Shown here: positions 1-64,000 of the stretch, in pieces
Layout: every line of letters begins with the position of its first letter
Position numbering within the stretch: the stretch's first letter is position 1
From: Prevotella communis
Lineage (GTDB): Bacteria > Bacteroidota > Bacteroidia > Bacteroidales > Bacteroidaceae
Assembly: GCF_022024115.1 (NCBI RefSeq)
Contig: NZ_CP091792.1
Location: 2,852,001 to 2,916,000, forward strand
Direction of reading: 5' to 3'
DNA: 64,000 nucleotides
The notes under the pieces: model-generated
What the model was told of the DNA's origin: nothing
The model's input: only the letters and a program-made list of their open reading frames with translations
The model's database searches: none
Made by a program: the position numbers and the translations under genes

Positions 1-201
1 GCCCAGGCAAGCACTCAGATTTCCAACAGGTTGTATATCACGGAAATGCTCTCCCAAGCGTTTCATCTGTTCCTCCGTAACGGGTTTCTTACAGCCTTGT
101 TCACGTTTCAGCAGTTCACTAACCAGACGTTCCTCGCCACCATAGGCAGCTACCAACGCCTGAAGTATTGCGTCGCTCGACGTATTTTTCTGTGTATCCA
201 T
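1..201 (-). CDS. Hypothetical protein, N-terminal part
   Basis: A leftward reading frame starts at an ATG at 199-201 and stays open to the window edge, giving 67 codons that begin MDTQKNTSSDAILQALVAAY. It is charged and predicted helical, with no signal peptide or recognised motif. A well-formed promoter (TTTG-N19-TAACTTTG) lies just upstream at 240-270, which supports a real gene. The rest is outside the window, so no function is proposed. Confidence 0.55.
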   Translation of the reverse strand, partial: MDTQKNTSSDAILQALVAAYGGEERLVSELLKREQGCKKPVTEEQMKRLGEHFRDIQPVGNLSACLG

Positions 202-239
202 TTTGTTGCTTTATCTATATCTTGACATTTTTATTGCTG

Positions 240-270
240 CAAAGTTACTATTTAGTGGACACAAAACAAA
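240..270 (-). promoter_or_regulatory. Promoter for the truncated leftward gene
   Basis: Read leftward, TTTG at 270-267 is followed by 19 bases and TAACTTTG at 247-240. This matches the Bacteroidetes sigma-ABfr -33/-7 consensus. It lies back to back with the promoter of the AGCS symporter. Confidence 0.6.
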
Positions 271-287
271 GAAAAATAAACCTAATT

Positions 288-318
288 TTTGTTTTGCGTC
301 CGTTTTTTCGTACTTTTG
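288..318 (+). promoter_or_regulatory. Promoter for the AGCS symporter gene
   Basis: TTTG at 288-291, a 19-base spacer and TACTTTTG at 311-318 match the Bacteroidetes consensus. Transcription would begin near 325, about 35 bases before the ATG at 359. This argues against the longer in-frame start at 203. Confidence 0.65.
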
Positions 319-358
319 CATCCAAATTAAGCACCAAAAAGACTTGGAACAGACAACG

Positions 359-1801
359 ATGGAACTAAACGAACTGATTACCTCCATAAATGATGCCGTA
401 TGGGGCTATGTATTAATCTTCGCACTTGTAGGATGTGGAATATGGTTTACATGGCGTACGCGCTTTGTACAATTCCGCATGGTGGGCGAGATGATACGCC
501 TGCTGACAGACTCGGCAGTAGATACCATAGAGGATCAGACACGAGGAAAGAAAGACGGAGAGTCAGGCAAGCGGAAGCATATCTCCTCATTCCAGGCCTT
601 TGCCGTTTCTGTAGCCACCCGTGTAGGCACTGGCAACCTGGCAGGCGTAGCTACAGCCATCGCCATTGGAGGACCAGGCGCCGTCTTCTGGATGTGGATT
701 ATTGCCTTGGTAGGCTCTGCCACCGCCTTCGTAGAATCAACCTTGGCCCAGCTGTTCAAGCAGAAACACAAAGACTCGTTCATTGGTGGACCGGCATACT
801 ATATCCAGCGGGGCCTGCACCAGCGATGGATGGCTGTGCTGTTTGCCATACTCATCACACTGCAGTTCGGACTATCCAACAACTCCATACAGGCCAACAC
901 CATCTGCGGCGCCATGCAAGAAGCTTTCGGCTGGTCCCCCGTCTGGGTTGGAATCATACTGGCTGTTCTCGGCCTGTTCATTGTCTTTGGCGGCATCCAG
1001 CGTATCGCTCATGTCAGTGCGGTACTGGTACCCGTGATGGCTATTGGCTATGTGGTATTGGCGATTGTTGTCATCGCCATGAATATCAACCTGATTCCCC
1101 ACGTCTTCAAGGTTATCGTACTTGATGCCTTTGGCATTGAACAGATTGCTGGCGGCGGTATTGGCGCAACCATCATGAATGGTGTCAAGCGCGGTCTTTT
1201 CTCCAACGAGGCTGGTGAGGGCAGTGCTCCCAACGTGGCTGCTACCGCAACGGTATCACATCCCGTCAAGCAAGGCCTCATCCAGGCATTGGGCGTCTTC
1301 ACGGACACACTACTGGTATGCTCATGCACGGCATTTATCATCCTGATAAGCGGACTCTATAACGTCCCGGAACTCAACGGCATCGCACTCACACAGTCAG
1401 CCCTGCAATCAGAGGTAGGCAGCGCCGGTCCCGTCTTTGTAGCCATTGCCATCTTCCTGTTTGCCTTTTCAAGTATCATTGGCAACTACTATTACGGTGA
1501 GGCCAATATCCGTTTCATCACCCCTAACACGAAAGTGATGACAACATACCGTATTTTCTCTGCAGGCGTGATGGTCATATTCGGTGCTTTGGCCAGTTTC
1601 GAACTGGTATGGAATATCGTTGACTTCTTCATGGCCTTCCTCACGGCCTGCAACCTCATAGCCATCGTGCTCCTGGGACGCTATGCCTTCCGCCTGCTCG
1701 ACGACTATCGCAACCAGAAGCGCCAGGGTATTAAAGAGCCTGTATTCCACAGGGAATTACTACCTGAACTGGAAAAAGAACTTGATTGCTGGGAATCATA
1801 A
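359..1801 (+). CDS. Sodium:alanine/glycine symporter, AGCS family
   Basis: A 480-residue inner-membrane protein with about eleven hydrophobic segments. It shows the AGCS family hallmarks: a TGNLAGVATAIAIGGPGAVF stretch near residue 95 and FSNEAGEGSAPN near residue 280, which form the substrate and sodium path. By family knowledge it imports small neutral amino acids such as alanine or glycine with sodium. The start was set at 359 because the frame upstream runs through the promoter, so the extra 52 codons are probably untranslated. The nitroreductase gene follows 15 bases later and is probably co-transcribed. Substrate specificity cannot be read from the sequence. Confidence 0.88.
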   Translation: MELNELITSINDAVWGYVLIFALVGCGIWFTWRTRFVQFRMVGEMIRLLTDSAVDTIEDQTRGKKDGESGKRKHISSFQAFAVSVATRVGTGNLAGVATAIAIGGPGAVFWMWIIALVGSATAFVESTLAQLFKQKHKDSFIGGPAYYIQRGLHQRWMAVLFAILITLQFGLSNNSIQANTICGAMQEAFGWSPVWVGIILAVLGLFIVFGGIQRIAHVSAVLVPVMAIGYVVLAIVVIAMNINLIPHVFKVIVLDAFGIEQIAGGGIGATIMNGVKRGLFSNEAGEGSAPNVAATATVSHPVKQGLIQALGVFTDTLLVCSCTAFIILISGLYNVPELNGIALTQSALQSEVGSAGPVFVAIAIFLFAFSSIIGNYYYGEANIRFITPNTKVMTTYRIFSAGVMVIFGALASFELVWNIVDFFMAFLTACNLIAIVLLGRYAFRLLDDYRNQKRQGIKEPVFHRELLPELEKELDCWES

Positions 1802-1816
1802 ATAAAAGATATCGAT

Positions 1817-2581
1817 ATGAAAAACTTACTCACACGACGCAGCATTCGCAAATACAGCGAGAAAGAGGTCAGCGAGGAACTGCTGAACCGATTAATGAAT
1901 GAGGCTGCACGCACACAGACCATGGGCAACCTGCAGCTCTACAGTGTAGTCATCACCCGCTCCAACGAGATGAAAGCGAAGTTGGCGCCTGCCCATTTCA
2001 ACCAGCCTATGGTGACCGAGGCGCCTGTCGTACTCACCATTTGTGCTGATTTCAACCGCACTTCCACCTGGGCACGTTGTCGTAATGCCAACCCTGGATA
2101 CGATAACTTCCTGTCGTTTATCAATGCTGCCACTGATGCACTGCTCTACACGCAGACACTCTGCAACCTCTTTGATGAAGAGGGACTGGGCTATTGCTAC
2201 CTGGGCACCACCGTCTATCAGCCGCAACAGATTATCGACGTTCTGCGTCTTCCCCAACTCGTCATGCCAGTAGCCACCATCACTGTTGGCTGGCCAGCCG
2301 AAGAGCCTCCCCTCTCCGACCGTCTGCCACTAGAGAGTTTCATTCACCAGGAGACCTACAACGATTATCTGGCTATGGATATTGACAGATACTATGCTGC
2401 GAAGGAGGCTTTGCCTGAGAACCAGCATTTCGTGGAGATAAACCACAAAGAAACACTCGCACAGATCTTTACTGACATCCGTTATACCCGCAAAGACAAT
2501 GAAGCTATGTCGAGAGGACTCATCGACGCCCTTATTCGCCAAGGTTTCCTTCCCCGCACCATAAAAATAGGGCACTTCTGA
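1817..2581 (+). CDS. Nitroreductase family flavoprotein
   Basis: A 254-residue cytoplasmic protein starting MKNLLTRRSIRKYSEKEVSE, the typical N-terminus of FMN-dependent nitroreductases (RRSIRxY binds the flavin phosphate). The middle part (FLSFINAATDALLYTQTLCN, then GLGYCYLGT) and GWPAEEP fit the NfsA-like layout. Family members reduce nitro groups, quinones or flavins with NAD(P)H; the physiological substrate is unknown. It lies 15 bases after the symporter and ends in a terminator shared with the convergent exuT-like gene. Confidence 0.85.
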   Translation: MKNLLTRRSIRKYSEKEVSEELLNRLMNEAARTQTMGNLQLYSVVITRSNEMKAKLAPAHFNQPMVTEAPVVLTICADFNRTSTWARCRNANPGYDNFLSFINAATDALLYTQTLCNLFDEEGLGYCYLGTTVYQPQQIIDVLRLPQLVMPVATITVGWPAEEPPLSDRLPLESFIHQETYNDYLAMDIDRYYAAKEALPENQHFVEINHKETLAQIFTDIRYTRKDNEAMSRGLIDALIRQGFLPRTIKIGHF

Positions 2582-2601
2582 TTGAAGCGCCCTATTTTTT
2601 T
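2563..2601. terminator. Bidirectional intrinsic terminator
   Basis: AAAATAGGGC and GCCCTATTTT form a 10-bp stem around a loop of about 15 bases, with a T run on the right and an A run on the left. It ends the rightward nitroreductase transcript, overlaps its last codons, and can also serve the leftward exuT-like gene. Confidence 0.75.
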
Positions 2602-2616
2602 ATAGATTATCTATTC

Positions 2617-4068
2617 TTAATCCTCAACCACAATAGGCTTGTACTTTGGCACAAGACTCTTCATGATGAACCAACCGATAAGGTAAGCCACAGCACAGAT
2701 GCTGAATACTACCATGTAAGCAGCAGGTTTGCCTTCAAAGCCCATGACGGTGAATGCACTGCCCTGACTTGAAGCCCAGTCGAAGAACTCACCAGAACCT
2801 TTATTGATAGCAAAAGAACCAAGGCCACCGGCCATAGAACCAATACCTGTAATGGTTCCAATAGTTGACTTGGGGAACATATCACCGATAGTAGAGAAGA
2901 GGTTGGCAGACCAAGCCTGGTGACCAGCGCCAAGGATACCAATCAGGATAGCAGGCCACCAGGCGCTATAAGCACCGAGAGGCTGTGCAAGCAGTCCCAA
3001 CACAGGGAAACAAGCAAAGATCAACATGGCACGCATACGACCCAGATAAGGATTCATACCACGCTTCTCTACAAAATAGGTAGGCAGATAGCCACCACCA
3101 ATAGACACGACCGTCACGATAGCATAAAGCGTTAGGATAAGCAGAATACCCATCAAAGAGTCTGAGGTATAGCCATACTGGTCAGAGAAATAGGCGGGAG
3201 CCCAGAACAGGAAGAACCACCACACACCATCTGTCATCAGCTTACCAACGATAAATGACCATGTCTGCTTGAAGGTGAAACACTTCCAGAACGAGATTGT
3301 CTTCTCCTCTTTTGCCTCATGCTTATTCTGCACCTCGGCAATGTCATTATCCTGCTCGATATAGTTGAGCTCAGCCTGATTCACATACTTGCTCTTATGA
3401 GGCTTCTCGTAGAGCCACATCCAAAGGCCCATCCATACGAAGCCCAGCACACCGATAATAATAAAGGCCATCTCCCAACCCCAGGCACGAGCCAGCAAGG
3501 GAATCGTGGCTGGTGCAGCCAGTGCACCTACAGAGGCACCACTATTAAAGATAGAGGTAGAGAAAGCACGGTCTTTCTTGGGGAAATACTCTGCCGTCAC
3601 CTTGATAGCTGCGGGGAAGTTACCAGCCTCACCCAGCGCCAGCACCATACGACAGGCCAGGAACATATACATGGAGATGGTTGCCAGCATCACAGCAGCA
3701 TCACCGGTCAGCTGACCCAGTTCTGCAATAGACGTATAGCCACCCCATTTCATGGCAGCCCAGCCACATCCGGCATGCATGCAGGCACCCAGTGACCACA
3801 CGAAGATGGCAATAAGGTAACCCTTCTTGGTACCCATCCAGTCAATAAACTTGCCTGCAAAGAGATTTGCAATGGCATAGAAGATTGAGAAAGCCGCCGT
3901 GATATTACCATAGTTGGAATCAGTCCAGTGGAACTCAGGCGAGATAAAGTCTTTCCACGTCAGGGAGAGAACCTGACGGTCCATGTAGTTTACGGTTGTT
4001 GCAAGAAACAACAAGCCACAAATAACCCAACGGAAGTTGGACATTTTTGTTTTTGTTAAAGCGCTCAT
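2617..4068 (-). CDS. exuT: Hexuronate-type MFS transporter (ExuT-like)
   Basis: A 483-residue MFS permease with twelve predicted membrane segments. TTVNYMDRQVLSLTWKDF near residue 24 and GEAGNFPAAIKVTAEYFPKK near residue 146 are signatures of the anion:cation symporter family, which includes hexuronate and galactonate carriers. A charged cytoplasmic loop (about residues 225-250) separates the two halves. It lies 39 bases downstream of kduI in the same orientation, which supports import of pectin-derived uronic acids. Translation could also begin at the second ATG eight codons in (MSNFRW). The symbol is by family resemblance; glucuronate or galacturonate preference is not resolved. Confidence 0.82.
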   Translation of the reverse strand: MSALTKTKMSNFRWVICGLLFLATTVNYMDRQVLSLTWKDFISPEFHWTDSNYGNITAAFSIFYAIANLFAGKFIDWMGTKKGYLIAIFVWSLGACMHAGCGWAAMKWGGYTSIAELGQLTGDAAVMLATISMYMFLACRMVLALGEAGNFPAAIKVTAEYFPKKDRAFSTSIFNSGASVGALAAPATIPLLARAWGWEMAFIIIGVLGFVWMGLWMWLYEKPHKSKYVNQAELNYIEQDNDIAEVQNKHEAKEEKTISFWKCFTFKQTWSFIVGKLMTDGVWWFFLFWAPAYFSDQYGYTSDSLMGILLILTLYAIVTVVSIGGGYLPTYFVEKRGMNPYLGRMRAMLIFACFPVLGLLAQPLGAYSAWWPAILIGILGAGHQAWSANLFSTIGDMFPKSTIGTITGIGSMAGGLGSFAINKGSGEFFDWASSQGSAFTVMGFEGKPAAYMVVFSICAVAYLIGWFIMKSLVPKYKPIVVED

Positions 4069-4107
4069 TTTTTTATAATTTAGTTTTTTAGCCCTTTCAA
4101 AATTCCA

Positions 4108-5121
4108 TTATCGGATATCGATAACGGGAATATTGTCCTTATCATTATAATACAGGTTCTCGCCAGCCATACCCCAGATAAAGGTATAGTAATAGGTACC
4201 TGCAGCAGCATGCATTGACCACTCCGGACTCATGATAGCCTGATCGTTGTGCAACCATACCACACGACTCTCCTCTGGCTGGCCCATGATATGAGCGATG
4301 GTCTGTTCCTGAGGCAGGTTGAAGTAATAGTAAGCCTCAATACGGCGTCCGTGAGTATGAGGAGGCATCGTGTTCCAGGCAGCACCGGGGTTCAACTGTG
4401 TCAGTCCCAACTGCAGCTGACAGGGACCTTCCTCCAGCACATCATTCACAATCAACTTATAAACAGTACGGTTGTTGCACTCCTCCAGAGAACCTACAGG
4501 TCCCCATACGGCAGCTTTCAGAGAACCCTTACGTCCGTCAAGCGTAATCCATTGTGTCTTATAGTGCTGATGAGCAGTGGCCGAGTTCAGATAGAACTTT
4601 GCAGGTTTCTTGGCATCCTTTGAACGGAAGAGCACCTCCTTGTTCACATCCTTACCCTTGCCGATATGACCACGGCCAATGTAAAGGGCTTCTTTGGGAG
4701 AGAGTGCATATTCCTTGCCGTCAACGATAACGAAGCCATCACCCTCACCACAGTTCACGATACCAATCTCGCGATTGTAGAGGAAATATTTCTCCTTGAT
4801 GTTATTATCCACATCAAGACCCAGTTCCCAGAAGTTCTCCAGCTTCAAGGTCTTTGTCACAGGCATGGCACCACCAAAGATAAAGCGGTCGTAGTGTGAA
4901 TAGGTCAACAGGATAGAGTCAGCCTCCATCACCTTCTCCATCACGAAACGCTCACGAAGCATCTTCGTGTCATAGTGCTTCACATCCTCAGGATGACATG
5001 CCGTTTGGAACTTCACGTGTTGTGCGCCCACAAATCTGTCAGCTTCCTGTGCATTGGCAGCAGAAAGAGAAAGAGCAATAGCCCCTGCAATTGAAAGAAA
5101 TGCTTTTTTCATCATATACAT
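4108..5121 (-). CDS. kduI: 5-keto-4-deoxyuronate isomerase with N-terminal signal peptide
   Basis: Residues about 30-337 match KduI, which isomerises 5-keto-4-deoxyuronate (from unsaturated galacturonate) to 3-deoxy-D-glycero-2,5-hexodiulosonate in pectin breakdown. The cupin metal ligands are visible in [15 protein letters not shown] (two His and a Glu) and a later His in [11 protein letters not shown]. Unusually, the first 24 residues (basic MYMMKK, a hydrophobic core, then SAANAQ) look like a cleavable signal peptide; the classic enzyme is cytoplasmic and about 278 residues long. It sits between an ExuT-like carrier and, beyond the GxxExxY insertion, a IIC-type permease. Confidence 0.88.
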
Positions 5122-5150
5122 TATACTTAGTTTAAAATTCTATTGTTTTT

Positions 5151-5701
5151 AGAAACTAATTGCCGTAATACGCATAATTTATTTCGTAATTTCTCATTTT
5201 TATGTCTCTGATATATAATCACGGTAATTATCTTGATTCAATAGGACAAACATATCATATTGCGGTAAAAAAAGATATCGCTCTGCATGAAGACTTGTTT
5301 CTCCAAAGTTCAAGAGAATCCCCCTATGCTGTTTAGTAATACGCATATAGTTAAACAATTGAGCCCGATGGTCGGAAACAACTTCTTCTACAGACTTCAA
5401 TTCTATCACAATATCTTTGTAATAAAAATCAGCGTAATAGATTTTGTCTAACAATACACCTTTATAATAGGAATAAAGAGGTTTTTCCCTTTCCGCATCC
5501 ATTCCCCTTAATTTAAATTCTTTGGCAAGAGATTCTTGATATATAGCTTCAGCCATACCACGGCCTAACGTATTATAGACCTCCATGGCTGCACCTACGA
5601 CATCATACATATCCATGTATTCTTTTTTTGTCATCTCAATCTCTTAGAATTAAATTATAAAAATTACGAGATAATTATGCGTATTACGGCAATTCGTTTC
5701 T
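5151..5701. mobile_element. Inverted-repeat-bounded cassette carrying a GxxExxY gene
   Basis: A 551-bp unit whose ends are near-perfect inverted repeats: left arm 5151-5192, right arm 5661-5701. The arms share the 20-base core ATTGCCGTAATACGCATAAT and differ only by a few substitutions and one indel. The GxxExxY gene fills the interior and no transposase is present. The unit separates the IIC permease gene from kduI in what is otherwise one leftward operon. This is seen directly; that the unit moves in trans is inference. Confidence 0.6.
5200..5634 (-). CDS. GxxExxY family protein (PD-(D/E)XK-like fold)
   Basis: A 144-residue protein with the family motif as GMAEAIYQESL near residues 26-36, followed by YADFYYKDIVIELKSVEEV. 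The Asp and the E-L-K of that stretch resemble a PD-(D/E)XK nuclease core. The family is widespread in Bacteroidetes and its function is not established. The gene lies inside the inverted-repeat cassette at 5151-5701, so it probably arrived independently of the surrounding uronate genes. Confidence 0.8.
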   Translation of the reverse strand: MTKKEYMDMYDVVGAAMEVYNTLGRGMAEAIYQESLAKEFKLRGMDAEREKPLYSYYKGVLLDKIYYADFYYKDIVIELKSVEEVVSDHRAQLFNYMRITKQHRGILLNFGETSLHAERYLFLPQYDMFVLLNQDNYRDYISET

Positions 5702-5714
5702 TAAAATCACAAAT

Positions 5715-7154
5715 TTATTTTGAATTCTTTTCCTCACGAACGATGCGCAGGCGGTTCCACGCCACCATGGCAACTGTAATGATTGTCAGCACGCCCATGC
5801 CAATCCACTGCAGGTATTTCACACAAGCATAGACAACATAACCAAAGAGCGAAGAAGCGAAGTCCATGGCACCAGCCTGGAAACCTTCAGGAATCTGAGC
5901 AGCCTTATCCTGTGTAGCCTCATATACAGTATTGGCAGCCAGCGTAAAGGCAGGAGCCATATCCGTCACGAAATAGAGACCGATGGTTACAGCCACCAGG
6001 CCAACGATAAAGGTCTTTACCACATTACCCTTAGTAAAAGGCAATACCATCACGAAGACATAGAACATGCCAGCCAGCGATGCCAATGGCAGGAACTGGT
6101 TATCGGCCTTCGACAAGGCGATAGCCAGAATCAGCGTCACAGGAATCAGCAACAATGACACGACAAGTGTCGTAGGATGGCCAATCACCAGTGCCGGTGA
6201 CATGCCAATATAAACCTTCTTACCCTTGAATTTCTTTTTCACCACCTCCTGAGTCTTCTCAGAGATAGGCATCAGTCCATCGATAAACAGACGGGTGATA
6301 CGCGGAATCAGTTCCATAACGGCTCCCATCGTCACGCCAAGGAAAAGCACAGACTTCACAATGCTCATCACGGCGTCTGATGTAGAAGCAAAACCTGCGG
6401 CATACTCCTCAAAATTGGTGAAGTGGTCGAAATGCGCAGCTGCACCTATCAGGGCACCCACGATGACACCAAGCACCAGAGGTTCACCCAGCACACCAAA
6501 CTTTTTCTTCAGTCCCTCTGCATCGATATCCAGTTTTGAGAAACCTGGGATACGGTCGAGCAACCAGTTGATGGCGATGGCAAACGGGGTAAAACTCTGA
6601 CAGAAAGGCTGAGGGATAGAGATGCCCTCCATATTCTCGTAGTAGCCCTGGAAACGGTCGGCTGTCAGGTCAGCCATCACCAACGTGACGATATAACAAC
6701 TGATAGCAGCAAAATAGCCCCACAACAAGCTCTCGTCCATCACGAAATAAGCCACGGCACCAATGAAGGCAAAATGCCAGTAGTTCCACAAGTCGATATT
6801 CACCGTGCGGGTACATTTCGTAACCAGCAACAGGAAATTGATACCCAGGCAAATGGGGATAATCAGTGCACCCACCGCTGTATTGTAAGCCACAGCGGCA
6901 GCAGCAGGCCATCCCATGTCAAAAACCTTCAAGTCCAGGTTGAAGATCTTGGAGATGGCATCCAGTGGGGTATTAAAATTCGTTGTCAACAGAGCCGTCA
7001 CGATGCCCAGTCCAACAAAACCGACACCCACATAAAGACCACTCTTGAGCGACTTGCCGAACTTCATGCCGATGCACAAGCCGATGATAGTGAAGAGGAT
7101 CGGCATCATGACCGACGCTCCTAACTGAATGATGTAACTGAAAACTTGTTCCAT
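5715..7154 (-). CDS. PTS-type IIC permease of the galactitol (GatC-like) family, without IIA/IIB
   Basis: A 479-residue polytopic membrane protein. The N-terminal part (GxxIGMKFGKSLKSGLYVGVGF near residue 25) and later GMSPALVIGHPTT are typical of EIIC-GAT permeases. In enterics such proteins work with IIA and IIB phosphotransfer partners. None is nearby, and Bacteroidetes mostly lack sugar PTS enzymes, so it may act as a plain sugar or sugar-acid carrier. It heads the uronate operon, with a TAATTTTG -7 element upstream but no clear -33 box. Its substrate is inferred from context only. Confidence 0.72.
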   Translation of the reverse strand: MEQVFSYIIQLGASVMMPILFTIIGLCIGMKFGKSLKSGLYVGVGFVGLGIVTALLTTNFNTPLDAISKIFNLDLKVFDMGWPAAAAVAYNTAVGALIIPICLGINFLLLVTKCTRTVNIDLWNYWHFAFIGAVAYFVMDESLLWGYFAAISCYIVTLVMADLTADRFQGYYENMEGISIPQPFCQSFTPFAIAINWLLDRIPGFSKLDIDAEGLKKKFGVLGEPLVLGVIVGALIGAAAHFDHFTNFEEYAAGFASTSDAVMSIVKSVLFLGVTMGAVMELIPRITRLFIDGLMPISEKTQEVVKKKFKGKKVYIGMSPALVIGHPTTLVVSLLLIPVTLILAIALSKADNQFLPLASLAGMFYVFVMVLPFTKGNVVKTFIVGLVAVTIGLYFVTDMAPAFTLAANTVYEATQDKAAQIPEGFQAGAMDFASSLFGYVVYACVKYLQWIGMGVLTIITVAMVAWNRLRIVREEKNSK

Positions 7155-7244
7155 TTCTTATACTTTGTTTGTTTTAGCGTAGATTGGGCGCAAAATTACA
7201 AAATAATTATCAATTTCCCATTATCCATTATCAATTATTTGCAA

Positions 7245-9704
7245 TTAATCCTGGAAATAGACACGCTTCACGCGGTTGCTGACACTGGTAAGTACCTCAT
7301 AAGGGATGGTCTCCAGCACATCACTCAGCACCGTTACAGGCAGGTTCTTACCAAAGATTTCCACGCTGTCACCTTCCTCGCATTGGATGTCTGTCACGTC
7401 AATCAGCGCCACATCCATACAGATATTGCCTACGTATTCGGCCTTTTGTCCGTTCACCAGACAATAGCAATGACGATTACCCAACTTACGGTTCAGTCCG
7501 TCGGCATAGCCAATAGGAATAGCTGCGATCACACTGTCACGCTCCAGTTTTCCCTTGCGGCTGTAGCCCACCGTCTCCTCCTTGGGCACACGGCGCAACT
7601 GCAGAATCGTGGTCTTCAATGTTGATACCGTAGAGAGGATATTATTGGTACGTGGGTCAACGCCATAGAGGCCAAGTCCCAGACGACACATATCCAACTG
7701 TCGCTCAGGGAAGTGCTCTATACCTGCCGAGTTATCTATATGACGGAGTATCTTGTGCGAGAAAGCAGCCTGTATCTTCTGACTGGCCTCATCAAAAACA
7801 CGGAACTGCGTTGCCGAGAAGTTATCGAAGTCGTCACTGTCTGAGCCCACGAAATGCGAGAATACAGAACGGGGAATGATGGCCGACTGATGTTTCAGCG
7901 AATCAATCAGTTCATCGATATCCTTCTTGGGATCAAAGCCCAGGCGGTGCATGCCGGTGTCCAGTTTAATATGCACAGGCCATCCTGTGATACCCTCATG
8001 ACGAGCAGCCTTCACCAGCGCATTCATCAATCGGAAAGAATACACCTCTGGTTCCAGGTCATAGTCAAAGAGCGTCTTAAACGATGACATCTCCGGGTTC
8101 ATCACGATGATATTCTGGGTGATACCAGCCTTTCGCAGCGTCACGCCCTCATCGGCCACGGCCACTGCCAGATAGTCCACGCGGTGGTCTTGCAGCGTCT
8201 TGGCAATCTCCACGGCGCCGGCGCCATAGGCATCAGCCTTGATCATGCACACCATCTTGGTCTCGGGCTTCAGGAATGAACGGTAATAGTTCAGGTTGTC
8301 CACCACCGCATTCAGATCCACCTCAAGAATCGTCTCGTGCACCTTCTGTTCCAACAGGTCGCTGATGCGCTCAAAACCAAACGGGCGGGCGCCCTTCAGC
8401 AACACGATCTCATCACGCATCGACTTAAAGACACTACTCTGCACAAAATCATCCACATTGGCAAAGAACCACTTCTGACCAATCTCTATCTGCGCAGCCT
8501 GACTGGAAATCTCCGGTCCGATACCTACGAACCGGTCGATACCACGCTTGGCTATCAGTTCCGACACCTCACGATACAACTCAGCCGACGACTCACCCGT
8601 CTGATAGATATCACTCAGAATCAACGTCTTACGTTTTCCTTCCTGTTCCGGACGACGGTTCATGAAGTCCAGTGCAATATCCAGGGAGTTCACGTCACTG
8701 TTATACGAATCATTAATCAACGTCAGTCCGCGCTGTCCCTCCTTCACTTCCAGTCGCATGGCGATAGGCTCCAGCTTTGGCATACGTTCGGCCAGTTCCT
8801 CGGGTGTCAGCCCCAGCGTCAGCGCCACCGTAGCACAAGTGATGGAGTTCTCGATACTGGCCTCATCGATAAACGGGATATCATAGCTGCCTTCTATACC
8901 TTTATATACATATGACACATGACTACCCTCTGTCTTGACATACATCGGAGCCTTATCGTTGAAACGGGACCATCCGATACGGTCGCCCTGATACTGCGAA
9001 CGACGCACGCAACGGCTCACCGTGTCATCATCAGAAGGATAAATCATGGTCTCCGTATTGCGGAAGAGCTGGAGCTTCTCCATACATTTCTCGTCCATAT
9101 TACGGAAATTCTCCTGATGGGCACTACCCAATGAGGTCAGGACACCGATTGTTGGCTGAATGATATCATGCAAGGCCAGCATCTCACCCGGTTCACTGAT
9201 ACCTGCCTCCAGCAAAGCCACCTTCGTCTGCTCGTTCAACAGCCAGACTGACAAAGGAACGCCAATCTGTGAGTTATAGCTCTTTGGCGAACGGGTCACC
9301 TTCATGGAGGGCGACAAAATCTGATACAGCCACTCTTTCACCCAGGTCTTACCGTTAGAGCCCGTGATACCTACCACAGGGATATCAAACTCATCACGGT
9401 GACGCTCGGCCAGGCGCTGCAAGGCAGCCAGTGGCGATGGAACCTTCAGAAAATTAGCATCAGCGAACTGTGCCTGATAATCCTCTGGCACCTGTTCTAC
9501 TACAAACGACCGAACCCCACGGCGGTAGAGTTCGGATATATATTTATGACCGTCATTGCGTTTAGTGCGCAAGGCGAAAAACAAAGTCTGCTCAGGGAAA
9601 CACAGAGAGCGACTGTCAGTAAGCAACCAACCTATGGTTGCATCCTTTTCACCATAGCGACGCGCCCCTATCAGGGTTGCCACCTTTTCAATTGTATATG
9701 TCAT
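7245..9704 (-). CDS. murF-alr: Bifunctional MurF ligase / alanine racemase
   Basis: An 819-residue fusion. Residues 1 to about 445 are MurF, which adds D-Ala-D-Ala to UDP-MurNAc-tripeptide. The ATP-binding GITGSNGKT lies at 112-120 and LINDSYNSD in the substrate half. Residues about 450-819 are alanine racemase, with the PLP lysine in KADAYGAG (K489) and a GYSRKG segment nearer the C-terminus. This fusion is the normal arrangement in Bacteroidetes; it makes D-Ala and uses it in peptidoglycan synthesis. The gene is transcribed divergently from purL across a 123-bp spacer. Confidence 0.93.
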   Translation of the reverse strand: MTYTIEKVATLIGARRYGEKDATIGWLLTDSRSLCFPEQTLFFALRTKRNDGHKYISELYRRGVRSFVVEQVPEDYQAQFADANFLKVPSPLAALQRLAERHRDEFDIPVVGITGSNGKTWVKEWLYQILSPSMKVTRSPKSYNSQIGVPLSVWLLNEQTKVALLEAGISEPGEMLALHDIIQPTIGVLTSLGSAHQENFRNMDEKCMEKLQLFRNTETMIYPSDDDTVSRCVRRSQYQGDRIGWSRFNDKAPMYVKTEGSHVSYVYKGIEGSYDIPFIDEASIENSITCATVALTLGLTPEELAERMPKLEPIAMRLEVKEGQRGLTLINDSYNSDVNSLDIALDFMNRRPEQEGKRKTLILSDIYQTGESSAELYREVSELIAKRGIDRFVGIGPEISSQAAQIEIGQKWFFANVDDFVQSSVFKSMRDEIVLLKGARPFGFERISDLLEQKVHETILEVDLNAVVDNLNYYRSFLKPETKMVCMIKADAYGAGAVEIAKTLQDHRVDYLAVAVADEGVTLRKAGITQNIIVMNPEMSSFKTLFDYDLEPEVYSFRLMNALVKAARHEGITGWPVHIKLDTGMHRLGFDPKKDIDELIDSLKHQSAIIPRSVFSHFVGSDSDDFDNFSATQFRVFDEASQKIQAAFSHKILRHIDNSAGIEHFPERQLDMCRLGLGLYGVDPRTNNILSTVSTLKTTILQLRRVPKEETVGYSRKGKLERDSVIAAIPIGYADGLNRKLGNRHCYCLVNGQKAEYVGNICMDVALIDVTDIQCEEGDSVEIFGKNLPVTVLSDVLETIPYEVLTSVSNRVKRVYFQD

Positions 9705-9731
9705 AGTATCGTATTTTAATTTTCAAGACGC

Positions 9732-9792
9732 AAAGGTACAATAAAATTTTCAATTATCAATTATCAATTATCAATTTTTATTTGTACCTTTG
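9732..9792. promoter_or_regulatory. Divergent promoter spacer of murF-alr and purL with a 7-bp tandem repeat
   Basis: On the plus strand TACCTTTG at 9785-9792 fits the -7 box for purL. On the minus strand TACCTTTG (complement of 9732-9739) fits the one for murF-alr. Between them CAATTAT is repeated about 3.6 times (9751-9776). No TTTG box is found at the right spacing on either side, so only the -7 elements are supported. Confidence 0.45.
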
Positions 9793-9827
9793 CAGCCAAA
9801 TTTCAAACTTATAGATAATCAGGTAAT

Positions 9828-12800
9828 ATGATTCTTTTCTTCAAGACCCCTCAGAAGAGCGTGATTGCCACGCAGGTGGACCATCAGCTCACACAAGCAG
9901 AAGTACAAGAACTTTGTTGGCTCTATGGCAATGCCGAGCCTGTTGACGCCCAGACTATGGAAGGTTTCTTCGTCGGTCCGCGTCGCGAAATGGTGACCCC
10001 TTGGTCAACGAATGCTGTTGAGATAACTCAGAATATGGGACTCAGCGGCATTTCTCGTATAGAAGAGTATTTTGCTGTTGCTTCGAAAGATGCCGAGCAC
10101 GACGAGATGCTTCAGCGCATGTACGAAGGACTGAATCAGGATATCTTTACGATTAACATCAAGCCAGAGCCCATTAAGTATGTGGACAATCTGGAGGAGT
10201 ACAACGAGAAAGAGGGACTGGCTCTCTCTCCTGAGGAGATTGAATACCTCCACGGACTGGAGAAGCAGAACGGCCGTCCTCTGACTGACTCAGAGATTTT
10301 CGGTTTTGCACAGATCAACTCTGAGCACTGCCGTCACAAGATCTTTGGTGGTACATTCATCATTGACGGCCAGGAGATGGAGAGTTCGCTCTTCGCCATG
10401 ATTAAGAAGACGACGCAGGAGAACCCCAACAAGATTCTCTCTGCCTATAAAGATAATGTGGCCTTTGCGCAGGGACCTGTCGTAGAACAGTTTGCTCCTG
10501 CTGATCAGTCAACCAGCGACTGGTTCCGCATCAAGGATATCGAGAGCGTTATCTCGCTGAAGGCTGAGACCCACAACTTCCCCACAACCGTAGAGCCATT
10601 CAACGGTGCTGCAACAGGTACTGGTGGTGAGATCCGCGACCGTATGGGCGGTGGCGTAGGTTCATGGCCTATCGCAGGTACAGCTGTATATATGACAGCC
10701 TACCCCCGTCTGACTGACGATGACAAGCTGACTCGCGACTGGGAGAACATCATCCCCGTTCGCCAGTGGCTGTACCAGACACCTGAGCAGATTCTGATCA
10801 AGGCTTCAAATGGTGCTTCTGACTTCGGTAACAAGTTCGGTCAGCCACTGATTTGTGGTTCTGTGCTTACCTTTGAACATCAGGAGCCCAACGACACCAA
10901 GTATGCTTATGACAAGGTTATCATGCTGGCTGGTGGTGTTGGTTATGGTACTAAGCGTGACTGCCTGAAGAAAGAGCCTCAGAAGGGTAACAAGGTGGTC
11001 GTAGTAGGTGGTGATAACTACCGCATCGGTCTTGGTGGCGGTTCTGTATCATCTGTTGATACCGGTCGCTACAGCAATGGTATCGAGCTGAACGCCGTTC
11101 AGCGTGCTAACCCTGAAATGCAGAAGCGTGCCTACAACCTGGTGCGTGCGCTCTGCGAAGAGGATGTGAACCCCGTTGTTTCTATCCACGACCACGGTTC
11201 TGCCGGTCACCTGAACTGTCTCTCTGAGCTCGTTGAGGAGTGCGGTGGTGAGATCGACATGACCAAACTGCCAATTGGTGACAAGACTCTGAGCTCTAAG
11301 GAGATCATCGCTAACGAGAGTCAGGAGCGTATGGGCTTGCTCATTGACGAGAAGCACATCGAACATGTGCGTAAGATTGCTGAGCGCGAGCGTGCTCCGC
11401 TGTATGTGGTTGGTGAGACCACAGGCGATGCCCACTTCTCATTCAAGCAGGGCGACGGCGTTAAGCCATTCGACCTGGATGTGGCTCAGATGTTCGGTCA
11501 CTCACCCAAGACCATCATGAAGGATAATACTGTAGAGCGCCACTATCAGGACGTTACCTACAGTCAGGATAAGATTAACGAGTACCTCGACCGCGTGCTC
11601 CAGCTTGAGGCTGTGGCTTGTAAGGACTGGTTGACTAACAAGGTCGACCGTTCGGTTACAGGTAAGATTGCACGTCAGCAGTGTCAGGGTGAGATTCAGC
11701 TGCCTCTGAGCGACTGCGGTGTTGTGGCCCTCGACTATCGTGGCGTGAAGGGTATAGCTACAGCCCTGGGGCATGCGCCTCAGGCCGGTCTGGCTAATCC
11801 TGCTGCCGGTTCTGTGCTCTCTGTAGCTGAGGCACTGACAAATATCGTCTGGGCTCCACTCGCTGAGGGTATGGATTCTCTCTCACTCTCTGCCAACTGG
11901 ATGTGGCCCTGCCGCTCTCAGGAGGGTGAGGATGCCCGTCTGTACGAGGGTGTTAAGGCGCTGAGCGATTTCTGCTGCGACCTGCACATCAACGTACCTA
12001 CAGGTAAGGACTCTCTGTCACTCTCTCAGCAGTATCCTAATGGCGAGAAGATTATCTCTCCAGGAACAGTCATCGTATCTGCCGGTGGCGAGGTTTCTGA
12101 CATCAAGAAGGTGGTAAGCCCTGTATTGGTTAACGACAAGAATGCATCTCTCTATCATATCGACTTCTCATTCGACGAGCAGCGTCTGGGCGGTTCTGCC
12201 TTTGCCCAGAGTCTGGGTAAGGTAGGCGACGATGTGCCTACCGTGAAGAACGCTGAGTACTTCGCAGATGCCTTCATGGCTGTTCAGGAGATGATCAACC
12301 GCGGATGGATCCTGGCTGGTCACGATATCTCTGCCGGTGGTTTGATTACTACCCTGCTCGAGATGTGCTTCGCCAACCAGAAGGGTGGTATGCATATCAA
12401 CCTGCACGACATCTGCAAGGATGGCGACGTAGTGAAGGCCCTCTTCGCTGAGAACCCCGGTGTGGTTATCGAGGTAAGCGATGAGCATAAGCAGGAGTTT
12501 GCCGACTTCATGGAGGAGCAGGGTGTAGGCTTTGCCAAGATTGGTTACTCGGTACCTGAGAGCCGCAACATCGTAGTAAAGGCTGGCGACAAGGAGCTGA
12601 CTTTCGACATCGATGCACTCCGTGACACATGGTATAAGACTTCTTACCTGCTCGACCGCAAGCAGAGCTTCAATGGCAAGGCTGCAGAGCGTTTCGCTAA
12701 CTATAAGAAGCAGCCTCTGGAGATGAAGTTCAACAAGGACTTCACTGGCAAGCTCTCTCAGTATGGCATCTCTGCCGACCGCCGTCAGCCCTCTGGCATC

Positions 12801-13538
12801 AAGGCAGCCATCATCCGTGAGAAGGGTACCAACGGTGAGCGCGAGATGGCTTACTGCCTGTACCTGGCTGGTTTCGACGTGAAGGACGTGATGATGACCG
12901 ACCTGATTTCTGGTCGCGAGACACTCGAGGATATCAACATGATTGTATTCTGCGGTGGTTTCTCTAACTCCGACGTACTTGGTTCTGCTAAGGGTTGGGC
13001 TGGTGCCTTCCTCTTCAATCCTAAGGCTAAGGAGGCACTGGATAAGTTCTATGCCCGCGAGGACACCCTCTCACTGGGTATCTGTAACGGTTGTCAGCTG
13101 ATGGTTGAACTCGGCCTGACAGGTGCCAAGGGTGCCAAGATGCTGCACAACGACTCTCACAAGTTCGAGAGTGAGTTCATCTCGTTGAGCATTCCCCAGA
13201 ACAACTCTGTGATGTTCGGTTCTCTGAGCGGCAACAAGCTCGGTCTGTGGGTAGCCCACGGAGAAGGTAAGTTCTCACTGCCCGAGGCTGAGAGTGCTTA
13301 CAACGTGATTGCGAAGTACAACTATGCTGGCTATCCCGCTAATCCTAACGGTTCTGACTACAATGTGGCAGGTATCTGCTCTGCCGATGGCCGTCATCTC
13401 TGCATGATGCCTCACCTGGAGCGTGCCGTATTCCCCTGGCAGAACGCATGGTATCCAGCTGACCGCCGCAATGACGAGGTAACACCTTGGATTGAGGCCT
13501 TCGTCAACGCACGTAAGTGGGTAGAGGAAAGAATCTAG
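9828..13538 (+). CDS. purL: Phosphoribosylformylglycinamidine synthase, single-chain type
   Basis: A 1236-residue enzyme of de novo purine synthesis that converts FGAR, glutamine and ATP to FGAM. An N-terminal domain is followed by two AIRS-type synthetase halves (ETHNFPTTVEPFNGAATGTG near residue 247 marks the FGAR/ATP site) and a C-terminal class I glutaminase. The nucleophile C1086 lies in LGICNGCQLM, with the PHLERAVFPWQ end completing the triad. The length matches the large proteobacterial/Bacteroidetes type rather than the three-subunit PurSLQ. Codon use looks strongly biased (GGT, CTG, AAG), which suggests high expression. Confidence 0.95.
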   Translation: MILFFKTPQKSVIATQVDHQLTQAEVQELCWLYGNAEPVDAQTMEGFFVGPRREMVTPWSTNAVEITQNMGLSGISRIEEYFAVASKDAEHDEMLQRMYEGLNQDIFTINIKPEPIKYVDNLEEYNEKEGLALSPEEIEYLHGLEKQNGRPLTDSEIFGFAQINSEHCRHKIFGGTFIIDGQEMESSLFAMIKKTTQENPNKILSAYKDNVAFAQGPVVEQFAPADQSTSDWFRIKDIESVISLKAETHNFPTTVEPFNGAATGTGGEIRDRMGGGVGSWPIAGTAVYMTAYPRLTDDDKLTRDWENIIPVRQWLYQTPEQILIKASNGASDFGNKFGQPLICGSVLTFEHQEPNDTKYAYDKVIMLAGGVGYGTKRDCLKKEPQKGNKVVVVGGDNYRIGLGGGSVSSVDTGRYSNGIELNAVQRANPEMQKRAYNLVRALCEEDVNPVVSIHDHGSAGHLNCLSELVEECGGEIDMTKLPIGDKTLSSKEIIANESQERMGLLIDEKHIEHVRKIAERERAPLYVVGETTGDAHFSFKQGDGVKPFDLDVAQMFGHSPKTIMKDNTVERHYQDVTYSQDKINEYLDRVLQLEAVACKDWLTNKVDRSVTGKIARQQCQGEIQLPLSDCGVVALDYRGVKGIATALGHAPQAGLANPAAGSVLSVAEALTNIVWAPLAEGMDSLSLSANWMWPCRSQEGEDARLYEGVKALSDFCCDLHINVPTGKDSLSLSQQYPNGEKIISPGTVIVSAGGEVSDIKKVVSPVLVNDKNASLYHIDFSFDEQRLGGSAFAQSLGKVGDDVPTVKNAEYFADAFMAVQEMINRGWILAGHDISAGGLITTLLEMCFANQKGGMHINLHDICKDGDVVKALFAENPGVVIEVSDEHKQEFADFMEEQGVGFAKIGYSVPESRNIVVKAGDKELTFDIDALRDTWYKTSYLLDRKQSFNGKAAERFANYKKQPLEMKFNKDFTGKLSQYGISADRRQPSGIKAAIIREKGTNGEREMAYCLYLAGFDVKDVMMTDLISGRETLEDINMIVFCGGFSNSDVLGSAKGWAGAFLFNPKAKEALDKFYAREDTLSLGICNGCQLMVELGLTGAKGAKMLHNDSHKFESEFISLSIPQNNSVMFGSLSGNKLGLWVAHGEGKFSLPEAESAYNVIAKYNYAGYPANPNGSDYNVAGICSADGRHLCMMPHLERAVFPWQNAWYPADRRNDEVTPWIEAFVNARKWVEERI

Positions 13539-13551
13539 GAGAATTCTGGAA

Positions 13552-13579
13552 ATCCTAGGCTTTCCTAGGATATCCTAGG
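13552..13579 (+). repeat. CCTAGG hairpin/tandem repeat between purL and the chromate genes
   Basis: ATCCTAGG at 13552-13559 and CCTAGGAT at 13564-13571 form a perfect 8-bp stem with loop CTTT. A further ATCCTAGG follows at 13572-13579. There is no T run, so it is not a normal terminator; it could be an mRNA-processing or attenuation structure ahead of the next gene, or simple repeat expansion. Confidence 0.5.
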
Positions 13580-13591
13580 TTATCCTATAAT

Positions 13592-14143
13592 ATGAAAATA
13601 ATGAATATCTATTGGGATTCATTTAAGACTTTCTTTCACATTGGCATATTCACCCTTGGTGGTGGATATGCCATGATACCCTTGATAGAGGAGGAAGTGG
13701 TAAACAAGAAGAAATGGGTGTCGCGTGAGGAGTTTCTCGACCTCATCGCCATTGCACAGAGTTGTCCGGGTGTCTTTGCTATCAACATCAGCATCTTCAT
13801 CGGCTACAAACTGCGCAAGATTCGTGGCGCCATCGCCACCGCCCTTGGCACTGCCCTACCCTCGTTCCTCATCATCCTCATGATAGCCATGTTCTTCCAT
13901 CGTTTCGAGGATAATCCCGTGGTAGCAGCCATCTTCCGCGGCATCCGTCCTGCGGTGGTAGCACTCATTGCCGTACCTACGTTCAATCTGGCCAAGAGCG
14001 CCAAGATATCGTGGGTCAACTGCTGGATACCGATTGCAGGAGCGTTGCTGATCTGGCTTTTGGGTGTATCACCAATTTATATTATCCTAGCGGCAGGCAT
14101 CGGTGGCTATGTCTATGGCAAATACATCAAGCCAACGGAATGA
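13592..14143 (+). CDS. Chromate transporter, first half-length CHR subunit
   Basis: A 183-residue membrane protein of the CHR family. FHIGIFTLGGGYAMIPLIEEE at residues 12-32 and AIAQSCPGVFAINISIFIGY are the conserved CHR signatures. Bacteroidetes often encode the carrier as two half-size proteins, and the second half lies 50 bp downstream. By family the pair exports chromate or a related anion; many such pairs have no proven substrate. It is separated from purL by a CCTAGG repeat hairpin and may share its transcript. Confidence 0.82.
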   Translation: MKIMNIYWDSFKTFFHIGIFTLGGGYAMIPLIEEEVVNKKKWVSREEFLDLIAIAQSCPGVFAINISIFIGYKLRKIRGAIATALGTALPSFLIILMIAMFFHRFEDNPVVAAIFRGIRPAVVALIAVPTFNLAKSAKISWVNCWIPIAGALLIWLLGVSPIYIILAAGIGGYVYGKYIKPTE

Positions 14144-14193
14144 TTTGAAGAAAGAATTCGTGTAATTCGTATAATTCGTTGTTAAAAAAGAAA

Positions 14194-14775
14194 ATGGACA
14201 TTGTTCTTCTATACATACAGTTGTTTGTCACCTTCTTCCAGATTGGTCTGTTTGGATTCGGAGGAGGCTACGGCATGCTGTCACTTATTCAGACGAAGGT
14301 AGTGCCCGACTGGATTACCACGACCCAGTTTACTGATATTGTGGCTATCAGTCAGATGACCCCCGGCCCTATTGGCATCAACTCTGCCACCTATTGCGGC
14401 TACATGGCTTGCCATAATGCCGGACTGAGCACATCTATGTCAATCCTTGGTTCCTGCGTTGCTACATTTGCCCTTGTGCTGCCATCACTCATCCTGATGA
14501 TTATCATTGCCAAGATGTTCATCAAATACATGAACACACCCGCAGTACAGTCGGTCTTCAATGGCCTGCGCCCTGCAGTCGTCGGTCTGCTGGCTGCAGC
14601 CACCCTCTTACTGTGCAACAAGGAGAATTTCTCCGCACCCAGCGAGGATATGTGGCAGTTCTGCATCAGCGTGATTCTCTTCGCCGCCACGTTCATCGGC
14701 ACCAAGGTATATAAGGTGAACCCCATCCACATGATAGCGATGGCAGGTTTCGCAGGCCTCCTGCTGCTCTACTGA
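14194..14775 (+). CDS. Chromate transporter, second half-length CHR subunit
   Basis: A 193-residue CHR protein with FFQIGLFGFGGGYGMLSLIQ near the start and AISQMTPGPIGINSATYCGY, paired with the preceding CHR gene. The ATG at 14194 was chosen over an upstream in-frame TTG (14179) because the TTG region overlaps an AATTCGT(G/A)T tandem repeat (14155-14181) and adds only five residues. Five or six membrane segments are predicted. The two halves probably form one carrier. Confidence 0.8.
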   Translation: MDIVLLYIQLFVTFFQIGLFGFGGGYGMLSLIQTKVVPDWITTTQFTDIVAISQMTPGPIGINSATYCGYMACHNAGLSTSMSILGSCVATFALVLPSLILMIIIAKMFIKYMNTPAVQSVFNGLRPAVVGLLAAATLLLCNKENFSAPSEDMWQFCISVILFAATFIGTKVYKVNPIHMIAMAGFAGLLLLY

Positions 14776-14822
14776 CAATTCATTCATTAATCAATCAATA
14801 ATTAACTAAAAACTACAAAACT

Positions 14823-15842
14823 ATGACTAAAAGACATCTTCTCCCGTTCTGCATGATGGCACTGTGTACCATCTGTCTCCATGCCCAGCCTCGCAACCAC
14901 CACCGTCGCATGGCCTTTTCCACGGATACCGTGATGGCCCACGACCCTGTGATGGCCTACGAGAACGGCACCTATCACCTGCTTTCTACAGGCATGGGCA
15001 TTCAGTGGGCCACGTCGAAAGACCGCAAGACATGGGTGATGCAACCCACGCCGTTTATCGAACAGATTCCGCAATGGACACACGACTCCGTACCTGGTTT
15101 CCGCAACCATGTATGGGCTCCGGATATCATCCGTTGGCACGACCGCTGGTGGTTGGCCTACAGCTGCTCCACCTTTGGCAAGAACACTTCAGCCATCGGT
15201 CTGATGTCAGCCTCATCACTCACAGGGCAGTGGAAAGATGAGGGTTGTATCGTGGCCTCCAAGGAGAAACGTGACAACTGGAATGCCATTGATCCCTGCT
15301 TCGTTATTGACGACAACGACCAGCCATGGCTCACATGGGGCTCTTTCTGGGACGGCATACAGATTGCAAGATTAACTCTCTCTCATTTTTCATCTCTCAT
15401 TTCTCCCCCCGTCACCATTGCCCGTCGTTACCAGCCTAACGATCCCAATGCTGCCGAGAACCCCACGTCCAAGTTTGCCGGACGCAATGCCATTGAGGCA
15501 CCTTTCATCTTGAAGCATGATGGCTACTATTATCTCTTCGTTTCGTGGGACTACTGTTGTCGTGGTGCCCAGAGCAACTACCGCGTAGCCGTAGGACGCT
15601 CAAAACAGGTAACTGGTCCTTATCTCGACCGCGAAGGTCGTGACATGCTTCACGGCGGAGGCACTCTCTTCCTGGAGGGCGACAAAACGGAGTTTGAGGC
15701 CGCAGGCCATTGCGCAGCCTACGACATGAACGGCGAGAGCATCTTCATCTGCCACGGCTACTCTGCCCGTCTCAATGGTGCCGCCCTGCTCATCCAGAAG
15801 CCCATCAAATGGACCCGTGACCAGTGGCCGTACTTGGAATAG
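14823..15842 (+). CDS. Secreted GH43 glycosidase, arabinanase-like
   Basis: A 339-residue protein with an N-terminal signal peptide ending near LHAQ (residue 22). The five-bladed GH43 fold is indicated by three acidic motifs: HDPVM (base D41), NAIDPCF and NAIEAPFI (the acid Glu). HVWAPDI and WLTWGSFW are typical of endo-alpha-1,5-arabinanases. It probably cleaves arabinan side chains of pectin. About residues 183-195 (TLSHFSSLISPP) are encoded by a CT-rich repetitive stretch at 15369-15411 that resembles the intergenic tandem repeats of this genome. It does not sit in a SusC/D locus here. Arabinofuranosidase activity is an alternative. Confidence 0.8.
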   Translation: MTKRHLLPFCMMALCTICLHAQPRNHHRRMAFSTDTVMAHDPVMAYENGTYHLLSTGMGIQWATSKDRKTWVMQPTPFIEQIPQWTHDSVPGFRNHVWAPDIIRWHDRWWLAYSCSTFGKNTSAIGLMSASSLTGQWKDEGCIVASKEKRDNWNAIDPCFVIDDNDQPWLTWGSFWDGIQIARLTLSHFSSLISPPVTIARRYQPNDPNAAENPTSKFAGRNAIEAPFILKHDGYYYLFVSWDYCCRGAQSNYRVAVGRSKQVTGPYLDREGRDMLHGGGTLFLEGDKTEFEAAGHCAAYDMNGESIFICHGYSARLNGAALLIQKPIKWTRDQWPYLE

Positions 15843-15928
15843 ACCGCCTTCTCATCCCAATCCTACAAGTTTCACTTAGAAAAACAGGCAATTCGTTGAA
15901 CAGATTTTCCCATGTTTTTTCATCTGCT

Positions 15929-16109
15929 TATCTTTGCATCGTGAAATATGGTTAGTGATTAGCGAAAAGGTTAGAGTTTATAGTTAAAGGTAAAACATTG
16001 TTTTAGGTTATCATTAATAATCAGGAAAACTTAATTCTAATTATTAGGTTATTTTTTTTCATAGCAAAAATGGTTGAGGGATCCCCGTCGTGAGATGGGG
16101 ATTTTTTTT
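15929..16109 (+). ncRNA. Candidate small RNA ending in a long hairpin
   Basis: A -7 box TATCTTTG at 15929-15936, with TTTT at the -33 position 20 bases upstream, would start an RNA near 15943. The RNA contains no convincing reading frame and would end in a 9-bp stem with GTGA loop followed by eight T (16081-16109). The predicted length is about 165 nt. The 3' 103 bp are duplicated exactly at 22220-22322. It could instead be a non-transcribed repeat with a fortuitous promoter. Confidence 0.35.
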
Positions 16110-16110
16110 G
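16008..16110 (+). repeat. 103-bp hairpin repeat, copy 1
   Basis: Identical to 22220-22322. The core folds as one long hairpin: CATAGCA at 16060-16066 pairs with TGCTATG, an A run pairs with a T run, and ATCCCCGTC-GTGA-GATGGGGAT forms the tip, with a ten-base bulge on the left side. The copy lies between the 3' ends of the GH43 gene and the Y1 transposase gene. A 12-base box TTTCACTTAGAA is found 126 bp upstream here, but directly abuts the repeat in copy 2. Confidence 0.8.
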
Positions 16111-16145
16111 TGCTATGAAATAGCATCCATATTTCAATAAAGCCT

Positions 16146-17222
16146 TTATCCTATTCTCAAAAGACGTGTATCCGTGGCAATGCAAATGTCATGTGCCAAA
16201 TCATTCAGGGAATGAAAACGCTCATAGTCAGAATCACCAGGCATCAGCTTAGGCGACAGAATCAACAGCTTACCTGTAGCACAAGCATAGAACCGTTCCT
16301 TTGATGGTTTCCAATAATCCGTGATCTGCTCTTTCTGCAATAATATAAGTGGCAGACGATCGTCCAATGCCGCATCAACAACACCCTGTTCGCCCTTTGA
16401 AATACCAGGCGTAACCAACACAGCCCCCTCTTCCGCCCGCTGCAGCAGCTGCGCTTTTGCTTCTGCATACTCAGGAGTCAGATGCGTCAGCCTGCCCTTC
16501 TTATCCTTACGATGGAAAAATACCTGAAGCCTTTCTGGGTTCTTCAGCAGGAAGAGATTACCAAAAGCAGCATATTCACGGTCATGTATCCACAGATGCA
16601 GGCAGCGTTGCATCAAGTTCGGATGCTCCTCCCTCAGCCTTGCCCTGAACGGATTCTCGTCCATATAGCGACAGATATTTCCAAGCATGCCATCGCCCAT
16701 AAGGATACGGTCATGATAACCATCCTCAAACAAGACAGGACGCTTGCCAGAGGGAGACGCCTCTGCCACAGTCATAGCAGACACACCATCCGCCATGACA
16801 GCCTCATCCTGCAACTTCCACCAAGCCCTGGTACATCCCGTCTTAAAGCCACGCACGATGCTACCCAGATGCTTTCCCTGAGGCAATTGCTCCTTCACAG
16901 CTAACAACAGGTGTACATGGTCAGGCATCAGCGCCACCTTACACACCTCCACCATGGGGTAAAACTGAGATATCTTTGACAGCTCCTCATGGATAATCTG
17001 GGAGCCAAGCCTGGAATACTCCAGATGAGGAAAATCCGCCGTTCCCCTTTTCCCCCTTGAATGTCCTACAATACAACCAAAGAGGCGCTGCCGCCCTGCC
17101 ACCACCATGGTTACCATGTATAACCCAGGACGACTATAGTCATGAAAAAAGGCACGACGGTGCCCATTGTGCTTTATTTCCGAAAGCACGATTCCTGCAG
17201 CAATCTTCTCCTCTTTTGTCAC
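16146..17222 (-). CDS. REP-associated-type Y1 (HUH) transposase with extra C-terminal Rossmann-like domain
   Basis: A 358-residue protein starting at GTG; an in-frame stop lies just upstream. Residues about 28-195 form a Y1 transposase domain with the HUH pair in MPDHVHLLL (H102, H104) and the probable nucleophile Y186 in ICRYMDENP. The lack of insertion-sequence ends and the single copy point to the RAYT group that mobilises REP hairpins. Residues about 215-358 are not part of that family core. AVLVTPGISKGEQGVVDAAL, then KPSKERFYACATGKLLILSP, resemble a DprA-like nucleotide-binding fold. The promoter is TTTG-N20-TACCTTTG at 17252-17283. Nearby hairpin repeats are possible substrates. Confidence 0.78.
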   Translation of the reverse strand: MTKEEKIAAGIVLSEIKHNGHRRAFFHDYSRPGLYMVTMVVAGRQRLFGCIVGHSRGKRGTADFPHLEYSRLGSQIIHEELSKISQFYPMVEVCKVALMPDHVHLLLAVKEQLPQGKHLGSIVRGFKTGCTRAWWKLQDEAVMADGVSAMTVAEASPSGKRPVLFEDGYHDRILMGDGMLGNICRYMDENPFRARLREEHPNLMQRCLHLWIHDREYAAFGNLFLLKNPERLQVFFHRKDKKGRLTHLTPEYAEAKAQLLQRAEEGAVLVTPGISKGEQGVVDAALDDRLPLILLQKEQITDYWKPSKERFYACATGKLLILSPKLMPGDSDYERFHSLNDLAHDICIATDTRLLRIG

Positions 17223-17251
17223 CTGTCTTAATGATTAAAGTATTTACAACG

Positions 17252-17283
17252 CAAAGGTACTACAAATTTACCAAACCATCAAA
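17252..17283 (-). promoter_or_regulatory. Promoter of the Y1 transposase gene
   Basis: Read leftward, TTTG at 17283-17280, a 20-base spacer and TACCTTTG at 17259-17252 give a full Bacteroidetes consensus about 30 bp upstream of the GTG start. Confidence 0.65.
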
Positions 17284-17316
17284 CAAACAAGCAAAAATCC
17301 GCCCTTTCTCCCCCTT

Positions 17317-17362
17317 ATCACCGTGGCCAGCGCTTTTCCTTCCCCCATCACCGTGGCCAGCG
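17317..17362. repeat. Two copies of ATCACCGTGGCCAGCG, period 30 bp
   Basis: Copies at 17317-17332 and 17347-17362 lie upstream of the transposase promoter. The second continues into CCAGCG-TTTCTC-CGCTGG, a 6-bp stem. The arrangement could be a REP-like or operator element for the transposase gene; its function is unknown. The rest of 17284-17396 shows no gene. Confidence 0.6.
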
Positions 17363-17396
17363 TTTCTCCGCTGGTTCATCAAAGACCAGTCCCCTT

Positions 17397-17990
17397 CTAT
17401 ACTTGTTTATCTTCTCTTATTACAAGTTCCCTTGGTATCTTAACATTCTTCAGTCTCTCATACCATATTTTAGAAGAACCAGCGAAATGCTTCTGGGTAT
17501 GTCCGCTGATAATGTAATAATTGGCGGTGTACAGGTCCATTATATTGAGGAAAATACTCTTGATGCGTGAACACTTCTCATTGATGGAGTTATTCAATGG
17601 ATCCACCAGCATGTCCACACTCTCCGCAATAGTCTGTTTGTCCATCAACTTTGCCGTGGCCATATAATATCCAAGAAGTTCATTGCGATATTCACAGAGT
17701 TTCTTGAACTCAATGCCCTCAGGATGATTCAGGAACAACAGATAGACGGCCTTGTGAACAGGCGTCATCTCCACCTCCTTATTGCCGTAGTCTACAAGGA
17801 TGATCCTGTAGTCTTTTGTGACAAGCAGTCGGCTTAAACGGCTCTTTGCTGCTTCGATGCGTAACTCCTCCAAGACAGACACACCAATAGCGCGCAACAA
17901 CAAATCGTTGCGTCCAGCAGCAACCAGTTCCCTTACCAACTGGGAAAGTTCTACAGCAATTTCCTCAGGTGTCCTATCCGTCATTGTCAT
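17397..17990 (-). CDS. Conserved hypothetical protein translationally coupled to ftsZ
   Basis: A 197-residue soluble protein. The ATG overlaps the ftsZ stop by one base (TAATG), so translation is probably coupled. The N-terminal 65 residues are helical. The part from VEMTPVHKAVYLLFLNHPEG to the end reads like a winged-helix-like module seen in Bacteroides hypothetical proteins, with an FKKLCEYRNELLGYY helix and a C-terminal VKIPRELV segment. I recognise no catalytic motif. A regulatory or DNA-binding role is conceivable but unproven. Confidence 0.6.
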   Translation of the reverse strand: MTMTDRTPEEIAVELSQLVRELVAAGRNDLLLRAIGVSVLEELRIEAAKSRLSRLLVTKDYRIILVDYGNKEVEMTPVHKAVYLLFLNHPEGIEFKKLCEYRNELLGYYMATAKLMDKQTIAESVDMLVDPLNNSINEKCSRIKSIFLNIMDLYTANYYIISGHTQKHFAGSSKIWYERLKNVKIPRELVIREDKQV

Positions 17991-19207
17991 TATTCATCAG
18001 CTTCTTGAGCGATACTCTTCATCCATTGCGTAAACTTCTCAAATGCAGTTGGCTTACGTATAGGCTTAGGCTCTTCCACGACAACAGAAGGCTCCGGTTC
18101 TGGTGCAGGCTCTACAACAAAATTCGGCTCTGGTGCAGGCTCGTGGACGGGCTTTACTATGGGCCTGTAAAGCAGTGGTATCAGACTCTCATAATAGGCA
18201 TCATCCTTTACTTCAACCTCATTGCCGACAACCTCTTCCATCCCGGTTGCCAAGATAGTAACCTTCGCATCTTCGCCTATGGAATTATCAGTCGAGATAC
18301 CCCAGATTACCTCAATCTTTGGATCCAGTTTATCGAAGAAATCATCAATCTCCTGCATCTCAGGCACCATGATAGGCGCTTCTTCACTAGAATAGATATT
18401 AAAGAGAATACGCTTAGCTTTCGTGATATCACTACCATACAAAAGCGGTGAATTCAGGGCGTTTTTGATAGCTCTCTCCACACGCCCTTCTCCGCTTGCC
18501 CTGCCCATCGCCATGATAGCACCTCCACCATCACGCATGGTCGTTTCCACATCGCGGAAGTCCAAGTCGATACCACCATTGCTGTTGACGGTTATCAATT
18601 CCGATATACCGATTACCGCTTCCTTCAGGATATTGTCAGCTCTGGCAAACGACTCTTTCACAGAGATAGGTGTGTCAGCATAGACATCACACAGGCGTTC
18701 ATTGTTGATAATCAGGAGTGCGTCAACGTTCTTTCGCATTTCGTCAACACCCTTCAGCGCACGGATAATCTTCTGAGTCTTCTCAAAGTAGAAAGGAATG
18801 GTTACGATGCCGATGGTAAGCATACCCATTCTTTTCGCCACACTGGCCACAACAGGTGCCGAGCCAGTACCTGTACCACCACCCATGCTTGCCGTGATGA
18901 AAACCATCTTAGTCCCATCGCTCAGCAGCTTCTCTATATCCTCAATATTCTTCTCCGCCTCCGAGCGCCCAACTTCGGGTTTGCCTCCAGCACCAAGTCC
19001 CTCTCCCAATAGAATCTTGACAGGAACAGGCGATGGAGCCAATGATTTACTATCCGTATTACAAACGGCAAACGTCACCCCAGGGATATGCTCGTCATTC
19101 ATGTTGCGCACAGCGTTGCAACCGCCTCCACCAACACCAATCACCTTGATGATGCCTTGCATCTTATCCTCTACAGGACCAAAATCTATTAATATATCAT
19201 CACCCAT
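17990..19207 (-). CDS. ftsZ: Cell division protein FtsZ (isolated copy)
   Basis: A 405-residue tubulin homologue. The GTP-binding loop [11 protein letters not shown] lies at 23-33, the tubulin signature [11 protein letters not shown] at 108-118, and the T7 loop is [10 protein letters not shown]. After the globular part (about residue 315) comes a Pro/Glu-rich linker ([19 protein letters not shown]) and a C-terminal helix ending [12 protein letters not shown]. The ATG at 19207 is preferred: the longer frame begins at a TTG inside the -7 box of a perfect promoter (19232-19263). No ftsA, ftsQ or mur genes adjoin, unlike the usual dcw cluster, so it may be the sole ftsZ relocated or a second paralogue. 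Confidence 0.85.
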
Positions 19208-19231
19208 AACCTCGTTTTCTTTATTTTCCTG

Positions 19232-19263
19232 CAAAGTTAAGCAATTATTATTTCATTTGCAAA
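19232..19263 (-). promoter_or_regulatory. Promoter of ftsZ
   Basis: Leftward TTTG (19263-19260), a 20-base spacer and TAACTTTG (19239-19232). The predicted transcript start near 19225 leaves a short leader before the ATG at 19207 and excludes the upstream TTG start. Confidence 0.7.
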
Positions 19264-19380
19264 TTATTGCAAGGCTTGCAACTTATCATTGAGTGCCTCA
19301 GATCCTCCCGTCAGTCAAATCGATAATCCATGTTTCTTTGATTCTGTCTATATAGGTACAAAAGTATTTTGGAATAAAGA

Positions 19381-19617
19381 TCTCAGCTATCAGCCACACT
19401 CTAGCCTCGCTCGTGAGTGCTCCACGGAGCAGCCTAGGAGCAGCCTAGGAGCAGAGTGATTGCTGCCTAAGAGCAGGCTAAAGCATTTTTTACTATCCTA
19501 TAGAAGACGGATTGCAAGTCAGTAATATCGTTTTTGCTTCTAGGTTAATCAGCCCTCAGACATCAGCCATCGGCCATCTTCCATCGGAGCGAGACACTCA
19601 CCCGTCCCCTCTGTACT
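19381..19617. repeat. 237-bp dispersed repeat, copy A
   Basis: The same 237 bp recurs at 25829-26065 with only scattered substitutions, and a rearranged version at 23339-23565. It contains CCTAGGAGCAG units, outer pairing TAGCCT/AGGCTA, and an invariant 36-bp end (19582-19617). That end lies 15 bp from the stop codon of the NCS2 permease gene, so the repeat sits at a gene 3' end. The remainder of 19264-19380 shows no gene. Confidence 0.85.
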
Positions 19618-19632
19618 CCCGGCCTACTACTG

Positions 19633-20931
19633 CTATACTAATTCTTCGGCATTCTCTGCCGTTGGGTGACGACGGTGTACCAAACGTTTCACCAATCCAC
19701 CCAGGAAAGCAAAAAGGATATAGGAAAAAAGACCGGCAATAATACCATCAGTGATACTTCCTGTGACAGGCATCAGCAAGATGGTGAGAAAAGCCGGCAA
19801 CATCTCTCTAGTATTGGTAAGCGAGATATGGCGCACAGAACCAAAGAGATAAAGACCTGCCATGACCATCACAGGCGCAGTGGCTGCAGCAGGGATCGAC
19901 AGGAATAGAGGAGCAAGAAACAGACTGGCGGTGAAACACAGCGCCACAACAAAGGCAGAAACACCGGTACGACCGCCCTCTGCAAATCCTGTGGCACTCT
20001 CTGCATAGGTCGTCACAGTGCTACATCCCAGACACGCCCCCGTCACCGTAGCGAGAGCATCACTAAGCATGATGGAACGCAGATGCGGAATACGACCATT
20101 CTTACGCATCAGTCCGGTGCATGCCATGATACCCACTATCGTTCCCAAACTATCAAAGACGTCAAAAAATAGCATGATAAGCACACAGACCCAAAGATCC
20201 GGTTGCAACAGGAATTCCGATGAAAACTGGCAGAAAAGTGGTGCTGGTGATACCGGCATCGAAAACACATCATCAGGAACCGTTGTCACTCCCATAGGAA
20301 TACCGATAAGTGTCACTGAGACGATGCCGAGCAGCAGACCGCCCTTAATTCGCAGAATGGCAAACAAACCCGTCAGGATGAGTCCTATAAGGAAGAGAAT
20401 GGCTGCTGGGGTGCTCAACGTCTCCAAATGATTGAATACAGTTCCGTCGGCCAGCATACCACTACTCTTGAAACCCAACATAGCAATGAAGAAACCGATG
20501 CCAGCAGCAATGGCATACTTCAGTGAAGATGGCACAAGCTCAAAAATGATCTGACGGAGGTTACCGATACAAAGCAGCACAAACAGTATTCCCTCAATCA
20601 GGACAGCCGTCAGGGCAAACTGCCAAGGATAGCCCAACGACAGACAGACCGTCTGAATAAAAAAGATGTTGAGCGTGAGACCTGGAGCCTGGCCAAAGGG
20701 ACGTTTGGCGAGAAAAGCCATGAGCAGCGTGCCCACGATAGTAGCCAGAATAGAAGCAGTGAACACGGTGTCAACGGGAAAGCCCAAAGCTCGGAGTGGT
20801 TCCATCATGGCAGGCAACAAAGCCAGGATATAAACCATGGTGGTAAAAGTGGTCAGACCAGAGACTATCTCTGTTTTAAGGCTATGGCGATGAACGGAGA
20901 AGCCCATCAATGCAAGGAATCTTTCTTTCAT
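19633..20931 (-). CDS. NCS2-family purine permease (AzgA/PbuG-like)
   Basis: A 432-residue inner-membrane protein with 12-14 hydrophobic segments. FFDVFDSLGTIVG near residue 258 and TYAESATGFAEGGRTG near residue 310 are the substrate-site motifs of the AzgA branch, which imports hypoxanthine, guanine or adenine by proton symport. Its ATG overlaps the stop of the preceding histidine kinase gene (ATGA), so the two are coupled. The gene ends directly before dispersed repeat copy A. The exact base transported is not determined. Confidence 0.85.
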   Translation of the reverse strand: MKERFLALMGFSVHRHSLKTEIVSGLTTFTTMVYILALLPAMMEPLRALGFPVDTVFTASILATIVGTLLMAFLAKRPFGQAPGLTLNIFFIQTVCLSLGYPWQFALTAVLIEGILFVLLCIGNLRQIIFELVPSSLKYAIAAGIGFFIAMLGFKSSGMLADGTVFNHLETLSTPAAILFLIGLILTGLFAILRIKGGLLLGIVSVTLIGIPMGVTTVPDDVFSMPVSPAPLFCQFSSEFLLQPDLWVCVLIMLFFDVFDSLGTIVGIMACTGLMRKNGRIPHLRSIMLSDALATVTGACLGCSTVTTYAESATGFAEGGRTGVSAFVVALCFTASLFLAPLFLSIPAAATAPVMVMAGLYLFGSVRHISLTNTREMLPAFLTILLMPVTGSITDGIIAGLFSYILFAFLGGLVKRLVHRRHPTAENAEELV

Positions 20932-21941
20932 ACGTCGAAATGGATGGGTATAATAAGATCGAATTTTGCCCCGCGAACATAACTTGTATCAAGGGTCAGA
21001 GTGCCATGGATGCGCTCGGCAATCATGCGTGCAATAGAGAGGCCAAGTCCTGTGCCAGGAACAAAACTATCGAGTTTTGAGAAACGCTCAAACACAAAAT
21101 CCCTCTTATCTGCAGGAATACCAGGACCAGTATCAACTACGGAAATACAAAGATGGTCATCGGAACTATTCAGACAAAGCGTGATACCGCCCTGGCTGGT
21201 AAATTTCACCGCATTGCTCAACAATTTCTGAAGAATGGTATTAATCATATGCGGATTGGTCCTGACAATCAAATCTTCATCCACCTTATTGTCAATATTA
21301 AACGTCAACGTGGCGGGAACCAGCGGACGAAAAGCATCAGCAGCAAATCCTACAATGGCAGTGGCAGGACAGTCCTCAAGAGGTGGAGTGGAACAATTGC
21401 TCTCCAAGTCGGAAATCAAGATTAAGTCGTCAAGGATGGTAGTAAGTTGTCGGGTATTCTCCTGAATGCGAGTACTGAGCTCAAGTCTCTCTTCCTGAGG
21501 GATGTCAATGCCAGGCGTAGCCAGCACCTGACTGAATCCACTGATAGCATTCAAAGGAGTACGAATCTCATGAGTCATGCTCTGCACAAAAGATGTCTTA
21601 ACATTCAGGGCCTGCTCAGCACGGTCGCGCTCCACGGCCAACTGCTTGTTCTGCGCCACCACGACATTGCGCTCGCGCTCCAGTTGCCTGTTCTTTATCG
21701 ACAACCTATGATTCCAGCGGTTGTTGATAACCAGAAAGACCAACATAGCGGTAATGGTCAGAATCATGGCTAATCCACCCGTTGTGAATCGCGAACGCTG
21801 TTGGAGCAACTCGTTTTGTGACCTCAGCTCATTGAGTATGCCAAGCGAATCAACTTGCACGGCATCAGCCCATACGGGCATCGAGATAAAAAGCAATGTC
21901 AGGGACAGAAAGACATAAGCCGACACCTTATAGAATCGCAT
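20928..21941 (-). CDS. Membrane sensor histidine kinase, orphan
   Basis: A 337-residue kinase with a signal peptide (1-26), a short periplasmic part, a membrane helix at about 54-72 and a coiled coil at 80-115. The phosphoacceptor H-box MTHEIRTPLNAI follows (H124), then an ATPase domain with N-box LLSNAVKF, DTGPGIP and GTGLGLSIA. The sensor part is tiny (about 25 residues), so the signal may come from a partner. No response regulator is adjacent; instead it is coupled to a purine permease. The kinase core resembles that of the TPR kinase at 53722-55806. The promoter is at 21971-22002. Confidence 0.85.
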   Translation of the reverse strand: MRFYKVSAYVFLSLTLLFISMPVWADAVQVDSLGILNELRSQNELLQQRSRFTTGGLAMILTITAMLVFLVINNRWNHRLSIKNRQLERERNVVVAQNKQLAVERDRAEQALNVKTSFVQSMTHEIRTPLNAISGFSQVLATPGIDIPQEERLELSTRIQENTRQLTTILDDLILISDLESNCSTPPLEDCPATAIVGFAADAFRPLVPATLTFNIDNKVDEDLIVRTNPHMINTILQKLLSNAVKFTSQGGITLCLNSSDDHLCISVVDTGPGIPADKRDFVFERFSKLDSFVPGTGLGLSIARMIAERIHGTLTLDTSYVRGAKFDLIIPIHFDV

Positions 21942-21970
21942 AACTCAAATGATTTTGCATTATTTGCTGG

Positions 21971-22002
21971 CAAAGATACGAAAAATCAAAACAAAAAACA
22001 AA
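21971..22002 (-). promoter_or_regulatory. Promoter of the kinase-permease operon
   Basis: Leftward TTTG (22002-21999), 20 bases, TATCTTTG (21978-21971): full Bacteroidetes consensus about 30 bp upstream of the kinase ATG. The rest of 22003-22219 holds no convincing gene. Confidence 0.7.
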
Positions 22003-22219
22003 GAAAAAAGACGTAAAAATAAGCACCGCACAGTAAATTATGCAAAATTTGATGCATTTTTATCAGTTATTCGGCCAAATATTGATATTTTTGTAAGTAT
22101 ATTCATCGATAAACTATCAAAACAATCACAGGAAGCAAACGACAAAAGCATATGAATGAAAAAAACATCACTACTCTGCAGGCAGCCTTTTCATCCCTAT
22201 CAATAAATTTCACTTAGAA

Positions 22220-22322
22220 TTATCATTAATAATCAGGAAAACTTAATTCTAATTATTAGGTTATTTTTTTTCATAGCAAAAATGGTTGAGGGATCCCCGT
22301 CGTGAGATGGGGATTTTTTTTG
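22220..22322 (+). repeat. 103-bp hairpin repeat, copy 2
   Basis: Exact copy of 16008-16110 in the same orientation. The outer stem is kept in the flanking base changes (ATAGCA facing TGTTAT, using one G-T pair), although those bases lie at and beyond the identical block. The box TTTCACTTAGAA directly precedes it at 22208-22219. It lies 28 bp beyond the 3' end of the HEPN gene and could act as a terminator in the plus direction. Confidence 0.8.
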
Positions 22323-22349
22323 TTATAGACGTTTTGGAATTCTTGGTTA

Positions 22350-22784
22350 TTATTGCGCTGATTGTTCTTGTTCTTTCAACCACAATTCTATCCAGTCTTT
22401 GATAGTCTGGATAAACAGTTTAGCATCTGGCATCAATTCGTCAACGGTTTCTATACTATGATTAAAGAAATCGTCATAATCACCAGTGGAACGCTTTGAA
22501 AACAGACGACTGAAATACCTTCCTAGTTCTGGAGTAAGGATACCTTCTTGAACAATAAACTTTCCCAGATTCATTCGTACGCCGTCATGTGACTTTACCT
22601 CAATACCATTAGCTATTAATATGGCTGTTGCAGCATAATAGCAAGCATAATATAACCTATTTACTGCAGTATTATAAAAGCCATTGGCTCGATGGGTCTC
22701 CACCTCTGCCAATGTATTTTCTGCACTTTCAATACGATAGCGTACAATACTTATTCTCTGCTCTTGGGTTAACGTTTTGTTCAT
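22350..22784 (-). CDS. HEPN domain protein of a HEPN-MNT pair
   Basis: A 144-residue helical protein. RANGFYNTAVNRLYYACYYAATAIL (about residues 32-56) is the conserved HEPN helix. SHDGVRMNLGKF and the RSTGDYDDFF segment near residue 97 complete the family pattern. HEPN proteins in such pairs are toxins, often RNases, or targets of adenylylation by the partner. The gene overlaps the upstream nucleotidyltransferase gene by 4 bp, the standard layout of HEPN-MNT toxin-antitoxin modules. Confidence 0.82.
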   Translation of the reverse strand: MNKTLTQEQRISIVRYRIESAENTLAEVETHRANGFYNTAVNRLYYACYYAATAILIANGIEVKSHDGVRMNLGKFIVQEGILTPELGRYFSRLFSKRSTGDYDDFFNHSIETVDELMPDAKLFIQTIKDWIELWLKEQEQSAQ

Positions 22785-23089
22785 AGAACCACTCCTTCGT
22801 TTTCCACGTTGATATAGAAAGGACTGACATTAGCGCCCCATTGGGATTTTGGTATAATTAGCGGATTGATAATAACGCCAGACTGCAATTCCAACTGATA
22901 AAGAGGTGCGAAAATGGCATCCTCATCTTTCCCTGTCACAGTTGGCTGATCTACCAAAATCAACAAATCTATATCTGAATCAGGACGAGCATCACCTCTG
23001 GCTTCACTACCGTAAAGCCTTGCTTCCATTTTGTAAGGAACGCTTTTCAGAGCCTCCTTTATGGAATTGGTGATTTCCGTTCGTCTCAT
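22781..23089 (-). CDS. MNT-type minimal nucleotidyltransferase, antitoxin partner
   Basis: A 102-residue protein with the polymerase-beta-type motif LYGSEARGDARPDSDIDLLIL (Gly-Ser, then the Asp-x-Asp metal ligands). The ATG at 23089 was chosen: 59 further in-frame codons upstream lie across a perfect promoter (23098-23129) and have no family similarity. By family it adenylylates or otherwise neutralises the HEPN toxin encoded 4 bp into its 3' end. Confidence 0.85.
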   Translation of the reverse strand: MRRTEITNSIKEALKSVPYKMEARLYGSEARGDARPDSDIDLLILVDQPTVTGKDEDAIFAPLYQLELQSGVIINPLIIPKSQWGANVSPFYINVENEGVVL

Positions 23090-23097
23090 ATCTGTTG

Positions 23098-23129
23098 CAA
23101 AGATAGAAAAAAAAACAATAGTCTCCAAA
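23098..23129 (-). promoter_or_regulatory. Promoter of the MNT-HEPN operon
   Basis: Leftward TTTG (23129-23126), 20-base spacer, TATCTTTG (23105-23098), 9 bp upstream of the ATG. This implies a very short leader. Confidence 0.7.
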
Positions 23130-23338
23130 TATTTCAATAAAAAATCCCATAATGACGACCCACTTATGCTATACGCAAGATCGAGTCCACACACCCTATG
23201 ACTATATATTTTATCGCTTTCTACACCAACTGGCATGGATAGCAAAATTCTCGCTATGCTCGCCAAGCGCCCTCTTACATCTTCCCTCTTACATCTCCCG
23301 CCATCAGCCCTCAGACATCAGACCTCTTCCCTCGCTTT

Positions 23339-23565
23339 AGCCATACTGCTGCCATAGTCTAGCCTTACTCTAGCCTTACCCTAGCCATACTGCTGCCATA
23401 CTCTAGCCTGCTTCATGAGTGCACCACGGAGCAGCCTAGGAGCAGAGTGATTGCTGCCTAGGAGCAGAGTGATTGCTGCCTAAGAGCAGGCTAAAGCATG
23501 GAATCAGGCCTCAAACATCAGACTTTTCTCATCGGAGCGAGACACTCACCCGTCCCCTCTGTACT
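23339..23565. repeat. Dispersed repeat, copy B (rearranged)
   Basis: Shares with copies A and C the CCTAGGAGCAG region and the invariant 36-bp end (23530-23565). It lacks the central about 65 bp, carries an extra 22-bp tandem unit, and has a TAGCC-rich stretch at 23339-23408. Its end overlaps the last codons of the ADP-ribosylglycohydrolase gene. The flanking 23130-23338 has no gene. Confidence 0.75.
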
Positions 23566-24459
23566 GTTTCTGCTAGCCATTATTCTCTTTAAGGTATCCA
23601 TCAATTTGTTATATAGGACACCTACCTTTATTATTCCTTGTTGTTTCTTTCCACAAGGATTCCTTTGGGCGATGAAGTCACAAAATCTATCCTTAATATC
23701 TCGCAAATCCTCAGTCAGATAGACATCACATTTTTCAGCAATGTCATCAGGTATAGGATACCTGCATGCAGCAATAGCACCTGCCATACAGCCGATAGTA
23801 TCAGAGTCACCACCAATAGAGATAGCCAGGCGTATCACTTCTTCAAAGGAATTACCTTCCAAGAAAGCAATAATCGCTTCAGGAACACTTCCCTGACAAG
23901 AAACATCAAAAGCGTAATTGGGACGGATCTCATCTATGGTCCTGCTAAGATTATACCCAAACGTCTGCTCCACATACTCTTTGATTTTCTGTTTCGATTG
24001 TCCTTCCTTGCAGAGATATACACTTGCGGCTATTGCCTGTGCCCCTTTTATACCTTCAGAATGGTTGTGACTGACAGAAGCCGTAATACTTGCTAACTCC
24101 AAGGCCTCATCCAGCGTTTTAGCATACAGACCTACAGGGCTGACACGCATGCCTGCACCATTACCCCAACTTTTATAGGGCTGGGGATTCTCCTGTCTTA
24201 GCCAACAACTAAAGTTGCCACCATATCCTGCTCTCGGATAGCGACGTCCAAGTTCCTGCATACATCTTATCAGATGCCGGGGACTATGTTCGGCATCTTC
24301 CATGAGCCATTTCGCTACAGCCAGCGTCATCACTGAGTCATCCGTAAACTTAGTCCATTTTGTAAACAACTCAAAGTCTGTTGACTTCGTGTTATAAAAC
24401 TCATATGGTGATCCTATGATGTCACCTGCTAACGCCCCTAACATTTTCACCTTTCCCAT
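23518..24459 (-). CDS. ADP-ribosylglycohydrolase family protein
   Basis: A 313-residue DraG-type hydrolase. GALAGDIIGSPYEF at the start, KFTDDSVMTLA (metal-binding T-D-D), HNHSEGIKGA and SIGGDSDTIGCMAGAI (second D-S-D site) are all present, so both Mg ions can be held. It would remove ADP-ribose from proteins, nucleic acids or small molecules. The ATG at 24459 is favoured over 24522 because a TATATTTG -7 box lies between them. The C-terminal 15 or so residues (STEGTGECLAPMRKV) are encoded by dispersed repeat B, so the original tail was replaced. Confidence 0.83.
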   Translation of the reverse strand: MGKVKMLGALAGDIIGSPYEFYNTKSTDFELFTKWTKFTDDSVMTLAVAKWLMEDAEHSPRHLIRCMQELGRRYPRAGYGGNFSCWLRQENPQPYKSWGNGAGMRVSPVGLYAKTLDEALELASITASVSHNHSEGIKGAQAIAASVYLCKEGQSKQKIKEYVEQTFGYNLSRTIDEIRPNYAFDVSCQGSVPEAIIAFLEGNSFEEVIRLAISIGGDSDTIGCMAGAIAACRYPIPDDIAEKCDVYLTEDLRDIKDRFCDFIAQRNPCGKKQQGIIKVGVLYNKLMDTLKRIMASRNSTEGTGECLAPMRKV

Positions 24460-24522
24460 AGATACTTTTCTTTTATTTTGCAAATATACGAAATAATTCT
24501 CAAACTTGTTCCTTACACTCAT

Positions 24523-24987
24523 TCATTTCCATGATGTTTTCTTCCATTGATAATTATGACTATTCGAGTCACCATATTGCTCTTTACGTACTTGATTCTT
24601 CACCCATTGCAGGTCACTCTTCGTAGAGACATTGAATATTCCTGCAATCTTTTGCTTATCCTTACCTGCTTTATATCGCTCACGAAGCTCTTTACGAATA
24701 AGTGCAACGTTACCACTTTTCTTATCCTTGAACTCCTCTATCAACTCATCTATTGGCAGATTTCTGATGCGCTCCTCTCGTTTACCAACTTTGTCTGCAA
24801 ACAGTACTTTAAAAGCAGTCTGCTTCAGCGAATGCTTTTCGTCTAGCAATCTACTGCGATAGATACTCACCAATTCTTCCCTCGTCAGGTTTGGCAAAAT
24901 CGACAGGCATTCCCTCAGCACATTCTCATCCCACTTAGTGAAATGGAATTTCTTCACTTGCTGAATAATGTACTCGTAATCCGTCAT
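24523..24987 (-). CDS. Hypothetical protein
   Basis: A 154-residue charged protein, probably all helical: MTDYEYIIQQVKKF, then EELVSIYRSRLLDEKHSLKQ, and LRERYKAGKDKQKIAGIFNV. No motif is recognised. The ATG at 24987 was preferred because the upstream extension crosses an inverted repeat and promoter region. It ends 63 bp before the ADP-ribosylglycohydrolase start and may share its transcript, and is divergent from the possible nuclease gene at 25105. Confidence 0.5.
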   Translation of the reverse strand: MTDYEYIIQQVKKFHFTKWDENVLRECLSILPNLTREELVSIYRSRLLDEKHSLKQTAFKVLFADKVGKREERIRNLPIDELIEEFKDKKSGNVALIRKELRERYKAGKDKQKIAGIFNVSTKSDLQWVKNQVRKEQYGDSNSHNYQWKKTSWK

Positions 24988-25006
24988 ATGTACTACAAAA
25001 TTAAAT

Positions 25007-25044
25007 TTGGTTGCGAAGTTAGTCATTTCTAACTCCGCAACCAA
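25007..25044. promoter_or_regulatory. Operator-like inverted repeat between divergent genes
   Basis: TTGGTTGCGAAGTTAG (25007-25022) and CTAACTCCGCAACCAA (25029-25044) form a 16-bp inverted repeat with one mismatch and a 6-base centre. It lies between the divergent genes at 24987 and 25105. It could bind a shared repressor or form an mRNA hairpin. Confidence 0.5.
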
Positions 25045-25063
25045 GCAATTTTGCTCCGCAAGG

Positions 25064-25094
25064 CTTGTGAAAATATGATTTTTTACTACCTTTG
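25064..25094 (+). promoter_or_regulatory. Promoter of the 25105-25605 gene
   Basis: CTTG at 25064-25067, 19 bases and TACCTTTG at 25087-25094. The ATG follows at 25105, which rules out the longer frame starting at 25051. Confidence 0.55.
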
Positions 25095-25104
25095 CAGACT
25101 GATT

Positions 25105-25605
25105 ATGATTACACCTGCAGATTTCATAGAAGATGAAATATATGGTCAGCGCTTACTTATTAGTGTAAACGCTGACCAACGAGAATTACATAGCAATATC
25201 CGAGCAGCCCGTGCCATTCTTCATTCTTTTGCAGATATCACTATCATTATCAATTCTCATACATTTTCTTTTGGCCATAAGAATCCAGAGTATACCATTG
25301 ACGGAGAGCTAGGCGACAGAAAAGGTATTCTAGGAGAGAGGGGGATTACGGCAAGTTTTAAGGCTGCAAAGAAACAGGGCTGTAAAATTGTTGTCATTGA
25401 TCTTGACGAACATATTTTGCAAGTGCGTTCCTTCGAACTATCAAAATACATTTCCAGAAGGAAAGCTGATTTTGTGAATGGCATGATTGCCGAATGCTTT
25501 GTGGTATACAATGGTGAAGCCGTTGTGGTGAATGCAAGTATACAGACACGTCAAGAGATTATGTCAACCATTGAACAGCTCAATCCAGGGGCACCGTCCC
25601 ATTAA
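25105..25605 (+). CDS. Possible small nuclease/toxin-like protein
   Basis: A 166-residue soluble protein. The central FGHKNPEYTIDGELGDRKG (about residues 56-74), then AAKKQGCKIVVIDLDEHIL, resembles the core of CdiA-C/MuF-type tRNA-nuclease domains, where NPD-x(n)-D-x-K residues and a following helix-strand form the active site. That assignment is from pattern memory only. It stands alone between repeat-rich DNA and is followed by an intrinsic terminator. A consensus promoter downstream fires antisense toward its 3' end (25704-25735). Confidence 0.4.
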   Translation: MITPADFIEDEIYGQRLLISVNADQRELHSNIRAARAILHSFADITIIINSHTFSFGHKNPEYTIDGELGDRKGILGERGITASFKAAKKQGCKIVVIDLDEHILQVRSFELSKYISRRKADFVNGMIAECFVVYNGEAVVVNASIQTRQEIMSTIEQLNPGAPSH

Positions 25606-25642
25606 AAACAAAAGCCGCAGGTACTCGACCAACGGCTTTGTT
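25606..25642 (+). terminator. Intrinsic terminator after the possible nuclease gene
   Basis: ACAAAAGCCG and CGGCTTTGT pair (one bulge) around a 14-base loop, followed by TTAT. The T run is weak. It can work in either direction because an A run lies on the left. Confidence 0.5.
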
Positions 25643-25703
25643 ATATTAGAACGGTTGCGGAGCTTGATAAAATCGCGCCTATATGCAACTCTCATTCACG
25701 CTG

Positions 25704-25735
25704 CAAAGATAGGAAGTTTTTTTGTAACTTCCAAA
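25704..25735 (-). promoter_or_regulatory. Antisense or orphan promoter
   Basis: Leftward TTTG (25735-25732), 20 bases, TATCTTTG (25711-25704): full consensus, with a GGAAGTT/AACTTCC inverted repeat in the spacer. Downstream lies only a 43-codon frame (25564-25695) antisense to the end of the possible nuclease gene, so an antisense RNA is plausible. 25736-25828 shows no gene. Confidence 0.5.
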
Positions 25736-25828
25736 TATTTGAGCCTTTTTTTATTCCCAAACTACCAAGTCGTGAAGTAGGGAGTTTTTCTTAGCTGTGA
25801 TTGTCTTGCATCTATCATGTGTCCCTGT

Positions 25829-26065
25829 TCTCAGCTATCACCCATACTCTAGCCTCGCTCTTGAGTGCACCACGGAGCAGCCTAGGAGCAGCCTAGGAGC
25901 AGAGTGATAGCCGCCTGAGAGCAGGCTAAAGCATTTTTTACTATCCTATAGAAGACGGATTGCAAGTCAGTAATATCGTTTTTGCTTCTAGGTTAATCAG
26001 TCCTCGAACATCAGCCATCGGCCATCTTCCATCGGAGCGAGACACTCACCCGTCCCCTCTGTACT
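25829..26065. repeat. 237-bp dispersed repeat, copy C
   Basis: Same length and order as copy A (19381-19617), with about a dozen substitutions. The invariant 36-bp end (26030-26065) abuts the hsdR stop codon exactly. Confidence 0.85.
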
Positions 26066-29000
26066 TTATGCCGAAATAGAAATGACCTGATGGATTTCCT
26101 TGACGAAATCCTTTAGACTGACAAAATTATCGCCAAAGGTAACTCGCCAGTTGAATGCCTTTAACGGATACTCCAGGAAGTTCTTCACCTCGATATCGCC
26201 ATTTACGCTGACATAGTCGAGAATATTCTTAAGATATCTTTCTTGGTCTGAAGTCAGGTTATTGTCGTTGATAAACTTCTGATATATCAGGAGGGCCTTC
26301 TTTCTGTCTATGCCATTGACAACACGAATGAATGCAGCCACATTTGTTTTATATGGATGCCCCTCTGCCAGTTCGTCAAACTCTTCACGACTGCCAAGTT
26401 CCTCAAAGAAGACTCGCTCCAGTTCTTTGAAGTCCTCTGCTGTCAACTGCTCAAACTGCTGTATCTTCTGAAGTGTAGGATTACCTGTGTTCTGGGCCAG
26501 ATAATCTACCACTCTCTGCTTGTAAGAAGTACGGATAACAGTATCTTCTCCTCCCTCTACTGTTACGTATGGGTCTTCAATGTCAATAATAAACTTCTCT
26601 TTCTTCCTAGTACCTTCCAGCAGCTTTATCAGGTCTCTCAGTTCTGTCCTGACTCTTTCAAGACTGTCTAGGCTTTCATTCGCCCAGAATTGTGGTTGCT
26701 GAACCAGTCGTATTGTGTCTATACGCTTCATCACAGCAGGTATTGAGCCCTTCTTTTCCAGATGGGCAGCAACATTTACTACAACCTGCCTAAACTGTCC
26801 CACACGAACTGTAGAGTCGATATGAGCCAACTGAAGATGAAGCATGATGACATCAAATTTCTTTGCCGATTCATCATCGTCATCTTGTGGTATCAGCTTC
26901 CCTATTTCCTTCAGGCGCAACACATCTACCTCTGAGATATAAGTCCATTTATCCTTGTCTCGGAAGGGCTCTATGATGTTCCAATATGGGCGAGCATCCT
27001 TGCGCTCTTTCACAATGCCGTTTACCTGTTGATACAAAAGCACCTTCAGGTCATCATGCATCTTCTTGTCAAAAGCCTTCTCCTGATGCTCAGCACTCTG
27101 CAGTTCCTTTGCGATATCCAGTCGCAGAGAGAAGAGTCTTTCTGTCAAAGACTTGCTGTTTGAAGCATCTATGCCATCAGGTTTCTTTGAGAAATAATCA
27201 AAGTTGCCGCACCAGTCAAAGATATAGAAGCATTCTTTGTCCTTACCCTCTCCGAAGATGTCAGGACAAAGGCGAGTACCCCGACCTATCATCTGCTCAA
27301 ACTTTATCTTTGACTTCACAATCTTGAAGAAGACCAGATTCAATACTTCTGGCACATCAATGCCTGTGTCGAGCATATCCACGCTGACAGCTATCTGAGG
27401 CATGCTTTCCGCAACCTTGAATTTTGCTATCAGCTTATCATGGTACTTCACCTGATTGTCTATCAACTGACAATAGTCTGCTCCACGATTAGGGAATAGT
27501 GCGTGGAAGCGTTCTACTATTCTTTCAGCATGCTTGTGATTATAGGCAAAGATAATCATCTTTCCTATATCTTCGCCACTCTTAATCTTCAAGCCGTTTT
27601 CCATCAGCTCTGACAATACATTGTCTATAGTATCATCATTGATGAGGTAACGGAATATCTCGTTTCCTTCAATATCTCGATGGTATTCCGCATTGGGGTC
27701 AATGCCCTTCAGCATCTTCTCGTAATCCCAAACCTTTTCCAGTTCCTCACGCTGTTCAGGAGTCAGTTCGTCATACTTGATGCCTTTGTTTATCATCTTC
27801 GAGTAATGACGCTTTGCCTTGTAAGACACAAGGTATCCGTCATCTACTGCCTCGTCAAAGGTATACTCAAAGTTGGGTTCATTCTCCAGCTCCAGCAATC
27901 TGAAGGTATTCTTGTCTATCTCGTCGCGAGGTGTTGCTGTCAGACCTATCAACAACGAATCGAAGTATTGGAAGATGGCTCCATACTTTCCAAATACAGA
28001 TCTGTGGGCCTCATCTATGATAATCAGGTCAAAATGTCCCACGCTGAACTTCACATCATACTCATTGATGTAGTTGATCATCGTCTGGTAGGTGGAGAAT
28101 ATGAACCGGGCGTCCAAGTCTGGCTCATCATCGTCTGATAATGACGCCATCGACTCACTGGGCAACAGTTTTTCAAAGTTACCCCTTGCCTGACTGACCA
28201 ATTCTGTTCTGTCAGCAAGGAACAACACATTCTTTATCCAGTCGTTATTCGCCAGCAGCTTGCATAGCGAGATGCTCACTCGTGTTTTTCCTGTACCAGT
28301 AGCCAGCACTAGCAATCCACGACGATGCTTCATGTTGAGCCATTCCACCAGACTCTTGATGGCTGTCTTCTGATAAGGTCTGTCAGTAATCGTCTCGTCT
28401 ATGGTCAAGTCCTTGATGCCAGCCCTGCCACGTTTCTGCATGATATATTCCAGGTCGTCATGACTATGGAATGATATGACATCCCTGTCAGGATATCCCA
28501 AGCCGTCAATAACCTTTGTCACATAACCATTGGTATAGTAGATGACAGGTCGGACACCATATTTCTTTTCCAAACATTCAGCATACAGTATTGCCTGCGC
28601 TCTGCCTTTTCCTGCATTCTGTATGGTACTCTTTGCTTCTATGACTGCCAAAGGCTTACCACCCCTGCTAAACAGTACATAGTCGCAATAGCCCTTACCG
28701 CTTGGCGTTGGCATGCCTTCCACCTCTACCTCAATGCAGGCCTTTCCACCTTGTATGTCGCCCTTGACAGTCAGGATATCCCACTTTGCTTCATTCAGCA
28801 TATAGTCTATGAGACATCTTCTTGTGACAGCCTCGCTGGCAAGCGACTCCTTAGGTGTTTCTACAGGCTTGACAGGGTTTTCTATCACCTCCTTGGGAAC
28901 ACTGTCAACAACCTCTTGCGACACTTGTGGCTCAGGAGTAGTTAACACCTGCATTCCAGGCAGCACTTGCGGCACCAGGGTAGCATCAAAGGCTACCATG

Positions 29001-29407
29001 TTCTTGATTGCCTTCCAACGATACAGGAAGCCCTCCACCACATAGAAAAGGGACCTCAAGCAGATAAAGGCATCATTCTTCTTGATTTCTTGTGTTCCTG
29101 TATGAGAAGCATAGTTACCAAACTTCTTGACGGTATAGATGTTCTTCTGAAACTCCCAGTCATAGTTGACGAAGGCATCCATCTCTGGATGCTTCAGCAT
29201 ATCGTTAAGTGTTTCCTGTTTCTCCACCTTTGCTGATGCCATAGCGAGATGGTGCTTCACCAGCCATTCCAATGCCTTGCGGGCATTAGTTGCAGACTCT
29301 TCAGGAAAAGAGTTCTGAAATATTTCAGCCTTATCGCAATACGCATGCAGTTTGCTGAAGCTCGGAATCTTATCAGCCAAAAGTTGGATAAAGTCGAAAT
29401 TCTTCAT
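26066..29407 (-). CDS. hsdR: Type I restriction enzyme, R subunit
   Basis: A 1113-residue translocating endonuclease subunit. Residues about 35-135 form a DUF4145-like helical domain (FGNYASHTG, SH at 101-102). A PD-(D/E)XK nuclease follows (D242, and E257-A-K259 in AVIEAKST), then a superfamily 2 helicase with ATGTGKT (P-loop 371-375), IIDEAHRS (465-468), TATPRDE and GRGTR. It cuts unmodified DNA after ATP-driven translocation when joined with HsdM and HsdS. It is the last gene of the island and its stop codon abuts dispersed repeat C. All motifs appear intact. Confidence 0.95.
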   Translation of the reverse strand: MKNFDFIQLLADKIPSFSKLHAYCDKAEIFQNSFPEESATNARKALEWLVKHHLAMASAKVEKQETLNDMLKHPEMDAFVNYDWEFQKNIYTVKKFGNYASHTGTQEIKKNDAFICLRSLFYVVEGFLYRWKAIKNMVAFDATLVPQVLPGMQVLTTPEPQVSQEVVDSVPKEVIENPVKPVETPKESLASEAVTRRCLIDYMLNEAKWDILTVKGDIQGGKACIEVEVEGMPTPSGKGYCDYVLFSRGGKPLAVIEAKSTIQNAGKGRAQAILYAECLEKKYGVRPVIYYTNGYVTKVIDGLGYPDRDVISFHSHDDLEYIMQKRGRAGIKDLTIDETITDRPYQKTAIKSLVEWLNMKHRRGLLVLATGTGKTRVSISLCKLLANNDWIKNVLFLADRTELVSQARGNFEKLLPSESMASLSDDDEPDLDARFIFSTYQTMINYINEYDVKFSVGHFDLIIIDEAHRSVFGKYGAIFQYFDSLLIGLTATPRDEIDKNTFRLLELENEPNFEYTFDEAVDDGYLVSYKAKRHYSKMINKGIKYDELTPEQREELEKVWDYEKMLKGIDPNAEYHRDIEGNEIFRYLINDDTIDNVLSELMENGLKIKSGEDIGKMIIFAYNHKHAERIVERFHALFPNRGADYCQLIDNQVKYHDKLIAKFKVAESMPQIAVSVDMLDTGIDVPEVLNLVFFKIVKSKIKFEQMIGRGTRLCPDIFGEGKDKECFYIFDWCGNFDYFSKKPDGIDASNSKSLTERLFSLRLDIAKELQSAEHQEKAFDKKMHDDLKVLLYQQVNGIVKERKDARPYWNIIEPFRDKDKWTYISEVDVLRLKEIGKLIPQDDDDESAKKFDVIMLHLQLAHIDSTVRVGQFRQVVVNVAAHLEKKGSIPAVMKRIDTIRLVQQPQFWANESLDSLERVRTELRDLIKLLEGTRKKEKFIIDIEDPYVTVEGGEDTVIRTSYKQRVVDYLAQNTGNPTLQKIQQFEQLTAEDFKELERVFFEELGSREEFDELAEGHPYKTNVAAFIRVVNGIDRKKALLIYQKFINDNNLTSDQERYLKNILDYVSVNGDIEVKNFLEYPLKAFNWRVTFGDNFVSLKDFVKEIHQVISISA

Positions 29408-29431
29408 ATCACTTAACGTTTTTAGTCAAAC

Positions 29432-29440
29432 ACTCACTTA
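29432..29440 (-). promoter_or_regulatory. TAAGTGAGT motif in the hsdS-hsdR gap
   Basis: The leftward sequence TAAGTGAGT is shared with the kinase leader (35894-35902), and a one-mismatch form lies in the hsdM promoter (32181-32189). It is flanked by two GTTTGACTAA copies; the upstream one contains the hsdS stop. It could be an operator of the island, but no -7 box follows here. Confidence 0.35.
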
Positions 29441-29443
29441 TTC

Positions 29444-30616
29444 TTAGTCAAACCAATACTGCATTCTTGATGCGAGCAATGTTTCCAGGTCTTTTATCGT
29501 AGAACTGACTTGCGCTTTCTGCTGCTCAATCAACTCAATTCTCTTTGCAAATTCTTGCTGAAGAGAGAGAGGGGGAAGAGGAATACCTAATGATGCTATT
29601 GTTGTTGAATTAAGATTAAGCATCGTAGCTCCTTTTGCCTTTGAAATAAGTTCCTTTATAAAAGAACTTGATCGAATAATATACATAATATACTGTGGAA
29701 TCACTTCCTGCTCAAATCTAACAAACAAGCTGCCTGTTCCACACAGATATCCATTCTCTTTGTCAGAGATAACAGCACATCTACCAATATCTCCCCTTCT
29801 TGCAAATATGACATCATTCTTTCGAAGAATATAAGCATTTAGCTCTCTGGCTTTTTCATCCGAAATTGTGAAATCCATATCAGCAATTACACGATAATCT
29901 TTTATATGAATAGGATTAACCAAAGGAATACCATTTGAAATATAGTCCTCTTTATGTAACATTGAGCCAAATGGACCAGTCTTTACGGAAGATATTTCCC
30001 CCAACTTCTTTACTTCCCATCCTTTTTCGTTTTCAATGGGGTCACCAAACATATCATAGAATATGCTTTGAGCAAGACTGTCGAGGTCACTCAACTGAGC
30101 CTTCTTCAGGCTTATCAGCTCGTTAATCTTGTCAAGTTCCGCAACAATGGATAGTTGGTTTTCTATTGGAGCAACAGGAATAGGGATAGACATTAGGGAT
30201 GATTTTACCAAATGTTTGATTGTAACTCCCTTTCCATATCGCCCATCAAGAATACCACTTTTCTTTAGATGCATGAAAAAGTACAGACAAAAACGTGCTG
30301 CTACGCCGTCTGTGAATCTGACACGATGGAGAGCATTCTGATATTGTATTGAATAGTCTTTGTCCCATATGGCAGCACGTCCTATTTCACCGCCTTCACA
30401 GATGAGGAGATCTCCTTTCCTAACAGTATATCGTTCTAATTCAGACTCCTCAAATCTTGTTTGCTTTAAAGTCGTGAAATCTATCTTGTCCCAAAGTATA
30501 TTTATCGCACAAAGATATGGACGCATTTCTCCTGTGTCTTTTGAAGAATTCAAAGTCTTTCCGAGGTCACTTTCGCAAACCTCTCCTAGTTTCTTATATG
30601 TCCACCCTTCTCTCAT
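29444..30616 (-). CDS. hsdS: Type I restriction enzyme, specificity subunit
   Basis: A 390-residue protein with two target-recognition domains, each followed by a conserved helix: SIPIPVAPIENQLSIVAELD near residue 150 and GIPLPPLSLQQEFAKRIELI near residue 350. The first half starts GWTYKKLGEVCESD, the second GWEVKKLGEISSVKTG, the usual internal duplication. It sets the DNA sequence recognised by the methylase and restriction complexes. It overlaps hsdM by 4 bp. The recognition sequence cannot be read from the protein. Confidence 0.93.
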   Translation of the reverse strand: MREGWTYKKLGEVCESDLGKTLNSSKDTGEMRPYLCAINILWDKIDFTTLKQTRFEESELERYTVRKGDLLICEGGEIGRAAIWDKDYSIQYQNALHRVRFTDGVAARFCLYFFMHLKKSGILDGRYGKGVTIKHLVKSSLMSIPIPVAPIENQLSIVAELDKINELISLKKAQLSDLDSLAQSIFYDMFGDPIENEKGWEVKKLGEISSVKTGPFGSMLHKEDYISNGIPLVNPIHIKDYRVIADMDFTISDEKARELNAYILRKNDVIFARRGDIGRCAVISDKENGYLCGTGSLFVRFEQEVIPQYIMYIIRSSSFIKELISKAKGATMLNLNSTTIASLGIPLPPLSLQQEFAKRIELIEQQKAQVSSTIKDLETLLASRMQYWFD

Positions 30617-32133
30617 ACGACCTTCTCCAACATCTTATACAGTTCGCTATATCCCTTCAGATATTCTCCTTCTGTCTTTTCAAGACGTGTAAGGATGTCT
30701 GCAACGGGTTCATACTCTACCTTCTCCCTCTCTATCTCCTTGTATTTGTTGATAGAAAGGTCGTAGTTGTTCTGGCGAATCTCTTCAACAGGAACAAAGA
30801 AGCTCTGCTCCTTGCGACTGCGAGATTCTTCCGCCTTCAGATTATGGTAGCGAGCTACAACATCAGGAATATCGTTCTCGCTGATAGGGCTTCGCTTGTC
30901 GTCAAGACTGAAGCCATCGGCCTTCATATCATAGAACCACACCTTGTCAGTACCACCACTGTTCGTCTTTGAGAAGACAAGAACAGCAGTACTTACTCCA
31001 GCGTAAGGCTTGAAGACGCCACTTGGCATAGAGATGACAGCCTTCAGTTGCTGATTATCTACAATCTCCTTACGAATGGCTATATGGGCCTTGCTGGTGC
31101 CAAACAATACGCCATCAGGAACAATGCTGGCACAACGGCCACCAACCTCCAAAGAGCGCACAAACTGAGCAAGGAACAAGAGCTCTGTCTTGCTGGTATT
31201 GGCGTATGCTAGAATCTTCTTGTTTACATTGCCCTTGTCCAGACTGCCTGCAAAAGGAGGATTTGCCATGATGAGCGTATAGCAACTCTGATCATCATTC
31301 TGTTCTGACAACGAGTCGCGCCATGCAAGTTCTGGAGCAGTAATGTCATGAAGCAGCAGGTTCATGGCACCTATGCGAAGCATCGTCTGATCTGTATCGT
31401 AACCATTGATCATGGATGTCTTCATGTGGTGAACTTCGTCTGCTGCATACATGGCCGTACCATAATTCTCCTTGATATACTTGACTGCCTCAACAAGGAA
31501 TCCAGCACTACCCATTGCAGGGTCGCAGATATAGTCTTTGGGGGTTGGCTCCATCATTTCCACAATCATGCGGATGATGTGGCGAGGAGTACGGAACTGG
31601 CCATTAGTGCCAGATGCTGCCATCTTGCCAAGAATGTATTCATATACATCGCCCATAGCATCACGATTGTTCATGTCGAGGGCATCCACACCATCAACAA
31701 CCTTTGTAAGGGTGCGAGCATTGGGGATAAGGAATATGGCAGACTTCATATAGCGACTGTAGGCACTTTCCTCACCTGTTCCGATATGCTTGATAAACTC
31801 AAACACACTTTGGCGAACAATCTTGAACATGTTGTCAGAACCAAAGTTCTTAAACACATGCCAGCGAAGATTCTCGTATGGAACACCCTTCTTCTCTTCA
31901 TCAGAAACAGCCTCAGGATTCACCCATAGCTGCCCGTCAAGGAATGTGGGATTCTGGATTTCCACACCCCAGTCGCGAGCATTCTCCTCTTCCTGCAGCT
32001 GCTTGTCATCGAGCAGTTTCATGAAGAAGATATAGGTCATCTGCTCCAATACTGTGATGGGATTAGTAATACCTGCCACAAAGAAGGTATCCCAAATCTG
32101 GTCAATCTTATTCTTTATCTCGCCTGTAATCAT
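30613..32133 (-). CDS. hsdM: Type I restriction enzyme, DNA methyltransferase subunit
   Basis: A 506-residue N6-adenine methyltransferase: helical HsdM N-domain (1 to about 150), SAM motif I ICDPAMGSAGF (204-211 core) and catalytic motif IV NPPF (291-294), both intact. KYKEI near the end joins the specificity subunit. It has its own consensus promoter at 32167-32198, preceded by the leader element shared with the kinase gene. The degenerate methyltransferase region of the kinase at 33215-35848 can be aligned to this protein almost throughout. Confidence 0.95.
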   Translation of the reverse strand: MITGEIKNKIDQIWDTFFVAGITNPITVLEQMTYIFFMKLLDDKQLQEEENARDWGVEIQNPTFLDGQLWVNPEAVSDEEKKGVPYENLRWHVFKNFGSDNMFKIVRQSVFEFIKHIGTGEESAYSRYMKSAIFLIPNARTLTKVVDGVDALDMNNRDAMGDVYEYILGKMAASGTNGQFRTPRHIIRMIVEMMEPTPKDYICDPAMGSAGFLVEAVKYIKENYGTAMYAADEVHHMKTSMINGYDTDQTMLRIGAMNLLLHDITAPELAWRDSLSEQNDDQSCYTLIMANPPFAGSLDKGNVNKKILAYANTSKTELLFLAQFVRSLEVGGRCASIVPDGVLFGTSKAHIAIRKEIVDNQQLKAVISMPSGVFKPYAGVSTAVLVFSKTNSGGTDKVWFYDMKADGFSLDDKRSPISENDIPDVVARYHNLKAEESRSRKEQSFFVPVEEIRQNNYDLSINKYKEIEREKVEYEPVADILTRLEKTEGEYLKGYSELYKMLEKVV

Positions 32134-32166
32134 AAATCTTGTATAGTCTGTAAATCAATCTTTCTG

Positions 32167-32198
32167 CAAAAATATAAATAATTCACTTATTATGCAAA
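32167..32198 (-). promoter_or_regulatory. Promoter of hsdM
   Basis: Leftward TTTG (32198-32195), 20-base spacer, TATTTTTG (32174-32167). The spacer contains TAAGTGAAT (32189-32181), close to the TAAGTGAGT motif found at two other sites in the island. Confidence 0.7.
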
Positions 32199-32247
32199 TA
32201 TCACACGAGTTTTATCCTCTTTCAGCGTTATTTTGCGTTTCTGGGTG

Positions 32248-32278
32248 CAAAGATAATGACTTACTGTGCAGGTTTTCT
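32248..32278 (-). promoter_or_regulatory. Shared 20-mer element upstream of hsdMSR
   Basis: The 20-mer AGAAAACCTGCACAGTAAGT (complement of 32259-32278) is followed by TATCTTTG (32255-32248). The identical 20-mer precedes TATTTTTG upstream of the kinase gene at 35887-35917. It lies directly after the response-regulator stop codon and gives hsdMSR a second possible start site. No TTTG -33 box is present, which suggests that an activator or special factor is needed. Confidence 0.55.
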
Positions 32279-32292
32279 GCGTAGGTCAAAAT

Positions 32293-33222
32293 TTATTGTA
32301 TATTCTTCTTGTATTTTCTTTCTTCGACCTTCTTTTCGTAGTTGTACTTAGCAACATCTATTGCTTTTCTTACCATTTCAGGATCATCAATGACATTCAA
32401 TACTTTACCCCAACATAACACATTGAGCATTTCATATATAAGAGCTCGTATTAAATAGGGAGCCTTACCACTTGCAACGTCAGAATCAATTTTCGTTCGA
32501 TGTGAACCAGGATTGGTAACATCTACTAATGAGTGAATACCTCTTTGAATATGAACAGGAATAATATCTTCCATATATCTTTGTCCAAGTGCATAGCTGC
32601 AAGCTGCGAGATTTGAACCATCATGCTTTACAGAACAAAAACCACGATCATACAGTTTGTTCATAACATCGCTCATAATCTTACGAATGTCATTCAAAAC
32701 GGAGTTGTTCTGCCAATCTTCTTTTTCTAAAACTTTCAGTATGCGTAGAAGGTCATGTTTTGACTCTGGCCAAGCGTCAAAGACGGTTTGATGCTTATGG
32801 ACAATTTGAGTATCTTCCTGTTGGTCGGCAGCGGAGATAATGTCTGCTATCAGTTGATCGTCATCATCACCCTTTGAATAATACTTGTCAACCATATTCT
32901 CAAACATCTCATTTGAAATCAAATCAGGTTGACCAGTAAAGACAAACATAGGAACATAGCGGCGAGGCTTTAATTCGTTAATACGATCACGACAATAACG
33001 CAAACCACTCAGGTTAGGCACCTCATTAAGAGATTCCATAAGAACTTTTGCATCAAGAACAACGGCAGACCATTCTTCAAGATGGCTTTCAAATGTTATC
33101 ATGCCCTCTTTTGCAAAGCGACATTTGGTTATCTCAAAACCATTAACCACCTCACAACGTTCCATCAACTCACTAAGGAGTTCATACTGATCGTCAATCC
33201 AAAGTATTTTATATTTATTCAT
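32293..33222 (-). CDS. Response regulator with unusual helical output domain, partner of the methyltransferase-kinase
   Basis: A 309-residue protein. Residues 1-125 are a receiver domain with every key residue: acidic pair D10-D11 in ILWIDDQ, phosphoacceptor D57 in VVLDAKV, T96 in FVFTGQP and K117 in YYSKGDD. The remaining about 170 residues carry no helix-turn-helix I can recognise. They are helical, and NPGSHRT (SH at 240-241) with the following LIRALIYEMLNVLCWGK resembles the DUF4145-like domain at the HsdR N-terminus. The start overlaps the kinase gene by 8 bp, so both are made together. Output may be protein-protein contact rather than transcription. Confidence 0.75.
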   Translation of the reverse strand: MNKYKILWIDDQYELLSELMERCEVVNGFEITKCRFAKEGMITFESHLEEWSAVVLDAKVLMESLNEVPNLSGLRYCRDRINELKPRRYVPMFVFTGQPDLISNEMFENMVDKYYSKGDDDDQLIADIISAADQQEDTQIVHKHQTVFDAWPESKHDLLRILKVLEKEDWQNNSVLNDIRKIMSDVMNKLYDRGFCSVKHDGSNLAACSYALGQRYMEDIIPVHIQRGIHSLVDVTNPGSHRTKIDSDVASGKAPYLIRALIYEMLNVLCWGKVLNVIDDPEMVRKAIDVAKYNYEKKVEERKYKKNIQ

Positions 33223-35848
33223 GAGAGTTATATTTAGGGAACATTACTCGTATTGTAGTAGTTTTCTGCGTTCTATTACAGAAAACATCATAATCACCTT
33301 TATAATGACGAGTTATTGATTTAACACGATAACCACCAAGACCTGTGCCATGAGACTTGGCACCTTTCTCGCCTTTAAGCCCATAACGGAACTTGTCCAT
33401 GCCTTGCGGCATAGGATTGCCATCATTCTTGAAGTCTATGGTGAAAACATCCTTGTTTGCATTGTAAGACAAAGTAATCAGAACTTTATATTCTACACCT
33501 TCACCTGTGAATGCATGAGTGACAGCATTCTCTATAATGGTAGTTGCCAAAGTAGAGAAATCTACCTTACTAATAAAGATTTCTGGAGTATCAATCTTTG
33601 CCTCTTTGAGGGCGACCATATCAACCTCCAATGCAACAGAATAGTTGGAGAATGTACCTGTCAATTCATTAAGTATTTCTAACGGATTCATGACTTCTGG
33701 TGAACCATAGATATCCTCTTCAGTAAGGCGATTAAGATGAAGACGCAGTTCAGACACAGCATTTGAGATACCTGTCAGTTTCTGGCGTATTGAAGATACT
33801 AGTTCATTATTCCCCTCAATTTTATCCAAATAGAAGGTTATTAACTTTGCCTGACTATCAAGCTGAGAAAGGAATGGCTTCATGTCATGCTTACGCATAC
33901 GAACCTCCATCATATACTCCTGCTTCATGGAGTCGATAGCTTTGTCCAATCCCTCTTTCCTTGCTTTTTCAACGGCAGCGTTTAACTTTGCATCCTCATA
34001 GATACGTCTCTGTTCCTCAAGAGAAAGAGGTATAAGAAGAACAGGGTCAATGCCTTTGCCACCTGACCAGCGCTTAATGCCATTCCGTCTCAGTTCTCCA
34101 TTTGACTCTTTATCAATCTGAGCAAGAAGAAGCCTTAAGTAATTTACATCTATCAAATCAGGATTGATTCGATATGCAGCACAGCTTTTAGGGACAGATA
34201 CGTTCCTAAACAAATCAAAATTAGTCACAAACTCATGGTAATAAGTCTTCAGCTCCTTCTCACCATATTGTACGACAAAGGGGGAACCTTTATACACGTC
34301 ATAAATATCAGCATCTTCTTCTGCATCATCCTCCTTGTCTTCATGGTTAATTAGTGATAAGAAACGCTTACCTAATTTGGGATTCTGTTCATATTCCTCA
34401 AACGGATTAGAAGCAAGGTATTCTTCTCTGACAATATATCCAGAGTGTAACATCATACCGTCTTCTTCCATAGGCTCTAGAATTTCGCTAAGCATTTCTT
34501 TACGATAGCCAGCAGGAACCTGCGTTACAGAGTCCATATAGTTAGGAACGTACCACTCGTATTCTCTCTCCTTGACATCGTTTACAGGAACCTCATTGAT
34601 ATACATTTTGTCAATCTTATCAATAACCTCTTTAACCTTATCGATATCTATGGTATCTTTCTCTTCATCCTGTAACTCTTCATATTCATCTTTGTCTTTG
34701 ACAAACGAAGACAAATCCACAAATGTAATAGGGTCACCCTGTTTACGTCCTGTCTTTAAGTAGATTATTGTGGCTGCAATACTGGTTTTATTAAACACAT
34801 TTGCAGGTAAAAGGACAACAGTATCAAGCAAATTAGCTTCTGTTATATCATGACGAAGTTTTGCTGTCTTACCATTTGAAGTAAGGGCACTTGCAGGCAA
34901 CAATAAGATAGCTCTACGATTTTCAACATTCATAGAACCAAGAACTTTCTCCAAAGAAAAAGAACTAATAGATTCTGTTTCACCATTAGAAGTAACTACC
35001 TCTTGATCAAATTCCGGAGTTACAATGATGAAATCACAATCTGTGGCATCCCAACTACTAACGCAATCTGCATATTCTATATGCTCGGTATCAAATCCCA
35101 TTACTCCTGCCCACAACATAGTTGCATACATATAGTACTTGTTAGTAGCTTGAGCATGATATTTGCCTCTTGCATAGAACAAGTTTAACCCTGTACGCAT
35201 AAAAGGATCGTAAACATCTTGCGCCTCATCTTCCATAACCATTGCAATAATATCATCTACTTCTGTAGGGATCTGCAATGATGAAGTCCAGTGATCATCA
35301 ACGAAAGCGAAAAGCATAAGTCGACGAAGACATGAAATATAAAACTCCTCTTTCACACAGTATTTCAGGAATACTACAGAGTTTATCACATTCACATCCT
35401 CCTTACAACTATTGCGAAGATACGCTATCATTCTCTTGCAAAGCCTTCCGATATTTGAATTTGGGAAGTTAAATACAAGAGAGATTTTTGTATATTTCTC
35501 ATTTCCCTTCTCATCGAAAAGAACAGGAACAGGTATTTTCTTGTTATTCGGGCGATCGCCATATGTTATCTCGTCCTCATCTGGTTCAATCCAAGATGTT
35601 TTTATGCATTCTTCACGACTTGCTGTAAACATGGCACAGCCAACTTTCTCATCATTATTAAGAATGATACTAATTGCACCAGCTTTCTGTAAATAGACAA
35701 GAGATCCACTAATAAGGTCGTTTAAATAATCTACATCCTTATCTTCCGGCAACTTTTCAATGCCATTTTTTTCAATCTCATTTATAATAAAATCCATGAG
35801 ATTTGCATAACGCCAAAGCATCTCGTCTTTTGTCAAGTCCTGTATCAT
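33215..35848 (-). CDS. Histidine kinase fused to degenerate type I methyltransferase and specificity-like region
   Basis: An 877-residue protein. Residues about 1-400 follow HsdM: motif I is DPFMRTG (214-220, against DPAMGSAG in HsdM) and motif IV is TPEF (277-280, against NPPF), so methylation is probably lost. RRAILLLPASALTS and VVLLPANVFNKTSIAATIIY align with the HsdM tail. Residues about 460-625 resemble an HsdS target-recognition half, ending LLIPLSLEEQRRI. A coiled coil follows, then a phosphoacceptor box RKHDMKPFL (H654) and an ATPase domain with ENAVTHAF (N774), KNDGNPMP and HGTGLGGYRVK. It probably senses DNA or its methylation state and phosphorylates the regulator encoded 8 bp into its 3' end. 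Confidence 0.8.
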   Translation of the reverse strand: MIQDLTKDEMLWRYANLMDFIINEIEKNGIEKLPEDKDVDYLNDLISGSLVYLQKAGAISIILNNDEKVGCAMFTASREECIKTSWIEPDEDEITYGDRPNNKKIPVPVLFDEKGNEKYTKISLVFNFPNSNIGRLCKRMIAYLRNSCKEDVNVINSVVFLKYCVKEEFYISCLRRLMLFAFVDDHWTSSLQIPTEVDDIIAMVMEDEAQDVYDPFMRTGLNLFYARGKYHAQATNKYYMYATMLWAGVMGFDTEHIEYADCVSSWDATDCDFIIVTPEFDQEVVTSNGETESISSFSLEKVLGSMNVENRRAILLLPASALTSNGKTAKLRHDITEANLLDTVVLLPANVFNKTSIAATIIYLKTGRKQGDPITFVDLSSFVKDKDEYEELQDEEKDTIDIDKVKEVIDKIDKMYINEVPVNDVKEREYEWYVPNYMDSVTQVPAGYRKEMLSEILEPMEEDGMMLHSGYIVREEYLASNPFEEYEQNPKLGKRFLSLINHEDKEDDAEEDADIYDVYKGSPFVVQYGEKELKTYYHEFVTNFDLFRNVSVPKSCAAYRINPDLIDVNYLRLLLAQIDKESNGELRRNGIKRWSGGKGIDPVLLIPLSLEEQRRIYEDAKLNAAVEKARKEGLDKAIDSMKQEYMMEVRMRKHDMKPFLSQLDSQAKLITFYLDKIEGNNELVSSIRQKLTGISNAVSELRLHLNRLTEEDIYGSPEVMNPLEILNELTGTFSNYSVALEVDMVALKEAKIDTPEIFISKVDFSTLATTIIENAVTHAFTGEGVEYKVLITLSYNANKDVFTIDFKNDGNPMPQGMDKFRYGLKGEKGAKSHGTGLGGYRVKSITRHYKGDYDVFCNRTQKTTTIRVMFPKYNSHE

Positions 35849-35886
35849 CTAAACTCTAAATTAGTCAAACAATCATTTTTCGACTG

Positions 35887-35917
35887 CAAAAATACTCACT
35901 TACTGTGCAGGTTTTCT
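35887..35917 (-). promoter_or_regulatory. Shared 20-mer promoter element of the methyltransferase-kinase gene
   Basis: The 20-mer (complement of 35898-35917) plus TATTTTTG (35894-35887) occurs 39 bp upstream of the kinase ATG. It begins at the end of the yhcG-like gene. Compare 32248-32278. GTTTGACTAA follows in the leader, as it does twice around the hsdS-hsdR junction. Confidence 0.55.
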
Positions 35918-36946
35918 TCATTGATCAGAATTGTTTTCTCCAGATACCGCAATTGATTCTTGTATTTCCTGAAGTTTCTTTTGTAATAGGGCTTTATCAG
36001 GTAAGCACAACTGATACTCTGCTACCATTGTAGGTGACAAACTACGACTCAAAGCGTATTCCACCACAGCGTCATCCTTGTCTTTGCAGAGCAGTACGCC
36101 TATGCTGGGATTCTCCTTGGGCTTTCTCACATCTCTATCAAGAGCCTCCAAATAGAAATTCAATTGACCTAAATGCTCTGGTTTGAATTTCTCCATCTTC
36201 AACTCAAAAGCAACGAGGCATTGCAATTCACGATGATAGAACAACAAATCTATTCTAAAATCACTATTTCCAACCTGTAATCGATATTCCTCATCAATGA
36301 AAAGGAAGTCTTTTCCAAATTCCAGGACAAAGTCCTTCATCTGTTTCACCAGTGCCGCTTTCAAATCGTTCTCGTATTTATACTCTTTTCCGCCAATAAA
36401 CTCCAATACATATTGGTCTCGGAATATCTGTTCCGCATTGGGTGCAATTTCTCTCACCAGTGGTGAGAGTTTTAGAGTTCCAACTTTAGATCTTTCATAA
36501 AGTGCACTATCTATCTGTCGATTTAATTCTCGTTTTGTCCATCGTTCATGAACACATTGCTCCAAATAAAAACATCTCTCTTCGGTTGATTTGGTACGGC
36601 TTAAAATAGTAAGATTATTAGTCCAACTAATTTGTCTCACCAATGGTGAGAGTATTTCGTCTGCACCATTATAAGTCTCATAGAACTGCTTCATTCGCCA
36701 AAGGTTCTTATCAGAAAAGCCTTTAGATTCTGGGCTGGTTCTTTCGATATATTCAGCCAATTGCTTGACTATGCCATCACCCCATTCTGAAGCAGCAATC
36801 TTATTGGAGATGTATTTACCAATCTTCCAATACAAATCTATCAGAGAAGCATTAGCCAATCTCACCACTTCATTACGAGTATGCTGAATCATGGCGACGA
36901 TTTCTGCGAATTGGTCGTTTCTATTTTGCACTGTTATATTATTCAT
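35918..36946 (-). CDS. YhcG-type (DUF1016) PD-(D/E)XK nuclease family protein
   Basis: A 342-residue protein. The N-terminal helical domain (residues 10-165, SLIDLYWKIGKYISNKI, KGFSDKNLWRMKQFY) and the C-terminal nuclease domain are those of DUF1016. Catalytic residues are visible as D233 (SDFRIDLLFY) and E248-L-K250 (LVAFELKME). Such proteins are common next to type I restriction genes; their role is not settled. Two palindromes CTCACCAnTGGTGAG (36453-36467 and 36636-36650) lie inside the gene and each encodes LSPLVR. It overlaps the WYL gene by 8 bp. Confidence 0.88.
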   Translation of the reverse strand: MNNITVQNRNDQFAEIVAMIQHTRNEVVRLANASLIDLYWKIGKYISNKIAASEWGDGIVKQLAEYIERTSPESKGFSDKNLWRMKQFYETYNGADEILSPLVRQISWTNNLTILSRTKSTEERCFYLEQCVHERWTKRELNRQIDSALYERSKVGTLKLSPLVREIAPNAEQIFRDQYVLEFIGGKEYKYENDLKAALVKQMKDFVLEFGKDFLFIDEEYRLQVGNSDFRIDLLFYHRELQCLVAFELKMEKFKPEHLGQLNFYLEALDRDVRKPKENPSIGVLLCKDKDDAVVEYALSRSLSPTMVAEYQLCLPDKALLQKKLQEIQESIAVSGENNSDQ

Positions 36947-37943
36947 CTTTATCTTTTGAATATAGTTGATTCATTACCTTTATTTTCTCCGCTATCCTAT
37001 CCCTGAAACTGGCTGGAGCAATGACCTTCATGTCATCACCAAAGGAGAGTATCAGGGATTCCAGCTCTTTGTTTACCCTGACATTGATGGATATGATGGC
37101 ATAGCCTTCTGCCTCCTCGATGATGCGCTGAGAGAGGTGAAGGGGCTTGGTGCGAATATAGTTAAAACGCTTGCCTGTCACTTTAATAACTATATCCTCT
37201 GCATCAACGTCGGGAACTGTCACTCCTATGACATCATCGAAGTACTCTGAGAAATCCACATTTGACTCCTTGTACGGTAAAGCTATCTCTTCAAAACCTT
37301 CAACCCTGTCAAGGGCATAATGAGCATAAGACTGATAGCCTATCGCTTGGGCAATAAGATACCAACGGTCATTGAATTGTTTCAGATGATAGGGATAGAT
37401 ATTAACTATCTGCGTTTCTTTTCCGTAAGGTGTGTATTTTAGTTTCAACACTCTTTTGGTGAGGATTGCCTGCAAAAGGTCTGAAAAATACGAGATACCT
37501 TTCAAGTCAGGATTTGACTGGAAGGTAACTACGGGCGATGTGTCTTCGTCAAACAATCCGCCTTCTATCTGCATCAGGAGCGTCCTTGCCCAATCGTATG
37601 TGGGTTCACCCTCAAAATGATCCAATACGCGAATTGCATCCTGAAGCTTGTGGCGCTCCTCATCGTTAATGCGGAAAAGGGGTATTGAATAGTTCGTATC
37701 AACATACCGATATAGGCGTTTCTTGCCAAGACGTAGCTTCTCGTTAAGTATTATGCCGTAATCAGCCTCCAGGATATTAATATCATTCTGGACAGTACGC
37801 TTAGATACATCTGGCTTATCAGCTCTGCGTAATGCCTCATTACACTCATCAACCAAATCGTCAATGGTGTATTCCCTATATTTGTTTCTGAAGCACTTGT
37901 TCAGAACCTGATATCTCAACAAAACTTGTTTATCTACTGGCAT
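36939..37943 (-). CDS. WYL-domain transcriptional regulator
   Basis: A 334-residue protein: winged helix-turn-helix (residues 1-70, with VSKRTVQNDINILEADYGI as recognition region), WYL domain (about 140-240, with NDRWYLIAQA and the ligand-facing HYALDRVEGFEE), and a C-terminal WCX-like extension (about 250-334). WYL proteins of the BrxR/CapW type repress phage-defence operons and respond to nucleic-acid or nucleotide ligands. As the first gene of the island it probably controls the whole set. TAACTTTG lies upstream as a -7 box without a clear -33 box. Confidence 0.88.
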   Translation of the reverse strand: MPVDKQVLLRYQVLNKCFRNKYREYTIDDLVDECNEALRRADKPDVSKRTVQNDINILEADYGIILNEKLRLGKKRLYRYVDTNYSIPLFRINDEERHKLQDAIRVLDHFEGEPTYDWARTLLMQIEGGLFDEDTSPVVTFQSNPDLKGISYFSDLLQAILTKRVLKLKYTPYGKETQIVNIYPYHLKQFNDRWYLIAQAIGYQSYAHYALDRVEGFEEIALPYKESNVDFSEYFDDVIGVTVPDVDAEDIVIKVTGKRFNYIRTKPLHLSQRIIEEAEGYAIISINVRVNKELESLILSFGDDMKVIAPASFRDRIAEKIKVMNQLYSKDKDE

Positions 37944-38027
37944 ACAGTGGTTCTTAGCTTATTGCCTACAAAGTTAGTAAAAAAAATGCAATCTGTTTCC
38001 TTTTTGAAGAAAAATTCACGCCTTATA

Positions 38028-38116
38028 GCTGAAATCATGAATTGACTCGAGTGATTTCATGATTTGACCTAGCTCAATCGATGAATTCACTCGAGTGAAG
38101 ATTTTGGGGGTATTAC
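38028..38116. repeat. Left repeat block with palindromes, ending GGGGGTATTAC
   Basis: Contains AAATCATGAA/TTCATGATTT arms, two ACTCGAGTGA boxes and the perfect palindrome TTCACTCGAGTGAA (38086-38099). A related block with AAATCATGAAT and a GGGGTATTAT end occurs at 39029-39093, so the two bracket about 1 kb of non-coding DNA. Confidence 0.55.
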
Positions 38117-38251
38117 GTGACAGGAAGGGTTGATGTCAATCATGAATTGCCTAATAATGTCTCTTTCATAGTCTTCTATGTTGCTTTCCAAATAATTGAA
38201 TTAGTAAGTCATTTTGTATAGCGTTGGATTAAAGAGACGTAACCTCGTCCA

Positions 38252-38294
38252 AAGCGAGCCGTAATCTCGCATGGCGTGAGATTATGGCTCGCTT
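38252..38294. repeat. 17-bp-stem hairpin
   Basis: AAGCGAGCCGTAATCTC (38252-38268) and GAGATTATGGCTCGCTT (38278-38294) pair over 17 positions with one G-T, around a 9-base loop. No T run follows, so it is not an ordinary terminator. It could be a structured RNA or a protein-binding cruciform. Confidence 0.7.
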
Positions 38295-38343
38295 CTTATA
38301 AGCCTTTACCCTGCAAAGAACATGGAGTATGACGATACTTCTT

Positions 38344-38815
38344 CAACACCCACCCCAAGAGCATAGAAATCTCCTGGGAGGCCTTTAAATACAGGGGAAT
38401 GCGCTGGGTGGAGTGTTGCCTTAACACTAACCCCAACACCCAACCCAACACTCCACCCGACACCCAACCCTAAGGATATCAGGAAAGATTAACTCTGACG
38501 GCACGTGTCAAATAAATTCCAGGTTCATTAATCTTGGCTATTTACTCCTTAACCAAGAAAAAATTGCGCTCTGCTTAAGAAAATATTTTTTCCTAGTGAG
38601 GGAGCAATTGCTACATTTAATGGTAGCAAAATTGCTTCCGTATAGCGTAAAGAAAATTCTGCAATATCAATTAAAGCCAAGAGTCTCAAGGGGGAGTGTA
38701 GGGGTTACTGTTGGGGTTAGTGTCAGGGGGTGTGTTGACACAACACTAACCCCTGCTGAATATATTGTATTTAAAGGCTTTTCAGACAATATTTCTATTC
38801 TTGGGGTGGGTGTTG
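38344..38815. repeat. 472-bp element with 50-bp imperfect inverted ends
   Basis: The outer 17 bp CAACACCCACCCCAAGA (38344-38360) are exactly inverted at 38799-38815. ATAGAAAT and CCTTTAAATACA are also mirrored (arms 38344-38393 and 38766-38815). Inside, ACACTAACCCCAACA (38424-38438) is mirrored at 38709-38723. The left side is C-rich and the right side G-rich. No reading frame inside is convincing, so it looks like a MITE-like or structural element. Confidence 0.65.
38690..38730 (+). other. G-quadruplex motif
   Basis: Four G runs of 5, 4, 4 and 5 (38690-38694, 38701-38704, 38713-38716, 38726-38730) with loops of 6, 8 and 9 bases. The complementary strand of the left arm has comparable runs of three (38431-38470). 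Confidence 0.55.
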
Positions 38816-38845
38816 CACACAAAAATAATTGTTGTCAAAAATAGT

Positions 38846-38868
38846 ATCGAGAAACGTCGTTTCTCGAT
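38846..38868. repeat. Perfect 11-bp dyad ATCGAGAAACG-T-CGTTTCTCGAT
   Basis: A perfect dyad with one central base. ACGTCGTTTCTCG recurs at 38876-38888 and ACGACGTT lies inverted at 38898-38905. The cluster looks like operator sites for a dimeric regulator, but the bound factor is unknown. Confidence 0.55.
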
Positions 38869-38973
38869 GAGCAACACGTCGTTTCTCGGACAGAGATACG
38901 ACGTTATGGTCATTCGTGTAGCGTCGCAGACAAAAATATCCATGAATAATTCAAGTAAGACAAAAAAGTGAAC

Positions 38974-39000
38974 AAAAAAACGGGCCGAAAATGGCCCGTT
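38974..39000 (-). terminator. Terminator of the outer-membrane protein gene
   Basis: Read leftward, ACGGGCC and GGCCCGT pair around ATTTTC, followed by seven T. It lies about 130 bp past the stop of the gene at 39133. Confidence 0.7.
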
Positions 39001-39014
39001 AACTAGATTAATCG

Positions 39015-39074
39015 TTTGAGTTAACTAAAATCATGAATCGAGTTAATTCAAATGATGATTTTAGTTAACTCAAA
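39015..39074. repeat. Perfect 20-bp inverted repeat
   Basis: TTTGAGTTAACTAAAATCAT (39015-39034) is exactly inverted at 39055-39074 across a 20-base centre. It belongs to the right repeat block that ends GGGGTATTAT, between the terminator and the end of the outer-membrane protein gene. Confidence 0.75.
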
Positions 39075-39132
39075 TTTTCAGGGGTATTATATGGGGATTT
39101 CCAAGACGGTAAAATATCTTGACCGTTCAGGA

Positions 39133-39759
39133 TTAGAAGTCCAACTCAAACTTATAACCCAGCGTCACCTCAAAGACGCGGTTGTAATAAGCATTACCGA
39201 TGTTCTCTACTTTCAGGAGGCCCCAGTTGTAACGGGCGTCAAGCACTACGTTATTATATTCGTAGGAGATGCCGACAGGGATAGCCAGGTCGAACTTATT
39301 GACCTTGGGTTCTTCGCCTGGTGTCAACATGCCCACGAGCTTATAGAATTCGTCAATATCGTAAGAGCCGTTATCGGTCTCCATCTTGGCCTTCAGGCGG
39401 AAGCCTGGTTGCACACCAGCCTTCAGAGCCAGTCCTGGCAGCACATAGACATTGGCCATAATGGGGATATTGGCATAGTCGAGGTCCGCTGTATATCTGG
39501 GAAAAGGGTAATCCTCATCGTATTTACCACCTTGGTTAGACACCATCACACCTGCCGACAGGCTGAAGATATTCGTGATCATATACTCTGCCTCCATACC
39601 AAAACAGGCATCGCCAATGGTCTTCTGGGCATCCGACAGCGTACTGACGTTCAAGCCAACCTTAGGTTGTACGGTACATGTTCCTTCTCTGCGCTGAGCC
39701 ACTGTCACAACAGATGTGAGCAGGGCAAGAATAGTTAAAATCCAGGTTTTCATTTTCAT
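39133..39759 (-). CDS. Outer-membrane beta-barrel protein
   Basis: A 208-residue protein with a signal peptide (1-21, ending TVAQ). Repeated alternating strands follow: PKVGLNVSTLS, LSAGVMVSNQGGKY, LDYANIPIMANVYVLPGLALKAGVQPG, IPVGISYEYNNVVLDARYNWGL and a C-terminal VFEVTLGYKFELDF. The pattern is that of the PorT-like/OMP_b-brl_2 group of Bacteroidetes, with an aromatic C-terminal residue. The function is unknown. The promoter is at 39781-39811 and a strong terminator lies downstream. Confidence 0.8.
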   Translation of the reverse strand: MKMKTWILTILALLTSVVTVAQRREGTCTVQPKVGLNVSTLSDAQKTIGDACFGMEAEYMITNIFSLSAGVMVSNQGGKYDEDYPFPRYTADLDYANIPIMANVYVLPGLALKAGVQPGFRLKAKMETDNGSYDIDEFYKLVGMLTPGEEPKVNKFDLAIPVGISYEYNNVVLDARYNWGLLKVENIGNAYYNRVFEVTLGYKFELDF

Positions 39760-39780
39760 TATTTATTAGGTTTGATGATG

Positions 39781-39811
39781 CAAAAATACGAATTAGTCGG
39801 TAAAGCACAAA
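39781..39811 (-). promoter_or_regulatory. Promoter of the outer-membrane protein gene
   Basis: Leftward TTTG (39811-39808), 19 bases, TATTTTTG (39788-39781). Confidence 0.65.
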
Positions 39812-39827
39812 ACAAAAACGCGAATTA

Positions 39828-39859
39828 TTTGCGGTATTAAGGAAAAAAGCGTACTTTTG
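39828..39859 (+). promoter_or_regulatory. Promoter of the pectate lyase gene
   Basis: TTTG (39828-39831), 20 bases, TACTTTTG (39852-39859), 24 bp before the ATG. It is back to back with the barrel-protein promoter. Confidence 0.7.
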
Positions 39860-39883
39860 CACAGCTAAAAACAACTAAAACAA

Positions 39884-42766
39884 ATGAAAAAGAAACTATT
39901 ACTCCTATCGCTGCTCATGACCATCATGTCAACAATGCTGGCGCAGAACGCCATCGTGACCACCCACTGGCCACTGAACAAGTCTATAAAAGACCTGGCG
40001 GTGGGCTCAACGGCCTACAATAGCGCCACGGCCTCAACCACGACCTGCGAGGGCACGGACGTGAAGCAGATGCTGGAGACAAGCGTCACCTTTGGTTCGA
40101 AACTGGCATTCCAGGCCACGATAACGCCTCAGAGCTACGCCACGAAAGAGGTGACGGGACTGCAACTGCTGCGCTTCAAGGTGCAGGGTGCCGCTGACGG
40201 CAGCAATGACTACGGCATGATACTTCAGATCAAGCCCAATACCACCGACCTGACCTACGTGCCTACGAAGGTGGGGGTGAGTGTGGCATCGTGGGTAAAG
40301 AACAGCAGCCCTGCCTTCGAGATACTACTGCTGAAACTGAATGCGGCAGGCGAGGTGACGCAGACATACGAGCTGGGTAAGGTAAACAGTCACAGCGACA
40401 TAGACGCCAACTACGACGATGCATCGTTTGACGTGCCCGCAACAGCCACGGCCAGCAATGATGCCTGGCAGGTGGTGGTACGTATGGCGCAGGGCTATGC
40501 TAACGGCAAGAACCTGGCGATGGGCAACGTGACGCTGACGGGCACGGCCACGGTAGGTGGCAGCGTGCAACTGAGCACGTTTACGGCAACGGTAGTACCT
40601 GAGGGTGCCGGTACGGTGTCGCCTGCCCAGACATCCGTTGTCACAGGCGATAACGTCAGTTGTACGGCAACGCCCAACATCGGTTATGCCTTCGAGGGTT
40701 GGTATATTAATAATGTACAGGTAGGTACGGACAATCCCCACCTGTTTACCATCAGCAGCGATACTCAGGCAGAGGCCCGTTTCACGAAGTTGGAAGAGGC
40801 CACGCTGACCTATGGCACCGACATGCCTGCGATGGGCAGCGTGAGCATCAGCGACAAGGGCGATAACGGCAAGTATAACGCAGGAACGGTACTGACGCTC
40901 ACGGCAAAGGCCAACAAAGGACACTACTTCGTACGTTGGGAGGACGGCAATGGTAATGTGCTGTCAACCAGCGCACAATACACCTTCACGCTGAATACGG
41001 ATATGACCATCAAGGCCGTGTTTGCCATGGTGGACAACTACCGTGCAGACCTCATCGCCTTCCCCGGTGCCGAGGGCTATGGCAAATATACCACAGGCGG
41101 ACGCATGACAGACAACAGAGGGGCAAAGGTGTATTACGTGACACGCACGGACGACTGTTCGGACGATGCACTGGTGGAAGGCACGCTGCGCTGGGCCCTG
41201 CGTACAGGCGACGACACGCCACGCACCATTCTGTTCCGCACCTGCGGCACCATCTATCTGACGTCGAAACTATCCGTGAATCACCCCAACGTGACCATAG
41301 CCGGTCAGACGGCACCTGGCGGTGGTATCTGCATTGCCGGCTACCAGATGAAACTGACACAGCCCAACATCATCATCCGTCATATCCGCTTCCGTGCCGG
41401 CGACCTGGCAGCTACGAGCATGTCGCCACTCGATGTGGAGAACGTGCATCATATCGTGCTGGACCACTGTTCGTTCTCATGGTCTATGGAGGAGAACCTG
41501 ACGCTCTACGACACAGACTCCACCACGATGCAATGGTGTATCTCGGCCGAGGGCCTGTACTATTCCAAGAATGTGAAGGGCGAGCGCTCGTATGCCATGC
41601 AATGGGGTGGCGAGCACGGCACGATGCACCACTGTCTGGTGAGCAGCTGCATCAGTCGCTCCCCCCGTTTCAATGGTGTGAGAAACCAGGCAAAGCCCCT
41701 GGAGCACGACCTGCACGTGGATAATGAGTTTGCCAACAACGTGATATTCAACTGGGGTAACCACAACTCCATACACGGTGGCGAGAACGCCTCGGCCGAC
41801 GAGTCGTCGTACGACCGCGTCTATATGATCAACAACTACTACCGTCCCGGTCCTGCCACCTATAGTGGGGCAGCCGCCAAGCGCTATTTCGTATCGGCAT
41901 CGGGCGATAACATCAACCTGGTGGGCGAGTGGTATCTCTCGGGCAACAAGTTTGAACTGAGCAGCAGATGGGCGCCAAACGGCTCTATCTGGAGTAACAC
42001 GGAACTGCAGAAGGTGAACAATGACAACTACTACGGATTCACGTCAGACTATGCCTCACGCGCCATGAATTTCTGGTCGGTATCACCCTCACAGACACTG
42101 GCCGACAAAGCCCTGCTGCATGAACTGCCTTACGCCCTCAGCGGCATGACCTACGAGACGGCCGACGAGGCCTACCGTCAGGTGACGCAGAAAGCAGGTG
42201 CCTCCCTACCCCGCTATGACGAGGTGGACGAACGCTTGTTGGCCGAGGCAGCCGGCACTCGTCAGCCACAGTATCACGGCAGCACCTTTGAGAGTGAGAA
42301 GAAGCCAGGCACGATGATTACACCTGCTGCAGGCATCATCAACTCGCCTGCCGACATCACGCTGTCGCGCTATGATGAGTTCTACGCCAAGGACGAGGCC
42401 ACAGGACAGACCATCAAGACACAGATGTGGCCCTGGATGGGTATGGAGGAAGGCGAACAACTGATGCAGGATACAGACCTGGACGGCATGCCGGATGAGT
42501 ACGAGAAGAGCGCAGGACTGAATCCCAATGACGCATCGGATGGCTACAAGCTCACAGAGAGCGGCTACTCAAACCTGGAGATATTCCTCAACGGCGTGGC
42601 CGATGGCACGATAGACCTGAAGCCCTATAAGATGACGGGCATCCGTACGCCTCAGAAAGACAGCAACGAAGGGGCTATATACAATTTGCGGGGGCAACGA
42701 CTGTTGCACCCGCATAAAGGTATAAACATCCTGAATGGAAGGAAATATCTGGCAGAGGACCGCTAA
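39884..42766 (+). CDS. Secreted multidomain pectate lyase, PL1-like
   Basis: A 960-residue protein. A signal peptide (1-20) is followed by a domain of unknown type (about 30-230) and two InlB-type beta-repeats (about 235-300 and 305-383; GAGTVSPAQT, GYAFEGWYIN, GHYFVRWEDG). A parallel beta-helix lyase domain starts at LIAFPGAEGYG (390) with GTLRWALRT, NVTIAGQTAPGGG, NIIIRHIRFR and VLDHCSFSWS. The calcium-loop segment DTDLDGMPDEYE follows near 862. The C-terminal IYNLRGQRLLHPHKGINILN is the tail common on secreted Prevotella proteins. It would cleave polygalacturonate outside the cell. No SusC/D genes adjoin. Confidence 0.85.
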   Translation: MKKKLLLLSLLMTIMSTMLAQNAIVTTHWPLNKSIKDLAVGSTAYNSATASTTTCEGTDVKQMLETSVTFGSKLAFQATITPQSYATKEVTGLQLLRFKVQGAADGSNDYGMILQIKPNTTDLTYVPTKVGVSVASWVKNSSPAFEILLLKLNAAGEVTQTYELGKVNSHSDIDANYDDASFDVPATATASNDAWQVVVRMAQGYANGKNLAMGNVTLTGTATVGGSVQLSTFTATVVPEGAGTVSPAQTSVVTGDNVSCTATPNIGYAFEGWYINNVQVGTDNPHLFTISSDTQAEARFTKLEEATLTYGTDMPAMGSVSISDKGDNGKYNAGTVLTLTAKANKGHYFVRWEDGNGNVLSTSAQYTFTLNTDMTIKAVFAMVDNYRADLIAFPGAEGYGKYTTGGRMTDNRGAKVYYVTRTDDCSDDALVEGTLRWALRTGDDTPRTILFRTCGTIYLTSKLSVNHPNVTIAGQTAPGGGICIAGYQMKLTQPNIIIRHIRFRAGDLAATSMSPLDVENVHHIVLDHCSFSWSMEENLTLYDTDSTTMQWCISAEGLYYSKNVKGERSYAMQWGGEHGTMHHCLVSSCISRSPRFNGVRNQAKPLEHDLHVDNEFANNVIFNWGNHNSIHGGENASADESSYDRVYMINNYYRPGPATYSGAAAKRYFVSASGDNINLVGEWYLSGNKFELSSRWAPNGSIWSNTELQKVNNDNYYGFTSDYASRAMNFWSVSPSQTLADKALLHELPYALSGMTYETADEAYRQVTQKAGASLPRYDEVDERLLAEAAGTRQPQYHGSTFESEKKPGTMITPAAGIINSPADITLSRYDEFYAKDEATGQTIKTQMWPWMGMEEGEQLMQDTDLDGMPDEYEKSAGLNPNDASDGYKLTESGYSNLEIFLNGVADGTIDLKPYKMTGIRTPQKDSNEGAIYNLRGQRLLHPHKGINILNGRKYLAEDR

Positions 42767-42783
42767 ACGGCTCCTCTTTTTTT
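42754..42783. terminator. Terminator between the lyase gene and era
   Basis: AGAGGACCG and CGG(C)TCCTCT pair around CTAAA, followed by seven T. It overlaps the lyase stop codon and, on the other strand, touches the end of era. Confidence 0.65.
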
Positions 42784-43666
42784 ATTCTGGGTTATAACCG
42801 AAGTTATCGAGCTCACGCTGCGATGAGCGCCAGTCCTTGTCCACTTTGACAAAGACCTCCAGGAAGATGTGCTTGTCGAAGAACTTCTCAAGGGCCTTAC
42901 GGGCTTCGGTGCATACCTTCTTGAGTGCCACACCCTGATGACCGATGATGATACCCTTCTGGGAGTCGCGCTCTACGTAGATGACGGCATTGATATGAAT
43001 CTGACGGTCGTCCTCCTTGAAGCGCTCCACGACAACCTCAACGGAATAAGGAATCTCCTTGTCATAGAACAGCAGGATTTTCTCACGGATAATCTCGCTC
43101 ACAAAGAAGCGGGCAGGCTTGTCGGTGAGCTGGTCCTTATCAAAGAAGGCAGGACTCTCAGGCAGCAGTTCCTCGATACGTTTCAGGATAAGGTCCGTGC
43201 CAAACTTATTCTTGGCAGAGATAGGCAGGATCTCGGCGTTAGGCAGCAACGAATGCCATTTGTCGACGATAGCCCCAAGCGTCTTCTGATCGCTCTCATC
43301 AATCTTATTAATAAGCAGCAGCACAGGAATGGTCATCTTCTGCACCTTCTCAAGGAACTCCATATTCTTCTCGGGGTTCTCCACCACATCCGTGACATAA
43401 AGCAGCACGTCGGCATCGGCCAGCGCACTCTCACTGAATGCCAGCATCGACTCCTGTAACTTGTAGTTGGGTTTCAGCACACCCGGGGTATCACTGAACA
43501 CAATCTGCATATCATCGGTATTCACAATACCCATGATACGGTGACGCGTGGTCTGCGCCTTGAACGTAGCGATAGAGATACGCTCGCCCACCAGTTGATT
43601 CATCAGTGTACTCTTACCCACGTTGGGGTTGCCTACGATATTTACAAATCCTGCCTTATGTTTCAT
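42782..43666 (-). CDS. era: GTPase Era
   Basis: A 294-residue ribosome-assembly GTPase that binds the 3' end of 16S RNA. G1 GNPNVGKST, G3 DTPG, G4 NKID, and a C-terminal KH domain with VIYVERDSQKGIIIGHQGVALKK are all present. The ATG at 43666 (MKHKAGFVNIVG) fits the family N-terminus; the 22 upstream in-frame codons do not. In Bacteroidetes era commonly follows fabH; here an esterase gene lies between them. Confidence 0.92.
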   Translation of the reverse strand: MKHKAGFVNIVGNPNVGKSTLMNQLVGERISIATFKAQTTRHRIMGIVNTDDMQIVFSDTPGVLKPNYKLQESMLAFSESALADADVLLYVTDVVENPEKNMEFLEKVQKMTIPVLLLINKIDESDQKTLGAIVDKWHSLLPNAEILPISAKNKFGTDLILKRIEELLPESPAFFDKDQLTDKPARFFVSEIIREKILLFYDKEIPYSVEVVVERFKEDDRQIHINAVIYVERDSQKGIIIGHQGVALKKVCTEARKALEKFFDKHIFLEVFVKVDKDWRSSQRELDNFGYNPE

Positions 43667-43761
43667 GTGTTTTTTATTTGATGCTGCAAATTTCGGCATT
43701 TTTATCGAGACTGCCAAATATTTGAGACACAAAAAAGAAAAGGAGTAAAAGAGCTATTGTC

Positions 43762-43805
43762 TTAACTCCTTAACTCCTTTAACTCCTCTAACTCCTCTAA
43801 CTCCT
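43762..43805. repeat. 9-bp tandem repeat TAACTCCTC
   Basis: About five imperfect units of TAACTCCTN between the esterase and era genes. It is one of several unrelated short tandem repeats found in spacers of this window. Confidence 0.65.
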
Positions 43806-43812
43806 TCGTTCC

Positions 43813-45066
43813 TTATTTAAATATGAGCTGTGCAAACTGATAGAGGCTGCGACGCCAGGTGTGCCACTCGTGGGCTGTTCCGGGAGACTCGTAGCCAACG
43901 GCATTCATGCCAAGTTCATCATGAATCTTCTTTGCGGCCTCCTCGCAACCCATGTTCTCCTTGCCACCACCACTCATAAAGAGCAGTTTGACATTCTTGG
44001 CAAAGCCTTCAGAGTTCTTCACCTGCTCCACGTTCCATGCACCACTGCTGAATGACCCCACATAGGCGAACTTATCAGGATTGGCAAGGGTTATCTCGCG
44101 TGCCTGCATACCACCCATAGAAAGACCGGCATAGGCACGATGCTGAGGATCGGCAATCACACGATAGTTCTTCTCTACCATAGGAATGATATCATTGAAG
44201 AGCACATTCTTGAAGCCCTCTGAGAAACCACCGAAGCCACCGAAACCGCCACGACGGGGACCTGCCTGACCGGGAGCACCCTGACGACGCTGGCCCTGAG
44301 GAGCGGCACCACCCTGTGGACGCTGTGGACGAGGACCGCCAAAGCCACCCTGCTCACCAGGACGACGAGCATTCAGGCCGTTGTCCATCACGATGATGCA
44401 AGGCACAGCCTTCTTCTCTGCGATGAGGTTATCCAGGATTTGAGCGGTATGTCCCTGCTCGGCCCATCCGTACTCGTTCTCACCCATACCGTGCTGCAGA
44501 TACAGCACAGGGAATTTCTTGGTGGGATTGGTGTAATACTCTGCGGGCAGATATACATGGCAACGGCGCATCTTCTCTGTATAGGTTGACCAATAGAACA
44601 CCTCGCTCACAGAGCCCTGCGGCACGTTCTTCACCTGCCAGAAATCCTGGTCGGCAGAAGGAACCTCGATACCACTGCCCCAACGGCTGGCGCCATAGTA
44701 ATAGAGGCTGGCAGGATCGGGCACTGAGGCGCCGTCGATATTCAACTGATAATAGTGGAAGCCTTCGTCCTGAGGTTCTGATGTACCGGTCCACAGACCG
44801 TTCTCGTCCTTGGTCATCTCGTAGATCTTGCCTGCGATGTCGAGGCCTACGAACTTGGCATTAGGTGCCATGATCTGCGCACGGACCTGACGCTTGGAAT
44901 TCACTGCAGGGAACTGCTTGTTTTCCTGATTACTGATAGCAGGCTTGAAGTCTTCAACCTCTGCCTTTACTGAAGGTACTACGGGATTTCCACGTTGAGC
45001 ACCGAACTGTGCTGATGCCGTCATAGATGTAAGGGCAACAGCTGCTAATAAAAAGAATTGTTTCAT
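43813..45066 (-). CDS. Secreted CE1-type esterase with glycine/arginine-rich insertion
   Basis: A 417-residue protein: signal peptide (1-19), an Ig-like E-set domain (about 55-150), then an alpha/beta-hydrolase of the esterase D/feruloyl esterase type. KKFPVLYLQHGMGENE (oxyanion region), the nucleophile in GLSMGGMQ and the catalytic His in AHEWHTWRR are visible. Such enzymes remove acetyl or feruloyl groups from plant polysaccharides. Between IVMDNGLNAR and EGFKNVLF lies a roughly 45-residue Gly/Gln/Arg/Pro-rich stretch (about 238-283) that is unusual inside a catalytic domain. It interrupts the fabH-era neighbourhood. Confidence 0.85.
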   Translation of the reverse strand: MKQFFLLAAVALTSMTASAQFGAQRGNPVVPSVKAEVEDFKPAISNQENKQFPAVNSKRQVRAQIMAPNAKFVGLDIAGKIYEMTKDENGLWTGTSEPQDEGFHYYQLNIDGASVPDPASLYYYGASRWGSGIEVPSADQDFWQVKNVPQGSVSEVFYWSTYTEKMRRCHVYLPAEYYTNPTKKFPVLYLQHGMGENEYGWAEQGHTAQILDNLIAEKKAVPCIIVMDNGLNARRPGEQGGFGGPRPQRPQGGAAPQGQRRQGAPGQAGPRRGGFGGFGGFSEGFKNVLFNDIIPMVEKNYRVIADPQHRAYAGLSMGGMQAREITLANPDKFAYVGSFSSGAWNVEQVKNSEGFAKNVKLLFMSGGGKENMGCEEAAKKIHDELGMNAVGYESPGTAHEWHTWRRSLYQFAQLIFK

Positions 45067-45190
45067 AGGTTATATTGAAATTTTGGTTGGGTTTACATAT
45101 TCCGATTGTATTGACGTAGCAAAAAGGGAAAAGATAAAACGCGGCGGGCGTTGTTATGAAAGATTAACAATTAGCCTTAAACACAAAAAA

Positions 45191-45222
45191 AGCGAAGCAC
45201 CACAAGATACTTCGCCTTTTTT
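45191..45222 (-). terminator. Terminator of the yceD-rpmF-fabH operon
   Basis: GCGAAG and CTTCGC pair around a 12-base loop; read leftward the stem is followed by seven T. It lies just after the fabH stop. Confidence 0.75.
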
Positions 45223-45239
45223 ATCTGATAAAAATCTTT

Positions 45240-46241
45240 TTACTTGCCATCGTATGCCCAACGCAGGTAGTTGGCTCCGTGAACGAAACCAGCACCAAAC
45301 GCTGTCATAATGATGTTATCGCCCTTCTTCAGTCGAGGTTCATACTCCCAAAGTGCGAGGGGAATAGTAGCAGCTGAGGTGTTACCGTAATGCTCGATAT
45401 TCACCATCACCTGCTCCATAGGCATCTCCAAGCGCCTTGCTACTGCCTCGATGATACGCATGTTAGCCTGGTGAGGAACAACCCAGTTGATGTTGTCCTT
45501 GTTCAGACCATTGCGCTCGGCAATAAGAGCACAGTCGTCGCTCATATTGGTCACTGCATAGCGGAACACGGTACGACCCTCCTGATAGGTGTAGTGCATA
45601 CGGTGGTCAACGGTGAAGTGACTTGCGGGACTCACTGAACCACCTGCCTTCATATGGAGGAAGGGCAAGCCCTGTCCATCGGTACGCAGATAGGAATCCA
45701 TCAGTCCGACGTTCTCCTCTTCTGTGGCCTCAAGCATCACGGCAGCTGCACCATCACCAAAAAGTGGACAGGTGTTGCGATCCTTGTAGTCGGTAGCCGA
45801 CGACATCTTGTCGGCACCAATCAGGATAATCTTCTTGTAGCGACCACTCTGAATCATTGAAGACGCTACATCGAGGGAATACAGGAAGCCACAGCAAGCT
45901 GCCCAGAAATCGAATGCCATAGCATTCTTCAGGCCCAGCTTACCAATAACAATACTTGCGGTAGAAGGGAAGTGATAGTCGGCTGTTGATGTTGCAACGA
46001 TAACCGCATCGATAGAATCGGGATCAGCTCCCGTCTTCTGCATCAACTGCTTGGCAGCCTTGCGCGCCATATAGGAAGTGCCGAGACCCTCTTCTGTGAG
46101 GATTCGGCGCTCCTTGATTCCGACACGCGTCATAATCCATTCATCGTTGGTGTCGACCATGCGTGACAATTCCTCATTGGTAAGGACATAGTCAGGTACG
46201 TAGCCTCCAACGCCGGTGATGATCGCGTTAATCTTTCCCAT
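45240..46241 (-). CDS. fabH: 3-oxoacyl-ACP synthase III
   Basis: A 333-residue condensing enzyme that starts fatty-acid synthesis from acyl-CoA and malonyl-ACP. The triad is visible: C116 in FWAACCGF, His in VPHQANMRI and Asn in [10 protein letters not shown]. The ATG overlaps the rpmF stop by one base (TAATG), so the genes are coupled. The length is normal for the family. Confidence 0.94.
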
Positions 46242-46432
46242 TACTCAGCAACCTCTTCGTTCATCTTGATAGCAACCTTGCCGCGATAGTAACCGCAGGT
46301 GGGGCATACAGTGTGATACACATAGTAAGCGCCACAGTTGGGGCATACAGCCAGCGTAGGTGCTACTGCCTTATCGTGAGTACGACGCTTGGCAGTACGA
46401 GTGTTTGATTGTCTTCTTTTAGGATGTGCCAT
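46241..46432 (-). CDS. rpmF: Ribosomal protein L32
   Basis: A 63-residue basic protein starting [20 protein letters not shown], with the zinc-binding pattern [20 protein letters not shown]. It lies between yceD and fabH, the classic order linking ribosome and lipid synthesis. Confidence 0.96.
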
Positions 46433-46489
46433 AATGTATTACTATTTTAAAATTTACAATTTATAATTTCATGTGCGGGAGCAAACTAT

Positions 46490-47026
46490 TCACTCTTCAC
46501 TTTTCTCTTTTAACTTCAAAAGTGCACTCCATCGGGGGTCTATCTCCTTTGCGTCCGCATCACTGCTTCGGGCAGCCGAATGCTCTTCAAGCACTCGCAT
46601 CATAGCATCGTTACAATCGCCAGGTTGATGAACGTGCTGGATGGGTACCGCCAGTGCTATAGACTCGTAGATGAACCAAGCCGCCTTGAAAACACCCTCG
46701 TTCTCATCAACGGTGATGATATCATCTTCCTCGTTGTATTCGCTTCCGAGCTTCACCACCAGACGGAGGTCGGCCCCGATGGGCTGGTCCATCATATCCA
46801 GGCAGCGATCGCAGGGGATGCGAACTGTGCCGTCAGTATGCAGTTGAAGCTCATAAAAGCCGGTTGCCTTGCGTATAGACCCCGACACATGCAACGAGCC
46901 ACCTTGCAACTGAGCACCTTCGAGCGACTCAAAGAATTGGTCGTCCAACTCCCACGAGAGAGGGGTTACCTCGTCCGTAAGTGCCTTTAAATCAATATCA
47001 AATCGCTCTAAGTAACACATATACAC
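46490..47026 (-). CDS. YceD/DUF177 family protein
   Basis: A 178-residue acidic protein with IPCDRCLDMMDQPI near residue 73, the conserved CxxC of DUF177, and QPGDCNDAMMRVL near the C-terminus. The family is nearly always next to rpmF and is linked to 23S rRNA metabolism in some organisms. A TAACTTTG -7 box lies upstream at 47040-47047. Confidence 0.85.
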   Translation of the reverse strand: MYMCYLERFDIDLKALTDEVTPLSWELDDQFFESLEGAQLQGGSLHVSGSIRKATGFYELQLHTDGTVRIPCDRCLDMMDQPIGADLRLVVKLGSEYNEEDDIITVDENEGVFKAAWFIYESIALAVPIQHVHQPGDCNDAMMRVLEEHSAARSSDADAKEIDPRWSALLKLKEKSEE

Positions 47027-47112
47027 TTTTTTAGCGGGTGCAAAGTTACCACTTTTTTTTCGAATACGCTCATTTTTTCTTCATTTTCTTGTATTTTTTC
47101 ATTAAAATTACG

Positions 47113-47120
47113 TATTTTTG
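47113..47120 (+). promoter_or_regulatory. -7 box of the 47162 kinase gene
   Basis: TATTTTTG, with CTTG 21 bases upstream as a near-consensus -33 box. Confidence 0.5.
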
Positions 47121-47161
47121 CCGAGAATTCTGAACGACATTCTCCAAAAAAGAACGTAAAA

Positions 47162-48295
47162 ATGCAGTGGACGGAAAAAACTAGGCGGATAAAAAACTGG
47201 CTGGTGGTGGTCGCTATCTTAATAGCGGTGGCCGCCCTTTTAGCCTCTAGATACCTGGTGCGCGACCTGCAGCGCGAGGAACAAGGAAAGATGGAGGTAT
47301 GGGCAAAGGCGATGGAAGCCCTGAACCAGGAAGACGAGATGACCTACCTGATGCTGGTGACACAGGTGATGGAGAGCAACAACACGATTCCCGTCATTGT
47401 GCTCGACTCGAAAGACCAGGTGATGGACTACCGTAATATTGAAGATACAGCCAACGTCAAGGAGTATGCGATGCGGATGAAGTTGTCGGGCAACGTCATC
47501 AGGATTGAACTGGACGGCGACTACCAGCAGGTGTGCTACGACGAGTCTATCATGCTGAAGCGCCTGACGTACTACCCCTATTGGGCACTAGCCATTGTGA
47601 TGGTGTTTGCCCTCGTCGCCGTTTTTGCCATTCTGGCAGCTAAGCGTGCAGAGCAGAACAAGGTTTGGGTGGGCCTTTCCAAGGAGACTGCCCACCAGCT
47701 TGGCACCCCTATCTCCAGTCTGATGGCATGGGTAGAGGTACTCAAAGAGAGTTATCCCAATGATGCGCTGATACCTGAGATGGCCAAAGACGTGAAGCGA
47801 CTGGAGCGGATAGCTGAGCGCTTCTCGAAAATCGGCTCTTTGCCAGAGCCCATAGAGACATCCCTAAACGAAGTGCTGGACCGCGTGATAGAATATATGG
47901 ACAAGCGCACGTCGCAGAAAGTGAGCATCAAAGGCCATTATCCCGACCATGCCGTCATGGTGAAGATCAATGCATCACTCTTTGAGTGGGTTATCGAGAA
48001 CCTGTGCAAGAATGCCGTGGATGCCATGGAGGGTGGCGCCGGCAAGATAGACCTGTGGCTGCTTGAGGAGGACGATATCGTGGCCGTGGAGGTTGTTGAC
48101 ACGGGCAAAGGTATCAAGAAAAAAGATATCAAGAATGTGTTCCGTCCTGGTTTCACGACAAAGAAGCGCGGATGGGGTTTAGGGCTCTCACTGGCCAAGC
48201 GTATTGTGGAGGAATATCACAAAGGACATATCTACGTCAAGTCATCAGAACAGGGCCGGGGCACCACCTTCCGTATCGAGTTGAAGAAGGCCTGA
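47162..48295 (+). CDS. Membrane sensor histidine kinase, orphan
   Basis: A 377-residue kinase with two membrane helices (about 13-31 and 139-161) flanking a sensor region of about 105 residues. The H-box is KETAHQLGTPISSLMAW, the TAHxLxTP variant common in Bacteroidetes. The ATPase domain shows ENLCKNAVDAM, DTGKGI and WGLGLSLAKRI. No response regulator is adjacent. Its downstream neighbour converges on it with only 7 bp between them, so they are not one operon. Confidence 0.87.
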   Translation: MQWTEKTRRIKNWLVVVAILIAVAALLASRYLVRDLQREEQGKMEVWAKAMEALNQEDEMTYLMLVTQVMESNNTIPVIVLDSKDQVMDYRNIEDTANVKEYAMRMKLSGNVIRIELDGDYQQVCYDESIMLKRLTYYPYWALAIVMVFALVAVFAILAAKRAEQNKVWVGLSKETAHQLGTPISSLMAWVEVLKESYPNDALIPEMAKDVKRLERIAERFSKIGSLPEPIETSLNEVLDRVIEYMDKRTSQKVSIKGHYPDHAVMVKINASLFEWVIENLCKNAVDAMEGGAGKIDLWLLEEDDIVAVEVVDTGKGIKKKDIKNVFRPGFTTKKRGWGLGLSLAKRIVEEYHKGHIYVKSSEQGRGTTFRIELKKA

Positions 48296-48302
48296 CAATC
48301 AT

Positions 48303-50678
48303 CTAATCTTCAACCCAGCCGAAACGGTCCCAGCAGAGTTTCTGATGCCAGGCATAGTTCTTATATGTATGATTCATACGGTAAGTACCATTTGAATAAT
48401 ACTGCGTGTTCAAAGGCACAAACATGCTGACACAGCCATAAGCATCATCATCCATGATAAACGAACCGAAGGCTTCCTTCTGACCACTCGGCATGGAATA
48501 CCATTTTTTCGACATCCGACGGTAGGGTACGGCCTTATTAAAGGCATCATCCCACTTGGATAGCACATCTCCTGTGGTATAATAGCGCATCATGGCGCGC
48601 ATGTCGTACATCAACGGCGTGTTCATATAAAGATAGAAGGCTATATGACTCTGCATCAACCCCAGAGACTGAGGATAGGAAGGCACGAACAGAGGCAGGA
48701 TATCACGCGTGGCACTGAGGAGGGAGTCCAACTGTCGGGTATCTACCACTGAGAGCGGCAGACTATAGCCACTCAGATAAGCATCGCCGGCATAGTACTC
48801 TTTATAATAATCGTAGTAAGTATCGATGATACCTTTATAAAATGTTGTATCATTCTGGAAGAGACGCGGCACCATCTTATGATAGGGTGCTCCACTACCA
48901 GGTATCTCGGCAGGAGAACCAATAAGATAGTCCGTGGCATGGCGCAACTCGTAGGCCACCTCTATACACTGCATATTACAGCAGTCGGCAAAGATATAAT
49001 CAAGGTGAGGCAGTGTCTCCAAGGCACGAGCCATCTGGGTGATATTCATGTATTTCTCACCACCCAGGTTACCATCCGAGCCCCAGTCCTGCCCATAGGA
49101 GCGACGTGCTAGCGAGGCCTCTTCCACAACAGAATCTTTATCGACGAGCCAGCCACTGGCATGGCCCCAAAGAACAAGACCATAACTGTCTGCTTCTGCT
49201 GCATGAGTCATGGTCTGTAGTATCTCACGAAAACGGGCTGGATCACTGGAATAGAAGTTCTCCCCATATTGTTTCACCGTATAACTCTTACCGCCATGCA
49301 GTTCCACGACTCTAGGGAATCCCATCTGCTTATTATTCCCCAAGCTGTCTATGAACACGAGCAAGCGTTGCTTATCTGTCAACTGGCGTGACCCTTCTAT
49401 CAGCTCCAGCAAATCACTTTTCAGATAGCCCAGCGACGACAGGTTGTTTTCGGCTGCCATATAGACCATCACCGTTCGCTCAGCCTTTCCCAAGGTCCAA
49501 GGCAATGGTTCGTCGTCATCGCCACAGCAGGAAGAAAAACCTGTCATAGCAACGATAGCCAGCATAACCGTCACAGCCTTACGTCCCAGGTGCAGTTCAT
49601 CAACCTTCATCAGCAACATACCGATAGCTATCCAGAGAATCTCACGTACACGACAGATAATGCTCACGAAGATACCCAGTGCGGCTGAGTCAACATCGCT
49701 ACCCAGTTTGGTGGACATTCCAATGAGGGCGATGGAGAGCATGAAACCGCCTTCCTGAACGCCCAACTGCATAGGCAGGAAACCAATCAGGTTGGCCAGC
49801 AACGTGGTGAACGACAGTATCAATACTGAATAAAGGAACGTGAAGAACAGCCCTTCGAAGCCACCTCCGCAATCGATGCCGAAGAGGAGGAGCATAAACA
49901 GAATCTCCAAGCTCTGCACGATACGTGAGGCATACTCCATAAACAGACTATAGTAGAACGAACGCTTATCCTGCTTATGCAGGGCAGCAATCTGTTTGTC
50001 GATATTCTGCAACGCCTCGGCATGGCGTTTCTGGAAACGGGTGCTCCAGCCTTTCAGACCGGGAATCTTACCTATCCAGCGGATGAGTTTCACTACAAGT
50101 CCATGCTTATAGCCTTTTGAGAATACGTAGAAGGCCACCAGACAGAACACGATAGCTGCTCCCATCAGGCCACCAATGAAAGGCGTCATCGGCACATAGT
50201 CAATCATGGCCAGTGCCAGATAAAGGAATATCGACGTGAACCACAACCAGAAATGAGCGAAGAAATGCATCATCGCATAGAGGATAACCGACGAGGTGGC
50301 TCGCTGGTTACCGATATTCTTCGACAGTTCCATGATACGGTATGGCTCGCCACCCAGTCCGCCAACAGGCGTGGCATAGTTCAGGGCATAGCCTGTAATA
50401 GTGAGGCGATAGATACGCCAGGGACTCACCTTCCCCACCTGCTCACCATCCCCTACTCCAGGGACCGAACAGCTTTTGATGATGCTCTTCCAGGCCAAGG
50501 CATTGAGTCCATAAACCAATAGCCAGATACCCAGGATAGGTATCAGCCAGTAACCGGCATGAGCCAGATGATGCCACAGTTCGGCAAAGCTTACATCAAA
50601 CGTCAGTATCATGACCACAACGGCCACAACACCAACGATAAAAAAGAGGTTATTCAGTTGCTGCTTAGTCCACTTCAT
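48303..50678 (-). CDS. Fusion of flippase-like membrane protein and clostripain-family (C11) lipoprotein peptidase
   Basis: A 791-residue single frame. Residues 1 to about 350 are the LPG synthetase/YbhN transmembrane type (UPF0104) with NYATPVGGLGGEPYRI and IGFLPMQLGVQEGGFM. At residue 357 an internal ATG begins what looks like a lipoprotein signal (MKVDELHLGRKAVTVMLAIV, lipobox FSSC, C384). Residues about 400-791 form a C11 cysteine peptidase with VLWGHASGW (catalytic His) and FADCCNMQ (catalytic Cys). So either one bifunctional protein is made or the peptidase starts again at 49610. It is the last gene of a headgroup/membrane operon. Confidence 0.82.
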   Translation of the reverse strand: MKWTKQQLNNLFFIVGVVAVVVMILTFDVSFAELWHHLAHAGYWLIPILGIWLLVYGLNALAWKSIIKSCSVPGVGDGEQVGKVSPWRIYRLTITGYALNYATPVGGLGGEPYRIMELSKNIGNQRATSSVILYAMMHFFAHFWLWFTSIFLYLALAMIDYVPMTPFIGGLMGAAIVFCLVAFYVFSKGYKHGLVVKLIRWIGKIPGLKGWSTRFQKRHAEALQNIDKQIAALHKQDKRSFYYSLFMEYASRIVQSLEILFMLLLFGIDCGGGFEGLFFTFLYSVLILSFTTLLANLIGFLPMQLGVQEGGFMLSIALIGMSTKLGSDVDSAALGIFVSIICRVREILWIAIGMLLMKVDELHLGRKAVTVMLAIVAMTGFSSCCGDDDEPLPWTLGKAERTVMVYMAAENNLSSLGYLKSDLLELIEGSRQLTDKQRLLVFIDSLGNNKQMGFPRVVELHGGKSYTVKQYGENFYSSDPARFREILQTMTHAAEADSYGLVLWGHASGWLVDKDSVVEEASLARRSYGQDWGSDGNLGGEKYMNITQMARALETLPHLDYIFADCCNMQCIEVAYELRHATDYLIGSPAEIPGSGAPYHKMVPRLFQNDTTFYKGIIDTYYDYYKEYYAGDAYLSGYSLPLSVVDTRQLDSLLSATRDILPLFVPSYPQSLGLMQSHIAFYLYMNTPLMYDMRAMMRYYTTGDVLSKWDDAFNKAVPYRRMSKKWYSMPSGQKEAFGSFIMDDDAYGCVSMFVPLNTQYYSNGTYRMNHTYKNYAWHQKLCWDRFGWVED

Positions 50679-50705
50679 AAGTACGGGGCTATTTCTCCAG
50701 TTTTT

Positions 50706-51692
50706 TTATTTAGAAAGACCGGCAGCGATACGCTTACAGAATGTCTCGTGACGATGGTTCACATACCAGTAGAGGATACCCATGCCGATAATCTCCCACA
50801 GGAAATTACCCACAGGGAAATCCAAAAGACAGAATAGGAACAGCCACGACTCACGGAAATTGAAGGTGAGCAGACCGTTCCACTTCATCAGGGGCAATGA
50901 GTGGCGACGCACCTCGTCACGCACCTCCTGGGGGATATTGTCCGTACTGCCATATTTCTCACGGAGTGCAGCCATCAGCTTCTGGAACTCAGGCGTCACG
51001 TCCTCCTGTTTCTTGGTATATTCTATATACGACTTCTGGAACCAGCGCTCATAGAATGGTGTCTCCTTGGGCATCTGCTCGTAGATTTCCTTCTGGCGTT
51101 CAGAGTTATCCAACTCGGCACCCTTCTCACCTTTCTGGAAGAACAGGTGCACCTGGATGTAATAGTCGGCCAGACGCTGCTGTCCCTGCAGTCCCCAGAG
51201 ACCAGAGATGGCAGCCAGCACAAAGACCACACCCGTAGCAATGAGTGTGTTCTGCTCGTTGTTCTCGATACCCAGCCACTGGAACTCCAGATCATGATGC
51301 ATATAGAAACGATACACCAATGCAAAATAGATGGGGAAGAACCAGGCAAAACCTGCCAGTCCGTCGAGGATACGTCCCAGACGGCTCTTCTTACCCGTCA
51401 TACGGGCCAGCTGACCATCAGTACAATCAAAGATATCACCCCACATCAGCAGGAAGATACCGATGAGATTATAAACCAGTCCCAGTGTGCCACCATAATA
51501 GAAGCTGCCCTGTGCAAAGAACCAGGCACTGGCGGCACCGATAATCATCGACCAGATGGTGATGGTATTGGGGTTGACGTCAAACTTAGCGAAGAATACC
51601 GCACAATAATAGCAAAAGGGACGGATGACATGCAAGTCTAGCCAGTCCTCCGTCTCTGATGATTTCAGTGTTGCCCTGAATTTCTCGTTCAT
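50706..51692 (-). CDS. CDP-alcohol phosphatidyltransferase-like protein with altered motif
   Basis: A 328-residue membrane protein. The family motif runs from D89 through D92-G93, A96-R97, G106 and D110, but the last position (114), normally the catalytic Asp, is Gly (codon GGT). Six hydrophobic segments and a long hydrophilic insertion (about 190-265) are present. If active, it would transfer a phospho-alcohol from a CDP-activated donor to a lipid or polyol. It lies 6 bp after the aminotransferase gene and 27 bp before the fusion gene. Confidence 0.78.
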   Translation of the reverse strand: MNEKFRATLKSSETEDWLDLHVIRPFCYYCAVFFAKFDVNPNTITIWSMIIGAASAWFFAQGSFYYGGTLGLVYNLIGIFLLMWGDIFDCTDGQLARMTGKKSRLGRILDGLAGFAWFFPIYFALVYRFYMHHDLEFQWLGIENNEQNTLIATGVVFVLAAISGLWGLQGQQRLADYYIQVHLFFQKGEKGAELDNSERQKEIYEQMPKETPFYERWFQKSYIEYTKKQEDVTPEFQKLMAALREKYGSTDNIPQEVRDEVRRHSLPLMKWNGLLTFNFRESWLFLFCLLDFPVGNFLWEIIGMGILYWYVNHRHETFCKRIAAGLSK

Positions 51693-51698
51693 AACATC

Positions 51699-52757
51699 TT
51701 ATTTATTATTATAAACGCGTTTGATGGTGTCGCAAACAACCTGTGTCTGTTCCTTACGTCCCAGTGTGATACGCAGGCAAGACTCCAGGCCCTTGTCGGT
51801 CATGAACTTAATCTTGTAGTCCTGAGCCTTCAACTCTTCCATCAACTTATCCTTGATCTCAACAGGATACTTGATGAGGATGAAGTTGGCCACGCTCTTG
51901 TACACCTTGAAGCCAGGCAGGTCACCCAGTTCCTTCTTGTACAACTGGCGTCCCCATTCCATGTCATCAGCTACATGGCGATAGTGGTCATCACTATCCA
52001 GGGCAGCCAATGCCACAGCCTCAGAGAAGCGGTTGTAACCCAGGTACTTGTTCACATAGCTCAGGAACTGATCGTGGCCCTTGCCAATGAAACCGAAGCC
52101 ACAACGCAGACCGGGCAGTCCATAGAACTTAGACAGGGTGCGTGAGATAATCAGGTTGCTGTACTTGTTGACCAGCGGAGCAATATAAGCGGTGTCCTTT
52201 GAAATGAAGCTTGCATAAGCCTCGTCAATCAGGACGATAGTGTCTGAAGGGATATTCTCCAGGATACGGGCAGTCTCCTCAGGAGTCAGACCGTTACCTG
52301 TGGGGTTGTTGGGTGATGCCAGCAACAGCATGCGGGGATGTACACGGTTGGTGTACTCGATAACCTCGTCGATATCGTAGGCGAAGGTATCCTCCTTCTC
52401 GTGCAAGGGGTACATCTCGAAGGTACCGCCACACTCCTGAGCCACCTTATTATAATACCACCAGGAGAACTCAGGAATCAGGATCTTCGTATTGGGAGTG
52501 CCGTTCACCTCCTGACTATTGATTGACAGGAAATAGTGGATAGCATTCTTCAGCATGTCCTCACCACCATAGGTCAGCAGCACCTGCTCCTCGGGTACGC
52601 CATAAATCTCACCGACGCGCACGCTGATAACACTCTTCTTACCCTGGTCATAGATACGGGTATAGAAGCACAGATCCTTAGGATCGAAGTTCTTAATGGC
52701 CTCTACCACTTTCTGGCTGGGCTCAAAGTTAAATTCATTTCTATCAAGAAAATTCAT
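51699..52757 (-). CDS. HisC/CobD-like class I/II aminotransferase
   Basis: A 352-residue PLP enzyme: LLASPNNPTGN (substrate/PLP Asn), VLIDEAYASF (Asp pairing with the pyridine N) and the PLP lysine in SRTLSKFYGLPGLRCGF. It resembles histidinol-phosphate aminotransferase and L-threonine-phosphate decarboxylase. Its place between a nucleotidyltransferase and a CDP-alcohol transferase suggests an amino-alcohol phosphate or amino-sugar headgroup rather than histidine synthesis; no his genes are nearby. Confidence 0.82.
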   Translation of the reverse strand: MNFLDRNEFNFEPSQKVVEAIKNFDPKDLCFYTRIYDQGKKSVISVRVGEIYGVPEEQVLLTYGGEDMLKNAIHYFLSINSQEVNGTPNTKILIPEFSWWYYNKVAQECGGTFEMYPLHEKEDTFAYDIDEVIEYTNRVHPRMLLLASPNNPTGNGLTPEETARILENIPSDTIVLIDEAYASFISKDTAYIAPLVNKYSNLIISRTLSKFYGLPGLRCGFGFIGKGHDQFLSYVNKYLGYNRFSEAVALAALDSDDHYRHVADDMEWGRQLYKKELGDLPGFKVYKSVANFILIKYPVEIKDKLMEELKAQDYKIKFMTDKGLESCLRITLGRKEQTQVVCDTIKRVYNNK

Positions 52758-52785
52758 TTTATTCGTAATTTTAAGTTATTCTTTC

Positions 52786-53544
52786 TTAATCATAAAGTGC
52801 TGCAGGAATCAACTGCTTAGCATTCTCAAAGTCCTCCACGGTATCCAGTTCGATAGAGAAGAGGTTGGTGGTATCCACCACGCGGAAGGTATGTCCCTGA
52901 GGAATCAGACGCTCGAAGGCACGCTCATAGAAGATATCGATAAGACCTTCACGCTCAATCATCTGCTCCAGCTCCTTAAACAGGGCAGCACTGTAATCTG
53001 CAGTCATCTTCTCAATACCAACGCTCTCGCCGATGGCCTTCTCAATAGAGCATGTCTTACTGATTTCTACGATATTGTTATGCTCGTCCACCACAATTTT
53101 CATCTCTTCCTCACCAAGATCATGACGGTTCAGGGCCAAGGCACTGCCCTCTTCCTTCAACACGGTAGGAATAATCTGCGGATCAAACAGGATATCACTG
53201 TCAAGCAACAGAAAATCGCGTCCCTCGGTGAAGGGGCGTGTCATCCAAAGCGAGAAGATATTGTTATTGTTAGCATAGTCCACATTATCCAGGAAATGGA
53301 TCTGCAGCTGTGGATAGTGCTGTGTCAGGAAATCACGAATCATCTGGCCACGATAGCCTGTCACAACGACCAGCTCATCAATACCAGCAGCCAGCATGCC
53401 ATCAACCGTACGCTGCAAAAGCGTGCGCTGACCTACAGTCAGAAGACACTTGGGGCGTTCATCAGTCAGGGGGCGCAAGCGTTTTGCCATACCTGCTGCC
53501 AAAATCACACCTATCGGTGTCTGTTTATTATTCATCTTATCCAT
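52786..53544 (-). CDS. Sugar-phosphate/choline-type nucleotidyltransferase
   Basis: A 252-residue NTP transferase with GVILAAGMAKRLRPLTDERP and the following KCLL (the NTP-binding loop), LLLDSDILF (metal site) and IELDTVEDFENA at the end. It resembles phosphocholine or inositol-phosphate cytidylyltransferases. As the first gene of the operon with a CDP-alcohol transferase downstream, it probably makes the CDP-activated headgroup. The promoter is at 53575-53606. Confidence 0.82.
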   Translation of the reverse strand: MDKMNNKQTPIGVILAAGMAKRLRPLTDERPKCLLTVGQRTLLQRTVDGMLAAGIDELVVVTGYRGQMIRDFLTQHYPQLQIHFLDNVDYANNNNIFSLWMTRPFTEGRDFLLLDSDILFDPQIIPTVLKEEGSALALNRHDLGEEEMKIVVDEHNNIVEISKTCSIEKAIGESVGIEKMTADYSAALFKELEQMIEREGLIDIFYERAFERLIPQGHTFRVVDTTNLFSIELDTVEDFENAKQLIPAALYD

Positions 53545-53574
53545 TGAGATTTAAAGAATTCACAAATCAAGCTG

Positions 53575-53606
53575 CAAAATTACGGATATTTTCCCATTTC
53601 ACCAAA
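53575..53606 (-). promoter_or_regulatory. Promoter of the headgroup operon
   Basis: Leftward TTTG (53606-53603), 20 bases, TAATTTTG (53582-53575). Confidence 0.68.
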
Positions 53607-53663
53607 ATATTTTGCAATGTTTCACAAGTAATGCAGGTGCTTTGTAAGAAAACAAGAAATAAA

Positions 53664-53695
53664 TTTGTTTTTTTACAGATTTCTTTTTAACTTTG
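53664..53695 (+). promoter_or_regulatory. Promoter of the TPR histidine kinase gene
   Basis: TTTG (53664-53667), 20 bases, TAACTTTG (53688-53695), 26 bp before the ATG. Confidence 0.7.
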
Positions 53696-53721
53696 CCACC
53701 GAACACTAAAACAACACGACT

Positions 53722-55806
53722 ATGAGTAAGTCTATTTATGCATATATCTTTACCTGTATCACCCTGTTAGGAGGCATTACATTTTACTCTTGCGATAACA
53801 AGCAGACCATGGAGAGCAAAGCCAACAAGGCCGATAGTATTATTTTTAATGCTGGTATCGTGAAGGATTATACGCAGATGCGTGCCCTTGCCGACAGTTT
53901 TGAAATGTCGGGAGACATCACCCCTCTCAACGCTAACCGCTGGCGAGGTGCGTCCTACTATCGTGAGGGCAACAATACCATGGCAGAGATTTGCTTCAGA
54001 AAGGCATTGGAAAGTGAAATCACTTCCGAACAGGACTTGGTCAGCTATATCAAGTCGGCACGCCGTCTATCAGAGATCCTGCTTGTAAAGGGCGACTACG
54101 AGGGCTCACTCAGCATTGCAATACCTGCTGTAGAGAAGATGGATAATGCGGGAATAGGTTCTGACATCGACTATGCCATCCTGCTCAACACCATCGGCTG
54201 TTGTCAGTTGAATCTGGGGCAAGACGAGGAGGCCAAGGAGAGTTTCATCACTGCCCGCGAGCGCTACGTAAGCCGCTGGGAGTCCGACAGCACCAGCCGA
54301 GGATTCCAGGAGGCGGTAGTTGGCACGGTGTACACCAGCATGGCTTATATCAACACGCGAAAGTATAATGATGCCATCTATTGGATTGACCGCTCGGCTA
54401 TGCTCCTGAATGAATACAGAAAACGCCCTGACGCACGTAAGGAGTATTTTGATGAATACCAGGGACGTATAGAAATCATGCGCGCTGTGGCACACGAAGG
54501 ACTGGGCGACGAGGAGGAAGCGACCGAGGCTTACGATGCTTTTCTGAAAACCAACTACTCCAAGACTCCTGCTGGTCGCATCAATGCCACCGACTATCTG
54601 ATTGTGGCCAGACGCTACGGGGAAGCAGCTTACAACTTCCGTTATCTGGAGCAGGCATTTCAACAATGGGGCATGGGGCTGTCTTTGGACAATATCCAAC
54701 TGTATCTGCTGCCTAAATATAACGCCAATACGCAGGCTGGCCGCATAGACTCTGCACAGGCCATGAGTGCTTATATACTCTCCATCCTCGACTCGGCCAT
54801 CACTGACCAGAAAGACAACACCGCTGCTGAGTTGGCTACAATCTATAATACCAACCTGAAAGATGCGCAGATTGTACAGCAACAGGCTGATATGCAGCGC
54901 TCACGCTGGATTAGCACCATGTTCATCTTGGCTCTGGTCGTCATCTTCTTCATTATCTACTCGCTGCATCGCCGCAGGGCGCAGATGAGACTAGCTGCTG
55001 CCAATAAAAAACTGGAGGAGACCAACACCCAACTGTCAACGCTCAACTCGCAGTTGTATTCACTCAACTCGCAACTTGTCACAGCTAATGCTCGTGCCGA
55101 AGAGTCTTCAAAGATGAAGACCAACTTCATCCACCAGATATCTCACGAAATCCGCACGCCTCTGAATATCTTGAGCGGTTTTACGCAGATCATCACTACG
55201 CCTGGCATGGAACTCGATGATGCCACACGTACGGATATCAACAATCAGATTAATGACAACACCAACCGTATCACTGGTTTGGTCAATAAGATGCTGGAAC
55301 TTTCTGACACCACGTCACAAGCCGTCATCGAACGAAATGATGATGTGCCCGCTGTCCAGATTGCAGCTCAGGCTGCCGAGGACTCAGGCATTAATAATGC
55401 GACCAATATCACCTTTGATTTACAGATAGCACCTGAGGCTGAGACTGCGATGCTTCACACCAATCTGGCTCAGGCAACCCGTGCCTTGGTACTCTTGCTT
55501 GACAATGCCATGAAATTTATCAGTGAACCAAATGCACCGGCATCTGAGGGCACCGTCCGACTGATTGTATCACAAATCGACGAGCAAACCGTCTGCTTCA
55601 ACGTTGAGGATACTGGTATCGGTGTCCCTGTAAAGGAAGCCGAACATATTTTTGATGAGTTCGTACAACTGGATGATTATTACGACGGCACTGGCATAGG
55701 TCTCACCGTGGCACGTTCTATCGCTCGCCGACTGGGTGGTGACATCACGCTCGACACAGCATTCACGCCTGGTGCTCGCTTTGTATTCACCCTGCCTCTG
55801 TCATAG
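53722..55806 (+). CDS. TPR-domain sensor histidine kinase, orphan
   Basis: A 694-residue protein. The N-terminus has a signal that may be of lipoprotein type (TFYSC, C24). About 350 residues of TPR-like helices lie in the periplasm (WRGASYYREGNNTMAEICFR, LNTIGCCQLNLGQDEEAKES). A membrane helix follows at about 395-413, then a coiled coil, H-box HQISHEIRTPLNIL, and an ATPase domain with LLDNAMKF, DTGIGVP and GTGIGLTVA. The kinase half strongly resembles the one at 20928-21941. Similar Bacteroidetes proteins act as one-component-like sensors; no response regulator is adjacent. Confidence 0.87.
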   Translation: MSKSIYAYIFTCITLLGGITFYSCDNKQTMESKANKADSIIFNAGIVKDYTQMRALADSFEMSGDITPLNANRWRGASYYREGNNTMAEICFRKALESEITSEQDLVSYIKSARRLSEILLVKGDYEGSLSIAIPAVEKMDNAGIGSDIDYAILLNTIGCCQLNLGQDEEAKESFITARERYVSRWESDSTSRGFQEAVVGTVYTSMAYINTRKYNDAIYWIDRSAMLLNEYRKRPDARKEYFDEYQGRIEIMRAVAHEGLGDEEEATEAYDAFLKTNYSKTPAGRINATDYLIVARRYGEAAYNFRYLEQAFQQWGMGLSLDNIQLYLLPKYNANTQAGRIDSAQAMSAYILSILDSAITDQKDNTAAELATIYNTNLKDAQIVQQQADMQRSRWISTMFILALVVIFFIIYSLHRRRAQMRLAAANKKLEETNTQLSTLNSQLYSLNSQLVTANARAEESSKMKTNFIHQISHEIRTPLNILSGFTQIITTPGMELDDATRTDINNQINDNTNRITGLVNKMLELSDTTSQAVIERNDDVPAVQIAAQAAEDSGINNATNITFDLQIAPEAETAMLHTNLAQATRALVLLLDNAMKFISEPNAPASEGTVRLIVSQIDEQTVCFNVEDTGIGVPVKEAEHIFDEFVQLDDYYDGTGIGLTVARSIARRLGGDITLDTAFTPGARFVFTLPLS

Positions 55807-55807
55807 C

Positions 55808-57052
55808 TCATAGTTTTCTCAGTATTTCCAAGAGGGAGACAGGGAGTTGTCCGTCGGCCTGACGGGGGGCTAGCAGCAGTTGCACGATATCCACACCGTC
55901 CAAAACAGATGTATCACGATGATGCTGTTCGTTCCATGAGTTTTCCGACTGACTCAGGGTCGTCTCTCGTGCCGTCAGCAGGTGGTTGCCGCTCTTGGGT
56001 GCCAAACTGATACAGTGATGGATATGGAGGGTACAGGGGTATGGATTGCCAAATCCGTAGTTGATATCATTATCCACGGCCAGACAGTGGGCTATCTCCA
56101 TCTCACCGGCATTATTATTCTGATCAAAACCTTTTTTACGATGTCCCACGGCAAGACAGTTCATCAAGACTGTGTGATGTCGGGTATATTCGCCGGTTGC
56201 TTTATTTTCCTTTCCCTGACCACCGAGTTTAAATCCATTGGGATTACCGCCATTTGGGAAATGTTGCAGGTCTTTTCCAGCCAGACAAGGGAGTTCGCTG
56301 TCCACGCCTGTAGCTCGCGGATGATTGGTCAGGTCAAACTCGGCAGGACCATTATGATAGGTCACGCAAAACAGGTACATGGTTGGCACACCGTCCTTCG
56401 TATCACGCTGAAAAGAATCCCAACCATCGTCCGAGTTATTCCATGCTCTGCAACCAATATAAGTATTGCCTGCAAAGGCACCTCCACCCTGCTTATCCGC
56501 AAAGCCATCGGCATTACCGCCGTCTGCCTGATAATCAAAGTTATCATGCGAATCACAGTTTATCACCAGATTATGTCCGCCTTTACGCAACTGCACACCC
56601 GAGTCACAGCACCCATAGACATCGAGTCCCTCCAGACGGCAATAGGAGGCATTCTCTAACCAGACACCTTTCTTTCCAGCATATCGTATGGTAAGATCTT
56701 TTATCAGGATATGACTTCCGGACACCTTCATACCATTCATGTTAATCTGCTGTTGACGGAAGTCGAGGACTGGACGAGCCCCCTTTGCCGCACAAATAAC
56801 AACCCATTTATCGGCCGTAGCATTCACACTCACTACAACCGTATTCACGAGGTCATACTGCCCGTCAAGGAGTAAAAGTGTGTCGCCTGGTTGAAGTTTG
56901 CTGACCATAAACCGCAGTTCTCCGGGAGCATTCACTGATGTTCCTGACAGGTCCTTACCTAAGGGAGAAGCATAACGAGTAATGCCATATGTCATACTGC
57001 AGCAAACAAACAGCTGAAAGAATATAAATAGCGTTTTTACCCACATAGTCAT
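55808..57052 (-). CDS. Secreted pectate lyase, PL9-like
   Basis: A 414-residue protein with a signal peptide (1 to about 23). The right-handed beta-helix coils read SHILIKDLTIRYAGKKGVWL, HNLVINCDSHDNFDY and NADGFADKQGGGAFAGNTYI. The GCRAWNNSDDGWDSF segment carries the Asp cluster that binds calcium in PL9 lyases. GFDQNNNAGEMEI follows. It would cut pectate or rhamnogalacturonan outside the cytoplasm. It converges with the TPR kinase gene with a 1-bp gap. Confidence 0.83.
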   Translation of the reverse strand: MTMWVKTLFIFFQLFVCCSMTYGITRYASPLGKDLSGTSVNAPGELRFMVSKLQPGDTLLLLDGQYDLVNTVVVSVNATADKWVVICAAKGARPVLDFRQQQINMNGMKVSGSHILIKDLTIRYAGKKGVWLENASYCRLEGLDVYGCCDSGVQLRKGGHNLVINCDSHDNFDYQADGGNADGFADKQGGGAFAGNTYIGCRAWNNSDDGWDSFQRDTKDGVPTMYLFCVTYHNGPAEFDLTNHPRATGVDSELPCLAGKDLQHFPNGGNPNGFKLGGQGKENKATGEYTRHHTVLMNCLAVGHRKKGFDQNNNAGEMEIAHCLAVDNDINYGFGNPYPCTLHIHHCISLAPKSGNHLLTARETTLSQSENSWNEQHHRDTSVLDGVDIVQLLLAPRQADGQLPVSLLEILRKL

Positions 57053-57079
57053 AATGTTTTAGTGTTTTTAGTTTCAATG

Positions 57080-57111
57080 CAAATTTACAGAATATTTCCG
57101 AGATAACCAAA
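57080..57111 (-). promoter_or_regulatory. Promoter of the PL9-like gene
   Basis: Leftward TTTG (57111-57108), 20 bases, TAAATTTG (57087-57080). Confidence 0.68.
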
Positions 57112-57145
57112 TAATCGGCAAGATATTTATGGGCACACACAAACG

Positions 57146-57181
57146 AAAAAGACCCTGACTCATTGCTGAATCAGGGTCTTT
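57146..57181 (-). terminator. rrn operon terminator
   Basis: Leftward AAAGACCCTGATTC and GAGTCAGGGTCTTT form a stem of about 14 bp with one wobble pair around AGCAAT, followed by a T-rich stretch. It lies 13 bp after the 5S gene. Confidence 0.8.
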
Positions 57182-57193
57182 ACTTGTAAAAAA

Positions 57194-57303
<110 letters not shown>

Positions 57304-57434
57304 ATATCTTCGCTAAATTGATAATTGACAATTGATAATTGACAATTATACAACCGCGTATAAGGTTGACATATCACACTAAGACTGAAGTCTAAACTTC
57401 ATCGTCAATACTGTCACAGTTGAAAGCATGCGCT

Positions 57435-60335
<2,901 letters not shown>

Positions 60336-60538
60336 TATATACATTAAACATTAATGATTAAACATTAAACATTCAATGCATAGCTCATACTTTCAGCTGT
60401 AATTTTGAGATTTTTTAATCTACTCAGTTTGACTTCTTAAAGTCTTTACTTACAGTCTTGTGTGTCAATATGTCAAAGATCTCTGTACTTGAAACATTAA
60501 ACATGAAACATTAAATTTCAGAGGTCGTCCGTACCTAG

Positions 60539-60612
60539 TGGAGAATAACGGATTCGAACCGTTGACCCCCTGCTTGCAAAGCAGGTGCTCTAGCCAACTG
60601 AGCTAATCCCCC
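60539..60612 (-). tRNA. tRNA-Ala (anticodon TGC)
   Basis: A 74-nt cloverleaf: acceptor GGGGGAT, D-arm TAGCTCAGTTGG, anticodon loop CTTTGCA, T-arm GGTTCGAATCC, ending TTCTCCA. It is the second tRNA in the 16S-23S spacer, the usual position. Confidence 0.95.
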
Positions 60613-60627
60613 GTTTGGAGTCAGATG

Positions 60628-60701
60628 TAGTCCCAGGCAGACTTGAACTGCCGACCTCCACATTATCAGTGTGGCGCTCTAACCAACTGAGCTATAGGAC
60701 T
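60628..60701 (-). tRNA. tRNA-Ile (anticodon GAT)
   Basis: A 74-nt cloverleaf with D-arm TAGCTCAGTTGG, anticodon loop CTGATAA and T-arm CAGTTCAAGTCTG. It lies directly after the 16S gene, before tRNA-Ala. Confidence 0.95.
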
Positions 60702-60871
60702 GGCTTCAAGCTTCGCCGTTACTACGCTCAGCTTCATCTTTCTCTATTCTTATATTATAAACATCAGCAGTAAAGAAGCACTGGGTTAAAAACTAACCTT
60801 CTTAACTTAAAGCGGTAGCAAATTTTTCACTTTTCACTATTCACTTTTACCTTTTATAGTCATTCTCTCCA

Positions 60872-62399
<1,528 letters not shown>

Positions 62400-62629
62400 T
62401 GTAAAATTTGTATCTTTAAAGTTTTGGTAAAGCAGGAAATACTGCTTTCACAATCTTTTTATATCTGTCTCAGAACGACTATCCAGTATCAAGTTAAGAA
62501 TTAAACGGTTTGTTTCTTCTACCCAAGAGCATTTCTGCTCTCGCTTCTTGTACTACTTCTGTCTATGTAAATCTTTCAAAGAACTCTTTCCTATTTCGCT
62601 TGTCAGGAGGTGTTCCTGATTTGCGGGTG

Positions 62630-62660
62630 CAAAGGTACGACTTTTTTCTGAACCACCAAA
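62630..62660 (-). promoter_or_regulatory. rrnP: rrn operon promoter
   Basis: Leftward TTTG (62660-62657), 19 bases, TACCTTTG (62637-62630). It lies about 230 bp upstream of 16S, leaving a leader with no gene (62400-62629). Confidence 0.7.
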
Positions 62661-62754
62661 ACTTTTCCTATAAAAAATCACTTTTTTCATGCATTTTTTA
62701 TGCGCTCTTGATTTATATCAATACACAAAACAACCTTCACCTTATTATATATTA

Positions 62755-62946
62755 TATAGGGAGAGCTGTTTTTACACAGAAGGCCATCTGCAAGACGGCA
62801 CACCTAACGAACGCCTGCTGGCTCATTATATCTTGGCTCGCACATATGTTGCTATGGACGATGTGCCACAAGCTATAGAGGAACTTCAAAAGGCAACCGC
62901 AATGTCCGGCTCATCAAGGGGAACCCGAGAAATTCGACAACTTATT
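62755..62946 (+). pseudogene. Remnant of a TPR protein gene
   Basis: In one frame the sequence reads YTEGHLQDGTPNERLLAHYI followed by LARTYVAMDDVPQAIEELQK, a well-formed TPR stretch. It has no plausible start: the upstream part (62689-62754) is AT-rich and unlike it. The frame soon runs into low-quality sequence and a stop at 63039. It looks like a fragment of a TPR sensor or regulator gene left beside the rrn promoter. Confidence 0.5.
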
Positions 62947-63056
62947 GCAAGAACAGAACTAAGACACAATCCATTGATAACAAACAGTTTACACTTGTTT
63001 GTTTATTGTCTGTTTATTCATTGTTTATTGAATATTTAATCTTTCCAGCGTTAAAG

Positions 63057-63088
63057 TTTGGCAGTGAACCTAAAAATAACTACTTTTG
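63057..63088 (+). promoter_or_regulatory. Promoter of the small secreted protein gene
   Basis: TTTG (63057-63060), 20 bases, TACTTTTG (63081-63088), 37 bp before the ATG. Confidence 0.7.
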
Positions 63089-63125
63089 CAACATGAATAT
63101 CAACTAGAAACTTAAAACAAACATT

Positions 63126-63632
63126 ATGAAAAAAATTATTCTTATGATGACAGTAGCGCTTATGAGTGCTATGCAAGTGAACGCCCAAGAAAAAATATCT
63201 GAAAAAGCCCTCGTTGGTGCATGGATGATGGATTCTATGATTTTTGACAACGGAAACATCATTGTTTGGGGGCTGAAAAGAGGCTACCGCCAATTCAAAT
63301 ATTACGGTCCCAACGGAGAATATGCAGCTGCAGGAATCTCAATAACAAAGACAAGCAGTGGAACAACCGGTCTATCGATTGAGCCTCAAGAGTATGGGGT
63401 GTACACTTTTAAAGACGGTTGGTACTCTGAGATGGGACGAGAAGCCACCAACGACGGAATGAAACTCACAGACAAGACCACCTTCAAAGGAAGATATCAG
63501 AATCATCTGGACGTATGGAAAAGAGCCCATCTCTCTAAAAAGACAGTAAAATACATTGTTGACTGCTGCAAAAAGGATACCATACCAACCAATGTTGAGC
63601 AAGATGTTTTGAAGGAAATGTTTAGCAAATAA
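63126..63632 (+). CDS. Secreted hypothetical protein (lipocalin-like, DUF4488-type)
   Basis: A 168-residue protein with a signal peptide (1-20, ending VNAQ). The mature part begins KALVGAWMMDSMIFDNGNII, then RQFKYYGPNGEYA, the GxW and following strands seen in small Bacteroidetes lipocalin-like proteins. A Cys pair in VDCCKKD could form a disulphide. The function is unknown; family placement is tentative. Confidence 0.65.
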   Translation: MKKIILMMTVALMSAMQVNAQEKISEKALVGAWMMDSMIFDNGNIIVWGLKRGYRQFKYYGPNGEYAAAGISITKTSSGTTGLSIEPQEYGVYTFKDGWYSEMGREATNDGMKLTDKTTFKGRYQNHLDVWKRAHLSKKTVKYIVDCCKKDTIPTNVEQDVLKEMFSK

Positions 63633-63715
63633 AACTTGCGGATATACAACTATTAAGCACCAATATGAGACAGGTGCCAGTCCCCGACCGACTACGGATT
63701 GAGATATATCTTCGC

Positions 63716-64000
63716 TCAAATCCGTTGCTCACTCTGATAGCGTGCCAGCAAGTCTGCCTCTTGCTGGCGCGTTTTTTCCATAAACTGGCGATAGGTGTCG
63801 CTTTCCGGATGGAAAGGACGGTGGCCCAAAGCCTCCTTGATAGGTTTCCACTCTTGCAGGAACTGCTTGGCGCGCGGACTGAAATAAGCCTCAACAAACC
63901 GCTGCCAGATATACTCTACCGCCTGATCAGACGGATGAAGCATGTCGGGCTGATAGAAACGATAGTCGCGCAGCTCATCGAGGACAATTTCATAAGCAGG
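63716..64000 (-). CDS. GSCFA-domain protein, C-terminal part
   Basis: An open frame enters from the right edge and ends at 63716. It reads PAYEIVLDELRDYRFYQPDM followed by LHPSDQAVEYIWQRF, the conserved C-terminal block of GSCFA proteins (SGNH-hydrolase-like, named for an N-terminal motif outside this window). Family members may be acyl-esterases; the role is unknown. The ATG at 63943 is internal, not the gene start. Confidence 0.8.
   Translation of the reverse strand, partial: PAYEIVLDELRDYRFYQPDMLHPSDQAVEYIWQRFVEAYFSPRAKQFLQEWKPIKEALGHRPFHPESDTYRQFMEKTRQQEADLLARYQSEQRI

Follow-up and report, generated by a model that had tools for sequence, protein, structure and literature searches.

A putative sensor kinase built on a worn-out DNA methyltransferase, beside a type I restriction system of Prevotella communis

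What is a two-component pair doing beside a type I restriction system, and why does its kinase resemble the subunit that methylates DNA? The question is raised by a window of 64,000 nt from Prevotella communis (GCF_022024115.1, NZ_CP091792.1, positions 2,852,001-2,916,000 of the forward strand), in which all the genes at issue lie on the minus strand. The locus is headed by a WYL-domain regulator (36939..37943; Pfam WYL and WCX), followed by a YhcG/DUF1016 nuclease of the PDDEXK type (35918..36946; Pfam, PADLOC PDC-S02), the sensor kinase of 877 aa (33215..35848) and its partner of 309 aa (32293..33222). The last two reading frames overlap by 8 nt and lie where a first-pass annotation had placed them. 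Beyond them come HsdM, with its motifs DPAMGSAG and NPPF intact (30613..32133; Pfam, motif table), HsdS (29444..30616; two stretches of Pfam Methylase_S) and HsdR (26066..29407), whose N-terminal DUF4145-like domain scores 1.6e-4, slightly below the Pfam cut-off. By Pfam, profiles and motifs, the kinase reads as a pseudo-HsdM, a half-HsdS-like tail and a histidine kinase; by hhalign and by Pfam on its relatives, the partner reads as a receiver and a HEPN/DUF4145-like domain. Next to a restriction system, a worn-out DNA-methylating enzyme appears to have come to serve as the input of a kinase whose partner is likely a defence protein.

The methyltransferase-like region occupies about residues 136-440 of the kinase (34529..35443). 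Pfam N6_Mtase matches residues 310-440 (5.5e-18), a kinase profile built on 46 relatives finds solved HsdM chains over profile positions 136-419 (3lkd, 2.9e-20), and the profile comparison with HsdM gives 99.3%. A degenerate motif I, DPFMRTG (residues 214-220), stands where HsdM has DPAMGSAG, and a degenerate motif IV, TPEF (residues 277-280), where HsdM has NPPF. The likeness to HsdM first noticed by eye is borne out. With motif patterns set for this analysis, motif I was found in none of 41 kinases and in 12 of 13 HsdM proteins, and motif IV was in place in one kinase of the 41 (NPPW, in L086) and in all 13 HsdM. (These 41 kinases are the proteins with both methyltransferase-like and kinase matches, and differ from the 41 loci considered below.) The loss of the catalytic motifs runs through the kinase family, which supports the earlier description of a catalytically dead module.

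Three other readings were considered and rejected: an active N6 DNA methyltransferase, because the kinase family lacks motifs I and IV; a chance resemblance, because of the profile matches and the many full-length relatives; and a pseudogene, because the frames are open and the active-site residues conserved.

The next stretch (about residues 441-640, 33929..34528) holds a single TRD/HsdS-like segment and a connecting helix, with the sequence IPLSLEEQRRI. Pfam finds nothing in this kinase there, and Methylase_S in only one of 46 relatives. The assignment comes from hhalign, which matches the segment to HsdS at 82.7% (E 9.6e-6) over the final ~87 columns, with a tail similar to both HsdS repeats; the HsdS alignment had ten rows, in which one protein appears twice (as L013 and L019). 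As controls, five other parts of the kinase and the partner gave at most 3.1% against HsdS, and the segment at most 0.1% against three other alignments. A complete HsdS needs two TRDs and conserved helices; here only ~160 residues separate the methyltransferase part from the connecting helix, enough for one TRD, so a two-TRD HsdS is not what the kinase contains. Of the earlier reading, this segment is the least secure element; on the strength of those ~87 columns, the kinase probably holds a TRD-like half.

The remaining part of the kinase (about residues 641-877, 33218..33928) comprises DHp and catalytic (HATPase_c) domains, recognised by Pfam, profile and motifs, the DHp being assigned from its conserved H box and position. 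HATPase_c matches residues 769-872 (7.4e-6; 26.8 bits, where the cut-off is 26.4) and, with E values up to 1 allowed, is found in every one of the 46 relatives, while the profile of the 46 matches the ATPase domains of YycG (4.4e-6) and VanS (5.5e-6). The boxes RKHDM, NAVTH, NDGNP and GTGLGG are present, with the phospho-acceptor His and the N and G boxes, and H654, N774 and HGTGLGG are found as the first-pass annotation had them; by the motif patterns set for this analysis, the H or G2 box is changed in several of the divergent kinases. Among 29 close kinases, mean identity is 0.975 in DHp and 0.915 in CA, and the most variable parts are the TRD-like (0.760) and the N-terminal (0.774). Since 119 of the 120 matches listed (222 in total) are other proteins, 80-89% identical over their full length, the similarity is beyond chance.

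In the partner, the receiver (about residues 1-125, 32848..33222) has the acidic pair D10 and D11, the acceptor D57, T96 and K117, every residue that had been named, and the fold comparison, confined to residues 2-139, was filled by receiver domains. The helical domain that follows (about residues 140-284, 32371..32805) may be called HEPN-like from weak profile matches: 10 of the 55 relatives match Pfam DUF4145 (weakly, at best 0.0038), and hhalign gives 35.7% (E 3.9e-4) against the DUF4145 domain of three HsdR N-termini. R180 and H241 are invariant in the domain. Of the HEPN motif R-x4-6-H, the His is present in all 89 aligned rows that have a letter there. The aligned relatives lack the active-site Arg, with mainly T, G, A or C in its place, and RNase activity is therefore doubtful. 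Pfam found no DNA-binding domain in the partner or its relatives, and no ATPase in the pair other than the kinase domain. The partner had been called a regulator; with a HEPN-like domain in place of a DNA-binding one, it evidently does not fit the common meaning of that word.

That the two proteins converse is suggested by the variants in nature. D11 and D57 are kept in all 48 receivers that sit beside a kinase; position 10 is always D or E and position 96 always T or S, and K117 is present in 39. Four receivers without a neighbouring kinase have D10N, D11N and D57N or D57S, and K117 is gone. In the HEPN-domain tree these four fall in a clade with kinase-bearing loci; the change evidently happened once or twice, not four times independently. 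The joint loss of kinase domain and acceptor aspartates suggests phosphotransfer from kinase to partner. One further receiver (L091) has kept D57 without a kinase, beside a TIR-VWA gene. In L089 and L090, the methyltransferase-like part is fused directly to HEPN, a fusion family of 28 database clusters (49-100% identity).

Is the pair bound to restriction loci? Neighbours within five genes were counted in 41 loci, after seven duplicates (L013, L014, L015, L095, L096, L100 and L101) were dropped. The count excludes L097 and L098 (kinase side beyond the contig), L017 and L093 (no HEPN match behind the receiver), L089-L092, L094, L112 and L114 (no recognised kinase) and the plasmid locus L115, and includes L033 despite the split of its kinase into two ORFs. 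A WYL gene is present in 33 of the 41. The gene next to the pair is hsdM in 12, with a gap of at most 11 nt in six of these (and an 8-nt overlap on the plasmid), and the link recurs in distant Bacteroidota. Twenty-four congeneric genomes have 100 N6_Mtase matches, about four each (some other genomes have many more), so that with an assumed 2,500-3,000 genes chance adjacency would be well below 1% in the genus. In 28 of the 41 loci, however, no hsd gene was recognised within five genes, and the sensor therefore cannot depend on a linked restriction-modification (R-M) system. Nor does the pair demonstrably share an operon with HsdM in the window, as had been claimed: they are adjacent, separated by 159 nt containing a Bacteroidetes-type promoter match, TTTG-N20-TATTTTTG (32167..32198, minus strand), 33 nt upstream of the hsdM start. 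That pattern occurs 18 times in the window against 1.1 expected; scans for sigma-70 promoters (34 against 30.9 expected) and terminators (11 against 8.2) were uninformative, and Rfam gave nothing at gathering score in positions 20000-45000.

Other neighbours vary. The slot between WYL and kinase holds YhcG here and other genes or none in relatives, as variable cargo, and defence-type neighbours elsewhere include YhcG, DUF4268, RloB with an AAA ATPase, AbiEi/AbiEii and DUF3800. Within the genus the pair is patchy (31 of 299 congeneric genomes). When genome contigs were scanned with two peptide patterns, 18 loci in Bacteroidota came up, together with a kinase from Leclercia whose match was limited to the ATPase part. 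Phage records contained no relative, nor did the 101 stretches that a scan of viral contigs returned. Three of 72,556 plasmid records carry the pair, all from Myroides odoratimimus and identical in length and coordinates; plasmid carriage is confined to one plasmid type.

Read from sequence, then, are the domains, the loss of methyltransferase motifs, the phosphorelay residues, the shared absence of kinase and acceptor, the fusions of pseudo-methyltransferase to HEPN and the linkage to hsdM. We incline, with the balance slightly in favour, to see the pair as a two-component defence signalling module made of restriction-modification parts. Its sensor would be a dead HsdM and one HsdS-like half, with an HsdS-type helix continuing into the dimerisation helices of the kinase. 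A kinase dimer would join two pseudo-M and two target-recognition halves, in a geometry like that of the type I M2S core; closure on DNA or a DNA-like ligand might shift the helices and permit autophosphorylation at H654, from which phosphate would pass to D57 of the partner. The receiver might then free or assemble the HEPN-like effector, as an RNase or by some other arrest of translation or of the cell, with the WYL regulator setting expression of the cassette. More tentatively, at somewhat under even chances, the pair may exemplify a distinct class of immune signalling: a retired methyltransferase and specificity half as the input of a soluble kinase, sensing invading DNA or phage anti-restriction proteins, with HEPN fired by phosphorelay and the receiver-HEPN output plugged into other sensors, including one at a type III-A CRISPR locus, and fused to the sensor in one lineage.

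The nature of the stimulus is where readings part. In the model of the first-pass annotation, information on target sites, or on whether they are methylated, passes through the kinase, with the linked R-M system under its control. The adjoining hsdMSR and the short gaps in several relatives speak for this, but the partner lacks a recognisable DNA-binding domain, hsdM has its own promoter match here, and most loci have no recognised hsd gene nearby. Moreover, kinase lineages and hsd types are shuffled: kinases 83-85% identical to that of the window have an unrelated hsd set as neighbour (L019) or none at all (L018), and an HsdM 98.4% identical to that of the window accompanies a kinase only 23% identical (L109). 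The shuffling disfavours sensing of the local HsdS specificity or the methylation of its sites, and we consider the proposal improbable. Exchange of kinases and hsd sets is, on the other hand, what a generic trigger would predict. The pseudo-M/S might be a decoy for DNA-mimicking phage anti-restriction proteins of the Ocr or ArdA type, so that the mimic, not DNA, activates kinase and HEPN, a two-component counterpart of PrrC beside EcoprrI. A linked type I enzyme keeps PrrC silent, and a phage anti-restriction factor activates it (PMC2610378), R-M-joined HEPN domains have been proposed to act like PrrC (PMC3710099), and the 12 adjacent hsdM and the 13 intact motifs IV speak for a decoy. The many loci without a recognised hsd gene speak against it, and no ABC ATPase of the PrrC type was found in the pair; the decoy is a possibility, though an unlikely one.

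What the partner does is likewise disputable. Its HEPN-like domain, wanting the active-site Arg, might be a non-catalytic docking or dimerisation element through which the pair would direct a different nuclease encoded in the cassette (YhcG, DUF4268, HsdR). Nuclease-type neighbours are common (if varying), and the HsdR of the window itself has a DUF4145-like domain. Against this, L020, L023, L024 and L027 have WYL, kinase and partner without a recognised nuclease gene (their unlabelled neighbours being partly identified), the fusion family retains HEPN with the sensor alone, and only three of eight listed HsdR N-termini are DUF4145-like by eye (L013 and L019 being one locus). We think such docking possible, though unlikely. 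Finally, an ordinary housekeeping two-component system might have acquired an HsdM-derived input by happenstance, with no role in defence. In many Prevotella-type loci the surroundings do recur, with the pair lying upstream of a PIF1-like helicase, but the distribution is patchy, copies occur in tandem and on a plasmid, neighbours are of defence type and a type III-A CRISPR operon contains a related pair, all of which makes this very improbable.

If the defence module is real, recognition of DNA (or a DNA mimic) would be tied to a phosphorelay through a dead methyltransferase and a specificity half, and a two-component layer would be added to type I restriction loci. Natural variants that drop kinase and acceptor together, or fuse sensor to effector, already provide clean tests.

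The accessible parts of the literature searched, with preprints and most subscription papers outside its scope, yielded no description of this architecture. DtcA of the Detocs system (DtcA-DtcB-DtcC) carries TPR-type repeats and is not known to have a methyltransferase/TRD module, and the output here is HEPN-like. The third protein of that system, DtcB, acts as a "buffer"; no counterpart was recognised here among the neighbours, which Pfam labels as WYL, YhcG and hsdMSR, and the partner had no match in the PADLOC library used. Detocs resembles the pair in using a histidine kinase and response regulator, there in phage defence (PMC11728103). CapK/CapS, a GHKL-type kinase and partner heading immune operons, with a serine in a STAS-wHTH protein as the predicted target of CapK (PMC13373217), differs in having neither receiver nor methyltransferase-like domain. 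PorX carries a PglZ domain (PMC12839542), where the partner has a HEPN-like one. The HsdM2S1 core, which includes paired half-specificities (GAAY N5 RTTC, 2[GAAY]; PMC3874165), offers a likeness in its methyltransferase, TRD and helical connector; the kinase differs in its missing catalytic motifs, its one TRD-like half and its histidine kinase fusion. PrrC/EcoprrI ties a tRNase effector to a type I R-M locus (PMC2610378), and for PrrC/RloC a HEPN link has been described (PMC3710099). By Pfam the pair contains no ABC ATPase fused to HEPN; PrrC unites ABC ATPase and tRNase in one protein that the R-M enzyme keeps silent, and here there would be a kinase-receiver relay with a pseudo-M/S sensor. 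In DUF4145-HsdR fusions, HEPN/DUF4145 is joined to R-M nuclease-helicase proteins, and R-M-associated HEPN domains are described as fused to nucleases, helicases and ATPases, not methylases (PMC3710099), whereas here a dead methylase is either fused to HEPN (L089, L090) or apparently coupled to it by phosphorelay.

The first-pass annotation had proposed a degenerate type I methyltransferase within the kinase, and this is borne out. Pfam finds N6_Mtase and HATPase_c in the window kinase; when 46 relatives were scanned singly (E up to 1), HATPase_c was found in all 46 (best 1.2e-13), N6_Mtase in 38 (best 8.3e-23), and Methylase_S in one (0.0056). A joint profile built from these relatives hits HsdM structures as well as the ATPase domains of kinases. 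In profile-profile comparison, the methyltransferase part matches HsdM at 99.3%. By our own sequence patterns, catalytic motif I is present in 0/41 kinases vs 12/13 HsdM and motif IV is in place in 1/41 vs 13/13; three other matches, NPPY, lie away from the motif IV position. The sole kinase with motif IV in place (L086, a relative's locus, 10408-13152; NPPW at 310) is possibly an intermediate. The proposed HsdS-like segment stands in part: the TRD-like part matches HsdS at 82.7%, over its last 87 columns (the second HsdS repeat is a weaker alternative, at 55.2%), against 3.1% or less for five other parts used as a control. There is a single TRD-sized segment, not two, and the helix after IPLSLEEQRRI runs directly into the region of H654, the kinase's phospho-acceptor.

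Receivers adjoining a kinase keep D11 and the phospho-acceptor D57 in 48/48 cases and K117 in 39/48. Four relatives (L092, L094, L112, and L114) have no kinase domain next door, and in these D10 and D11 are both Asn, D57 is Asn in three and Ser in one, and K117 is Leu in three and unaligned in the remaining one. Three of the four receivers are preceded by a short gene (313-375 aa) weakly matching the methyltransferase profile (8e-6 to 1e-6), and the two of these run against Pfam gave no match; the neighbor of the L094 receiver gave no match. In the HEPN-domain tree the four nest in a clade with kinase-bearing loci, and the losses of kinase and acceptor need one or two events, not four. An exception is L091 (6312-9313), where D57 is retained and the receiver-HEPN protein follows a TIR-VWA protein, no histidine kinase being recognized next door. 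L097 and L098 keep the receiver residues, and their upstream side lies beyond the contig end. In L089 and L090, a single protein joins a methyltransferase-like part (N6_Mtase, 1.6e-8 and 1.9e-6) to a HEPN domain and has neither kinase nor receiver; such a fusion is matched over 92-99% by 28 clusters of database proteins some 500 aa long. The joint absence of kinase and acceptor, together with these fusions, suggests that the HEPN domain is the sensor's output and the phosphorelay the link between them. Partners like that of L014 (8544-9800) have an extra C-terminal segment of ~70 residues past residue ~330, beta-rich by eye and absent from the window's partner.

In the window, all genes of the locus lie on the minus strand: WYL (36939-37943), YhcG nuclease (35918-36946), kinase (33215-35848), partner (32293-33222), hsdM (30613-32133), hsdS (29444-30616), and hsdR (26066-29407). 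There are 8-nt overlaps between WYL and YhcG and between kinase and partner, and one of 4 nt between hsdM and hsdS. The pair had been placed in the same operon as HsdM; the genes are indeed adjacent, but 159 nt separate partner from hsdM, and a Bacteroidetes-type promoter match lies 33 nt 5' of hsdM, so hsdMSR is probably transcribable on its own here. The pattern scanned, TTTG-N18-22-TANNTTTG, which we take to be the Bacteroidetes-type motif, occurs at 18 places in the window vs 1.1 expected. Downstream of the locus (22350-23266) is a HepT/MntA-like pair, a HEPN gene (Pfam 4.6e-17) and a nucleotidyltransferase-domain gene (NTP_transf_2, 9.2e-10).

Of 299 congeneric genomes (Prevotella and Segatella, window genome included), 31 yielded the partner, in some through its HEPN part only, as did 13 of 395 genomes drawn across the phylum, three by receiver-only matches, leaving 10 with the window's own. 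Among 41 loci with kinase and receiver-HEPN, some on stretches that stop at contig edges, a WYL gene lies within five genes in 33, any hsd gene in 13, and no recognized hsd gene in 28. WYL repressors that sense single-stranded DNA have been reported. The interval between WYL and kinase elsewhere holds YhcG, DUF4268, an AAA ATPase with RloB, DUF3800, other genes, or nothing. The company of hsd genes recurs in other genomes: hsdM is the next gene in 12/41 loci (gap of 11 nt or less in 6/12), in 6/9 phylum-draw loci besides the window's own (L080, L081, L082, L084, L086, and L087), and also on the Myroides plasmid pFM-G13, typed as mobilizable. Its order is WYL, kinase, partner, class I DNA methyltransferase, hsdS, hypothetical, PLD-like, hsdR, with an 8-nt overlap with hsdM; the pair, annotated 'N-6 DNA methylase' and 'hypothetical protein', matches the kinase, receiver, and HEPN profiles. 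Elsewhere, tandem pairs occur in L018, L035, L016, and L107, the second kinase of the last two (about 440 aa) giving no methyltransferase-like match; in L033 (8174-11121), the kinase gene is two ORFs beside an intact partner; an AbiEi/AbiEii pair (L031, 878-2339) lies upstream of a WYL-AAA-RloB-kinase-partner cassette; and a single genome of the same order, G075, holds 41 N6_Mtase matches.

The kinase had been proposed to report target sites, or their methylation, to a regulator inside a restriction locus. The window kinase is 84.5% identical to that of L018, where no hsd gene was recognized nearby, and 82.8% to that of L019, whose HsdM and HsdS are only 25.9% and 20.3% identical to the window's. 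Conversely, L109 shares HsdM (98.4%) and HsdR (95.8%), with HsdS at 44.9% and kinase at 23.2%. In these few loci, therefore, the kinase does not track its neighbor's specificity, which argues against its reporting the methylation of the local system's own sites; a generic trigger seems more likely from these comparisons. Across 29 close kinases, the TRD-like part (mean identity 0.760) and N-terminus (0.774) vary most, the two methyltransferase halves less (0.823 and 0.832), and the kinase core is conserved (0.975 for DHp, 0.915 for CA). The ligand, the arrangement of the dimer, the transfer of phosphate, and the action of the effector are our inference.

Paired half-specificities are able to read a palindromic bipartite site, 2[GAAY] (PMC3874165, in excerpt). 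The first-pass annotation knew of no described system with this architecture, and a dead-methyltransferase/HsdS-like kinase with receiver-HEPN was likewise not found in the literature searched, including passages of PMC12839542, PMC3710099, PMC7641849, PMC13373217, PMC7159879, PMC11090510, PMC12255303, PMC11728103, and PMC2610378. In PMC13092281, HATPase and REC are named in a figure legend as domains of predicted defense systems, and the figure may depict a related kinase-receiver system. Within a type III-A CRISPR operon (L088, 7259-10474), a 763-aa HATPase protein (Pfam 0.0026, below cut-off) and a receiver-HEPN protein, a long branch in the HEPN-domain tree, are flanked by csm5 and a TM1812-family gene, then a cas6-like gene. 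Cam2, described in PMC11229360, is a type III CRISPR protein that carries a REC domain and has no associated histidine kinase.
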